A stretch of DNA of 40,540 nt from an uncultured Pseudomonadales bacterium (GTDB lineage Bacteria > Pseudomonadota > Gammaproteobacteria > Pseudomonadales > UBA7434): contig CAJQQO010000074.1 of the NCBI GenBank assembly GCA_905480475.1, positions 1 through 40,540 on the forward strand, in the 5' to 3' direction. Of the stretch, positions 1-40,540 are shown one piece after another. Numbering within the stretch: the stretch's first letter is position 1; each line of letters starts with the position of its first letter. The notes below the pieces were generated by a model that was given only the letters and a program-made list of their open reading frames with translations, did no database searches and was not told where the DNA came from. Position numbers and translations under genes: made by a program.

Positions 1-683
1 TTAAATAAAAAATGTGAGCCAATCCACGCGCCAATCATTTGCCCCAACATCATCAGCAAACCAAGCATCCATACAACATGACCCGCTGCAATAAATACAA
101 ACAAGGAAGCTATATTGGTTGCAAAGTTAAGTGGCTTAGCCATCGCAATTGAATAAACCAATCCATAGCCCCTGCATGCAACACCGGCCAAAGCAAAAAA
201 AGAACCGGTGCCGGGGCCAAACAAGCCGTCGTAAAAACCTATCGCAGGAACCGCCGTGCTTTTATATTGTTTATTCGACAAAACAGCAATACCTTGATGC
301 TCTTTTGGCATGGGTGAGACCAAAAAATAAATAGCAATAAACAACAGGACAATGGGAATAACCAAAGAAAGTATTTTTGTATCGATAAATTGAATGACTA
401 AAGTACCCAGAGCCGACCCAATAAATGCGGACAGTATTAACGGTTTAATTTCAGCCCATGTGATTCTTTTGTTTTTTAGCATTAAAAATGTAGCGGTTGC
501 CGTCCCCATACTTCCTTGTAATTTATTAGTGCCAAGGGCCGCTAAAGGAGGCATGCCTGACAAAATCAATGCTGGAAGAGATATTAATCCACCGCCGCCC
601 GCTAATGTATCGAGCAACCCTGCGATAACTGCGACAAAAAACAGCAACACTAATAATTCAATCGAGAAATTTACGACTTCCAA
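1..683 (-). CDS. TSUP-family (TauE/SafE) membrane permease, 3'-truncated by window edge
   Basis: This gene runs off the left edge, so only about 227 N-terminal residues are visible. The translation is very hydrophobic and has the TSUP hallmarks: an N-terminal helix followed by a glycine-rich LAGGGGLISLP stretch, then PPLAALGTNKLQ, and in the second half FYDGLFGPGTGSFF. These two half-repeats are typical of the sulfite/organosulfonate exporter family, which moves small anions across the inner membrane; the substrate here cannot be told. The start is a TTG at 681-683, chosen because GGAG lies 7 bases upstream. An ATG slightly further upstream is in another frame and stops quickly. It is the first gene after a 454-base gap and is read away from the cold-shock gene on the same strand. 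Confidence 0.85.
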   Translation of the reverse strand, partial: MEVVNFSIELLVLLFFVAVIAGLLDTLAGGGGLISLPALILSGMPPLAALGTNKLQGSMGTATATFLMLKNKRITWAEIKPLILSAFIGSALGTLVIQFIDTKILSLVIPIVLLFIAIYFLVSPMPKEHQGIAVLSNKQYKSTAVPAIGFYDGLFGPGTGSFFALAGVACRGYGLVYSIAMAKPLNFATNIASLFVFIAAGHVVWMLGLLMMLGQMIGAWIGSHFLF

Positions 684-1137
684 TATATAACTCCATTTGT
701 CAGATTTGTTGGATCGGCAGCCTGTGGAGTATCCTCATTTAACTGCGAATTAAAAAATTGGATTACGAGAAGAGAGTATATTTTTCAAAATAATAAAACC
801 ACCGGTAAACCCGATCGCCAAAAACGAGGACCTCAAAGGATCTGCTATTGCTTCGCTAAAAGCGATAATGATGACTAAATATTTGATTCCCTAGCTTTAT
901 TCTTAGCAAAAGAACTAACGTCGGGATTGACGGGATAGACTCAAAGAGCTGAGCCACAGGACAAGGATTTTCTATTTAGCGACTAAAGTCACGCTCACAA
1001 GTAGCTAAGAGTTAGCGCTTCTTAATGGATTTGAAGTAGAGAAATCCTTTGCGCTTACAAAAGATTTCTCTATGACAGCTTTAACACCGGTCGGTTTTTA
1101 CGCCGCCCGAGTGCCTAAAGCTGTTATATGCTTACTA
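684..1137. other. Intergenic region with two inverted repeats downstream of the cold-shock gene
   Basis: No convincing gene is visible here. Two dyads lie on the side next to the cold-shock gene. One is a 10-base perfect inverted repeat (TAGAGAAATC at 1037-1046 with its complement at 1063-1072). The other is a 9-base one (ACAGCTTTA at 1075-1083 with its complement at 1116-1124). Either could end or stabilise the cold-shock transcript on the minus strand. Neither is followed by a clear T-run on that strand, so calling them terminators is an inference. The remaining bases up to the TSUP start show nothing I recognise. Confidence 0.4.
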
Positions 1138-1344
1138 CTAGATTGCTACAACTTTATTTGCACAAGGGCCTTTTTGGCCTTGGCCTACTTCAAATTCAAC
1201 AGCTTGGCCATCATTCAATGTTGCGAAGCCTCCGCCACTTTGAATTTCAGAGTGATGAACAAAAAGATCTTTGCTTCCATCTTCTGGGGTAATAAAACCA
1301 AAACCTTTATCAGGGTTGAACCACTTAACGGTACCTTTACTCAT
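1138..1344 (-). CDS. Cold-shock protein (CspA family)
   Basis: This 68-residue single cold-shock domain protein has the full family length. It shows both nucleic-acid-binding motifs, RNP1 (KGFGFI, about residues 13-18) and RNP2 (LFVHH, about 27-31), and starts with the usual [10 protein letters not shown]. Members bind single-stranded RNA or DNA as OB-fold chaperones that melt RNA secondary structure; some are cold induced, others constitutive or growth-phase controlled. The gene stands alone, with about 450 bases of non-coding DNA on each side. A TATAAT-like -10 box lies about 75 bases upstream, implying a 5' leader of moderate length. Which paralogue (CspA, C, D or E type) it is cannot be decided from the sequence. 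Confidence 0.95.
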
Positions 1345-1418
1345 TTTCTTTACTCGTATTGTTGGTGAAATTTAGTACATTATCTTCGAATTCACCGGTT
1401 CGAAAACAAAACAGGCCG

Positions 1419-1424
1419 ATTATA
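1419..1424 (-). promoter_or_regulatory. Candidate -10 box of the cold-shock gene
   Basis: Read on the minus strand this is a perfect TATAAT preceded by TGTACTG. It sits 75 bases upstream of the cold-shock ATG. No good -35 hexamer is found at 16-18 bases, but cold-shock promoters often rely on an extended -10. It is the only strong -10 match seen in this gap. Confidence 0.4.
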
Positions 1425-1824
1425 CAGTACACCGCCGTAAAAGGCGCGGTTTAGCCGACCTAAAGTAGGACATTGCAAGGTGATTATTAACAACTTTGCG
1501 AGAATTCCTAAGCTGTTTCGAGGTGACTTAGCCCTTAGTAATGCCCAGCAACGCCATCAAATGCCGCCAATATGACAAATATATGTGCCATAAGCTCTAT
1601 ATATCAATCAGATACACGTAGCACATTTCTTAGCGATAGCGCCATAAACAAGCAAAAGCTCCCTCCTCCATTGCTCGACGATATCTAGACCAAAGAATGG
1701 ATGGGTAGATATGAGGAAATACTCTAGAGAAACCATATGCTGAGATAATTGCCGCGATTAAGCTATACGCCATACCTATATGAACTGAAGAGACTTCCCG
1801 CATCGCTAATCAACCACACGACCC
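1425..1824. other. Intergenic DNA, no recognised gene
   Basis: About 400 bases between the cold-shock promoter candidate and the end of the GDT1-type gene. I see no ORF with family character, no tRNA and no strong terminator. A weak GC-rich dyad (CCGCCGTAAAAGGCGCGG, around 1432-1449) sits next to the promoter candidate. Confidence 0.3.
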
Positions 1825-2097
1825 TTACGCATTGTATAAAGTAAAAATTCCAATCCCGATAAATCCTACACCAGCAATATAGTGCAGGTACTTCTCGTTA
1901 ATATATTCAGACAATAGCGTACCCGCTAAAACCCCAAGCGCCGATGCCACAATTAGAGCGGCTGAGGCAGCGAGGAAAACGGTGTACTTACTCACTTCCT
2001 TATCGGTAGCGAACAACATCGTGGCCAGCTGAGTTTTATCACCCAGCTCGGCTATAAATACTGCCGCAAATATTGTTAAGAAAACTTTCCAGTCCAT
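1825..2097 (-). CDS. TMEM165/GDT1 (UPF0016) family cation transporter
   Basis: This small membrane protein of about 90 residues carries the family signature E-L-G-D-K-T near residue 18, inside the first of three predicted membrane helices. Bacterial short members of this family act in pairs and are linked to Mn2+ export (MneA of Vibrio) or Ca2+/H+ exchange; the ion is not predictable here. A longer ORF would begin at 2130. I prefer the ATG at 2097 because homologues I recall begin with MDW/MNW directly before the first helix. The ribosome binding site is weak for either start. It is read in the same direction as the acetyltransferase upstream, about 80 bases away. Confidence 0.85.
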   Translation of the reverse strand: MDWKVFLTIFAAVFIAELGDKTQLATMLFATDKEVSKYTVFLAASAALIVASALGVLAGTLLSEYINEKYLHYIAGVGFIGIGIFTLYNA

Positions 2098-2179
2098 AAC
2101 TAGCAACCTAATCCAATCGACAAATAACATTTTAAATCAGCGACATCGATAACAGTCCGCTGGATTCTCTTGTTAACCT

Positions 2180-2605
2180 TCATAACTGCTTACTCATAAA
2201 ACTAGAAGTTGCTGGGCACAGTGTTGAAAACTGCGCTGTATTTTTTATCACTGCAGGAGCATTTTCTCGTAATAATAGTTGATAGCTTAGCTTGGTAAAA
2301 AATTGCTCAGCGGTATCTGTAAGCAAAAATAAATCGCTAATCCCCATTGATTTCGCCTCGGACTCTGCAAACCCAACGAGTTTACGACCAAGCCCCGAAC
2401 CTCTTAGCTCTGCTGATACGGCTAATGAGCGCAATAAAGCCACTGCGCCGAAACGCTCAAGACCAACAACGCCTACCAACCTCCCATCTTGATAAGAACC
2501 AAAAAAGTAGAGTGCGTTAGATAAGCTTATATCTGAAACCAATAAATCACAGCTTTCCAGGAGCTTCAACAACTCGTCGTTTGCAAATACAGATTTAATT
2601 TCCAT
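2180..2605 (-). CDS. GNAT acetyltransferase, ArsN2-like
   Basis: This protein of about 141 residues has the GNAT acetyl-CoA binding core: LLRSLAVSAELRGSGLGRKLV, in which the R-G-x-G-L-G turn binds the pyrophosphate. The segment LLTDTAEQFFTKLSYQ and a C-terminal STLCPATSSFM match what I know of ArsN2 proteins, which N-acetylate organoarsenicals such as arsinothricin. No ars genes are in view, so an arsenic role rests on motif similarity alone; it could be a general GNAT. Two in-frame ATGs (2617 and 2605) compete and neither has a clear ribosome binding site. I chose the second because MEIKSVF looks like a normal N-terminus. Confidence 0.75.
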   Translation of the reverse strand: MEIKSVFANDELLKLLESCDLLVSDISLSNALYFFGSYQDGRLVGVVGLERFGAVALLRSLAVSAELRGSGLGRKLVGFAESEAKSMGISDLFLLTDTAEQFFTKLSYQLLLRENAPAVIKNTAQFSTLCPATSSFMSKQL

Positions 2606-2751
2606 TGAGGCGCCCATTAAAATTTAACGCTGTTTAAATACCTCAGCGATAGCCGTATCCATTTATATTGTCTTTGGCTTAAAAAGTTTATCTTATAGGT
2701 TTCAAAGACAGAAAATCTTACCTTTTAAAACCATTCACCTAAACTGAAAAC

Positions 2752-3645
2752 CTACTCAGCAATTAAGCCATCATGAAACTCAACAAACGCCTGCTCCACC
2801 GCCACGGGCTTTTCAACATGCGGATAATGACCGGCATCATCCAACAAAGTAATATCCGCATTCGGTACCACCACGCGAAAACGCTTCGCAGCATGGCCAC
2901 CTGATACCGGATCTAAAACACCATTAATTAACTTAAGCGGTATCTTAGGATTCTCCAACGGCGCTACCCATCGACTACGATTTTCACGACGCTCCTGCAT
3001 ATAACGAATCAATACCGGCAACATTTGCTTGCCATTATTTTCTACCGTTAACTGCCAAGTGCCTTCGATAAACGCATCGCTTGGCGGGTACTTCGGCCCA
3101 AAGATCGTCGTCATGGTTTTACGATAACTACGCTTACTAATCAGCCGCGCCAATAAGGGACCAAGCGGTGATGCTAGTAACTTCTGCACCTTACGCGGTC
3201 GGTGCGCCTCTGGAAATATTCCGCCATTTAAAAATACACACGAAAGCCATTGTACGCTGGCACTGCCGTCGTATTGCCGCGCCAATAACTCCTGCGCGAC
3301 CGTATCTCCTAAATCATGCGCAAGAATATGCGCTTGGCTTATGCCCAAATCTATGGCCAACCGCTCAATAATATCGGCCTGCAACTTCACAGTAATATCA
3401 CGACGGGTTTTATCCGAGCGACCAAAACCCAACATATCGTGGGCGATCACGTCAAAGCGTTCGCTAAGCGTCGGCCATAGCTCTGCAAAATCCCAAGACG
3501 CAGTTGGAAAACCATGGATACAAACTAGTGTGTTTTTTTGATGGTCGGTATTATCAGTTTTATTATTACCGTCGCGCCGATAAAACACTGGACGGCCTAA
3601 CACCTCAGTATTGATTCCGCCGCTGTACCATTCGTCCACTTGCAT
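2752..3645 (-). CDS. Alpha/beta hydrolase, MEST/haloalkane-dehalogenase type
   Basis: This 297-residue alpha/beta-hydrolase-fold enzyme shows an oxyanion-hole region HGFPTASWDF, the strand-turn motif HDMLGFGRSDK and a nucleophile elbow AHDLGDTVAQELL with aspartate (about residue 111) where esterases have serine. A C-terminal DDAGHYPHVEKP supplies the catalytic histidine. An aspartate nucleophile is the mark of haloalkane dehalogenases and epoxide hydrolases, and the HDLGDT-VAQELL string is closest to MEST/PEG1 proteins. The substrate is unknown. I chose the ATG at 3645. The TTG at 3663 would overlap the upstream gene, while 3645 lies four bases after that gene's stop, so the two are probably one transcript. 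Confidence 0.88.
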   Translation of the reverse strand: MQVDEWYSGGINTEVLGRPVFYRRDGNNKTDNTDHQKNTLVCIHGFPTASWDFAELWPTLSERFDVIAHDMLGFGRSDKTRRDITVKLQADIIERLAIDLGISQAHILAHDLGDTVAQELLARQYDGSASVQWLSCVFLNGGIFPEAHRPRKVQKLLASPLGPLLARLISKRSYRKTMTTIFGPKYPPSDAFIEGTWQLTVENNGKQMLPVLIRYMQERRENRSRWVAPLENPKIPLKLINGVLDPVSGGHAAKRFRVVVPNADITLLDDAGHYPHVEKPVAVEQAFVEFHDGLIAE

Positions 3646-3649
3646 AATC

Positions 3650-4219
3650 TTATCTTGGCGCAAAACTCGACCGCCCTTTAATTGCCCAACGATTATCTTC
3701 CTTGGTTAATATATACAAGGATTCAAATACCTTAATCACATTACCCTTGGTATCAATACGAACCAAAACCGTATCAACATGCGCCTTGCTCTCGCCTAGC
3801 GACAATAGCCGACGATACTGCCACTCGGTTTTATCCCAGTTGGGCCCTAATGCATCGACCATCGCCTGCTTTTGCTGCTCCACCGGCAACACAAGCATAG
3901 GCATCGCTTCTAACGGCGTATGCCAGATCTCAACCTTTGCTTTAACAAAGCGATAATGCGGAAAGTGATAAGTGTCGGTAACGCCCGTTAAATCAATGCG
4001 GTTTACTGCCGCCATATAATTATCAAGCACTGTCATCACTTCTTGTTCGGCTGAATGCGTTGATACTGCATCGCTGTTATCAGCATAGGCATAGTTAAAC
4101 TGATTACCAAGCACTAAGATTGGCAGCGCTAGTGTTTGAACCAGCGTCAACACCATTGACCTGACGCGAGTGCGTCGACTCACTGGCTGACGACTTGACG
4201 TCTTCGTCTGTTTACTCAT
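3650..4219 (-). CDS. Exported or membrane-anchored NTF2/SnoaL-like protein
   Basis: This 189-residue protein has a basic N-terminus (five K/R in the first twenty residues), a hydrophobic segment at about 22-37 and a likely cleavage near AYA-DN, so the rest should lie outside the cytoplasm. The mature part resembles the SnoaL/NTF2-like cone fold: an opening helix VMTVLDNYMAAVNRIDLTGV, a FPHYRF strand, and a C-terminal VFESLYILTKEDNRWAIKGRSSF. Catalytic residues cannot be assigned. It ends four bases before the alpha/beta hydrolase and probably shares its operon. AAGG nine bases before the ATG at 4219 supports this start over a TTG one codon upstream. Confidence 0.7.
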   Translation of the reverse strand: MSKQTKTSSRQPVSRRTRVRSMVLTLVQTLALPILVLGNQFNYAYADNSDAVSTHSAEQEVMTVLDNYMAAVNRIDLTGVTDTYHFPHYRFVKAKVEIWHTPLEAMPMLVLPVEQQKQAMVDALGPNWDKTEWQYRRLLSLGESKAHVDTVLVRIDTKGNVIKVFESLYILTKEDNRWAIKGRSSFAPR

Positions 4220-4888
4220 CAATCATTACCTTATGGGTGGATTTATTGTTCTTGGTTTTACTCAATCAGATTGCTTATGGTTACAGCTTCGCCTGCTAGT
4301 AACGCTTCGCTAACAACTCGTTTCTAACAATTCAACTCCAGCCATTCAGCCTTAGATCGCCATATTAACCTTAGCTATTGGATAAATTATCTTAACGCGA
4401 ACAAAGCCTATAGGATTGCATCCCGAATAAAAAGCCTGCTAAACCAAGCAAAGCATCTGACAGCCAGTTAGCCACTCTGCCATTTAAAATCATAGGGCTG
4501 GCGCTTAACTGATTATTTTTCGACCCTTTTGTCAAAATTCGGTAAAAATTATTCATATACGGCCTAGTCGTACTTGCGCCGCCACGCATAGACGCATAGC
4601 ATCCCACCGTTGGCTTTCAGTCAGTTAGCGCATCTATTTACACTCGATGCTCAGCGACAAGCCAAATAATAAAAGGCTGATAGCAAATGCCTATTTTCTG
4701 AATAATGGATGTTTTTACTGATAAATGCATATTGCTGGATTCACAAAAGCTTCAGATAAAACAACAGCGTGCTAGCTACCGGCTTAAGCCATTAGCTAAG
4801 CACGCAAATAGCAACACTTGCTTAAACCAAATTATTTTAAAACTTTAATTAAGTAATTTTATTTCTAACTACAGTGGGGATTTAACAA
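4220..4888. other. Long intergenic region upstream of mscL
   Basis: About 670 bases without a convincing gene. A 71-codon minus-strand ORF (4392-4607) has no ribosome binding site and no family character, although its C-terminal half reads like a membrane segment. The mscL side is AT-rich, as expected for a promoter (around 4815-4870). A large hairpin lies at 4767-4805. Nothing else is recognised. Confidence 0.35.
4767..4805 (+). promoter_or_regulatory. Stem-loop upstream of mscL
   Basis: GCGTGCTAGCT pairs with AGCTAAGCACGC across a loop that itself contains the palindrome GGCTTAAGCC. One base bulges. It ends 84 bases before the mscL ATG. No T-run follows, so a simple terminator is unlikely. 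It may be a leader structure or a protein-binding dyad. Confidence 0.3.
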
Positions 4889-5308
4889 ATGAGTATGATG
4901 AGCGAATTTAAAGACTTTGCAATGCGCGGAAACGTGGTTGATATGGCCGTTGGTATTATCATTGGCGCCGCATTCGGCAAAATTGTTTCTGCCTTTGTTG
5001 GCGGTATAGTAATGCCACCATTAGGTTTATTAATTGGCGGAGTTGATTTCACTGATTTAGCAGTTACCTTACAAGCCGCTACCGAATCAGCCGAAGCCGT
5101 TACCATCAAATACGGCGCATTTTTGCAAACCGTTTTTGACTTTTTAATTGTTGCCTTCGCTATCTTTATGGTCATTAAAGCCATGAATAGCATGAAGCAA
5201 GAAGAAGAAGCGCCTGCTGCAGAGCCTACTACTCAAGAATGCCCTAAATGCATTTCTGAAATTTCAATTAAGGCTAGCCGCTGTCCAAACTGTACTTCCG
5301 AAGTCTAG
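4889..5308 (+). CDS. mscL: Large-conductance mechanosensitive channel with C-terminal zinc ribbon
   Basis: MscL is a homopentameric inner-membrane channel that opens under membrane tension and releases solutes on hypo-osmotic shock. Residues 1-100 match the family very well: [27 protein letters not shown] at the N-terminus and TM1, the glycine-rich pore helix, a short periplasmic loop, then TM2 (about 77-98). The usual C-terminal helix bundle after MKQEEE is replaced by a short acidic linker and a CPKC-(10)-CPNC pair (Cys118, 121, 132, 135) that looks like a small zinc ribbon. GGGGA eight bases before the ATG supports the start. The gene stands alone and is followed by a strong terminator. 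Confidence 0.96.
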
Positions 5309-5317
5309 TTTCGCAGC

Positions 5318-5387
5318 TAGCATCGAAGTTCGCTTCGATGCTACAAGCTAAAACAAAAAAGGGGACATATTTTGTGCCCTTTTTTTT
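5318..5387 (+). terminator. Tandem hairpins and intrinsic terminator of mscL
   Basis: Ten bases after the mscL stop there is an 11-bp perfect stem (TAGCATCGAAG, 5318-5328, pairing with 5333-5343) closed by a stable TTCG tetraloop but lacking a T-run. It is followed by a second hairpin in which AAAAAAGGG pairs with CCCTTTTTT (5355-5382), ending in a run of eight T. The second is a classic rho-independent terminator. The first may protect the 3' end. Confidence 0.85.
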
Positions 5388-5717
5388 ATTGCTCAAACTT
5401 ACCACCACCACTTTGCTCTGCTTAATACCCCTTAGCTAGGCAGTCACAAACCACTCTCTATTTCTTATCGCTTGCTTACCATCATTCCTTATCAGTAATC
5501 TATTGAAGACCTGCAAGCTACTCAAGACTTACAACATAGCGTTTAGCATCATGTTCATTGTCGATGGCGCATTTGATACCTAATCGCTCACAACATTTAT
5601 AGGATAAGGCAAAGCTGAATCTTTTTGTCAGGTTTTAAGCGGCTAAGGCTATTGGAATGTCAGTCGATGAAGGCTACCTTAACGTCAATCGAAATAAGCA
5701 TCCCACCGGAGAGAATC
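5388..5717. other. Intergenic DNA before the nitronate monooxygenase gene
   Basis: About 330 bases between the mscL terminator and the next start codon. The reading frame of the downstream gene stays open back to 5625, but family alignment and the ribosome binding site place the true start at 5718. No promoter can be assigned with confidence and no other gene is seen. Confidence 0.35.
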
Positions 5718-6839
5718 ATGCAAACCAAATTATGTAAACAACTGGGCGTAGATGTACCCATTTTCGCCTTTACTCATTGTCGCGATGTGGTGGTTGAAGT
5801 GAGCAAAGCCGGTGGTATTGGCGTGTTGGGCGCTGTGGGTTTCTCGCCAGCGCAACTGAAAGAAGAGCTCGATTGGATTGACGAGCGCATTGGCGATCAT
5901 ATTTATGGCGTGGATACTGCGATTCCACAAAAGTATGAAGGTCAGGGCGAAAGCGATCCCGATAAATTAGTTGAAATGCTGCAAGCGGCAATTCCTGAGC
6001 AGCATCGCCAGTTTGCCGAAAAGCTTTTAAGCGATCACGGCGTACCAGCATGGCCCGAAGGCGATGACGAAGTCACTTTAAGCTTCTCACTCGCACAAGC
6101 ACAACTGTTAGTCGATGAAGCATTAACCCGGCCACAATGTCGCATGATCGTTAACGCACTTGGCACACCACCGCCAGAAATTGTAGAGCAGGTTCATAAG
6201 TCCGGCCGTTTAATTGGCGCACTCGCCGGTCGCTTAAAGCACGGTATCAATCATAAAAAAGCCGGTCTAGATTTTATTGTTTGCCAAGGCTCTGAAGGTG
6301 GCGGTCACGCTGGCGAAGTCACCTCAATGATCTTATGGCCACAAATGGTTGAAGCAGTTGCGCCACTGCCTGTATTAGCGGCAGGCGGTATTGGTAGCGG
6401 CAAACAAATTTTGGCCGCTATGAGTATGGGCGTAGAAGGTGTTTGGTTGGGCTCGATGTGGTTAAACGCAACCGAAGCTGCAGCCGAACCTGCACAACGC
6501 GACTCGTATATGAAAGCCAGTTCAGAGGATACCGTTCGATCGCGTTCATTTACTGGTAAAACAGCACGTATGTTAAAAAATGAATGGACCGAGGCGTGGG
6601 ATCGTGAAGATACGCCTGATCCACTGCCTATGCCTTTACAAGGTTATTTAACCTTTGATGCAACGCGCAGAACGCATCGCTATGCTGGCAGCGGCGAAAC
6701 GCAAAAAGTCGCTTTTAACCCTGTAGGGCAAGTGGTTGGGCAAATTAATCAAGTGGAGTCATGTAAGGATATTATGATGCGCTTAATGACCGAGTATAGC
6801 GAAGCGCTAGATCATATTACGGCAATTACGCCTGAGTAG
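5718..6839 (+). CDS. Nitronate monooxygenase family FMN enzyme
   Basis: This 373-residue TIM-barrel flavoprotein belongs to the nitronate monooxygenase/2-nitropropane dioxygenase group, which uses FMN and O2 to oxidise alkyl nitronates. Visible signatures are HCRDVVVEVSKAGGIGVLGAVGFSP near the start, the FMN-phosphate segments QGSEGGGHAGEV and LAAGGIGSGKQILAAMSMG, and VWLGSMWL. It is longer than the short bacterial enzymes and resembles the variant common in actinobacteria and marine proteobacteria, whose substrates are poorly known. GGAGA just before the ATG at 5718 supports that start. It is monocistronic, converging on a SnoaL-like gene through a shared terminator. Confidence 0.85.
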   Translation: MQTKLCKQLGVDVPIFAFTHCRDVVVEVSKAGGIGVLGAVGFSPAQLKEELDWIDERIGDHIYGVDTAIPQKYEGQGESDPDKLVEMLQAAIPEQHRQFAEKLLSDHGVPAWPEGDDEVTLSFSLAQAQLLVDEALTRPQCRMIVNALGTPPPEIVEQVHKSGRLIGALAGRLKHGINHKKAGLDFIVCQGSEGGGHAGEVTSMILWPQMVEAVAPLPVLAAGGIGSGKQILAAMSMGVEGVWLGSMWLNATEAAAEPAQRDSYMKASSEDTVRSRSFTGKTARMLKNEWTEAWDREDTPDPLPMPLQGYLTFDATRRTHRYAGSGETQKVAFNPVGQVVGQINQVESCKDIMMRLMTEYSEALDHITAITPE

Positions 6840-6868
6840 TTGTTAGGCTAGCTGTCTGAGAAAACCAT

Positions 6869-6910
6869 AAGGCTCGCTGTTAATTTAATTAACAGCGAGC
6901 CTTATTTATT
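6869..6910. terminator. Bidirectional terminator between convergent genes
   Basis: A perfect 16-bp stem (AAGGCTCGCTGTTAAT, 6869-6884, with its complement at 6888-6903) and three-base loop lies between the plus-strand monooxygenase and the minus-strand SnoaL-like gene. A T-rich tail follows on the plus strand (TTATTTATTTT) and a weaker one on the minus strand. It probably serves both genes. Confidence 0.85.
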
Positions 6911-7297
6911 TTACCCCGCCAATATTTCACCCATTTTTTGATGAATAATATTAATCGCCTTAAGCGGTCGAATCATTACTTTAAATTCGACAATCTGCCC
7001 TTGCTCATTCCATTGAATTAAATCAATGCCGTTAACTTGAATACCATCAATGATGACTTCAAATTCCAAACCCGCGCTATCATTGCTGCGTAGCTCGCGA
7101 ACGTAATTAAAGGTTTCATTAAAAAACACCTTAAACGCCGCAGCCAAATATAACTTGGTAATTGCTTTACCCTCTTGCGGCTTAAATACTACTGGCGAAA
7201 GCATAACCGCGTCTTCTGCCAACAATGTATCAAGCGCATCAACATCACCAGCTTTAGCTACTTTGTACCAAGTGTCTATCGTATCGATTTTTTTCAT
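6911..7297 (-). CDS. SnoaL-like/NTF2-fold protein
   Basis: This 128-residue cytoplasmic protein has the SnoaL-like cone fold: an opening helix with DTWYKVAKAGDVDALDTLLAEDAVM, a central strand pair (FNYVRELRSNDSAGLEFEV) and a closing strand set ending IVEFKVMIRPLKAI. Such proteins range from polyketide cyclases to isomerases and many with no known reaction. No acid-base pair can be assigned here. It starts at an ATG with a weak GGA upstream and shares a 245-base divergent region with the peroxiredoxin-like gene. That region holds a 9-base inverted repeat (GTAATTTCA at 7414-7422 with its complement at 7456-7464) that could be a control site. Confidence 0.8.
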   Translation of the reverse strand: MKKIDTIDTWYKVAKAGDVDALDTLLAEDAVMLSPVVFKPQEGKAITKLYLAAAFKVFFNETFNYVRELRSNDSAGLEFEVIIDGIQVNGIDLIQWNEQGQIVEFKVMIRPLKAINIIHQKMGEILAG

Positions 7298-7542
7298 TTC
7301 TAATCCAAAGATTTACTTTTATCTTTATACCCGCTTAAGTAATAAGCAAGGTATTGCAGTTTTTGTTAATGAGTAGTTGCGTAAAGTGTCAACTTACTCT
7401 TAAAAGTTCATTAGTAATTTCAAACGGCGCCCAATCATTGTATTTTTAGCCCCACTGAAATTACAGCAATCATTAGCGACGATCAACTAACATCGGTCAG
7501 CGAATAACAATCAAGCGCCAAAACATAATAAGGTCAATATTT

Positions 7543-8196
7543 ATGAGCTCATCACTAGAAAAAACACTTAGCGACTTTCAAGCTTCGGTTGCAGAAAATA
7601 TGCCTGAAGATATGTTGAATGCATTACAAGGCGCTATTGATAAGCTTGCCGCTACCGAGATTGCCAACAATGCGCTTAAGGCCGGTAGTGATTTTCCTGC
7701 TTTTGAATTAGTCAACGCCACCTATGAAATGATCTCTCTAAAATCATTGCTGAAAAAAAGCCCGCTAATTATTAATTTTTATCGTGGTAGTTGGTGTCCG
7801 TATTGCAATTTTGAATTACAAGCCTACCAACAGTTACTACCAGAAATTAAAGCCGCTGGCGGCCAGCTAGTTGCCATTTCACCGCAGCAAGTTGATAACT
7901 CTTTAGATACGGTAGAAAAAAATAATCTTCAGTTTGAAGTACTAAGTGATCACAACAATATACTGGCCGATAAATTAGGTATTCGATTTGATTTTGATAG
8001 CGCTTTAAAGCCGATCTACGAACAACTTAATTTAGACCTAGGAAAAATGCACGGCGTTGAAGATTGGCAACTACCTATGCCAGCAACTTATGTTGTTGAT
8101 CAACACGGTATTATTGTTCTTGCTAGTGTTAATGCCGATTACACCAGCCGATTGGAACCCGAAGAAGCACTAGCAGCGCTTAAATCAATTAGCTAA
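7543..8196 (+). CDS. AhpC/TSA-family peroxiredoxin-like (thioredoxin-fold) protein
   Basis: This 217-residue thioredoxin-fold protein opens with an extra helical segment of about 45 residues, then the AhpC/TSA domain. The active site is FYRGSWCPYCNFELQAYQ with Cys85 and Cys88, a C-P-Y-C pair rather than the single peroxidatic cysteine of most peroxiredoxins. It continues with LVAISPQQ and ends in a PATYVVDQHGIIVLA strand. Members are thought to be thiol peroxidases or disulfide oxidoreductases. AAGG nine bases before the ATG supports the start. Its own promoter should lie in the shared divergent region upstream; the next gene is on the opposite strand. Confidence 0.85.
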   Translation: MSSSLEKTLSDFQASVAENMPEDMLNALQGAIDKLAATEIANNALKAGSDFPAFELVNATYEMISLKSLLKKSPLIINFYRGSWCPYCNFELQAYQQLLPEIKAAGGQLVAISPQQVDNSLDTVEKNNLQFEVLSDHNNILADKLGIRFDFDSALKPIYEQLNLDLGKMHGVEDWQLPMPATYVVDQHGIIVLASVNADYTSRLEPEEALAALKSIS

Positions 8197-8241
8197 CCGT
8201 ACAACACTGACGCTACCTATCAAATTTCCCAGCAGATCGAA

Positions 8242-10569
8242 TTAAGCGGCCGTTACACTTGCTGGAACAAATTTATGTAAGGGCGTACCAATAAATTTGT
8301 CACGATGTTTAACGAGTGTCAGCTCATTGGCATATACACCGGTATCCATTCGCTCGCCATTGTCATCATCAAAGCGCATACCTTGGCCATTAGGAATAGC
8401 AACCGTACCCATTTGCATTCGATCATCGTAGGCCAGATCGGCCTCGGCCTGCCCGCCTTCGGTTTTAAGCATGACGCGAACGCCCTCTTCCAAACCCAGT
8501 CGCTGCGCATCTTGCGGATTCATAGTTAAAGCCGTTACCCCTTTACCTTTTGCCCAACGTGGATCGCGTATTGCGCAATTGGCGGTATAAGCGCGACGCG
8601 AACCGGCGACCAAGGCAAACTCATATTCTTTGCTGGTTGTAATCAATGGCGTCAGTTTTTCTAGCTCGTCTAACTCCTCAAACAACTCACCAATCACTAA
8701 CTGCAAACGATTTTCCGGAAAAGGTATCCGCGAAAAACAATCATCATACGATGCAACCGCAACTGTTGCGCCCGATGGTGACGTCAACAAACGATTAAAC
8801 AAATCAGTACCCGCAGTAGGACCTTCAAAACCAGCCGCAGCAACATACTTTGAATGCTTCATCGCAAACACCTGACATAATCCCCAGATTGCGGCAGTGT
8901 TTGCTTTACCTTTGTCGGTATTAACACCTTCGACTGCGGTAACAGCATCATTCGATGGTTTCGCAAGTACAGGCCCAAGCGTTCGATACAAGACATAAGA
9001 AATTGCTTGCTTAATCTTTGGATTAGAAAATACTGCATCAAAAAAGCTAGCTTGGTATTGCTCCATCCCAGCGGCAGCAGCTTGATGCAGTGCATCTAAC
9101 TCGCCATCCTCAAAATAACCTAGCGCTTCAATTAGACGCGCATGGATTTCAGGCTCTGATAAAGTATTCTGCATTGGCTCAAATACTGGCGGACGCATAT
9201 GGAAATAATTATCCGGAAAGTTTCTAGGGAAATAAGTGGCTTCCCATTTTTCATATTGTGACGAGGCCGGTAATACATAATCACATTCGCTTGCGGTTTC
9301 GGTCATTGCAACATCAATTGCAACACTGCATTGTAATGATCGAATCGCTTTACGTAACTTTTTTGCCTCTGATAATGAATGCACCGGATTAGCACTTTCG
9401 ATAATCATTGCCCGTGGTCGCTCTTCACTATCGTTAAGAATTTCTTCGGCAAGAAAGTTACCCGGAAAAAGATCGCTATAAATAGGCGCACCAGTTACTG
9501 GCAAGCGCGGCCGCGTTAGCTCTTTGTAATTATTATCAAGCTCGCCGATTCTATCGTTAGGAAGAATATTAACCAACTGTACTGGCAAGGCTATTGTGCC
9601 CTCGCGGCCAAAGTGACCGGTAATCAAACTCAGTAATAAATTTAGGTAAGACACTAATGTAGAGTGCGGCGCCATTTGTATACCAATATCTTCTTCCAGC
9701 GCAAAGCTTTCTGACTCTGCGATTACTTTGGCGACTTGCTGAATTTGCGCTAAGTCAATACCAGCAAAGTTTGCGTAGTCGGCAACTGAAATGCTTTTAA
9801 ATTTCTCTATTATTAGCTCGTAACCGTTAGTATGTTCTTTTAACCAATCAATGGGTAAGGATTGATGCTGAACTATCTCGGCAATAATTGCAGCCATACA
9901 CCATGCATCACGACCGGGCTTAACCGCCAAATGAATATCTGCATAATCAGTAGTTTCTGTTCGTCGAGGATCGATAACAATTAATTGTCTATTGCTATCT
10001 TTTTTTATTGCTCGTAAAAAGTCTCTGGCTTTATTCATGCCATTACTCATAAAGGGGTTTTTGCCAACAAACATAACGGTTTTCGCATGATCGACTTCCG
10101 GGTGATGCCCCATACCAATCATGCGACTGAACACCCAGGATAATCCGGTTTTTTCTTGCGACAAGGCATTCGCTTTATACTTAATGCCCAATACATTCAT
10201 TAACGAGGCGCCGTATGCCGCACCTAAATGATTACCCTGCCCACCACCTCCGTAATAAAAAATGCGTTCGCCACCGTAAGTCGATTTGATCGATTGCATC
10301 TTCTCAGCAATTTCCGCAATGGCGATATCCCAGCTAATTTCTTCATAACTGCCGTCGGCACGGCGACGCATAGGCGAGTCGATACGAGCAGAATTATTTT
10401 GATAATAATTGAGTCGCGCCGCTTTGTTACAGATATAACCTTGCGACTTGGGATGGGCTTTATCACCACGGACCTTAATAATCTCGCTATCGTTTTCTCC
10501 ACCAACAAGCACCTCAATACCGCAGTTAACAAAACAGAGATTACAGGCAGTTTGCTTCCAATCAGTCAT
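8242..10569 (-). CDS. Molybdopterin-dependent oxidoreductase (formate dehydrogenase-like)
   Basis: This 775-residue bis-molybdopterin enzyme of the DMSO reductase superfamily has an N-terminal 4Fe-4S ligand set at Cys9, Cys12, Cys16 and Cys47. It is followed by the Mo-bis-MGD core with IVIDPRRTETTDYADIHLAVKPGRDAW and SANPVHSLSEA, and by a C-terminal molydopterin-dinucleotide-binding domain with LTMNPQDAQRLGLEEG and VYANELT. No Tat signal is seen, so it should be cytoplasmic. I see no cysteine or in-frame TGA (selenocysteine) where formate dehydrogenases place their Mo ligand, so formate is not assured as substrate. AAGGG precedes the ATG. It lies divergent from an HxlR regulator, its likely controller. 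No electron-transfer subunit is adjacent. Confidence 0.88.
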   Translation of the reverse strand: MTDWKQTACNLCFVNCGIEVLVGGENDSEIIKVRGDKAHPKSQGYICNKAARLNYYQNNSARIDSPMRRRADGSYEEISWDIAIAEIAEKMQSIKSTYGGERIFYYGGGGQGNHLGAAYGASLMNVLGIKYKANALSQEKTGLSWVFSRMIGMGHHPEVDHAKTVMFVGKNPFMSNGMNKARDFLRAIKKDSNRQLIVIDPRRTETTDYADIHLAVKPGRDAWCMAAIIAEIVQHQSLPIDWLKEHTNGYELIIEKFKSISVADYANFAGIDLAQIQQVAKVIAESESFALEEDIGIQMAPHSTLVSYLNLLLSLITGHFGREGTIALPVQLVNILPNDRIGELDNNYKELTRPRLPVTGAPIYSDLFPGNFLAEEILNDSEERPRAMIIESANPVHSLSEAKKLRKAIRSLQCSVAIDVAMTETASECDYVLPASSQYEKWEATYFPRNFPDNYFHMRPPVFEPMQNTLSEPEIHARLIEALGYFEDGELDALHQAAAAGMEQYQASFFDAVFSNPKIKQAISYVLYRTLGPVLAKPSNDAVTAVEGVNTDKGKANTAAIWGLCQVFAMKHSKYVAAAGFEGPTAGTDLFNRLLTSPSGATVAVASYDDCFSRIPFPENRLQLVIGELFEELDELEKLTPLITTSKEYEFALVAGSRRAYTANCAIRDPRWAKGKGVTALTMNPQDAQRLGLEEGVRVMLKTEGGQAEADLAYDDRMQMGTVAIPNGQGMRFDDDNGERMDTGVYANELTLVKHRDKFIGTPLHKFVPASVTAA

Positions 10570-10688
10570 AGGACACCCTTAGCAATTGATAGTATTAGCG
10601 GAGCAGTTTATATTTTTGACTATAACAACAGCCAGAAAACTAACATCTAAGGTTTCTTTATGCAACTATAGAATGTTATGCTATCGCC

Positions 10689-11171
10689 ATGTCAAGAAAA
10701 CGTTTTAAAGGTATGAATTGCTCTATCGCCCAAGCACTAGAGGTTTTGGGCGATTGGTGGACTCTGCTAATTATTAGAGAGTGTTTTTTAGGCACTCGAC
10801 GATTTAGCGATTTTGAAAAGCATCTTGGCATTGCCAAAAATATTTTAAGCAGCCGCCTACTGCATTTAGTCGAAAATAATATTCTGGAAAAAATTGAGGT
10901 GCAACATCGCGGTAGTCGCTACGAATACCAATTAACCGCGCAAGGCAAAGATCTTTACACCACGATATCGGCTATTAGGCAATGGTCGGATAAATGGATT
11001 ATGGGTAAAGGTAACGAGCCTTTGCTGGTAAAAGATTCTCGTACCGGCAAACCTATCCCAGCAGTTAAAGTGTTAGATAGTGAAGGCAAAGTGATTAAGC
11101 AACAGCACTTAGAAATAATGCCGGGACCTGCAGCAGACCAAGAGATACTGGATCGCTTTAATACCCCATAG
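10689..11171 (+). CDS. HxlR-family winged-helix transcriptional regulator
   Basis: This 160-residue regulator has an N-terminal HxlR/MarR-like winged helix: the conserved cysteine (MNCSIAQALEVLGDWWTLLIIRE, Cys11), the recognition helix around KHLGIAKNILSSRL and the wing HRGSRYEYQLTAQGKDL. About 50 extra residues follow the domain and may add ligand binding or dimer contacts. HxlR proteins bind as dimers near their own promoter and often respond to electrophiles or oxidants through the N-terminal cysteine. It sits back to back with the molybdopterin oxidoreductase gene across 119 bases. A TATGCT box ends seven bases before the ATG, which hints at a very short or missing leader. Confidence 0.9.
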   Translation: MSRKRFKGMNCSIAQALEVLGDWWTLLIIRECFLGTRRFSDFEKHLGIAKNILSSRLLHLVENNILEKIEVQHRGSRYEYQLTAQGKDLYTTISAIRQWSDKWIMGKGNEPLLVKDSRTGKPIPAVKVLDSEGKVIKQQHLEIMPGPAADQEILDRFNTP

Positions 11172-11182
11172 CGCTTAGATTG

Positions 11183-12427
11183 TTAAAATGAAATACAAGC
11201 GACCGTTTCAAAATGATAGCTGGCAGGAAATAAATCCAATAACAATATTTTATCTACCGTAAATCTGCAATCTAAACTCTGTAAATCTCTGGCCATAGTA
11301 GCCGCATTACAACTGACGTAAATCAAATGCTTGGGTTTATATTGTTTTACCCAATCCGCTAGCGCTGGAAAACCTTTACGTGGAGGATCAAGCAAAATCT
11401 TATCAAAAGCCTTAGCTTTATTTTGTTTTTTAAATTGCTTTAAAGCCGTGTCATCAAATAAATCTATTTTAAAATAATCGGCATGTTCTTTATCGGCAAT
11501 ATCTATCATTGTACGTTCGATGACGACGGTAGAATTAGTGCCTATATCATTCGATAAGTTGCCATTGCCAGAAAATAAATCCAACACACTGCAAGCGGCT
11601 CCCTCGTTATTTTTAGATTTATGAGCTTGTAATTCGCTATTGACTAACTGCTTAAGCACCTCGTTCATCGCTTCGTTAACTTGGCTAAAACCCCCTTCGG
11701 CGTAATCCGCGTCCCAAGTTTGTTTAATCGTATCACCATCCAAATATAATTCGCAGTGCCCCTTGCTCTTATCTTTATCCTTTCCCTTACCCCTGCTTTG
11801 CTCATCATTCTCGGAAGCTGTATCCGAATATAAGTTATCGAATGCCTGCTGTAGTTCCGGACGAATAATTTTGCAGTTGGGAATCTCGACTATTTGATCG
11901 CTTGCTGAATCGACTAAACCAATATATTTATGCCGGTAATGCAGCTGCATACGGTTTCGATAAGCTAAACGCTGCTCGGCTGCAATCACTTCAATAGCGT
12001 CGGCGTTAAAACCTTTAGCGGCAATCAATGGCTGCATTATTTTTGTTAACGCCGCTTTTTTATAGCCGAGCTCACTTTGATAATCGGTATGCAGATAATG
12101 ACAACCCGGACACTGATTAAAATGCTCGCACTCAGGCTCAATACGATTACTTGCGGGCTGGTCTAGCGACTCAAGCCTTGCAAACTGAACACCTTTACTG
12201 CGTTTATAAATCCGCGCAGTACCCGTCTCATCAGGCAAGGTTTTAGCAATAAAGCTTATCGCCCCATCTTGTTTACATACGCCCTGGCCTAAGCCATCCA
12301 TATGCTCAATTTTAAATGGGTGTTTTTGTAAGCCGTGTCTGCGCTGTTTAGCGCGATCACGTACCGATAGACCGCGACCGGAAGATTTTTTTGATATTCG
12401 ATGGCCGGGCCTTTTTGATTGACTCAA
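11183..12427 (-). CDS. Iron-sulfur RNA (uracil-C5) methyltransferase, TrmA/RlmD family
   Basis: This 414-residue enzyme is predicted to transfer a methyl group from SAM to C5 of a uridine in tRNA or rRNA. After a basic tail of about 35 residues comes a TRAM-like OB domain. It is followed by a 4Fe-4S ligand set (Cys100, Cys106 and Cys109 in ECEHFNQCPGCH, plus Cys185), the conserved YRNRMQLHYR, a SAM-binding LDLFSGNGNLS, the motif DPPRKG, and the catalytic cysteine in YVSCNAATMARDL. It ends with LFPASYHFETV. A Lys/Glu/Asp-rich insert lies at about residues 210-225. TTG at 12427 is the start, with AAGGA six bases upstream. Whether it is RlmD, RlmC or another specificity is open. Confidence 0.88.
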   Translation of the reverse strand: MSQSKRPGHRISKKSSGRGLSVRDRAKQRRHGLQKHPFKIEHMDGLGQGVCKQDGAISFIAKTLPDETGTARIYKRSKGVQFARLESLDQPASNRIEPECEHFNQCPGCHYLHTDYQSELGYKKAALTKIMQPLIAAKGFNADAIEVIAAEQRLAYRNRMQLHYRHKYIGLVDSASDQIVEIPNCKIIRPELQQAFDNLYSDTASENDEQSRGKGKDKDKSKGHCELYLDGDTIKQTWDADYAEGGFSQVNEAMNEVLKQLVNSELQAHKSKNNEGAACSVLDLFSGNGNLSNDIGTNSTVVIERTMIDIADKEHADYFKIDLFDDTALKQFKKQNKAKAFDKILLDPPRKGFPALADWVKQYKPKHLIYVSCNAATMARDLQSLDCRFTVDKILLLDLFPASYHFETVACISF

Positions 12428-12472
12428 TTGCAGTCCTTATTTATTGCGGAAATATTATTTCGGGCACCAAGA

Positions 12473-12853
12473 CTAAGCCACTCGATGCAATGCACAAATT
12501 TTATTGCCCGATGGATCACGCAAATAAGCAAGATAGAGTTTACCGAGCCCGCTTTCACGTATACCGGGCGCATCTTCGCAAGTCGTTCCGCCGTTGGCTA
12601 ATCCCGCTGCATGCCAAGCATCCGCCATCTCGGGGCTATCGGCTGCAAAGCCAATAGTGCTGCCATTGCCATGGCCAGCTGGCTCGCCATCAATCGGCTT
12701 GCTTATCGCAAAGATACCGCTGCTGGTAAAGTAAAAGCAGCGACCTTTTTCATCGACCACACCCGGCTCATTACCCATTGCGCCTAATACTGCATCGTAA
12801 AACACTTTTGCCGCTTGAACGTCATTTGCGCCAACCATAATATGACTAAACAT
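12473..12853 (-). CDS. VOC-family (glyoxalase/bleomycin-resistance fold) protein
   Basis: This 126-residue single-domain vicinal-oxygen-chelate protein shows MFSHIMVGANDVQAAKVFYDAVLGAMG at the start, with His4 as a likely first metal ligand. A central TSSGIFAISKPIDGEPAGHGNGSTIGFAA follows, then the closing YLRDPSGNKICALH with an acidic/His ligand region. Such proteins are metal-dependent lyases, dioxygenases or resistance proteins; this subclass is usually annotated only by fold. GGGAGAAG directly before the ATG gives a strong ribosome binding site. It sits about 45 bases upstream of the RNA methyltransferase on the same strand, so cotranscription is possible. Confidence 0.88.
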   Translation of the reverse strand: MFSHIMVGANDVQAAKVFYDAVLGAMGNEPGVVDEKGRCFYFTSSGIFAISKPIDGEPAGHGNGSTIGFAADSPEMADAWHAAGLANGGTTCEDAPGIRESGLGKLYLAYLRDPSGNKICALHRVA

Positions 12854-13026
12854 TTTCTTCTCCCAAATCTAAAATTTAATATGCTGAATAGCACTGGCGA
12901 TAGTATACGGCTATTCGATGCTGATATGACAACATAAGCAGTATTCTTTGAACGTTATAAAGATCGCTAAGAAGGCTAAGGCGCAGTGTTAGCTTAAGGT
13001 ACAGGGCATAGCGTTAGATCGACGCG

Positions 13027-14007
13027 CTATCTGGCGTCATCAAAAAAGGCCCAAATCGCTTCGGCTGCATTAATATCCTGATTACTGCCGCCTAATACTT
13101 TAGGTGATTTCATATCGGGATGCGGCGCACCATGACCGCCACCTACCACACGAAATAAGGCGACTGAGTCGCGAGGGTTTTCACTGTCATTATCCTGCCA
13201 ACGAGTAACTTCTATCGTACTGTTATCATCCACAACCGTATCTTCTAACAGAATAATGCTTGGATTATCAGTATGTCCTGCCAGCTCGGCAAAATATTTA
13301 ACCGTTGCGATAGAAGAGATCACTTCACCGCGGCCACCTAGCAAGCCATATAACGCCACTCTACCACCATGAAACGGATTCATTGGATCGTCAGTGCCAT
13401 TCATTACCAAGACACTTGCAGACTTAGCTGTCGGAACACAATCCAAATTATCTTGTGTTGGTAAACTCGCCGCGACCGACGCCACAGCCGCAACAAGATC
13501 TGGCGCCTCTAAAGCTAAGCGTAAAGCCATTTGCCCACCGTTTGAAACACCCGTTGCAAACACTTCCCGAGGATTGGCCTGATGCGTTTGAATAAACTGT
13601 GCGACTAAGCCCTGCATAAAGCCGACATCATCAATCGCTAATTTATTTGCCTCGTACGATCCATCCTTACGGCAATCGTTGAAGTGCTTTTTATAACCCT
13701 CCGGGTAAATAACAATAAAACCATTTTCTTCCGCTATTTGCTCAAAGCCATAGCCATACATGGAGCGACTCATTTCGGCATCACCCAGCGAGCCATGAAA
13801 AACAAATACCAATGCAGGATTAGTGGATATTTTTTCCGGAATATAATAGGCGTAACTACGCGTGTAACCACCCCAATCCATTGACGCAGTATGCAAACTA
13901 CCCGGCAGCGAGAGTTTTGGAGGCGATTTAAAATGAAGCCCATAGAAAGCTACTGCAAATAGCAAGCAAAGAAGGATCAAGATAAAAGATTTTATTATTA
14001 TGCGCAT
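13027..14007 (-). CDS. PHB-depolymerase/feruloyl-esterase-like secreted or anchored esterase (LpqC type)
   Basis: This 326-residue protein begins with a hydrophobic segment (about residues 5-23) that acts as signal peptide or anchor, so the enzyme works outside the cytoplasm. The alpha/beta-hydrolase core shows FVFHGSLGDAEMS for the oxyanion hole, the nucleophile elbow GVSNGGQ (Ser155), NGTDDPMNPFHGG with the catalytic aspartate, and VVGGGHGAPHP with the catalytic histidine. This order is typical of the LpqC/poly-3-hydroxybutyrate depolymerase and feruloyl esterase group, which cleave polyester or aromatic ester bonds. The exact substrate is unknown. Its ribosome binding site is weak. It sits between the VOC and P450 genes on the same strand with sizeable gaps. 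Confidence 0.88.
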   Translation of the reverse strand: MRIIIKSFILILLCLLFAVAFYGLHFKSPPKLSLPGSLHTASMDWGGYTRSYAYYIPEKISTNPALVFVFHGSLGDAEMSRSMYGYGFEQIAEENGFIVIYPEGYKKHFNDCRKDGSYEANKLAIDDVGFMQGLVAQFIQTHQANPREVFATGVSNGGQMALRLALEAPDLVAAVASVAASLPTQDNLDCVPTAKSASVLVMNGTDDPMNPFHGGRVALYGLLGGRGEVISSIATVKYFAELAGHTDNPSIILLEDTVVDDNSTIEVTRWQDNDSENPRDSVALFRVVGGGHGAPHPDMKSPKVLGGSNQDINAAEAIWAFFDDAR

Positions 14008-14109
14008 GGTGATAATTGTTTCTTACTGGATTACATTATTAGAATATTGATAGACTAAATTATTTTGATCCAAAAAATAAAGTAACAATATTGATTTAAA
14101 CTATTGCGT

Positions 14110-15264
14110 TTACGTACAACTAAACTCCACTTCGGCAAATGACCGCGACCAACCCGAGGCCTTATAGCGACGCTTGCCAATTTGATAATCCGGAAAGCGA
14201 TTTAATAATTGCTTAAAGTAGACACTGGCTTCCATCTTGGCCAAATGCCGACCGACGCAAGTATGCACACCCATACCAAAACTAATATGATCGACAAGCT
14301 CTCTCTCAATATCAAAGTTATCGGCGTTAGCGAAGTGACGCTCATCAAGATTTGCCGAACCGATCATCAAAAGAATTTCATCGCCTGCTGATAATTTTGT
14401 CTGATGCAGCTCCACATCCTCTCGCGCTCTACGCGGAATCATTTGCGTGGGCGATTCCATACGTAGCATTTCGTCCACCGCGTTTGGCATTAACTGCGGA
14501 TCGGCAATTAGCTTTTGCCGCTGCTGAGGATTATCGGCCAGTAATACTGTTCCATTTGCTAGTAAGTTAATCGTAGTATCAAAAGCAGCAAAGGCAAAGC
14601 TTCGGGCAATCATAGCTGAACCGCCAACATCGATATCGCCTTGCGCCTCCAGTGCAAGCAATTCGGTCATAATATCTTCGCCGGGATGCTGACGCTTGTA
14701 ATCTATTAGCTCATCGATTAATGAGATTAATGAATCACCTAAAGTACGGTCCGGAAAGATCGGATCAAGCGGATCATAACCCGCTAAGGGATCAACCAAT
14801 TTAAGAATGCGATCAGCAAGATGATCGGGAAAACCCAGCAATAACGGTACCACCTGTCTTGGCACCTCAAAGGCAACGTCCTGCGCTAATTCGCAACTGC
14901 CTTTTGCTTCTACATCATCGAGGATTCGGCTAACAATATTTTCAACCGTTGGCTCTATATGAGCGATGGCAGACATAATTAATTTGGGGAAAACTTGTGA
15001 GCGAAGCCCTTTATGCAAATCATCATCGGAGCTTTGAAACTGTGGAATCAAATCATTACGGGTTTGGGCATTTTGAAAACGGTTTTTATCTCTAAAAATA
15101 TCGCGCACATCATCATAGCGGGATACTATCCAACATTTAGCCAGATCGTTGCTATCGGATGCATATTCAAAGACAGGAAAGTCATCGCGTAGCGTTTTAT
15201 AAATCTGCTGCAAATCATCCTGATACTGTGGCGACCAGATATCGAAATCTAATTTGGCACTCAT
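14110..15264 (-). CDS. Cytochrome P450 (class I bacterial type)
   Basis: This 384-residue soluble P450 monooxygenase has the I-helix oxygen-activating motif FAAFDTT (about 225-231), the K-helix E-M-L-R (265-268), and the heme loop SFGMGVHTCVGRHLAKME with the thiolate ligand Cys336. Length and the lack of a membrane segment fit bacterial P450s fed by ferredoxin and ferredoxin reductase. No redox partner gene is adjacent, so the electrons must come from elsewhere. The substrate cannot be read, though similar proteins in marine gammaproteobacteria hydroxylate alkanes, terpenes or steroids. AGGAG eight bases before the ATG supports the start. It is divergent from the crotonase gene across about 250 bases and may share control with it. 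Confidence 0.95.
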   Translation of the reverse strand: MSAKLDFDIWSPQYQDDLQQIYKTLRDDFPVFEYASDSNDLAKCWIVSRYDDVRDIFRDKNRFQNAQTRNDLIPQFQSSDDDLHKGLRSQVFPKLIMSAIAHIEPTVENIVSRILDDVEAKGSCELAQDVAFEVPRQVVPLLLGFPDHLADRILKLVDPLAGYDPLDPIFPDRTLGDSLISLIDELIDYKRQHPGEDIMTELLALEAQGDIDVGGSAMIARSFAFAAFDTTINLLANGTVLLADNPQQRQKLIADPQLMPNAVDEMLRMESPTQMIPRRAREDVELHQTKLSAGDEILLMIGSANLDERHFANADNFDIERELVDHISFGMGVHTCVGRHLAKMEASVYFKQLLNRFPDYQIGKRRYKASGWSRSFAEVEFSCT

Positions 15265-15512
15265 TGCAGAAACTCCTAACGATTAACCTATGCTTGAATA
15301 GTCCATTAAATCCTAAGAACTGATTGCAAAGGGTTAAATGTTAGTATTGTTGGGCGAGCAAAAAGCCTACAAACGCACCCTATTCCAATATTGTCTAAGC
15401 TCCATCTTCTTACATCAACGCCAACTTTTGGTGTTTCGGAATTGTAACGGCAGCGCAAATACACAACGCGTAAAATTAACTCATTATTTATACTAAGAAT
15501 ACGTGAGACCTT

Positions 15513-16322
15513 ATGACAAACGCAGTGCTGGTTAACTACGATAATGGTATTGCCGATGTACGCATTAATCGACCCGAAAAACGTAATGCTATAGATAGCG
15601 ATGTTATTCAAGGTTTGCTCTCAACCGCAGACGAAATAAAATCAAACCCTAAAATTCGTGTGGTTGTATTATCGGGTGAGGGCAAAGGTTTTTGCGCCGG
15701 GCTTGATATGGCTAATATTGGCGCAATGGCCAGCGGTGATTTAACCACCGATAGCGTAGGCAATGCTTATGATGACTTAAGCCCTGCCGGTGCAAATCTG
15801 GTTCAACGTCTGGGCTGGGTTTGGCAAGAACTACCTATTCCGGTGATTGCCGCCGTATATGGCGGCGCAATGGGTGGCGGTCTTAATGTTGCACTTGGTG
15901 CTGATATTCGTATTGTAGACCCCAATGCAAAATTGGGCTTTGTTGAAATTGGTTTTGGTTTATTACCCGACATGTCCGGGACCCAAGCGCTGCGCCACTT
16001 AACACATTTGGATCGAGTAAAAGAATTAATTTTTACCGGTCGAAAATTTTCCGGCACAGAAGCATATCAATATGGTATTGCCACGCAATTAAGCGATACG
16101 CCGCTGGAAGATGCTCTCGTCATGGCGCGTACCATTGCTAACCGCAGCCCCGATGCAATAAGAGCCGCTAAAAAATTATTAAATTCGATTCCGCATAGTT
16201 CAGTTCGCGAGGGCCTAATTGCCGAGTCAAATTGCTCGCGCGAATTAATGGGTAAAGAAAACCAATTAGAAGCGGTAATGGCAATGTTTGAAAAACGCGA
16301 GCCTAATTTTATAGACGAGTAA
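15513..16322 (+). CDS. Crotonase/enoyl-CoA hydratase-isomerase family protein
   Basis: This 269-residue crotonase-fold enzyme acts on acyl-CoA thioesters. The first oxyanion-hole strand is in GEGKGFCAGLDMANIG and the second in AAVYGGAMGGGLNVALGADIRI. The region GFVEIGFGLLPDMSG carries an aspartate near where isomerase-type members keep their acid. One of the two glutamates needed by classic hydratases is not clearly present, so it may be an isomerase or a specialised hydratase. A GAGA-containing ribosome binding site precedes the ATG. The gene is alone on the plus strand, divergent from the P450. It could serve beta-oxidation of the P450's product, but that is inference. Confidence 0.88.
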   Translation: MTNAVLVNYDNGIADVRINRPEKRNAIDSDVIQGLLSTADEIKSNPKIRVVVLSGEGKGFCAGLDMANIGAMASGDLTTDSVGNAYDDLSPAGANLVQRLGWVWQELPIPVIAAVYGGAMGGGLNVALGADIRIVDPNAKLGFVEIGFGLLPDMSGTQALRHLTHLDRVKELIFTGRKFSGTEAYQYGIATQLSDTPLEDALVMARTIANRSPDAIRAAKKLLNSIPHSSVREGLIAESNCSRELMGKENQLEAVMAMFEKREPNFIDE

Positions 16323-16462
16323 GCTGTTTGCTTATTGAAAGAATTCAGCGAATTTAGATCAAATAGAGTTAATACACATGAGACAATAAAATCATCTTAG
16401 TCTGGCGAGTTTAAATCAAACACCTGCTGGTAATGATTAAACGCACCAACGGAAACTAAACC

Positions 16463-16882
16463 TTAAAAGCGATCGAATAGATTAACAAACCAATCTTTAT
16501 GCTGTGGAGTAGTGCTCTTATCTTTTAAATAAATCTCCAGCTCATTTGCCAATGTAATCTCGAGCAATTGAGAAAGCGCATCAGGCGGCAGTATACTTTC
16601 TGCTTGCGTAAACCTATCTCGATATTGCAATCGGTCAGCGCCAATCTGCGGATAGACATAATCACGATCACAGGCTGCATACAGATAGACAAGACTCTCT
16701 GACTCTATGCCAATAATTTTTTGAATATGCCGCCTGTCAGATTCTACAAATTCTTTATGCGCTAAACCCAATTTTTTCATAGGCTGGGTGCCATAGGATG
16801 CATGATAAAGACCGGCATCGCAGACAAACTCACCAACACCTAGCGCTTTTAAAGCCGCAAATTTTTCCTCTACAGTGACCAT
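16463..16882 (-). CDS. DUF6817-like protein of unknown function
   Basis: This protein of about 139 residues is soluble, with no signal peptide. The pattern CDAGLYHASYGTQPMKKLG followed by the helix HIQKIIGIESESLVYLYAACDRDYVY resembles the family I know as DUF6817, which looks like a degenerate HD-type helical domain. The H-x-S-Y-G-T string and the C-D-R are the features I would expect to be conserved. No reaction is known. A longer ORF begins at 16897. I chose ATG 16882 because GGAG lies nine bases upstream and the earlier ATG has none. It stands alone, converging on the crotonase gene and divergent from the AbgT transporter. Confidence 0.65.
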   Translation of the reverse strand: MVTVEEKFAALKALGVGEFVCDAGLYHASYGTQPMKKLGLAHKEFVESDRRHIQKIIGIESESLVYLYAACDRDYVYPQIGADRLQYRDRFTQAESILPPDALSQLLEITLANELEIYLKDKSTTPQHKDWFVNLFDRF

Positions 16883-17075
16883 ATTTGAATTCTCCATAGG
16901 TTTTTTTAGGTGCGTATTGATCCGGCTCTCGAATATGATGACAATCTCAACATCGAATTGCCCTCCGACGCCCTTTTTCGTTTAAACTACTTTACAATTT
17001 ATTTATCACCACCAGCGTATGATACACATACAGTAATAGAAACTTAATTACGCAATAAAAATACGAGGCAGCCTC

Positions 17076-18593
17076 TTGGACAAACCCGCCCCTTTAGTTC
17101 AGCGCTTTTTAAGTAATATCGAATCTGCCGGTAACCGCTTACCCGATCCGACCATGATATTTTTGTTGTTATGCGCAGTGATTCTTATCATATCGGGGCT
17201 TGCCGCATGGCTTGGTGTTAACGCAATCCATCCAGTTAACGGCTCAAGCATCGAAGCCGTTAACTTACTCAACGCCGAGGGCTTGCAAAAAATACTGACC
17301 AAGGCAGTGACTAACTTTACCGGCTTTGCGCCGGTGGGCACAGTACTGGTTGCCATTATGGGTATTGCCGTCGCGGAACATAGCGGCTTGTTAAGTTGCG
17401 TATTAACACAAACGGTACTGCGCGCACCCGCACGATTAATGACCTTTACCGTTGTGCTTGCGGGCGTCTTATCTAGCCTTGCAGCCGACACCGGCTATGT
17501 AGTGCTGATACCTTTAGCAGCAATGATTTTTCTCGCCGCTGGACGACACCCTTTAGCCGGTATTGCTGCAGCATTCGCTGGCGTGTCGGGCGGCTTTAGT
17601 GCCAACTTATTAATTGGCCCACTCGATGCAATTTTATCGGGGATCTCCACCGAAGCTGCCGCTTTAATTGATCCAAGTTATCAAGTTAGCGCAGCCGGTA
17701 ATTATTATTTCATTGTTGTATCGACATTAGTTGTAGCCTTTGCAGGCACTTGGGTAACCGAGCGCTTAATTATTCCACGCTTGGGCGACTACACAGAATC
17801 ATCAGCAGGCACTGGCATTCCCACGCTCAGCGAAAGCCAACGTTCCGGGCTTAAACAGGTTGGTGTATTTACATTGGCATTTTTGGCTTTGCTTTTACTT
17901 GCGACCGTACCTGAGAGCGGCGTACTTCGCGACACCCAAACCGGCAGCTTGTTACGCTCACCTTTTATTGGCGGTATTGTCGTTATTATTAGCGTATATG
18001 CCGCCATTGCCGGTTGGATATTTGGCCGCGCAACAAAAACCTTTAAGCAATCACGTGATTTTGTTTTAGCCATGGATAAAGGCATGGCAACCATGGCGAG
18101 CTATTTGGTATTAATGTTTTTCGCCGCGCAGTTTGTCAATTACTTTGCTTGGAGCCAGCTAGGCGCGATTGCAGCGATTAAAGGCGCAGAGTTACTACAA
18201 TTTATGTCGCCCGACACTCCCGTGTTGCTAGTGTGTTTTGTATTAATGGCGGCATCGATTAATTTACTAGTTGGTAGCGCATCTGCAAAATGGGCATTGC
18301 TGGCACCGATCTTTGTGCCGATGTTTTTATTAGCGGGTATTTCACCGGAGGCAACGCAAGTGGCTTATCGCGTGGGCGATTCGGTGACTAATATTATTAC
18401 GCCGCTAATGCCTTACTTTGGCGTGGTCGTAGCGTTTACTCGTCAATACGATAAAGACGCTGGCATAGGAACATTGATAGCAATGATGCTGCCGTATAGC
18501 GTGGCGTTTTTATTATTGTGGTCATTATTATTGATTGGCTGGATTATTGGCGACTTTCCGCTTGGGCCGGGGGCTAGTGTTTTTATCAACTAG
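17076..18593 (+). CDS. AbgT-family transporter
   Basis: This 505-residue polytopic inner-membrane protein of the AbgT family is known for p-aminobenzoyl-glutamate uptake in E. coli and, in other species, for export of sulfonamide-like antimetabolites. Typical strings are NRLPDPTMIFLLLCA near the N-terminus, ADTGYVVLIPLAAMIFLAAGRHPLAGIAAAFAGVSGGFSAN, a long middle loop, NLLVGSASAKWALLAPIFVPM and PLMPYFGVVVAF. The start is TTG at 17076, with GAGG seven bases upstream. No aminobenzoyl-glutamate hydrolase genes (abgA, abgB) are nearby, so it stands without its classical pathway partners. It converges on ybaK. Confidence 0.92.
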   Translation: MDKPAPLVQRFLSNIESAGNRLPDPTMIFLLLCAVILIISGLAAWLGVNAIHPVNGSSIEAVNLLNAEGLQKILTKAVTNFTGFAPVGTVLVAIMGIAVAEHSGLLSCVLTQTVLRAPARLMTFTVVLAGVLSSLAADTGYVVLIPLAAMIFLAAGRHPLAGIAAAFAGVSGGFSANLLIGPLDAILSGISTEAAALIDPSYQVSAAGNYYFIVVSTLVVAFAGTWVTERLIIPRLGDYTESSAGTGIPTLSESQRSGLKQVGVFTLAFLALLLLATVPESGVLRDTQTGSLLRSPFIGGIVVIISVYAAIAGWIFGRATKTFKQSRDFVLAMDKGMATMASYLVLMFFAAQFVNYFAWSQLGAIAAIKGAELLQFMSPDTPVLLVCFVLMAASINLLVGSASAKWALLAPIFVPMFLLAGISPEATQVAYRVGDSVTNIITPLMPYFGVVVAFTRQYDKDAGIGTLIAMMLPYSVAFLLLWSLLLIGWIIGDFPLGPGASVFIN

Positions 18594-18640
18594 TGTCTTT
18601 ATACTTTAGACTCAACTTGACTATAAGTGCTTGAGTTAAC

Positions 18641-19108
18641 TTACTGACTTATTTCAGCTAGTGCTCCGTTTGTGAGTTTTACTAAGTCATCAGGACCTAA
18701 TTCTATCTCTAAGCCTCTGCGACCTGCGCTAACGTAAATCGTAGAATAATGTTTAGCAGATAAATCGATAATAGTTTTCAGTCGTTTCTTTTGTCCAAGC
18801 GGACTTACTCCACCTAGTACATATCCCGTCGAACGCTCAACATCAGATTTATCTGCCATGGCTGCCTTCTTCGCGCCGGCAGCCTTTGAGATAAGTTTCA
18901 TACTAAGCATTGAAGAAACAGGAATAATACCTACAGCTAACTCCTTATTATCAAGAGTTACGACCAAGGTTTTGAAAACCCTCTCCTCAGGCACGCCCAT
19001 TTTCTCGGCCGCCTCAAGCCCATAGGACTCACTTGACTCATCATGAGAGTACTCATGCACTGTATGTACGATTTTATTTTTCTTGGCCTGATTGATTGCG
19101 GGAGTCAT
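18641..19108 (-). CDS. ybaK: Cys-tRNA(Pro)/Cys-tRNA(Cys) deacylase
   Basis: YbaK hydrolyses Cys-tRNA(Pro) formed when prolyl-tRNA synthetase mischarges tRNA with cysteine; it works in trans with that synthetase in the cytoplasm. The 155-residue protein aligns over its whole length with the E. coli protein: MTPA start, the essential lysine at position 46 in RVFKTLVV, MADKSDVERSTGYVLGGVSPLGQKKRL, and YVSAGRRGLEIEL. The ribosome binding site is weak, but the N-terminus matches the family. It is a single gene converging on the AbgT transporter, with no sign of special control. Confidence 0.95.
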   Translation of the reverse strand: MTPAINQAKKNKIVHTVHEYSHDESSESYGLEAAEKMGVPEERVFKTLVVTLDNKELAVGIIPVSSMLSMKLISKAAGAKKAAMADKSDVERSTGYVLGGVSPLGQKKRLKTIIDLSAKHYSTIYVSAGRRGLEIELGPDDLVKLTNGALAEISQ

Positions 19109-19241
19109 TTTTATTGGGTGCTTCTAATAGTTAAATGGAAAACCAATGATCCAATATGATTTGGCCGTTGATCTAAAAAATTGATTGGCGAGAAGGGGCA
19201 CCATTTAAACCCCCGTCATTGACTTGTTTTATAAACACCTT

Positions 19242-19679
19242 TCAGCTATCCAACCAACTCATTTCAAGCCCAGAGTCCATCGTTAAACCCGCATAAATCA
19301 ACTCAATCACTTCGCCCAACTTATCTTTACCATAAGCCACCGCAGGCACCGCACCCCATACAGGCTTGGGCCACGCCACATCTTCTTTAAACCGCGCAAT
19401 ATGATGAATATGCAACTGCTCAACCATGTTGCCCAAGGCGGCAATATTCAATTTGTAAGCATCAAACTGGCTTTGCAATAGTTTTGCTACCGCGTTTGAT
19501 TCAAGAAAATACTGCTGTTGATCTGTATCGGATAACTCGACCAACTCGCGTAAACAAATGCGCCGTGGCACTAAAATAATCCATGGGTAATTGGCGTCAT
19601 TCATTAATAACAGCTCGCATAGCGGTAACGATGCCAATGCGATAGTATCTCGCTCTAGTCGCGAATCCAGTTTAAACAC
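19242..19679 (-). CDS. HIT-domain protein
   Basis: This 145-residue histidine-triad protein likely acts as a nucleotide hydrolase or transferase. The signature is QLHIHHIARFKEDVAWPKPVWG, with His90, His92 and His93 in place of the canonical evenly spaced H-x-H-x-H. This variant with A-W-P-x-P-V-W-G is common in gammaproteobacterial HIT proteins of unknown substrate. DANYPWIILVPRR near residue 30 is the usual first strand pair. The start is GTG at 19679, supported by AGGAG eight bases before it. It is divergent from tag across 90 bases. Confidence 0.9.
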   Translation of the reverse strand: MFKLDSRLERDTIALASLPLCELLLMNDANYPWIILVPRRICLRELVELSDTDQQQYFLESNAVAKLLQSQFDAYKLNIAALGNMVEQLHIHHIARFKEDVAWPKPVWGAVPAVAYGKDKLGEVIELIYAGLTMDSGLEMSWLDS

Positions 19680-19769
19680 GCTTTAATCTCCTGATAGAAA
19701 TATTACTTAACGGCTTATCAAATGGTCTCGAAGCAATTGACCTCTAAGCAATTAACAAAGGATGCCAAC

Positions 19770-20357
19770 ATGGAAAAAGCCACTGACAAAATTAAGCGCT
19801 GCGAGTGGTGCGGCACTGACCCACTTTACCAGAAATATCATGATGAAGAATGGGGCGTGCCCGTTTTTGATGACAAAACCTTATTCGAGTTTTTAACACT
19901 CGAAGGTGCGCAGGCCGGCCTTAGCTGGATTACCGTGTTAAAAAAACGCGAGAACTATCGCAAATCCTTTAACAATTTTGACCCAAAAAAAATAGCTCGC
20001 TATTCCGAAAACCGGATACTTAAACTCAAAGAGAACGCAGGTATTATTCGCAACGATCTAAAAATTAGATCAACGGTGAGTAACGCGCAAAATTATTTTA
20101 AGCTTTGCGAAGAGAAAGGTAGCCTATCGGAGTATATGTGGAATTTTGTCGATGGCATACCGATTCAGAACAAATGGCGCTCACTAAAACAGATCCCGAC
20201 TAGCACATCAATTTCTGATGCGCTGAGTAAGGATTTAAAAAAACGCGGTTTTAAGTTTGTCGGCACAACCATTATGTATGCTTATATGCAGGCAGTGGGT
20301 ATGGTTAACGACCATACCGTGCACTGCCATCGCTTTAAGGCTTGTGGTGGAAAGTAG
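19770..20357 (+). CDS. tag: DNA-3-methyladenine glycosylase I
   Basis: Tag removes 3-methyladenine from alkylated DNA as the first step of base excision repair. The 195-residue protein matches the family throughout: RCEWCGTDPLYQKYHDEEWG with the zinc-binding Cys11 and His24, DDKTLFEFLTLEGAQAGLSW with the base-binding aromatic pocket, and a C-terminal zinc-binding NDHTVHCHRF. The reading frame opens at 19722, but the ATG at 19770 has AAAGGA seven bases upstream and gives the normal family N-terminus. It is a single gene with a hairpin overlapping its stop codon. Confidence 0.95.
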   Translation: MEKATDKIKRCEWCGTDPLYQKYHDEEWGVPVFDDKTLFEFLTLEGAQAGLSWITVLKKRENYRKSFNNFDPKKIARYSENRILKLKENAGIIRNDLKIRSTVSNAQNYFKLCEEKGSLSEYMWNFVDGIPIQNKWRSLKQIPTSTSISDALSKDLKKRGFKFVGTTIMYAYMQAVGMVNDHTVHCHRFKACGGK

Positions 20358-20380
20358 CTGCTTTTATACCAGCTACTTTT
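20351..20380 (+). terminator. Hairpin overlapping the tag stop codon
   Basis: AAAGTAGCTG (20351-20360, containing the TAG stop) pairs perfectly with CAGCTACTTT (20370-20379). Only four T follow, so termination would be weak. It lies between convergent tag and the CrtC/AttH-like gene and may serve both. Confidence 0.5.
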
Positions 20381-20411
20381 ACTCCCTACTTATATCAACT
20401 ACTGTTACTCA

Positions 20412-21530
20412 CTACGGCGCTACCGCTTCCCAGCTATCAAACCCGTACGGAGTATATAGTCCAAACGCTGCGTTTTCATGCATGCCATAACCGATTTCAC
20501 CGGTTGATAATTCCCAGCGACAGAGCATTTCATTTAGACCCTGAATCTGCGCAAACTGTTCCGGGTCGTTCATATCCCATTGCATGCCTTCAACTTTTAA
20601 CGGGCCTTGATAACAACCCAAGGAATGCGGCTCACCCGGGCGATACCCCGAACCACCCAATAAGTAGTTAGTTCTAAGCGGCGTGCCTGTCACCACCAAA
20701 TCGGAGTGCGCAAAACGAATAATGGTTTGAGCAATTTCACGCGTACCGGATTTATAGCTAATCTCATGCATAGGACTACCCAAGTGCACGATAGGCTCAT
20801 CAATACCATAACGTGGTACCTTAACCGCTTCTTCCAACATCCGATTACCTTGACCATCTTCATCAAAATAAATTTTGATCATATAGTCTTTAAACTGAAT
20901 CGGAATCCAGTTGTGAAAATGGCCGAATTTATCCAGCTCACGGTATTTGGATTTAATGCCTTCAGGTTCCATCTCGCCCACATTAGGTCGAACACCCCAG
21001 CTGTGATCACGCGCGCCCATCCAGCGATCCGGCGTTACTTCATAACGCTTGCCGCCAACATTAATATGGCCAGTATAATTACCAACCTGAGCAAAGCGGG
21101 TAGTATGTTCGGTTAAACGATTGCCAGTACGACGGTAAGTCACCGGCTCTTCTAAGGCCGGAACAAAGCCGTCGAAGGTTATATCAAAATCGAGATTCCA
21201 TTCGTTGGAGTTACACCACATACGAATTTTGCGCAGACCTTCAATCACCTCAACACCAAATGGCCCTACCGTGGTATCGAGCCGATCATTACCCAATTCT
21301 CTGGACGCGCGCACACAGTAGTGATTATCGCCATGCGAGATCGTGACAAAGGCATCGATCACACCCAAGTTCGGGTACTGCCCCATACCGGCGACTAAAA
21401 ATAATTCGTCATCACAACCGTGGCAATTAAAGTAGTAACGATCATAAAAATTGCGATCACCTGTGTATACATGATCAAAGGTGTCGGGGGTTTGATGGGC
21501 AAGTAAATCGTCTAATGGGCTAAGAGGCAT
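20412..21530 (-). CDS. CrtC/AttH-like (DUF7064/DUF7065 type) conserved hypothetical protein
   Basis: This 372-residue soluble protein has no signal peptide. It is rich in beta strands and tryptophan, and carries RWMGARDHSWGVRPNVGE around residue 170-187, a string I associate with the lipocalin-like CrtC/AttH superfamily and the DUF7064/DUF7065 proteins frequent in mycobacteria and in steroid- or hydrocarbon-degrading marine bacteria. A second beta unit (GHFHNWIPIQFKDYMIKIYF) follows, as expected for a double lipocalin. CrtC is a carotenoid hydratase, but no carotenoid genes are here and the reaction is unknown. AGGAG before the ATG gives a strong start. It converges on tag. Confidence 0.65.
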   Translation of the reverse strand: MPLSPLDDLLAHQTPDTFDHVYTGDRNFYDRYYFNCHGCDDELFLVAGMGQYPNLGVIDAFVTISHGDNHYCVRASRELGNDRLDTTVGPFGVEVIEGLRKIRMWCNSNEWNLDFDITFDGFVPALEEPVTYRRTGNRLTEHTTRFAQVGNYTGHINVGGKRYEVTPDRWMGARDHSWGVRPNVGEMEPEGIKSKYRELDKFGHFHNWIPIQFKDYMIKIYFDEDGQGNRMLEEAVKVPRYGIDEPIVHLGSPMHEISYKSGTREIAQTIIRFAHSDLVVTGTPLRTNYLLGGSGYRPGEPHSLGCYQGPLKVEGMQWDMNDPEQFAQIQGLNEMLCRWELSTGEIGYGMHENAAFGLYTPYGFDSWEAVAP

Positions 21531-21914
21531 GCGTACTCCTGATCAATGCGGGTTAATACTGTGTCAATCGCGGCCGTTTGTAAAATGTGTCTGGCGGCCT
21601 TTGCGGCGTGAAAGATGCAGGAATATAAACATTGCCAGCCAAGATTTCGATTACATTCAAGCCATTGAATAGACCGAGCTGTACAAAAAGCTTCTTACGA
21701 TTATCGCAAAAGCGTCACAATTGGTTGTTAGTATTTTATCCGTCCTCTAGAAGCAACTAGACGCAAAGGACAGATTAAGCAGGACTTGATAGCACTAAAA
21801 AAATAAGAGCCAAAATAGAAGAGCGAACAATAATAGATAACTAAAAGAAGTTGAATTGAGAAGCAAGCCCGTTAAAGGTTTCGGGCTTGCTTTTTATTTT
21901 TTGATGGTCACTGG
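21531..21914. other. Intergenic region carrying a plus-directed terminator but no recognised plus-strand gene
   Basis: A 384-base gap between two minus-strand genes. No protein gene is visible. The striking element is an intrinsic terminator (21861-21902) whose T-run points to the plus strand, where no annotated transcript arrives. The DNA in front of it is purine-rich on the plus strand and could encode a small RNA, but I see no convincing promoter. Confidence 0.35.
21861..21902 (+). terminator. Intrinsic terminator, plus-directed
   Basis: AAGCAAGCCCG (21861-21871) pairs perfectly with CGGGCTTGCTT (21882-21892) over a 10-base loop, followed by a T-rich tail (TTTTTATTTTTT). On the minus strand the same stem lies just after the SIMPL gene's stop but lacks a T-run there. 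It may still end that transcript less efficiently. Confidence 0.75.
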
Positions 21915-22646
21915 CTAATCAGAAAGATAGTACTTAACCGTTGATACCACTCTGACCTTTTTAATATGCGGATTATTATTATCTCTAGCGCTAATACTAA
22001 ATTGACCCTGCGAAGCTTGTTTGATTTTTCCTAAAGTACTCTGCGAATCAGAGGCAAACTTTTCGGCAACCTCGCGGGCTTTTCGCGTTGCCTCTTCAAT
22101 CATTTCGGGCTTTACTTCATTTAGACGGGTAAATAAATACTGCGTAGGTGAGCCATAGTTGTCGCCACCAAAAACAATACCTTGCTTACCTAACTCGGCT
22201 AATGAACCCATAACCGATCTAACACCTGCAATATTTTTTGAATAAACGGTTACTGTTTGAGAGGCCGTATAACGAAACTCCGGCCTTGCATTGCCGCCGT
22301 ATTGATTTGCTAACTTATCGTGGATGGTTGGCGATGCAAAAGTAATCTCATTAGCATCAATACCTTTACTGACTAGAAACGAAGTTATTTTATTAGTATT
22401 CCCTTCAATGGCGTTATACAAAGCTTCAAGGTTATTGCCTGCCGCAGAAAACTGTATAGGCCATAAAACTATATCCGCTGTATATTCTCGTTCGGATAAC
22501 CCTTTAACCGTCACGCTGCGCTCGTATTGCTTAAACTCAATGGCAGCGCTGGACAAAAAATTCCCCAGCAGCGCTAAACCTAAAGCAATAGATACTCCTA
22601 GTATCAATGCGCTGGCTTTGCTTTGCGATGATAGAGTTGTTTGCAT
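21915..22646 (-). CDS. SIMPL-domain (DUF541) exported protein
   Basis: This 243-residue protein has an N-terminal hydrophobic segment at about 13-33 that anchors or exports it; the rest is a SIMPL (DUF541) domain: RSVTVKGLSEREYTADIVLWPIQFS, a central SQTVTVYSK, and the helix IEEATRKAREVAEKFASDSQSTLGKIKQASQG, ending in strands VRVVSTVKYYLSD. SIMPL proteins are periplasmic, and a few are tied to oxidative stress or membrane protection; the biochemical role is not settled. GGGAG before the ATG supports the start. It is the next minus-strand gene after the sigma/anti-sigma operon, 136 bases downstream. Confidence 0.88.
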   Translation of the reverse strand: MQTTLSSQSKASALILGVSIALGLALLGNFLSSAAIEFKQYERSVTVKGLSEREYTADIVLWPIQFSAAGNNLEALYNAIEGNTNKITSFLVSKGIDANEITFASPTIHDKLANQYGGNARPEFRYTASQTVTVYSKNIAGVRSVMGSLAELGKQGIVFGGDNYGSPTQYLFTRLNEVKPEMIEEATRKAREVAEKFASDSQSTLGKIKQASQGQFSISARDNNNPHIKKVRVVSTVKYYLSD

Positions 22647-22782
22647 AAGAGACTCCCAAGATAGAAACGGACTAATAGATGCGTAAGGGAAGCATATATC
22701 GATTGACGTTAAAGCGCAAAATAGCTCGTCCGAAAACCTTATTGTTTAGCGCTTAGCAATAAGCAATTTTTGGTCTACAGAA

Positions 22783-23445
22783 TTAAGCGCTAGCACTCCG
22801 CTTTGAAATAGCGGCAATTAGATAAACAGCAACCGCAGAAACAAGGGCGACAGCAGCAGCCGGTATTAGATGATGGGTTAATCCATGATAAGCATCGTAC
22901 ATGCAAGCCACTTGCATCATTAACGCAGTGACCAATCCAGCCGACGCACCTGCGAGTAAACCGCTGGAAAAAGGTGTAAGCGTGTAACGCCTAAGCACTA
23001 GAACATTGAGAACAATACTCGCCGGCACACTGTAATAGAGCGCTTCAAAGTAGCATTGCGGTCGCTTGCCAGCCATTGATGGCTCCAGCGCTGGAACATA
23101 AAGCCCAAAACTAATATGGCCTATCCAACTTACAGTTACCGAGACAGTCAGCCAAAATATGGGGCGTGAAAGCGAACCCGGCACCGATGATTTAATTGCG
23201 CAGTAAGCCAGTAGTGAAACGGATAAAAAACCGAGTACGGTTTCAAGTGCAAAACGAGGTGTTGTTAATAACTGGGTAAGAACATTGTCGCGAAACGGCG
23301 CCAACCACCACATAAGACTTGCAAGTAATGGGATATAAATAAACAGCCACAGGGCAGTGACACGATTAGCAGATAAAACCGTACGCTGTTTATTTTCAAT
23401 ATCGCTGCTCAAGCTATCAATTAGCGATTGATGTTTACCGTTCAT
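22783..23445 (-). CDS. NrsF-like (DUF1109) membrane anti-sigma factor
   Basis: This 220-residue inner-membrane protein has a short cytoplasmic N-terminus (about 25 residues) and six predicted membrane helices. The C-terminal MQVACMYDAYHGLTHHLIPA is characteristic of DUF1109/NrsF proteins, with conserved cysteine and histidine residues. In Caulobacter, NrsF holds sigma factor SigF inactive until oxidative or metal stress; the Cys residues are needed for sensing there. The start ATG overlaps the sigma factor stop by four bases (ATGA), so the two are translationally coupled. Together with the promoter motif upstream of the operon this makes the assignment strong. Confidence 0.87.
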   Translation of the reverse strand: MNGKHQSLIDSLSSDIENKQRTVLSANRVTALWLFIYIPLLASLMWWLAPFRDNVLTQLLTTPRFALETVLGFLSVSLLAYCAIKSSVPGSLSRPIFWLTVSVTVSWIGHISFGLYVPALEPSMAGKRPQCYFEALYYSVPASIVLNVLVLRRYTLTPFSSGLLAGASAGLVTALMMQVACMYDAYHGLTHHLIPAAAVALVSAVAVYLIAAISKRSASA

Positions 23446-24017
23446 ATAGCATCGGCCTCTAACAAAGCGCGAGTTTTAACAATAGCACGTCGCACATGCT
23501 GCTTTACCGCAGACTCGGAGATATCTAACATTTTTGCTGTGTCGCAAACACTAAAACCCATTAACTTGGTTAATACCATTGCCTTACCATAATGGATGGG
23601 CAAGAGGGATAGCAACTGGGATGTGAGTAATTGCTGCTCAACTTTATCATTGACCGCATAGCCACTGCTCATTGAATCACCGTTACTATCAACATCGGAT
23701 TCTAGCTCTGAGACATATTGGTTTTCTATTCGTTGGTTTTTACGTAAAGCATCAATGGTTTTATATTTAACTATCGCAAATAACCACGGTTTAAATGGTC
23801 GGCCAAATTGATAAGTGTGTCTGGCATGATGAATAGCGATTAAGGACTCTTGCACGCAATCATCAACAAACGCCATATATCCGAAGCGCTTGCGCAGGTA
23901 GGCGGTGATCGCGCTGGATAACTCTTGTAACAACACATTATACGCCTGACTATCGCCCGTATGCGCCAGCCGCATTAAATCGGCCCAACGCTGTTCGTCG
24001 TCAAGTACTTTAGCCAT
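23442..24017 (-). CDS. ECF sigma factor, SigF/NrsF type
   Basis: This ECF sigma factor of about 191 residues has region 2 with RKRFGYMAFVDDCVQESLIAIHHARHTYQFGRPFKPWLFAIVKYKTIDALR and region 4 with LTKLMGFSVCDTAKMLDISESAVKQHVRRAI, the helix-turn-helix for the -35 element. The reading frame extends up to 24068, but that part would be encoded inside a perfect hairpin, so I take ATG 24017 as start; its ribosome binding site is weak. It lies between the spondin-domain gene and its membrane anti-sigma. The operon's own promoter matches the SigF consensus, pointing to autoregulation under oxidative or heavy-metal stress (inferred from family). Confidence 0.9.
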   Translation of the reverse strand: MAKVLDDEQRWADLMRLAHTGDSQAYNVLLQELSSAITAYLRKRFGYMAFVDDCVQESLIAIHHARHTYQFGRPFKPWLFAIVKYKTIDALRKNQRIENQYVSELESDVDSNGDSMSSGYAVNDKVEQQLLTSQLLSLLPIHYGKAMVLTKLMGFSVCDTAKMLDISESAVKQHVRRAIVKTRALLEADAI

Positions 24018-24028
24018 AGTAGAAAACC

Positions 24029-24054
24029 GTCGGCGATGCAAAGGCATCGCCGAC
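24029..24054 (-). promoter_or_regulatory. Intercistronic hairpin before the sigma factor gene
   Basis: An 11-bp perfect GC-rich stem (24029-24039 with 24044-24054, four-base loop) lies about 75 bases after the spondin-domain gene stop and 12 bases before the sigma start. On the minus strand it is followed by GGTTTTCT, a poor T-run. It may act as a partial terminator or RNA-processing barrier that lowers sigma expression relative to the first gene. Confidence 0.6.
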
Positions 24055-24128
24055 GACCTGATGATCAAATGAGCTGCTATCGTACTGTTTTAAATATTAA
24101 AATTTTGGAACGGTACAGCAGGCGATTA

Positions 24129-24812
24129 TTAGTAAACGCGTTTGACCACAACACGGGCTACTGGGTTCCGCCAATCATAGGTAAAAGGCTTAAGAATTTC
24201 GTTACCGGCTTCATCGGCATCACCTAAGTCATGAAAACCATTGCTAATATGGATAAAACCTTCATCACTGGCTAAGGGCTCGGGCGAATGACCTTCACCA
24301 CCACAACGTGGGCCGGGGATATTGATACACTTTTGATCATTGGCTTCGGTACCAGCATCATAGGCTTGTAAGTAAAACGTTTTAGAACCACGACGTGGCA
24401 AACCGCCAGAATTTAAAGCCACAAAAGTATCGTTAGTTGGAATTAACATCGCAGCAAGGCTGATACGACGAATATACGAGTTTGCTTCCAAAGTCATAGT
24501 TACCGACTTACCAGGCCCCAATAAACCGGGAATGGTTTGTATATCGGCTACCTTAGCGCCAGCACTTTGCAATAAAGCGGTGACATCAGCGGTGGAACCA
24601 CCCTCTGCCAACACTTCCAGCTCTGGACTTGCCGCATCGCCCACGGTAAATAAAGATACAGCACGCGAATGCGAGGTAATTAATTGCGGGGTAAAACTTT
24701 GCCCTTTAGTGATATTGGTAATGGTTACTTCGTAAAAACGCTTATAACCCTCTGCCGCAGCCATACTGCTGGCAGCACATAGACCAACGAATAATAGTAT
24801 TTTTTTGAACAT
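24129..24812 (-). CDS. Secreted spondin-domain protein
   Basis: This 227-residue protein has a clear signal peptide (basic MFKK, hydrophobic core, cleavage near AAA-EGYKRF). The mature part fits the bacterial spondin-like domain: YEVTITNITKGQSFTPQLITSHSRAVSLFTVGDAASPELEVLAEGG near the start and FIHISNGFHDLGDADEAGNEILKPFTYDWRNPVARVVVKRV at the end. Such proteins are often found with ECF/NrsF regulators; their role outside the cell is unknown. AGGAGAG seven bases before the ATG is a strong ribosome binding site. It is the first gene of the spondin, sigma, anti-sigma operon and the direct target of the SigF-like promoter upstream. Confidence 0.88.
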   Translation of the reverse strand: MFKKILLFVGLCAASSMAAAEGYKRFYEVTITNITKGQSFTPQLITSHSRAVSLFTVGDAASPELEVLAEGGSTADVTALLQSAGAKVADIQTIPGLLGPGKSVTMTLEANSYIRRISLAAMLIPTNDTFVALNSGGLPRRGSKTFYLQAYDAGTEANDQKCINIPGPRCGGEGHSPEPLASDEGFIHISNGFHDLGDADEAGNEILKPFTYDWRNPVARVVVKRVY

Positions 24813-24892
24813 GTCACTCTCCTGTTATTAAAATTAGCTAGTTTGGTATGGCTCAACCCATAACGGGTGATTTCATACGCTTGCCTTACTAA

Positions 24893-24918
24893 TTCGTTGG
24901 GGAGAGCGAAAAGGTGAC
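24893..24918 (-). promoter_or_regulatory. SigF-type ECF promoter (GTCACC-N16-CGAA)
   Basis: Read on the minus strand, GTCACC is followed after exactly 16 bases by CGAA. I recall the Caulobacter SigF consensus as GTAACC-N16-CGAA, so this is a match in sequence and spacing with one change. The CGAA lies about 80 bases upstream of the spondin-domain gene, the head of an operon that encodes a SigF/NrsF-like pair. Confidence 0.7.
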
Positions 24919-24987
24919 AGTCGCAGCAAAAAATAAGTAGAGAAATAAATAAAACAATCTATTTTGCCACGAGATTCCAATCAGCTG

Positions 24988-25434
24988 TTAATCTTCACTT
25001 GGCCTACAGCGCGCTATAAATGCCGTTTCATAAACGAATACTTTTTCTTGGTTCTGGTTAAATATTTCGCAGCTCATCGTTAAAATCCCACAGTTCTTGT
25101 GACTGTTGGATAAGCGTGCCTCGATAACCTTTTCGGACATTTTTAATTGATCACCAGGACGAACTGGCAGTAAGGTTCGCATATTGGAAAACCCCAGCGC
25201 ACTTACCGCTGCGACCGGATCAGATCGGGTACCAAAACTCAGTGCCGCTGCAATAATATGACTGGAGCAAGCAACCAAACCACCAAAGATGGATTCAGCC
25301 GCCGCCGCTTTGTCTATATGAAAAGGCTGAGGATCCCATTGCCGGGCAAATTCGATAATTTCTTTTTCAGTAAAGGTATAAGCTTCGTCAAAGTGACTAA
25401 CATCACCGACATGGATATCTTCAAAATATCTCAA
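24988..25434 (-). CDS. MaoC-family (R)-specific hydratase-like protein
   Basis: This 148-residue single hot-dog protein has the MaoC hydratase features: an opening RYFEDIHVGDVSHFDEAYTFTEKEIIEFARQWDPQPFHID with the D-x-x-x-F-H catalytic Asp/His pair, then FGGLVACSSHIIAA, and LPVRPGDQLKMSEKVIE. Relatives hydrate enoyl-CoA or act on related thioesters in fatty acid or polyester metabolism. The exact substrate is unknown. AGGAG ten bases before the ATG supports the start. It is a single gene on the minus strand, upstream of the spondin operon by about 175 bases and divergent from the metal-handling cluster. Confidence 0.9.
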   Translation of the reverse strand: MRYFEDIHVGDVSHFDEAYTFTEKEIIEFARQWDPQPFHIDKAAAAESIFGGLVACSSHIIAAALSFGTRSDPVAAVSALGFSNMRTLLPVRPGDQLKMSEKVIEARLSNSHKNCGILTMSCEIFNQNQEKVFVYETAFIARCRPSED

Positions 25435-25727
25435 AACAACTCCTAAGGATTTTTAATCAGGCCACCAAAGAGACCATGGGCGGTTTTCAACGACAGTATG
25501 CTGGCTTGATCAGCTCAGTACATTAACGATAGGAATCAATTATAAAGCACCAAAATTTAGCCACAACAACATCTGCACAACTCACCATCCGGGCGCAGAC
25601 TCATTATGATCATCATCACCGCTACTTGAATTTTAAGCTTTGCATTTCAAGCACTTAAAATTTATGACTGGCTAACAGATTAACTCAGCAGCGAGCTTAG
25701 TGCTTGACGCTTTGCAAATTCACGGTT

Positions 25728-26303
25728 ATGTTGAATATTGATGCAGCGCTGAACTTTAACGCGAACCACGGCTCTATTGATATCATTACTGACACAAACG
25801 CTATGACTCACGCCAACACTACAAAGGAATTAAGCAACGCTAGCGCCGCACGGCCTCGCTGTGCAGTGAGCAGTGGCGTATTGCGTAGCGAAAAATTAAA
25901 AACTTCTGCCTTACAAAACATAATCAAATTGTTAGTTATTGTACTGTCGTTAAATTCAATCAATGGCTTTGCAGCTTGCTGCGTTGATATGAATATGGGT
26001 ATAAATAGCAATGAGGTTAACACCCTAAGTGCAAGTGAATCACCGAAGCAATCGATGCCCTGCCATCAAAGCAATACAGATAACGATACGATCAAGCTCG
26101 CCAACAGCCAAAGCCCCAACACGGCTATCGATAGCAACACAGTAGATACATGCTGCAATGCTTGTGCATTTACTGCCTTGCCTATCTCCTTAGCCATCAA
26201 CGCCAGCAGTGAACTACCGGAGTTTATAGCTACTAGGTTTTCACAATTTGTTTCACTTGCTGCCGCACCGCTATTTAGACCCCCTATTTCATCGCTTTCT
26301 TAG
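25728..26303 (+). CDS. Cys/Met/His-containing exported protein of unknown function (metal cluster)
   Basis: I do not recognise this family. The protein has a late hydrophobic segment (IIKLLVIVLSLNSINGFA) that looks like a signal peptide with a likely cut before ACC. The mature part is Ser/Asn-rich, with CCVDMNMG, MPCHQS and CCNACAF, i.e. paired cysteines, methionines and a histidine suited to binding soft metals. A last hydrophobic stretch FVSLAAAPLF closes it. The start is unclear: TTG 25704, ATG 25728 and ATG 25803 are all in frame and none has a good ribosome binding site; 25803 would place the signal peptide more normally. It is followed by a MerP-like gene, which suggests a role in metal binding. 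Confidence 0.55.
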   Translation: MLNIDAALNFNANHGSIDIITDTNAMTHANTTKELSNASAARPRCAVSSGVLRSEKLKTSALQNIIKLLVIVLSLNSINGFAACCVDMNMGINSNEVNTLSASESPKQSMPCHQSNTDNDTIKLANSQSPNTAIDSNTVDTCCNACAFTALPISLAINASSELPEFIATRFSQFVSLAAAPLFRPPISSLS

Positions 26304-26354
26304 AATCCAAATCTGACTATCAGTCAGCTTAGTTCTTTTATTTTCAGTTCGGCT

Positions 26355-26369
26355 ACGCTTAATAAGCGT
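26355..26369. promoter_or_regulatory. Palindrome upstream of the MerP-like gene
   Basis: ACGCTTA-A-TAAGCGT is a perfect 15-base palindrome lying 32 bases before the MerP-like ATG and just before a TTGACC box. It is placed like an operator, but the regulator is unknown. No MerR-type gene is seen nearby. Confidence 0.35.
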
Positions 26370-26400
26370 TGACCGTATTGCTTACAAGAAAGGTGAAATC

Positions 26401-26745
26401 ATGAAGAGATTAATTTCCCTACCCAATATTTTATTACTACTTGGCTCACTAGCATTGGCCGCGCCGACATTTGCCCAACAATATGTTGTGGATGTTCACG
26501 GCATCGTTTGCGAGTTTTGCTCTTACGGTGTGGCCAAAAAAGTGCGTAAGCTCGACTTTATTGACCCATCACAATTTGATAAAGGCGTAAAAGTCGATAT
26601 CGAAAAGCAGATGGTCTATATCGCCGTAAGCGACAATGCGGCACTGGATAAATCGGCACTATTTAAAGCGATAGAATCCGGCGGATACAAACCCGTAACG
26701 CTTTGGCGAATTGCCGAAAGCGGCGAAAAAGTGGAGGTGCAATAA
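26401..26745 (+). CDS. Periplasmic heavy-metal-associated (MerP-like) protein
   Basis: This 114-residue protein has a signal peptide cleaved near TFA-QQ and a single HMA-type domain: YVVDVHGIVCEFCSYGVAKKVRKL with the metal-binding Cys37 and Cys40 in G-x-x-C-x-x-C, followed by VKVDIEKQMVYIAV and FKAIESGGYKPV. This is the ferredoxin-like fold of MerP, CopZ and relatives, which hold a soft metal ion between two thiols. Export points to a MerP-like periplasmic shuttle. AAAGGTGA before the ATG is a good ribosome binding site. The stop overlaps the next gene's start in TAATG, so the two genes are translationally coupled. Confidence 0.85.
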   Translation: MKRLISLPNILLLLGSLALAAPTFAQQYVVDVHGIVCEFCSYGVAKKVRKLDFIDPSQFDKGVKVDIEKQMVYIAVSDNAALDKSALFKAIESGGYKPVTLWRIAESGEKVEVQ

Positions 26746-27476
26746 TGCGACTCCCTTTAAAGCAATTCAAAAAGCGGCTCCCATTTGGATTCACGTTTGG
26801 CGCGCTTAGCATTTCGATAGCGAGCGTATCAACACTTGCCCATCAACCAGTAATGGATATGGCACCAAGATGGAATAGTGGTTACGGCGTACAAACACGT
26901 ATCGAACATACGGAAGCAAAAACCACTACATGGCTTGAAGGCGTTTATACCTTCAAGCCGTCAGTACGAGTTACCTTAAAGCTTCCTTATATTGATAGCG
27001 ACAACACGGATCGTTACGCCAGTGGCACCGGCAATGCCATTCTTGCAGTGCCATTAAAGCGTTATCACAATAATGGCGCGTTTACTTCCAACTGGGGCAT
27101 TACCCCTTCTGTGCGAATGCCTACTGGCAGCAGTAACTCCAAAGATAATGATTGGGATACAGGCTTAAGCTTGAGTTATAGCTCTGAATCACGAAGCGTT
27201 TATCAGCTTTACGATTTTTATACTTTAGATGATAAAATCGGTATCGATATCAACTATGGTTTTGTTTTTGCCGATGGCAAGGGTTCATCATGGTTTACGC
27301 TATGGGATATTTCTGCGCAGGAATCAAATGACGGCGAACGTATACTTACCGGACCAGTGCTGGTTTATTTTAAAAGCAACACGATTGTTCGAGCCGAGTA
27401 TAAATTTGCCGCGTTAGATAATGATGATGTCTGGAAAGGCGACTCAATTAGTATTGGAATTGGTTTTGTCTACTAA
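26745..27476 (+). CDS. Outer-membrane beta-barrel transporter-like protein
   Basis: This 243-residue protein has a basic start (MRLPLKQFKKR), a hydrophobic signal segment and a likely cut at TLA-HQ. The mature part consists of alternating strands with aromatic girdles (TRIEHTEAKTTTWLEGVYTF, LSLSYSSESRSVYQLYDFYTL) and ends in the C-terminal phenylalanine-x-Tyr pattern GIGFVY typical of outer-membrane barrels. It resembles proteins annotated as transporter or phenol-degradation MetA-type barrels. GGAGG eight bases before the ATG and one-base overlap with the MerP-like gene fix the start. In this cluster it may move metal or a complex across the outer membrane, or report envelope status; this is inference. 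Confidence 0.75.
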   Translation: MRLPLKQFKKRLPFGFTFGALSISIASVSTLAHQPVMDMAPRWNSGYGVQTRIEHTEAKTTTWLEGVYTFKPSVRVTLKLPYIDSDNTDRYASGTGNAILAVPLKRYHNNGAFTSNWGITPSVRMPTGSSNSKDNDWDTGLSLSYSSESRSVYQLYDFYTLDDKIGIDINYGFVFADGKGSSWFTLWDISAQESNDGERILTGPVLVYFKSNTIVRAEYKFAALDNDDVWKGDSISIGIGFVY

Positions 27477-27503
27477 ATTTGTTCACGCTAGCAGGAAAGG
27501 ATT

Positions 27504-27872
27504 ATGAATAAACCTCGCTCGTGGAGCTGGTTATTATTATTTACCACCACAGGGACTTTATTGTGCTGCGCCATCCCCATCACTTTAGTATCGCTAGGGT
27601 TTGGCGCGGCAGTGGCGTCCATGGCGTCGTCGGCACCTTGGTTAATCGCTTTAAGCCAATATAAAGTGTGGATGTTTAGCGTGTCGGGATTATTGATTGC
27701 ACTGGCAGCGTGGTCAGTTTATCGACCGGGCCGCAGCTGCCCTACCGACCCTGAGTTGGCTGCTGCTTGCCAACTTGCCGACAAATGGAATAAACGGTTT
27801 ATCGCATTGTCTGCGGGTATGTGGCTGATTGGTTTTTTTGCTGCTTATGCCTTACCGGTTTTGCAACAATAA
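27504..27872 (+). CDS. MerT-like small membrane protein
   Basis: This 122-residue inner-membrane protein has three predicted helices (about 8-31, 44-72 and 97-119). A vicinal pair Cys21-Cys22 lies in helix 1 within LLCCAIPITLVSLGFGAAVASM, and two more cysteines (Cys79, Cys89) sit in the loop between helices 2 and 3. This is the layout of the mercuric transporter MerT, which receives Hg(II) from MerP through the helix-1 cysteine pair and passes it to the loop pair. Overall similarity is modest, so the metal may be different. AAAGGA precedes the ATG. It lies 27 bases after the barrel gene and closes the cluster. Confidence 0.75.
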   Translation: MNKPRSWSWLLLFTTTGTLLCCAIPITLVSLGFGAAVASMASSAPWLIALSQYKVWMFSVSGLLIALAAWSVYRPGRSCPTDPELAAACQLADKWNKRFIALSAGMWLIGFFAAYALPVLQQ

Positions 27873-27934
27873 AGTTTTGTATTGGCAACAAGCGCTTTGG
27901 CTAGATTGCCTTATTTGGATTGATTAGTTTAGCA

Positions 27935-28822
27935 CTAGGTTTGCCAAAACTCTTTGCACAAATCAATAAACGCCTCACAACTGCTGTTTAGATTTTTACC
28001 TTTTTTATAATACAGACCGACCTGCCTTTCAATGCTACCAAAAGAAAAATCCTCTAGCGCTTCAAACTCACGACAAACCGGATGCTCTTCCAATAATTTA
28101 CTATCAATAAAAGCAGCACCCAAACCTTGATCCACTAAATAGATACGCATACTTAAACTCGACACTTCCCATACCGATTTAAAGCGATCGCGAATCCGTT
28201 GAATCGCTGGTCGCATTTGCGGGTTATCGAGTGATGATGCAATTAGCGGTGTTTGGCGCAAGGTTTTACTATCACCCTTAATCATATTTTTAAATTCAGG
28301 ATGCTTGGGGCTAACTACTAGATAACGCGTTTCATCAAACAGTGGAACAGTCGTAAACGCGTCCATCTTTTTTTGAAACGGCCCCATCGCTAATTCAGCG
28401 CGACCGGATAGAATGCTATAAATTAAATCTCTACTGGGTAACTCGGCCACTTTAAGTTGAGTATCTTGTTGCTGCTCGCAAAAACGACTAATCAGCTGCG
28501 GCGCATAAAATCGATTGATAGTGCTGTTGATCGCCAAATTAAACACTTGCTGATCACCTCGCTTAATACGCGATAAATCTTCCAGCACCTGCTTCTCTTC
28601 GCGCAACACTTCGTTGGCGTATTCCAGCAGCCGCCTACCCGCATCTGTTAGGGTTAGCTTTTTGTCCCGCAGTAGTAACTTCACATCCAACTTAGCTTCA
28701 AGGTTGGCGATCGACTGGCTAACCGCAGACTGGCTGATATGCAGATGCTCGGCCGCACGATTAAAACCATGCGCCTCAACCACCGCCTGAAAAGCTTTTA
28801 ACTCATTGTTTTCTAATCTCAA
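27935..28822 (-). CDS. LysR-family transcriptional regulator
   Basis: This 295-residue LTTR has the N-terminal winged helix LKAFQAVVEAHGFNRAAEHLHISQSAVSQSIANLEAKLDVKLLLR, a linker helix, and a periplasmic-binding-protein-like effector domain from about residue 90. The start is TTG at 28822; no ATG lies close enough to keep the conserved N-terminus. It sits divergent from the citrate-synthase-like gene, and a dyad in the shared region fits an LTTR site, so it probably controls that gene and itself. The effector is unknown, perhaps a short acyl-CoA or organic acid. Confidence 0.93.
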   Translation of the reverse strand: MRLENNELKAFQAVVEAHGFNRAAEHLHISQSAVSQSIANLEAKLDVKLLLRDKKLTLTDAGRRLLEYANEVLREEKQVLEDLSRIKRGDQQVFNLAINSTINRFYAPQLISRFCEQQQDTQLKVAELPSRDLIYSILSGRAELAMGPFQKKMDAFTTVPLFDETRYLVVSPKHPEFKNMIKGDSKTLRQTPLIASSLDNPQMRPAIQRIRDRFKSVWEVSSLSMRIYLVDQGLGAAFIDSKLLEEHPVCREFEALEDFSFGSIERQVGLYYKKGKNLNSSCEAFIDLCKEFWQT

Positions 28823-28871
28823 TTTCTAGCCCTACCGCCTAAGCCGTTGATATTAGTACTGCTTATTATCT

Positions 28872-28892
28872 GATAAGTAAAATTAACTTATC
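28872..28892. promoter_or_regulatory. Likely LysR-regulator binding site
   Basis: GATAAGT-N7-ACTTATC is a perfect dyad and includes the T-N11-A pattern common to LysR-type sites. It lies in the 126-base divergent region between the LysR gene and the citrate-synthase-like gene, 57 bases before the latter's ATG. Confidence 0.6.
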
Positions 28893-28948
28893 TAATTCTA
28901 GAGCAATCACTAAAATATCACCATTACAGCACTTTCTACGGAGTAAGC

Positions 28949-30055
28949 ATGAGTACAGAGACAATTTTTTCGGCCGACCTTGCTGGTATTGAGGTAGGCG
29001 AAACCGCGATATCCCACGTTAACGGCGCGGACGGCGAACTTGCTTATCGCGGCGCACCGATTGAAACATTGGTCGATAAACCTTTTTGGCAAGTGGTCTG
29101 GCTAGTGCTGTTTGGTGATTATCCTAATGCCAGTCAAGAAGACGCGCTGCGAATATTTATGGCTAACAACAGCAGCCTTAGCGAACAAGAGTTGGCCATA
29201 CTGAAATTGCTGCCCAATGATTTACACCCTATGTTGATGCTGCAAGCGATGGTGCCGATTATAAATTTAGACGCCGCTGATCGAATCGATGGACTTTCCA
29301 ACGACGCCCATAGCGGCCTTATCATTGCCAGCAAACTACCTTCACTGATCGCTGCCAAGCGCCAGTTTGAATTAGATAGAGACGCTATTGCTGTCGATAT
29401 AAATGAGAGCTTTCATACAAATTTTTTACTGATGTTTAACGACCAAGCGCCTACCGAAAAACAAATTCAAATGCTCGACACCGCACAAATCCTGCAAATG
29501 GAGCACGGCTTTAATGCCTCTACCTTTGCCGGTCGCGTTTGTGCCAGTACGCTTGCGCCGATTCAAAGTGCTATCACTGCATCAATCGCCACACTATACG
29601 GTGAGCTACATGGCGGCGCGGATCAAGCCGCATTGGAAATGGCGCAAGCCATTGGCAAACCAGAACTCGCCGCAGCCTATGTTGACGATTGTTTAGCGAA
29701 AAAAATTAAGATTATGGGCATGGGGCATCGCGAATATAAAGTACTTGATCCGCGTGCAAAAATTCTTAAACCGATGGCGCAGGAACTCTGTGATAGCGGC
29801 GATGCAAAAGCAATCTTCTCCACATTAGTTGCGGTAGAAGATGCCTGTCGCGAAGCCTTTAATAAAAAGGGCAAAGAAATAAGAGCGAATGTCGAGTTTT
29901 ATAAAGGCGCGGTGTTTTATCAGTTAGGCGTTCCATCGCACTACTTTACTAGTTTGTTTGCGATGGCAAGAGTGTACGGTTATATCGCGCACTATTTAGA
30001 GTTTAGCGGCAATAGTCGGTTGATTCGGCCTAAAGCAAGATATGTGGGTAAGTAG
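28949..30055 (+). CDS. Citrate/2-methylcitrate synthase-like enzyme with altered catalytic acid
   Basis: This 368-residue protein has the length of short citrate or 2-methylcitrate synthases, which join oxaloacetate and an acyl-CoA. Family landmarks are ISHVNGADGELAYRG, MEHGFNASTFAGRV (His186), GELHGGAD (His221) and MGMGHREYKVLDPRA (His260). The catalytic base, an aspartate in the usual N-V-D-F-Y/F, is glutamate here (NVEFYKGAVF, Glu316). The GADQ after the His-Gly-Gly also departs from the common GANE. The fold and CoA-binding parts look intact. GGAG before the ATG fixes the start. It stands alone under a divergent LysR gene, with no prp genes nearby, so a specialised acyl-CoA substrate is possible. 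Confidence 0.85.
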   Translation: MSTETIFSADLAGIEVGETAISHVNGADGELAYRGAPIETLVDKPFWQVVWLVLFGDYPNASQEDALRIFMANNSSLSEQELAILKLLPNDLHPMLMLQAMVPIINLDAADRIDGLSNDAHSGLIIASKLPSLIAAKRQFELDRDAIAVDINESFHTNFLLMFNDQAPTEKQIQMLDTAQILQMEHGFNASTFAGRVCASTLAPIQSAITASIATLYGELHGGADQAALEMAQAIGKPELAAAYVDDCLAKKIKIMGMGHREYKVLDPRAKILKPMAQELCDSGDAKAIFSTLVAVEDACREAFNKKGKEIRANVEFYKGAVFYQLGVPSHYFTSLFAMARVYGYIAHYLEFSGNSRLIRPKARYVGK

Positions 30056-30109
30056 GTAGATCGCTAAGAATTGTCTTGTTAACCAATAGTCTTTAAGACC
30101 CACGGTAAA

Positions 30110-30538
30110 CTAAGTGTCTTTACGCTGGATAATAAAGACTCCGGTTGCATGCGCTAATAATTTATTATCAGCAGAATAAAGATGCCCTTCGCTAACTGCA
30201 GTTCGTTTAGATAAATTAATTAACTTACCCTTAGCAAGCAGCGGCTCGTTGCGTGGAATAGGCCGCAGCATTTTTATCGATAAATCCAGTGTCGCATAGG
30301 GAATGGTGGCATCTTCAAGTTGGCACATCACAATACAACCCGTGACCGTATCCAAAACCGTTGCCGCAAAACCACCGTGCACTGCGCCGGCAGGATTTAA
30401 GTGTTGATCACCTGCAGTGGCTTCAAACTCTATTAAATCGGCGCTAACGGTAACAGGCTGCATCTGCATAGTTAAACCCATGGAAGGTGGCGGTATCTTA
30501 CCGGCGGCCATCAGCTGCAAACACTCTAAACCTGTCAT
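30110..30538 (-). CDS. PaaI-family hot-dog thioesterase
   Basis: This 142-residue hot-dog protein has the PaaI/YbdB-like catalytic helix region HLNPAGAVHGGFAATVLDTVTG, in which H-G-G starts the hot-dog helix and Asp further on is the likely catalytic residue. It is followed by LDLSIKMLRPIPRNEPLLAKGKLINLSKRTAVSEGHLY. It should hydrolyse an acyl- or aryl-CoA in the cytoplasm. The ribosome binding site is weak. It follows a SnoaL-like gene on the same strand at 42 bases, which suggests one transcript, and converges on the citrate-synthase-like gene. Confidence 0.9.
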   Translation of the reverse strand: MTGLECLQLMAAGKIPPPSMGLTMQMQPVTVSADLIEFEATAGDQHLNPAGAVHGGFAATVLDTVTGCIVMCQLEDATIPYATLDLSIKMLRPIPRNEPLLAKGKLINLSKRTAVSEGHLYSADNKLLAHATGVFIIQRKDT

Positions 30539-30580
30539 ATTAATTTGTCTCTTAAAAAATATTGGCTGTTTTGAAATAAC

Positions 30581-31012
30581 TTAAAGCGCAATAAGCTCAT
30601 CAAACAATGGGCCAATCATACGCTTAATTACCTGCTCGCTGGCAAATACGCGCTCGCCGGATAACTTATTACCCTCGACTAATAACACACCCAAAACCCG
30701 ATGCGTTTCTTTTACCCCATTAAAAGAGCACTCAATCACATACTCTTGAGCCACGCTATTCTCATTTACCCATTGTCCGATCAAGGTCCCACCGACAACG
30801 TTAGGCGAATAGCTTGCAAAAAAATACTGATAAAAACGCAAGGCATTGTCAGTGCCTGAGAACTGTTTATCTAAAGTAGGATACTCATAAACCGGGTTAT
30901 CACTGAGCGTTGTCATAACGCCATCAAGGTCTTGCGCCGCCTCGCACTCTGCATGTAATGCACCGAGTGCCGCAACTTCATTGAGCGATAGAATAATCGA
31001 TGAAGAACTCAT
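30581..31012 (-). CDS. SnoaL-like/NTF2-fold protein
   Basis: This 143-residue cytoplasmic protein fits the SnoaL-like fold, with an opening helix EVAALGALHAECEAAQDLDGVMTTLSDNPVYEYPTL, then ALRFYQYFFASYSPNVVGG and paired strands VAQEYVIECSFNGVKETHRVLGVLLVEGNKLSGERVFAS. It is the third protein of this broad fold in the window, yet they share little sequence. No reaction can be given. AGGAGA before the ATG is a good ribosome binding site. It lies between the pentapeptide-repeat gene (36 bases upstream) and the thioesterase, all on one strand, so the three may be cotranscribed. Confidence 0.75.
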   Translation of the reverse strand: MSSSSIILSLNEVAALGALHAECEAAQDLDGVMTTLSDNPVYEYPTLDKQFSGTDNALRFYQYFFASYSPNVVGGTLIGQWVNENSVAQEYVIECSFNGVKETHRVLGVLLVEGNKLSGERVFASEQVIKRMIGPLFDELIAL

Positions 31013-31048
31013 CAGTTATTTTTCTCCTGTTTTTATTTTAAAATGCGT

Positions 31049-31651
31049 TTAATCAACCAGCTCAACGTCCAAGCTTTCCAATAAGCTTACCGCTTCATAA
31101 CGACTAAACTTAGCTTGATTAATCCGGTTATTGTAAATATCAATATGATAATCTGTTGCTTCAGTAAAATCAGCAGCGGTTAGATTAGTGCTATTAAACA
31201 GACTGCCACTGAATTTGCTATAGCTAAAATTGGCCTCGGTAAAATCACCTTCTCTAAAATCTACATCGTGAGCCTTGCACTCTTCAATCACTAACTCTTT
31301 TAACTTAAGTCCGTAAAACGAACTGTCGCTGATAATACATTTTAGTAATTTGATAGGCGCACATAAAGCCAAACTTGGCCAATCCGCTTTAGTCCAATTG
31401 ACTCCCACCATTTTGCAATCCTCAAAGATTACATCGAAGAATTTACTGTACTCAACTTTGAGCACACTTAAATTGCATTTCAAAAAATGGCAATCAATAA
31501 ATTTGCAGCGAGTAAAATTAGCATCGCTAAAGTCGCATTCGGTAAACTTACAGCTATCAAATTCAATACCGTCAAATGATTCGGATGGATTTTGAAGATT
31601 ATTAAATTGCTTTCCGTAATACTCAGTTGAATCTTTGGCCAAATCAATCAT
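31049..31651 (-). CDS. Pentapeptide-repeat protein
   Basis: This 200-residue protein consists almost entirely of pentapeptide repeats (A/C-D/N-F-x-x), for example CDFSDANFTRCKFIDCHFLKC and VDFREGDFTEANFSYSKFSGSLFNS, which form a right-handed quadrilateral helix. The C-terminal segment AKFSRYEAVSLLESLDVELVD resembles the end of Qnr/McbG-type proteins, which mimic DNA and protect gyrase. That resemblance is suggestive only, as many environmental members have this tail with no known role. There is no signal peptide. GGAAAC lies before the ATG. It heads a possible three-gene transcript with the SnoaL-like and thioesterase genes. Confidence 0.9.
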   Translation of the reverse strand: MIDLAKDSTEYYGKQFNNLQNPSESFDGIEFDSCKFTECDFSDANFTRCKFIDCHFLKCNLSVLKVEYSKFFDVIFEDCKMVGVNWTKADWPSLALCAPIKLLKCIISDSSFYGLKLKELVIEECKAHDVDFREGDFTEANFSYSKFSGSLFNSTNLTAADFTEATDYHIDIYNNRINQAKFSRYEAVSLLESLDVELVD

Positions 31652-31839
31652 TAGGTTTCCAATTACAAACTATTTTTATCAATGAACTTTTACTTAGCCA
31701 TCGTTAACTTATCGAATCCGACTTAAACAATTGTCATGGTCATTGCAGCTAAATCTGAATGGCTTATATAAAGATATAGGTTTTGGTTTATTAATCGTCG
31801 GTAAGACACTTTTTAGCCAACGTAAATTTTTCCAATAGT

Positions 31840-32421
31840 TTACTTTAACTCTCGCATCAGCTTAGCAATTTGATATGAGCCCTGATCTTCCAGATGCGTT
31901 GCTACACTTTCCCTATCCGCCGCCGAACGATTCTGGTTTAACTTAAATTTAGCCTGTATATCGCTAATTAAAATCTCAACGCCAACGATAGCATTTAACA
32001 TTGATACTGGATAACCCGGCTGCCAAGGCGATGCAAATCTTGCTTCATTGCTTTCCGTTAGCTGATCAAGCAATAATTTTAATTTCTCTTGGTCAGTAAA
32101 CACTTTAGCCGTGCCATAGATATGCGCTGCTTGGTAGTTCCATGTTGGCACGCCAGAAGATAAATACCATGAGGGAGAGATATAATCGTGCGGGCCTTGC
32201 AGTGTGACCAGCACGGCTTGATTATCCAGCTCAAGATGCTGAGGGTTTTGCTTGGCAAAGTGTCCAATTAGCCTGCTGTTATCATCGCTTAAAAGAAAAG
32301 GCATATGAGTAACAAAGGGTTTATCTGTGACGCTTGAAATTAACTGGCCAAAGCTATTGGCGCGAATAAAATCCAATACCTGCTCTTGATCAGTAACTGC
32401 AAAATGTTTAGGTACGTACAT
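31840..32421 (-). CDS. PaiB-like FMN-binding protein
   Basis: This 193-residue protein matches the FMN-binding split-barrel family of PaiB: MYVPKHFAVTDQEQVLDFIRANSFGQLIS at the start, THMPFLL, then GPHDYISPSWYLSSGVPTWNYQAAHIYG and, at the end, FKLNQNRSAADRESVATHL. Bacillus PaiB was described as a negative regulator of sporulation and protease genes; the family is probably flavin- or heme-dependent and has no DNA-binding helix-turn-helix. GAGG five bases before the ATG supports the start. It is 188 bases upstream of nothing on its own strand but the pentapeptide gene, so it is probably monocistronic. Confidence 0.9.
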   Translation of the reverse strand: MYVPKHFAVTDQEQVLDFIRANSFGQLISSVTDKPFVTHMPFLLSDDNSRLIGHFAKQNPQHLELDNQAVLVTLQGPHDYISPSWYLSSGVPTWNYQAAHIYGTAKVFTDQEKLKLLLDQLTESNEARFASPWQPGYPVSMLNAIVGVEILISDIQAKFKLNQNRSAADRESVATHLEDQGSYQIAKLMRELK

Positions 32422-32461
32422 TATCGCCTCTAATACAATCCCTATGTATTAATTAAAAGTT

Positions 32462-32872
32462 TTATTCGCCCCAGAACTTCCACCACTTTTTAGCATTTTC
32501 ACTGCGCGCTTCCTGTCCTTGCTCTGAACCTTTATCCAATTCATTTTGCACTTGCTCAGATTTTCTTGCCTGTTGCTTTTCAAGACCGCTTAATTTTTCT
32601 GCCTTTTCCAGTTTTAGCTTTTTCTCTTTCTTATCTTTTTTCTCGATCTTTTCCTTCTTTTCTTTTAGCGCTTTTATTTCATCATTATCTTTATAGTCTT
32701 GCAGATCATCCTCAAGCTTTTCTTTAGCTTTTATCGTCTCATTATGCGCTTCTTTTTGCTCTGCGGTCGGCTTACCCTTGCCTGCCCATTCAGGCTTTTC
32801 GGCAATGGCAGAAGCGGAAAGCGCAGCAATGGACACTGCTGTTGTTAGCGCTATAAGTATTTTTGATTGCAT
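32462..32872 (-). CDS. Lys/Glu-rich exported coiled-coil protein of unknown function
   Basis: This 136-residue protein has a clear signal peptide (MQSKILIALTTAVSIAALSASAIA, cut before EKPEWAG). The mature part is extremely rich in lysine and glutamate (about residues 35-105), with heptad-like helical character, and ends with the aromatic tail KKWWKFWGE. It has no cysteine. I do not recognise a family. Charged periplasmic helices of this kind may bind peptidoglycan, membranes or other proteins, but there is no direct evidence. GGAGATTATT before the ATG gives a good ribosome binding site. It stands between the YkgJ-like and PaiB-like genes on the same strand. Confidence 0.75.
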   Translation of the reverse strand: MQSKILIALTTAVSIAALSASAIAEKPEWAGKGKPTAEQKEAHNETIKAKEKLEDDLQDYKDNDEIKALKEKKEKIEKKDKKEKKLKLEKAEKLSGLEKQQARKSEQVQNELDKGSEQGQEARSENAKKWWKFWGE

Positions 32873-32941
32873 AATAATCTCCCGGATTATGTTTTTTTCT
32901 TTATACCAATGATTTATCTTATCGCTTGCTTTTTTCGCAAG

Positions 32942-33340
32942 CTACTTAAGACTGGGCCTGCTATCCAGCATAATGATATCCAGATTGCGCTGTGCCTGCT
33001 TGGGATTTTGCAAATCCTTTGGCTCTAACATCTCACAGTCATCACGAACCATTTCATCGATATGGCTTGGATAATGCCGACAGTCATCCGGACGATCATG
33101 ATAAATTTGGCAGCTATAAATGGTTTTATTACTCGCGTTAGTGGATGACTGCAACCATGGACAACGCTTTAGCGCTTGACCCGATTCTGGATCAACCCAG
33201 ATTTCGCCTTCGCTAACATAGCGAGCAATATTCGGCCTAAAGATTTCCCACCAATCAATTTCATCTTGCGTGGCCGACAATCCACCATCACTGTATTTAA
33301 TGCAGCACTTGCCACACTGATTACAATCCTTCACAAGCAA
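32942..33340 (-). CDS. YkgJ-family cysteine cluster protein
   Basis: This protein of about 132 residues starts with a zinc- or iron-sulfur-type cluster motif CNQCGKCC near residue 6, followed by CPWL, YSCQIYHDRPDDCRHYPSH and DDCEML, the eight-cysteine pattern of the YkgJ/UPF0153 family (Fe-S or zinc binding, function unsettled). The start is uncertain: TTG at 33340 and GTG at 33334 both fit and neither has a good ribosome binding site. It follows the RIO-kinase reading frame by only about 25 bases on the same strand, so the two are probably cotranscribed. Confidence 0.88.
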   Translation of the reverse strand: MLVKDCNQCGKCCIKYSDGGLSATQDEIDWWEIFRPNIARYVSEGEIWVDPESGQALKRCPWLQSSTNASNKTIYSCQIYHDRPDDCRHYPSHIDEMVRDDCEMLEPKDLQNPKQAQRNLDIIMLDSRPSLK

Positions 33341-33364
33341 TAACGCTTTTGCGATTTTGCTTTG

Positions 33365-34218
33365 TTATTCTTCATCGGCGGCTTGAATTCGCTCTAACCT
33401 TTCTTGCTCTTCTTCCATCGCTGCTTTGATTTCTTCTAATACCGAATCCACATTAGCGCTTTCGGTATCTTCTTCAAAGTAACCGGTTAATTCTGTTTCG
33501 GGCAGCAAGTCACCCTCTTGATATAAGGTCCATATTTCTTCGGCAAAATGGGTTTGTAATAACTGCGGTGCAAACAAGCCATAGTAGCGGCTCATATTAT
33601 TTACATCGCGCGCCAACATCGCTTCTGCCGAGTTATTAGCTGCCGCATTAACCGCTTGCGGTAAATCAATAATAACCGGGCCGTTTTCATCGACCAGCAC
33701 ATTAAACTCTGACAAGTCGCCATGGATAAGACCGGCACATAACATCCGCACCACGTAGCGCATCATAATTGCGTGATCTTCTAGCGCCTGCTCTTCAGAC
33801 ATGGTGACATCATCAAGTCTTGGCGCGGCGGCACCGTCTTCATCAACGATCAGCTCCATTAGCAATACACCGTCAATACACCCGAAGGTCTCGGGCACAC
33901 GCACATCGGCTCTAGCTAACTTACTTAAGGCATCCACCTCGGCGTTTTCCAAATTTCTTCTTGCTGCGCACGACCATAGGTCGAGCCTTTCTCTACCGCA
34001 CGAGCACGTCGGCCGCTGCGCATCTTACGACCTTCTTGATACTGAGCGGCTTTTTTAAAACTGCGTTTTGCGGCATCTTTATAGACCTTGGCGCAACGAA
34101 TAGCATCGCCACAACGGACAATAAACACATCAGCTTCTTTACCACTCATTAGGCGACTAAGCACTTCATCAACTAGCCCATCGTCGACCAAGGGCTGGAT
34201 TCGCTTTGGAACTTTCAT
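33365..34218 (-). pseudogene. RIO1-like atypical protein kinase (PA4780 type), interrupted by a one-base frameshift
   Basis: Two overlapping frames together make one full-length RIO kinase. The first (from ATG 34218, with GGA upstream) gives MKVPKRIQPLVDDGLVDEVL, the nucleotide-binding SGKEADVFIV and the lysine in CAKVYK, ending QQEEIWK. The second resumes exactly in register with NAEVDALSKLARADVRVPE and carries the catalytic HGDLSEFNV and metal-binding IDLPQAV, ending in an acidic coiled tail. The frames meet at a run of four A (minus strand, 33945-33948); one more A would restore W-K-N-A-E-V. The cause may be a real mutation, a sequencing error in a homopolymer, or a programmed -1 slip. The catalytic residues are all kept. 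Confidence 0.9.
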
Positions 34219-34446
34219 AACATCCAATTAACTAATTTAAAACTTAAGCTGAATTGTATAGGATTTTGCACAGTAGCCAATTTATTTTTTTATTGGGCGA
34301 GACAATTAGCCACTTTTGCAAAGCTTTGCCAACTATCGACAAAATTCAGGGAAGGGATCGAAATTTTATTCGGAGAAAAGTAGGGATTACGTGGAACTTA
34401 GGGGATTGGCACGCGCAATGCTATAAGCGCGCCTGAGACAAACGAG

Positions 34447-35187
34447 TTAATCGTAACTAACATCAAATGCGCCGGTAGCTTTTAGCTGACGCTTTTCTGG
34501 CTGACCGTAAACCACTAAATCGCCAGCACCTAATACCCTCCCAGAAATCGAAGCATTGGCGGTCAGTACGATATCAGAACTTCCTTGCGACTCAATATTG
34601 ACATGCTTGCAACGCAGCTTTTCCATATCCAAATCGTTGGCTCCACGTATATCAAGTTTACAGTTATTTGCCGTGCCTCTAACCGAAACATCAGCGCTAC
34701 CGCGCATTGATAATTCAAAGCGGGTACTTTGAATGCCACTAAAACGCGCTTCTTGCGAGCCGCGCAACAAAACCTCTTCTAATTGACTACCCGACAACTC
34801 AATCTTAACGCGCTGATTGGTTCCAAAGCCCTCACTGTTAATTAGCAAGCGACCACCTCGCACCTGATACGTTAACGAATCCAATACCGACTGCGTTGCT
34901 GAAATTTTTATTTTAGCGTCTCTACCACCGCGGTAAATAATCTCGGCCGGCACACGAATATCCAATTTACTATAGTTGGCCAGCGTTCGCTCTTGATCAA
35001 TAACAACTCTATCGCTAAACGCTGAGTTATCATCAGTTTTATTGGACTTATAACTGCCAACATTTAATTGATTAACATTACCTAACTCATCTTGCTCGAT
35101 TAGCTCTAACGCTGCGCATAAACCAGAGCCAACTAACATGATTAGTGGTGCGACCAAGGCCCTGAGTTTTTTTGTTGCTGTTATCAT
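34447..35187 (-). CDS. Exported DUF2807 (GIN-domain) protein
   Basis: This 246-residue protein has a signal peptide (basic MITATKKLR, hydrophobic core, cut near LCA-AL). From about residue 80 it has the DUF2807 putative auto-transporter adhesin-like head domain: YSKLDIRVPAEIIYRG, KISATQSVLDSLTYQVRGGRLLIN, and then rung-like repeats such as LSGSQLEEVLLRGSQEARFSG, MRGSADVSVRGTAN and IRGANDLDMEKL, which form a short beta-helix. ATG 35187 is preferred over an earlier ATG because GGAAAAG lies before it. It follows the OmpA-like gene on the same strand after 231 bases, so it may be a separate transcript or the last member of the surface locus. Confidence 0.87.
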   Translation of the reverse strand: MITATKKLRALVAPLIMLVGSGLCAALELIEQDELGNVNQLNVGSYKSNKTDDNSAFSDRVVIDQERTLANYSKLDIRVPAEIIYRGGRDAKIKISATQSVLDSLTYQVRGGRLLINSEGFGTNQRVKIELSGSQLEEVLLRGSQEARFSGIQSTRFELSMRGSADVSVRGTANNCKLDIRGANDLDMEKLRCKHVNIESQGSSDIVLTANASISGRVLGAGDLVVYGQPEKRQLKATGAFDVSYD

Positions 35188-35418
35188 AATTCTTTTCCGG
35201 TTGAGGCAGATGATTAAGCCCATACTTTGCACCCAGCAAACGTTTTTCGCGCACGAGGTTTAAGCGGGCTTTATATCTGCCTTACACAACCTCCGCCAAA
35301 ATTTTTCTGGCACTACAACGCAATGGGTACAATTTAATTTTTAATATCCTTACTTTTAAACCTTCCGCTACATTCGTGATGCAAAATCTTTTCACTCACG
35401 ATATCTAAACAGTATTAG

Positions 35419-35982
35419 TTACTCGGCAATAATGCTTACACGACGATTCACACCACTATTGGGATTATCACCATCTAGCAATTGTGATTCACCTCGACCT
35501 TGGGCGATAACCCGAGTCGGCTCTACAGAATATTCGTTAACAAAGAAGTTCATAACCGCTCTTGCGCGCTGCTCCGACAAGCTTAGGTTGTAGTTATCAT
35601 CGCCAGCCGCGTCGGTATGCCCTTCTAATGTAAAGGCTAACTCTGCTAGCTCATTTGATTGCAGTGCTTCGCCTACAGGACTTAACTGCGCCTTGGCGGC
35701 GGCGGTTAGCTTGGCAGAATCAAAATCAAAATAAACCTCAAGTGATAAACCACGCGGTGCAGACGTTTGCGCAGCTAGTGATTCTGCCGGTTGATTTTTT
35801 AATCGAATACCGCGAGTCAGTGGCTGACCGCTAACACCGTTTGGCGACAATAAATTAATCACCTGCTCTTTGCTCACCTCTTTACCTAAGTGAACGGTAT
35901 CGGCTGACTCAGCGATAGCAAGCGTGCTTAGTGCACAGCAAGTGCTTAATGCGATGGCTTTGATTAATGCTTTCATGTTCAT
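35419..35982 (-). CDS. OmpA-family periplasmic or outer-membrane protein
   Basis: This 187-residue protein has a signal peptide (cut near IA-ESADTV), a linker of about 70 residues including LSPNGVSGQPLTRGIRLK, and an OmpA C-terminal peptidoglycan-binding domain: EVYFDFDSAKLTAAAKAQL, LEGHTDAAGDDNYNLSLSEQRARAV (Asp binding diaminopimelate) and GVNRRVSII (Arg). No beta-barrel or lipobox is seen, so it is a soluble periplasmic protein that binds the wall. GGAGAA before the ATG is a strong site. It follows the two-cysteine protein gene by 79 bases in the candidate fibre operon and may tie an assembly machine to peptidoglycan. Confidence 0.92.
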   Translation of the reverse strand: MNMKALIKAIALSTCCALSTLAIAESADTVHLGKEVSKEQVINLLSPNGVSGQPLTRGIRLKNQPAESLAAQTSAPRGLSLEVYFDFDSAKLTAAAKAQLSPVGEALQSNELAELAFTLEGHTDAAGDDNYNLSLSEQRARAVMNFFVNEYSVEPTRVIAQGRGESQLLDGDNPNSGVNRRVSIIAE

Positions 35983-36061
35983 GATGTTCTCCGTTTGGTA
36001 CTGGCTGCTAATTGAATAGCTCGTGCAATTGTTTGCGTATTAGTTAATAAATGGGTTTGGT

Positions 36062-36421
36062 TTAAATCTTTTCGTATAAGCAAGTCGCTGTGCCTACATC
36101 AATTAAATACAGCTCGCGATCTTTGCTTGATCCATCATCCTCAAAAACCATAATGCCGTTTTTATCATTGAGTTTTTTGTTTTTCAAATGCGTTTGTTCG
36201 AACAACAATTCTCCTTCCTGCCAGCAACGTAAGTTTGAAGTGTCACGTGCTGTTTGTCGTTCGGGCTGCGCTTCAACGATTTGCTGCTGACGTTCGGCTT
36301 GCGGTGCACTAGTGCTTACTTCTGCACTTGCAAGCTTGGTACCTGCGGCCAATGCCGTAACGCTAGTGACAATGGCCAGTGAAACACTTAATAAACTGAC
36401 GGTAGAAGATTTGCGACTCAT
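36062..36421 (-). CDS. Small exported two-cysteine protein in the CsgG-like locus
   Basis: I do not recognise a named family. The 119-residue protein has a signal peptide (cut near ASA-EVST), a Glu/Gln/Arg-rich linker, and a compact C-terminal part with LRCWQEGELLFEQTHL, MVFEDDGSSKDRELYLIDVGTATCLYEKI. Cys66 and Cys114 are placed to form a disulfide that closes the small domain. It starts 12 bases after the CsgG-like gene stop, so cotranscription is very likely, in the position where curli-type operons keep small accessory factors such as CsgE or CsgF; no sequence similarity to those is claimed. Confidence 0.7.
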   Translation of the reverse strand: MSRKSSTVSLLSVSLAIVTSVTALAAGTKLASAEVSTSAPQAERQQQIVEAQPERQTARDTSNLRCWQEGELLFEQTHLKNKKLNDKNGIMVFEDDGSSKDRELYLIDVGTATCLYEKI

Positions 36422-36433
36422 TTTGTATAACTC

Positions 36434-37990
36434 CTAGTTAACCTGTATTTGGAAGCTAGCTTCAGCTAGGCTGCCGTTACTTGCGGCGCGAAAGCCTTCC
36501 CGCACTTCGTTAACTGATTTGACGGACAAAGTTTCAAAGTCGTACGCTCTTATTTTATTTGGTAGCTGATGATAGACATTTTTAGGCGTCGCAAAGCAAG
36601 TGATCGACTCACCTGATACATCAGCAGTTATATCAAACGGCATATTGCCAGGCAGAGTTACCGAGTTGCCATAAGGTATAAAGTTATCGGACTGAAAGCG
36701 ATTAGGGAAAAATCTTTGCACCGTGTTGTCAGTATCGACAAAGTAGCAATACACATAGGCCGAAGTATTACTGCTCGCTAACAATGAGATAGCCGCGCCC
36801 CGTTTAAAGCTTTGACTGCCACTCGCCGTACGCAGATTTAGCGATAAGTTCTGCGGCTGGGTTTGCTCAACCATAACTGGTGTTGGCTTACTGCTTGGCT
36901 TAGGTGCTGTTTTAGGCGCGTCTTCGATATTGGCCGAGAACACAATGTCCGGGCGTTTAAGCGCGCTAACATCTCTGCCTTTTAGTAATAGTTGGAAAAA
37001 GCTGTAGTTAAGCTTGCCATCAACACTTTCGCCTGAGGCTTGTTGATAGTTACGAATGCCTTGCGATAAGGCTCTACCAGCATTGGGTTCAGACATTGGG
37101 TATAAACCGCGAGCGATAAGTCTTGAGCGCACAAACGGCTGTAATTCACCGTGGGCATTCATCGCGTAATACCAGTCTTCAATTTCTCGCTGAATTTCAG
37201 GGCTGCTGTTAGGAATACCTACACACTGCCAGTAAGGGACTTTAACCAGCTTACCGATTAACTCAATACTGGCTAACTCAATTAGATTTCTAAGCGCCTG
37301 CACAGTTGCTTCACTTTTTGATACTTGAAAGTCAAAGCTGATGCCGGTTTTTTTAATCGTTGCATCAGCGTCACCGCCTTTGCCGGATTTGAATAAGATT
37401 ACCGAGTTACTAGAGGTCACACCTGGAAGCACCGATAAATCTTCAGTAGTCAGAACGCTTAAATCAATCCCTAATATCGAACCTGCAGTACTCTGTGATG
37501 CGCCCGCACCCCATTTGCCAGCAGCTACTGATGCGCCAAGCTGTTTACGTACTACGCTGCTATCAAGCTGTGAAATCGAACCGCGAATATCGTACTTAGG
37601 CACAACGTTATAAGCTGAGTTTGCGCCTGCTGCACCTAGAAAAGAAATAAGGTTACCGGAATCATTACCAAAGGGAATCAACTTAACTGCGCGACTGCGG
37701 CGAGTCATTTTAGAAACTGCGGTAATCAGCATATCTTTAGTACCGGCGTTGACCTTGGAAGTTTGATCTTCCAAATCTTCAACCAGCATAGAGATATCAC
37801 TAATACCGTATTCAATCATCATGTTATCCATGCAACGCAGTCCATCAGAAAAATTGGTGATGGACTTATGTGGCGTTGCCGATGGACCTGTTTGCGCTTT
37901 CTTGACCTCATTGTGCACCGCTTCTTGCGTTGCGCAAGACATCAACGCAAAACACGCGATGCTTGTTAACAGTTTCTTGTTGATAGCCAT
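36434..37990 (-). CDS. CsgG-like lipoprotein with peptidoglycan-binding-like and DUF4384-like domains
   Basis: This 518-residue predicted lipoprotein has a signal peptide ending at a lipobox-like LMSC (Cys19). Residues 40-255 resemble the CsgG/HfaB fold: a conserved opening ITNFSDGLRCMDNMMIEYGI, KDMLITAVSKMTRRSRAVKLIPF, and a strand YDIRGSISQLD before a Gly/Ala/Ser-rich stretch (about 150-175) that may be the membrane-inserting hairpin. CsgG forms the outer-membrane pore that secretes curli subunits. Residues 275-345 look like a peptidoglycan_binding_1 helical unit. Residues 390-480 match DUF4384 (FKRGAAISLLASSNTSAYVYCYFVDTDNTVQRFFPN). GGGGAG precedes the ATG. The gene follows the small Cys protein gene by 31 bases. 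This domain order is longer than curli CsgG and is inferred from motifs. Confidence 0.72.
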   Translation of the reverse strand: MAINKKLLTSIACFALMSCATQEAVHNEVKKAQTGPSATPHKSITNFSDGLRCMDNMMIEYGISDISMLVEDLEDQTSKVNAGTKDMLITAVSKMTRRSRAVKLIPFGNDSGNLISFLGAAGANSAYNVVPKYDIRGSISQLDSSVVRKQLGASVAAGKWGAGASQSTAGSILGIDLSVLTTEDLSVLPGVTSSNSVILFKSGKGGDADATIKKTGISFDFQVSKSEATVQALRNLIELASIELIGKLVKVPYWQCVGIPNSSPEIQREIEDWYYAMNAHGELQPFVRSRLIARGLYPMSEPNAGRALSQGIRNYQQASGESVDGKLNYSFFQLLLKGRDVSALKRPDIVFSANIEDAPKTAPKPSSKPTPVMVEQTQPQNLSLNLRTASGSQSFKRGAAISLLASSNTSAYVYCYFVDTDNTVQRFFPNRFQSDNFIPYGNSVTLPGNMPFDITADVSGESITCFATPKNVYHQLPNKIRAYDFETLSVKSVNEVREGFRAASNGSLAEASFQIQVN

Positions 37991-38021
37991 TCTGATATTA
38001 CTCCCCGTTAAAATAAGTGTT

Positions 38022-38339
38022 CTATCGACACTTGTTGTTGGCGTTGATTACGTCGCCTTTGATGATGACAACATTGTCGACGTTTCTACCGCCACCTTGT
38101 ACGTTGCCGATGTCTACACTTCCGCAAGAAGCATCTTGATTCTTTTTCGCCGCAGCACGTTCTTCTGGCGTCATATTCGCTTCGCGCGCTCTTTGCTTGG
38201 CGGTGTACTTTTGTACTTTTGCATTTGAATCATCTTCCATAAAGTCACCATCTTCGCCCCAAATATCGTCGGCTTGAGCCAACGGGCTAAGCAAAAATAG
38301 TGCCGCTGAAATCATGATTAAGCTTTGTTGGATTTTCAT
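38022..38339 (-). CDS. Small exported protein with Cys-bounded repeat-like tail, possible minor fibre subunit
   Basis: This 105-residue protein has a signal peptide (cut near AQA-DDIWGEDG), an acidic then basic helical middle (about 30-68, with TPEERAAAKK), and a glycine/asparagine/valine-rich tail bounded by Cys72 and Cys104: CGSVDIGNVQGGG and VVIIKGDVINANNKC. The tail shares the G-S-V and D-V-x-x-N flavour of the repeats in the 97-residue protein encoded upstream. I do not recognise a family; a nucleator or cap of the larger repeat protein's fibre is one reading. AAGGA before the ATG gives a good start. It is 138 bases downstream of the repeat protein gene, beyond a strong stem-loop. Confidence 0.65.
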   Translation of the reverse strand: MKIQQSLIMISAALFLLSPLAQADDIWGEDGDFMEDDSNAKVQKYTAKQRAREANMTPEERAAAKKNQDASCGSVDIGNVQGGGRNVDNVVIIKGDVINANNKCR

Positions 38340-38421
38340 TTTGATGATCCTTTGCTGTCTGCTTATTGGATAGAGATAAAAGTTTTGTTTAAGTGACTAT
38401 CCAATGGGTTGAATTAAATAT

Positions 38422-38469
38422 GCCGGGAGGGACTGGTTAAGCGACTGGCTTTACCAGCCGCCCCCGGGC
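38422..38469 (-). terminator. GC-rich stem-loop after the repeat-protein gene, likely attenuator
   Basis: On the minus strand this 48-base element begins eight bases after the stop of the 97-residue repeat protein. It folds into a long stem (GCC, GGGGG, GG and CTGGT against ACCAG, CC, CCTCC and GGC, with three single-base bulges) over a 15-base loop. ATATTT follows, not a strong T-run. It could partly terminate transcription or block 3' decay, giving more subunit than downstream mRNA. Confidence 0.6.
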
Positions 38470-38477
38470 ATGAATCA

Positions 38478-38771
38478 TTAGTCAGTAACTGAACCAATGT
38501 TGACTTCATTTTTGTTAGCGATACCGGTGTTTTTCTGGATTACCGCACCGGTTTTAACGTTGATTTTTACGTCGCCGCCAATGTCAGTGCTTTTGCCAGT
38601 AACCGAACCTAGGTTAGCTTCGTTTTTGTTTGCAATACCTGTGTTGCCTTGCAAAATAACGCCTGTTTTAACGTTGGTTTTAACATCGCCGCCCACGTCT
38701 GCGGCTTGAGCTACGCTCATCCCCATGGCAAGTACGCTAGCAACTGCAGTAGTGATAATGATTTTCTTCAT
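38478..38771 (-). CDS. Exported strand-turn repeat protein, candidate fibre or amyloid subunit
   Basis: This 97-residue protein has a textbook signal peptide (MKKIIITTAVASVLAMG, cut after AQA at 23). The whole mature part is two tandem repeats: residues 25-62 and 63-97, identical at 26 of the first 34 aligned positions. Each reads roughly as D-x-G-G-D-V-K, N-V-K-T-G, an isoleucine strand, N-T-G-I-A-N-K-N-E, N-x-G-S-V-T. The Gly/Asn turns and alternating Val/Ile pattern are typical of beta-solenoid or curlin-like subunits, though the sequence is not that of CsgA. GAGGAG eight bases before ATG 38771 fixes the start; an upstream ATG lies in that same motif. It is first in the operon, before the CsgG-like gene. 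Confidence 0.75.
   Translation of the reverse strand: MKKIIITTAVASVLAMGMSVAQAADVGGDVKTNVKTGVILQGNTGIANKNEANLGSVTGKSTDIGGDVKINVKTGAVIQKNTGIANKNEVNIGSVTD
38481..38699 (-). repeat. Two tandem coding repeats (38 and 35 codons)
   Basis: Codons 25-62 and 63-97 of the exported repeat protein form two consecutive units, aligned without gaps over 34 codons with 26 identities. They cover essentially the whole mature protein. The changes are mostly conservative (V/I, L/I, A/V), which suggests selection for a fixed strand-turn structure. Confidence 0.85.
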
Positions 38772-39253
38772 TGTGATACTCCTCATTTAGTCAATTAATG
38801 TCCTAAAAACGATTAGCAAAGCTCGCATCCATCGCCGGACACTTGTATTAGAAGGCCAACAGCAGCTTTTTGAAACCGATTTTTTTAAAAAACATCGAAA
38901 ATTGTCAAACGTACACTTATTTGTATGAATAAGTGCTTAAAAAGTGAGCATGTGTGTAGAATATGCTTTTGCTAAGTGACTGCAATTGCAGGAAAAATAG
39001 CTGAATATCCCTCTTGCTAAGTGTAAACTTGGTTTTTTATACATTTGCGTCACTATTGTTGCGCGTTAGGCTGATTATTAAGTAAGAGCCTAACTGCTCA
39101 GCCAACAAGCAGACGAAGATAGTTGCCGGTTAAATTGCCAGCGAGATTTGCCGCTTGAACAATTTATGCCGTGCTTTGCCAATATACGGTACAAAGCCTA
39201 TTAACATGACATGGCCTACATGCAGTACATAGCCTATAAAAAGGAACGAAGTT
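38772..39253. promoter_or_regulatory. Divergent control region of the surface operon and sigma gene
   Basis: This 482-base gap separates the minus-strand surface operon from the plus-strand sigma gene. It holds five AAGTG boxes within 110 bases (minus strand at 38914-38918; plus strand at 38931, 38942, 38974 and 39019) and a direct repeat TTGCTAAGTG at 38969-38978 and 39014-39023. A dyad CACTTAT-N8-ATAAGTG lies at 38914-38935. A TTGACA box (38903-38908) reads towards the operon. TTGCTA, 18 bases, TATACA (39014-39043) could be a promoter for the sigma gene. AAGTGTA-N3-TTG occurs in front of both directions. Confidence 0.5.
39065..39103 (+). promoter_or_regulatory. Overlapping alternative hairpins in the sigma gene leader
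   Basis: GTTAGGCT (39065-39072) pairs with AGCCTAAC (39087-39094). The overlapping GGCTGA (39069-39074) pairs with TCAGCC (39098-39103). The two stems cannot form together. If transcription starts upstream, this would be a switchable leader about 150-190 bases before the sigma start codon. Confidence 0.4.
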
Positions 39254-40159
39254 TTGGTTGAAAGCAATTCCAGCGCTATCGATTGGCCAATGTTGGTGTT
39301 TGATCCGCAGTTTATGGCAACACTAGATAAGCTTGCCGCTAGACGCTTTGGCGCTGGCGGGCTAGCCGAAGAAGCGACCACCCATGTCATTGAGTACCTT
39401 TCCGATAACGACTGGGGCAAATGCGCCTCGTTTCAGGGTAAATCCAAACCTTCTACCTTCCTTTATACGCTGGCAAATAATGCGATTGAAGAGTTCTCTC
39501 GCAAGCGTTTTGGCCGCCCTAGGCCACCGGTTTGGCTGCAAGATTTAGGCGAGTTATGGGTAAAACTATGGCGTAGCCTTTGCCTGGAACGCCAGCTATT
39601 ACCTGCACTGGTTGACCGGTTCTCCGACAATGGCTTTCGCGAGCCTGAGCAAGTCACCCAAGCCGCCAAGGTTATCAAAGCCCGTATCCCCAATTGTGGA
39701 CAGAGCTCGATGGATAGCCTTGCAGTTGATGATATTGATGCCGTCAGTGATGCAGCCCAATCGACTACTGAATCCATAGACAATAGTGGTAATGAGAGCG
39801 TCGAGCTGGAGTTTGAAAACCCATTTCACGCCGAATTGATCATGATGGTAAGAGCGGTGGTTGACGATGATATCTGCTGCTCCAGCTTTGCTGACGAGGA
39901 GCTTGATAAAACCGATAGCGTCGCCGGTAACTTATTGAATAATTTAGATAACTTGCGAAACTCGCTAAGTTTGAGTGATGAAGAGCGGGTGATGCTTAAA
40001 ATGATATATGTAGAGGGGTTATCCAAAACCGCCACCTCAAAAGCGCTGGGAATGCAGGCTCATCAAGCCGGTCGTATCGTTAATGACGCACTGGAGCGCA
40101 TTGGTGCCGGAATCCGTACATGCGGTATTGATCTCGAAGAATTGCTGGAGTTGGTGTGA
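39254..40159 (+). CDS. Large ECF-like sigma factor, likely regulator of the surface operon
   Basis: This 301-residue protein has sigma-70 region 2 at about 15-90, with FGAGGLAEEATTHVIEYLSDNDW and the DNA-melting/-10 recognition helix STFLYTLANNAIEEFSRKRFGR, and a region 4 helix-turn-helix near the end: LSLSDEERVMLKMIYVEGLSKTATSKALGMQAHQAGRIVNDAL. Between them lies an unusually long acidic, Ser-rich linker of about 140 residues, making it longer than a typical ECF factor. The start is TTG at 39254, with AAGGA eight to nine bases upstream. Its stop overlaps a tiny ORF and an anti-sigma-like gene follows, so this is a sigma/anti-sigma pair divergent from the surface operon. Confidence 0.78.
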   Translation: MVESNSSAIDWPMLVFDPQFMATLDKLAARRFGAGGLAEEATTHVIEYLSDNDWGKCASFQGKSKPSTFLYTLANNAIEEFSRKRFGRPRPPVWLQDLGELWVKLWRSLCLERQLLPALVDRFSDNGFREPEQVTQAAKVIKARIPNCGQSSMDSLAVDDIDAVSDAAQSTTESIDNSGNESVELEFENPFHAELIMMVRAVVDDDICCSSFADEELDKTDSVAGNLLNNLDNLRNSLSLSDEERVMLKMIYVEGLSKTATSKALGMQAHQAGRIVNDALERIGAGIRTCGIDLEELLELV

Positions 40160-40230
40160 TGTCTGTACAGTTTTGGCATATTGTCCATCTTATAGATTGT
40201 AGTCACTGGTATGGAGTCGAATGCCTATGA
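40159..40230 (+). CDS. 23-codon small ORF coupling sigma and anti-sigma genes
   Basis: Its ATG overlaps the sigma stop (TGATG) and its own TGA overlaps the anti-sigma start (ATGA). The peptide begins MSVQFWHIVHL, is rich in aromatic residues, and has two cysteines and three histidines. It has no family and no ribosome binding site of its own, as expected for translation by coupling. It may be a coupling leader rather than a functional peptide. Confidence 0.4.
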   Translation: MSVQFWHIVHLIDCSHWYGVECL

Positions 40231-40540
40231 AAAATCAATCTAATGAAAAAGAATCAAAGCTGGATAAAGCAGCTGCACTGTTAGCACTGGGGCTTAGCCA
40301 GTCAAAAGCCGATAACGCCACATTTGCCGCCCCGAGCGACGAAGAGCTGGCCGCTATGCTCGAAGGTAAACTCGATACCACTCGCCGCGCCCAAATTATG
40401 GATAGCATGGCGAATGATAGCGAAACCTTTGCGCGCTGGATGGCGCTAGTTGAAACCGCCGATACGTTAGGCCTTGAGAGTTTTGCTCAGGCTGAAGCCG
40501 TAACGACACCCGGCTTTTTTGCCAGCATTGCAGAGTCGTT
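40227..40540 (+). CDS. Anti-sigma-factor-like protein, 3'-truncated by window edge
   Basis: The first 104 residues are visible. After a Lys/Glu-rich start and LDKAAALLALGLSQSKADNA comes PSDEELAAMLEGKLDTTRRAQIMDSMANDSETFARWMAL, the pattern of the small N-terminal helical domain of anti-sigma factors (zf-HC2-like arrangement) but without the zinc-binding Cys/His residues. A membrane segment would be expected further on, outside the window. GGAG ten bases before the ATG at 40227 supports this start; an in-frame ATG at 40221 is an alternative with tighter spacing. It follows the sigma gene by coupling through a tiny ORF, as expected for a co-produced inhibitor. Confidence 0.72.
   Translation, partial: MKNQSNEKESKLDKAAALLALGLSQSKADNATFAAPSDEELAAMLEGKLDTTRRAQIMDSMANDSETFARWMALVETADTLGLESFAQAEAVTTPGFFASIAES

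Follow-up and report, generated by a model that had tools for sequence, protein, structure and literature searches.

A tandem-repeat exported protein encoded beside a CsgG-like lipoprotein: a putative subunit of a curli-related assembly system in Pseudomonadota

The window, that is, the whole stretch of 40,540 nucleotides analysed here, encodes a small exported protein composed of two tandem repeats at the head of a conserved gene cluster that also encodes a CsgG-like lipoprotein. We consider this protein likely to be the structural subunit of a system for CsgG-dependent secretion and assembly that is related to curli yet distinct from it, in what would be an undescribed form of CsgG-type (type VIII) secretion. 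The initial annotation had reported an exported tandem-repeat ORF at 38478-38771 and had suggested an amyloid or beta-solenoid subunit; the ORF was confirmed, with a signal peptide and two repeat units making up the protein. The decisive evidence is the gene neighbourhood, which lies outside 38478-38771 and was not used in that annotation, where neither the strand of the ORF nor the CsgG-like gene downstream of it was given. To our knowledge, only a handful of secreted amyloid systems are understood in bacteria; should the proposal be correct, the unannotated subunit family and its conserved operon would represent an additional one. The features of the region are listed in Table 1.

Table 1. 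Coordinates of the subunit gene, its parts and the neighbouring features in the window
Feature	Coordinates	Strand	Basis or remarks
Repeat subunit gene, 97 aa	38478..38771	minus	ORF, repeat comparison, homologues
Signal peptide MKKIIITTAVASVLAMGMSVAQA	38703..38771	minus	by inspection
Repeat unit 1, 34 aa, ADVGGDVKTNVKTGVILQGNTGIANKNEANLGSV	38601..38702	minus	
Repeat unit 2, 34 aa, TDIGGDVKINVKTGAVIQKNTGIANKNEVNIGSV, 38-residue start-to-start offset	38487..38588	minus	
Hairpin directly 3' of subunit stop codon	38420..38471	minus	folding z-score
Small exported protein, 105 aa	38022..38339	minus	C-terminus CGSVDIGNV...VVIIKGDVINANNKC, two Cys, conserved
CsgG/HfaB-like lipoprotein, 518 aa	36434..37990	minus	PG_binding_1-like aa 289-333, DUF4384 aa 395-470
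Small exported protein, 119 aa	36062..36421	minus	LRCWQxGxLL...CxY motif, conserved in cluster
OmpA-domain protein	35419..35982	minus	Pfam OmpA E 3.2e-21
DUF2807 (GIN, putative autotransporter adhesin head) protein	34447..35232	minus	Pfam E 1.1e-25
ECF-like sigma factor, divergent from cluster	39254..40159	plus	TIGR02937 E 4.9e-7, below cut-off
Next gene after sigma factor, start only (window end)	40221..40538	plus	position

The subunit ORF runs from an ATG at 38771 to a stop codon at 38478-38480. A second in-frame ATG lies upstream at 38786 but shares bases with a Shine-Dalgarno-like sequence, GAGGAG, that is itself placed for 38771, and 38771 is therefore the likely start. Inspection of the N-terminus indicated a Sec-type signal peptide with cleavage between AQA and AD, leaving a mature protein of 74 residues that consists of two units of 35-38 residues each. 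In an ungapped alignment the units are identical at 25 of 34 positions, one fewer than had been claimed; 26 is the number of identities for the whole mature protein at its best offset (maximum 15 and mean 7 in 20,000 composition-preserving shuffles). The DNA of the repeats is identical at 74 of 102 positions; of the codons that differ, 10 are synonymous and 9 non-synonymous. All the turn motifs quoted in the initial annotation were found in both units, and its statement that the protein has no cysteine and no other domain also holds: there are 0 cysteines, and a Pfam and NCBIfam scan of the subunit gave no domain above the curated cut-off. The names SPIN, Pentapeptide_2 and DUF6520 were rejected since their matches were far below the cut-offs and were taken as signal-peptide or composition noise.

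Six genes lie in the same orientation, in the order subunit, Cys-ended protein, CsgG/HfaB-like lipoprotein, small protein, OmpA-domain protein and DUF2807 protein, with the subunit gene first. The family of the 105-residue Cys-ended protein is represented in loci L015, L012, L013, L027, L028, L081-L086, L089 and L090, and this protein is a candidate adaptor, nucleator or cap. Comparison with CsgE and CsgF gave no match to either, and identity with these curli proteins was rejected for want of support. The OmpA-domain protein is a candidate peptidoglycan anchor. The ORF following the divergent sigma factor gene had no family match in Pfam or NCBIfam; from its position its product is possibly an anti-sigma factor. 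In Azospirillum ramasamyi a sigma/zf-HC2 anti-sigma pair is likewise located upstream of the cluster.

The strong hairpin that follows the subunit gene has a z-score of -4.1 in a 98-nt stretch and -7.7 in a longer stretch, and 0 shuffles fold equally well. Hairpins of unrelated sequence occur at the equivalent site in L027 (z -5.3) and L085 (-4.2), with weaker ones in L084 (-3.0) and L030 (-2.0); none was present after the subunit gene in L015 and L081. Predicted sigma-70 promoters and intrinsic terminators were not above chance in the region, and for this reason the hairpin is presented as a structure and not as a proven terminator. It is a candidate partial terminator or mRNA stabiliser; in the window and in several other clusters it would leave more subunit than exporter, as would be expected of a structural protein.

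The 518-residue lipoprotein taken alone had a sub-threshold match to Pfam CsgG (E 0.0033), and its best NCBIfam match was HfaB (E 4.3e-4; 19.6 bits against a cut-off of 300). The relationship was much clearer in profile form. Alignment of ten such CsgG-like proteins with six CsgGs, including that of E. coli, using hhalign gave Prob 93.3 and E 2.8e-7 over 263 columns, where the pairwise E-value refers to one comparison and not to a database. The aligned region extends from the lipobox, through the membrane-hairpin region, to the C-terminal part of CsgG. Judged by this profile alignment the downstream lipoprotein belongs to the CsgG superfamily, and it is a candidate outer-membrane exporter. The lipobox cysteine, Cys19, follows a hydrophobic signal and is invariant in the ten homologues. 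Residues Y51, N55 and F56 of CsgG are those that we take, from established structural work, to form the pore constriction, or eyelet. The segment that corresponds to the constriction loop falls short by 5-12 residues in each of the ten CsgG-like proteins, whereas the six CsgGs all have it at full length. Given the absence of the loop, the mode of export may differ from that of CsgG. The exporter homologues carry a C-terminal peptidoglycan-binding-like segment and mostly also DUF4384. No exporter was found in viral contigs.

The association of the subunit with this lipoprotein was evaluated in 29 loci, comprising those found by an exporter search plus L015, an Acidiferrobacterales metagenome-assembled genome locus that was the single relative found in a scan of genome contigs. 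The window and L015 were known beforehand to have a repeat protein, and the other loci were picked by the exporter alone. L015 has all six genes in identical order, and in its subunit 12 units follow one another, the first spacing being 36 residues and each of the next ten 35. An exported protein with an internal repeat of 33-42 residues was found no more than 2.5 kb upstream of the exporter gene and on the same strand in 16 of the 29 loci. In the other 13 no such protein was seen in the 2.5 kb upstream; contig ends cut some of these loci, and in others the protein may have escaped the repeat test or been missed owing to gene orientation. Among ORFs with a signal-peptide-like start, 25 of 82 near the exporter and 18 of 566 elsewhere in the loci carried such a repeat (Fisher p 1e-13); several of the 18 distant ORFs are antisense shadows, and a few of the near matches are other repeat proteins, for example one with Sel1 repeats in L027.

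A profile of the window family, iterated over the 2,104 ORFs of the 29 loci, converged on 25 proteins, nearly all of which adjoin an exporter gene or another member of the family. The same profile matched none of 4,208 control ORFs made by shuffling or reversal; among 693 ORFs of other loci it matched only three paralogues on another contig of the same assembly. The family consensus is GNTNINVNVGNVTQVAVGSGNKATTNIGSVKGSTVGNVKANVVVGKVTNSAAGSGSKAEVNIGS. The initial annotation had proposed a profile search and a count of repeat number across strains; we found two units in most homologues, three in L080 and 12 in L015. It had also named membership of the homologues in a known non-fibrous family as evidence against its idea, and the homologues fall in no annotated Pfam family. 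Several clusters hold two or three tandem subunit genes.

When 399 Pseudomonadota genomes were searched, the exporter profile had matches in 34 (E <= 1e-10). In about 19 of them, one being the genome of the window, the match covers the CsgG part (19/399, or about 5% of the sampled genomes); in the rest it mostly covers the DUF4384 part only. The subunit profile matched 10 genomes, all of them within the 34 exporter-positive genomes, and 0 of the 365 exporter-negative ones. With the seven genomes that had contributed to the profile left aside, the subunit was present in 3 of 27 exporter-positive genomes against 0 of 365 (p 3e-4). The subunit-exporter cluster recurs across many families of Pseudomonadota, with a subunit repeat number of 2 to 12. 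This genetic linkage is what suggests that subunit secretion may depend on a CsgG-family pore.

Plasmids of Azospirillum lipoferum 4B and A. ramasamyi share an exporter homologue, named 'DUF4384 domain-containing protein' in RefSeq, followed by OmpA. In A. lipoferum 4B a 97-aa two-repeat 'hypothetical protein' (WP_044553250.1) is encoded upstream of the exporter homologue. The subunits of the Azospirillum clusters are named only 'hypothetical', and RefSeq gives no function. A literature search that gave little coverage to subscription papers and preprints returned nothing relevant on CsgG with DUF4384 and amyloid or on CsgG-like secretion.

Relatives of the subunit are rare, and 11 same-genus genomes had none. 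The three paralogues mentioned above are 63-65% identical to it and are encoded on contig C96, at 980-1267, 2306-2596 and 5675-5962 (locus L005); the first and third copies are 98% identical in DNA. These genes flank those for a 440-residue barrel protein of autotransporter-like type and for a caspase-like protein with Sel1 repeats, and the contig has no exporter gene. The host assembly resembles a metagenome-assembled genome, being 88% complete with 1.45% contamination in 376 contigs. Two genes of the window, a citrate-synthase-like gene at 28949-30055 and a molybdopterin-oxidoreductase-like gene at 8242-10569, have only about 30% identity to their best same-genus matches. Since these genes match the same-genus genomes so distantly, assignment of the window contig, C74, and of C96 to the host is not certain; the locus itself is unaffected.

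An AlphaFold2 model of the 12-repeat homologue, made from the single sequence, was all-beta with no helix and of moderate confidence (pLDDT 57.7, pTM 0.57); pLDDT was about 60-74 in the final 150 residues. It has three strands per repeat, with strands starting at 288, 323, 358 and 393, a period of 35. The model fits a solenoid with one coil per repeat, without establishing it, and the length of the unit is nearly constant among homologues, as in a solenoid. Foldseek comparison of this model with the PDB ranked a curli subunit from Pontibacter first, at a non-significant E of 0.38 and a probability of 0.04; the remaining entries were mostly beta-solenoid and beta-helix proteins, with FapC at rank 24 and likewise non-significant. 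For the two-repeat window protein, AlphaFold2 with a 13-row alignment gave a model of low confidence (pLDDT 42.6, pTM 0.28), which speaks neither for nor against stacking. The amyloid or beta-solenoid proposal of the initial annotation is partly supported: it gained from an exported, non-curlin protein with units of nearly constant length in variable number, from the adjacent gene of the CsgG family, whose members export curli and, it has been proposed, HfaA and HfaD, and from the all-beta 12-repeat model, but not from the low-confidence two-repeat model or from the PDB comparison. On balance, the subunit probably forms a beta-solenoid polymer.

An alternative is that the subunit passes through a CsgG-like pore yet forms no fibre, and acts together with the OmpA and DUF2807 proteins as a surface cap, adhesin or anchor resembling HfaA or HfaD. 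HfaB is a CsgG homologue upon which the surface proteins HfaA and HfaD depend (PMC6707917). The best NCBIfam match of the exporter is HfaB of the Caulobacter holdfast system HfaABD, though far below cut-off; the domains for peptidoglycan binding, OmpA and GIN point to a complex anchored to the cell, and most subunits have only two repeats. However, the 12 repeats of nearly constant spacing in the syntenic L015 cluster, and the tandem subunit genes of several clusters, are as expected of a polymer. The holdfast cluster is a different one, the subunit has no HfaA or HfaD match in the NCBIfam scan, and a search of the window genome with the HfaD profile gave no match (the Caulobacter positive control was found), so that identity with HfaD was rejected. 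We regard a cap or anchor role as unlikely.

It could also be argued that the protein is a soluble periplasmic or secreted beta-solenoid, with an ice-binding, envelope-stress or ligand-binding function, which adjoins a CsgG-like gene by chance. Beta-solenoids are common among non-fibrous proteins (PMC10192328), and CsgG-domain lipoproteins elsewhere need not be exporters. A chance association is nevertheless difficult to reconcile with a pairing that is conserved across many Pseudomonadota families and exclusive in the 399-genome test, and we consider this explanation improbable.

The proposed system shares with curli a small, Sec-exported, Gly/Asn-rich repeat subunit of variable repeat number that is probably a beta-solenoid, and a CsgG-homologous outer-membrane lipoprotein encoded nearby. 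The differences are several. The curlin motif is about 23 residues long, whereas the unit here has 35-40 residues and reads roughly G[ND]V...V.N.A.G..N.A...IGS[VI]. The small Cys-ended protein has no detected homology to CsgE or CsgF; CsgG has a constriction loop, while the exporter here lacks the loop residues and has peptidoglycan-binding and DUF4384 domains in addition; and OmpA and GIN-domain proteins are linked to the cluster. The curlin repeat PF07012 (X6QXGX2NX10) was absent from the subunit, from 20 family members and from the whole genome (E. coli served as positive control), and hhalign with E. coli CsgA was null. Curlin membership was rejected on these grounds, in agreement with the earlier view that the motif differs from that of CsgA. 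The notion of a divergent true curlin in a degenerate curli operon, which could appeal to the Gly/Asn/Gln-rich repeats with a Q-x-N-x-G stretch that recalls curlin, to the CsgG-family neighbour and to the known occurrence of degenerate and lengthened curlin repeats (PMC10192328), is thereby already largely refuted at the sequence level and is very improbable.

In the Fap system of Pseudomonas, imperfect Asn/Gln/Gly repeats are stacked as beta-solenoid amyloid layers (PMC12822426). Imperfect repeats are common to both systems, and beta-solenoid layers may be, but the Fap exporter is FapF, a trimeric barrel and not a CsgG, and Fap repeats almost invariably number three. Identification with FapC or any other solved structure found no support by sequence, there being no match among PDB chains, which should include FapC. 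A single pseudouridine-synthase match in the sequence search (E 1.7) was taken as chance.

For a structural subunit of a CsgG-dependent system, the following route is envisaged. The subunit would cross the inner membrane by the Sec pathway and then, still unfolded, pass out of the cell through a pore that the CsgG-like lipoprotein would form in the outer membrane. This pore would be tied to peptidoglycan by its own peptidoglycan-binding domain and by the OmpA protein. The Cys-ended 105-residue protein would have a role like that of CsgE, CsgF or CsgB, without sequence relation to them. Outside the cell, each unit of 35-38 residues would become a single beta-solenoid coil, and open-ended two-coil subunits would stack head to tail to give a cell-anchored polymer. 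We lean, though only slightly, towards the fuller picture of a further CsgG-type polymer system in addition to those of curli and the holdfast, scattered through Pseudomonadota, in which an eyelet-less, peptidoglycan-tethered pore would export short repeat subunits, so far named only 'hypothetical', that assemble into a beta-solenoid fibre whose coils are 35-40 residues long. If so, the exporter, in which residues of the gating constriction of CsgG are missing, would provide a test of how unfolded subunits are selected and held by such a pore; subunits of 2, 3 or 12 units would form a natural series for testing the effect of repeat number on fibre assembly. CsgG is widely used as a nanopore, and an eyelet-less relative is for that reason of practical interest.

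Some clusters have further features. In L095 (1984-4344) a truncated exporter gene is followed by that of a 786-residue protein with many divergent repeat copies and then a non-repeat C-terminal region. In L028 a transposase-like gene (4437-5744, 435 aa) is located upstream of three near-identical subunit genes, and the exporter gene (8349-9936) consists of two overlapping ORFs, possibly owing to a frameshift. Near many clusters there are genes for exported, caspase-like proteins of the peptidase C14 type, of which some apparently contain DUF4384, as in L027 (6071-7801), L085 (3536-5365), L030 (3890-5191) and L094 (8075-8818). Beside the cluster in L012 (2569-8333) are genes for a filamentous-haemagglutinin-like protein (1354 aa) and a transporter resembling TpsB (567 aa), which together look like a two-partner secretion pair. 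The genome that contains the window also encodes, on contig C248 (L047, 4773-7730), a second and different CsgG-domain lipoprotein of 401 residues; it is flanked by exported Asn/Ser/Gly-rich proteins of 201 and 348 residues and may mark another CsgG-type secretion locus.
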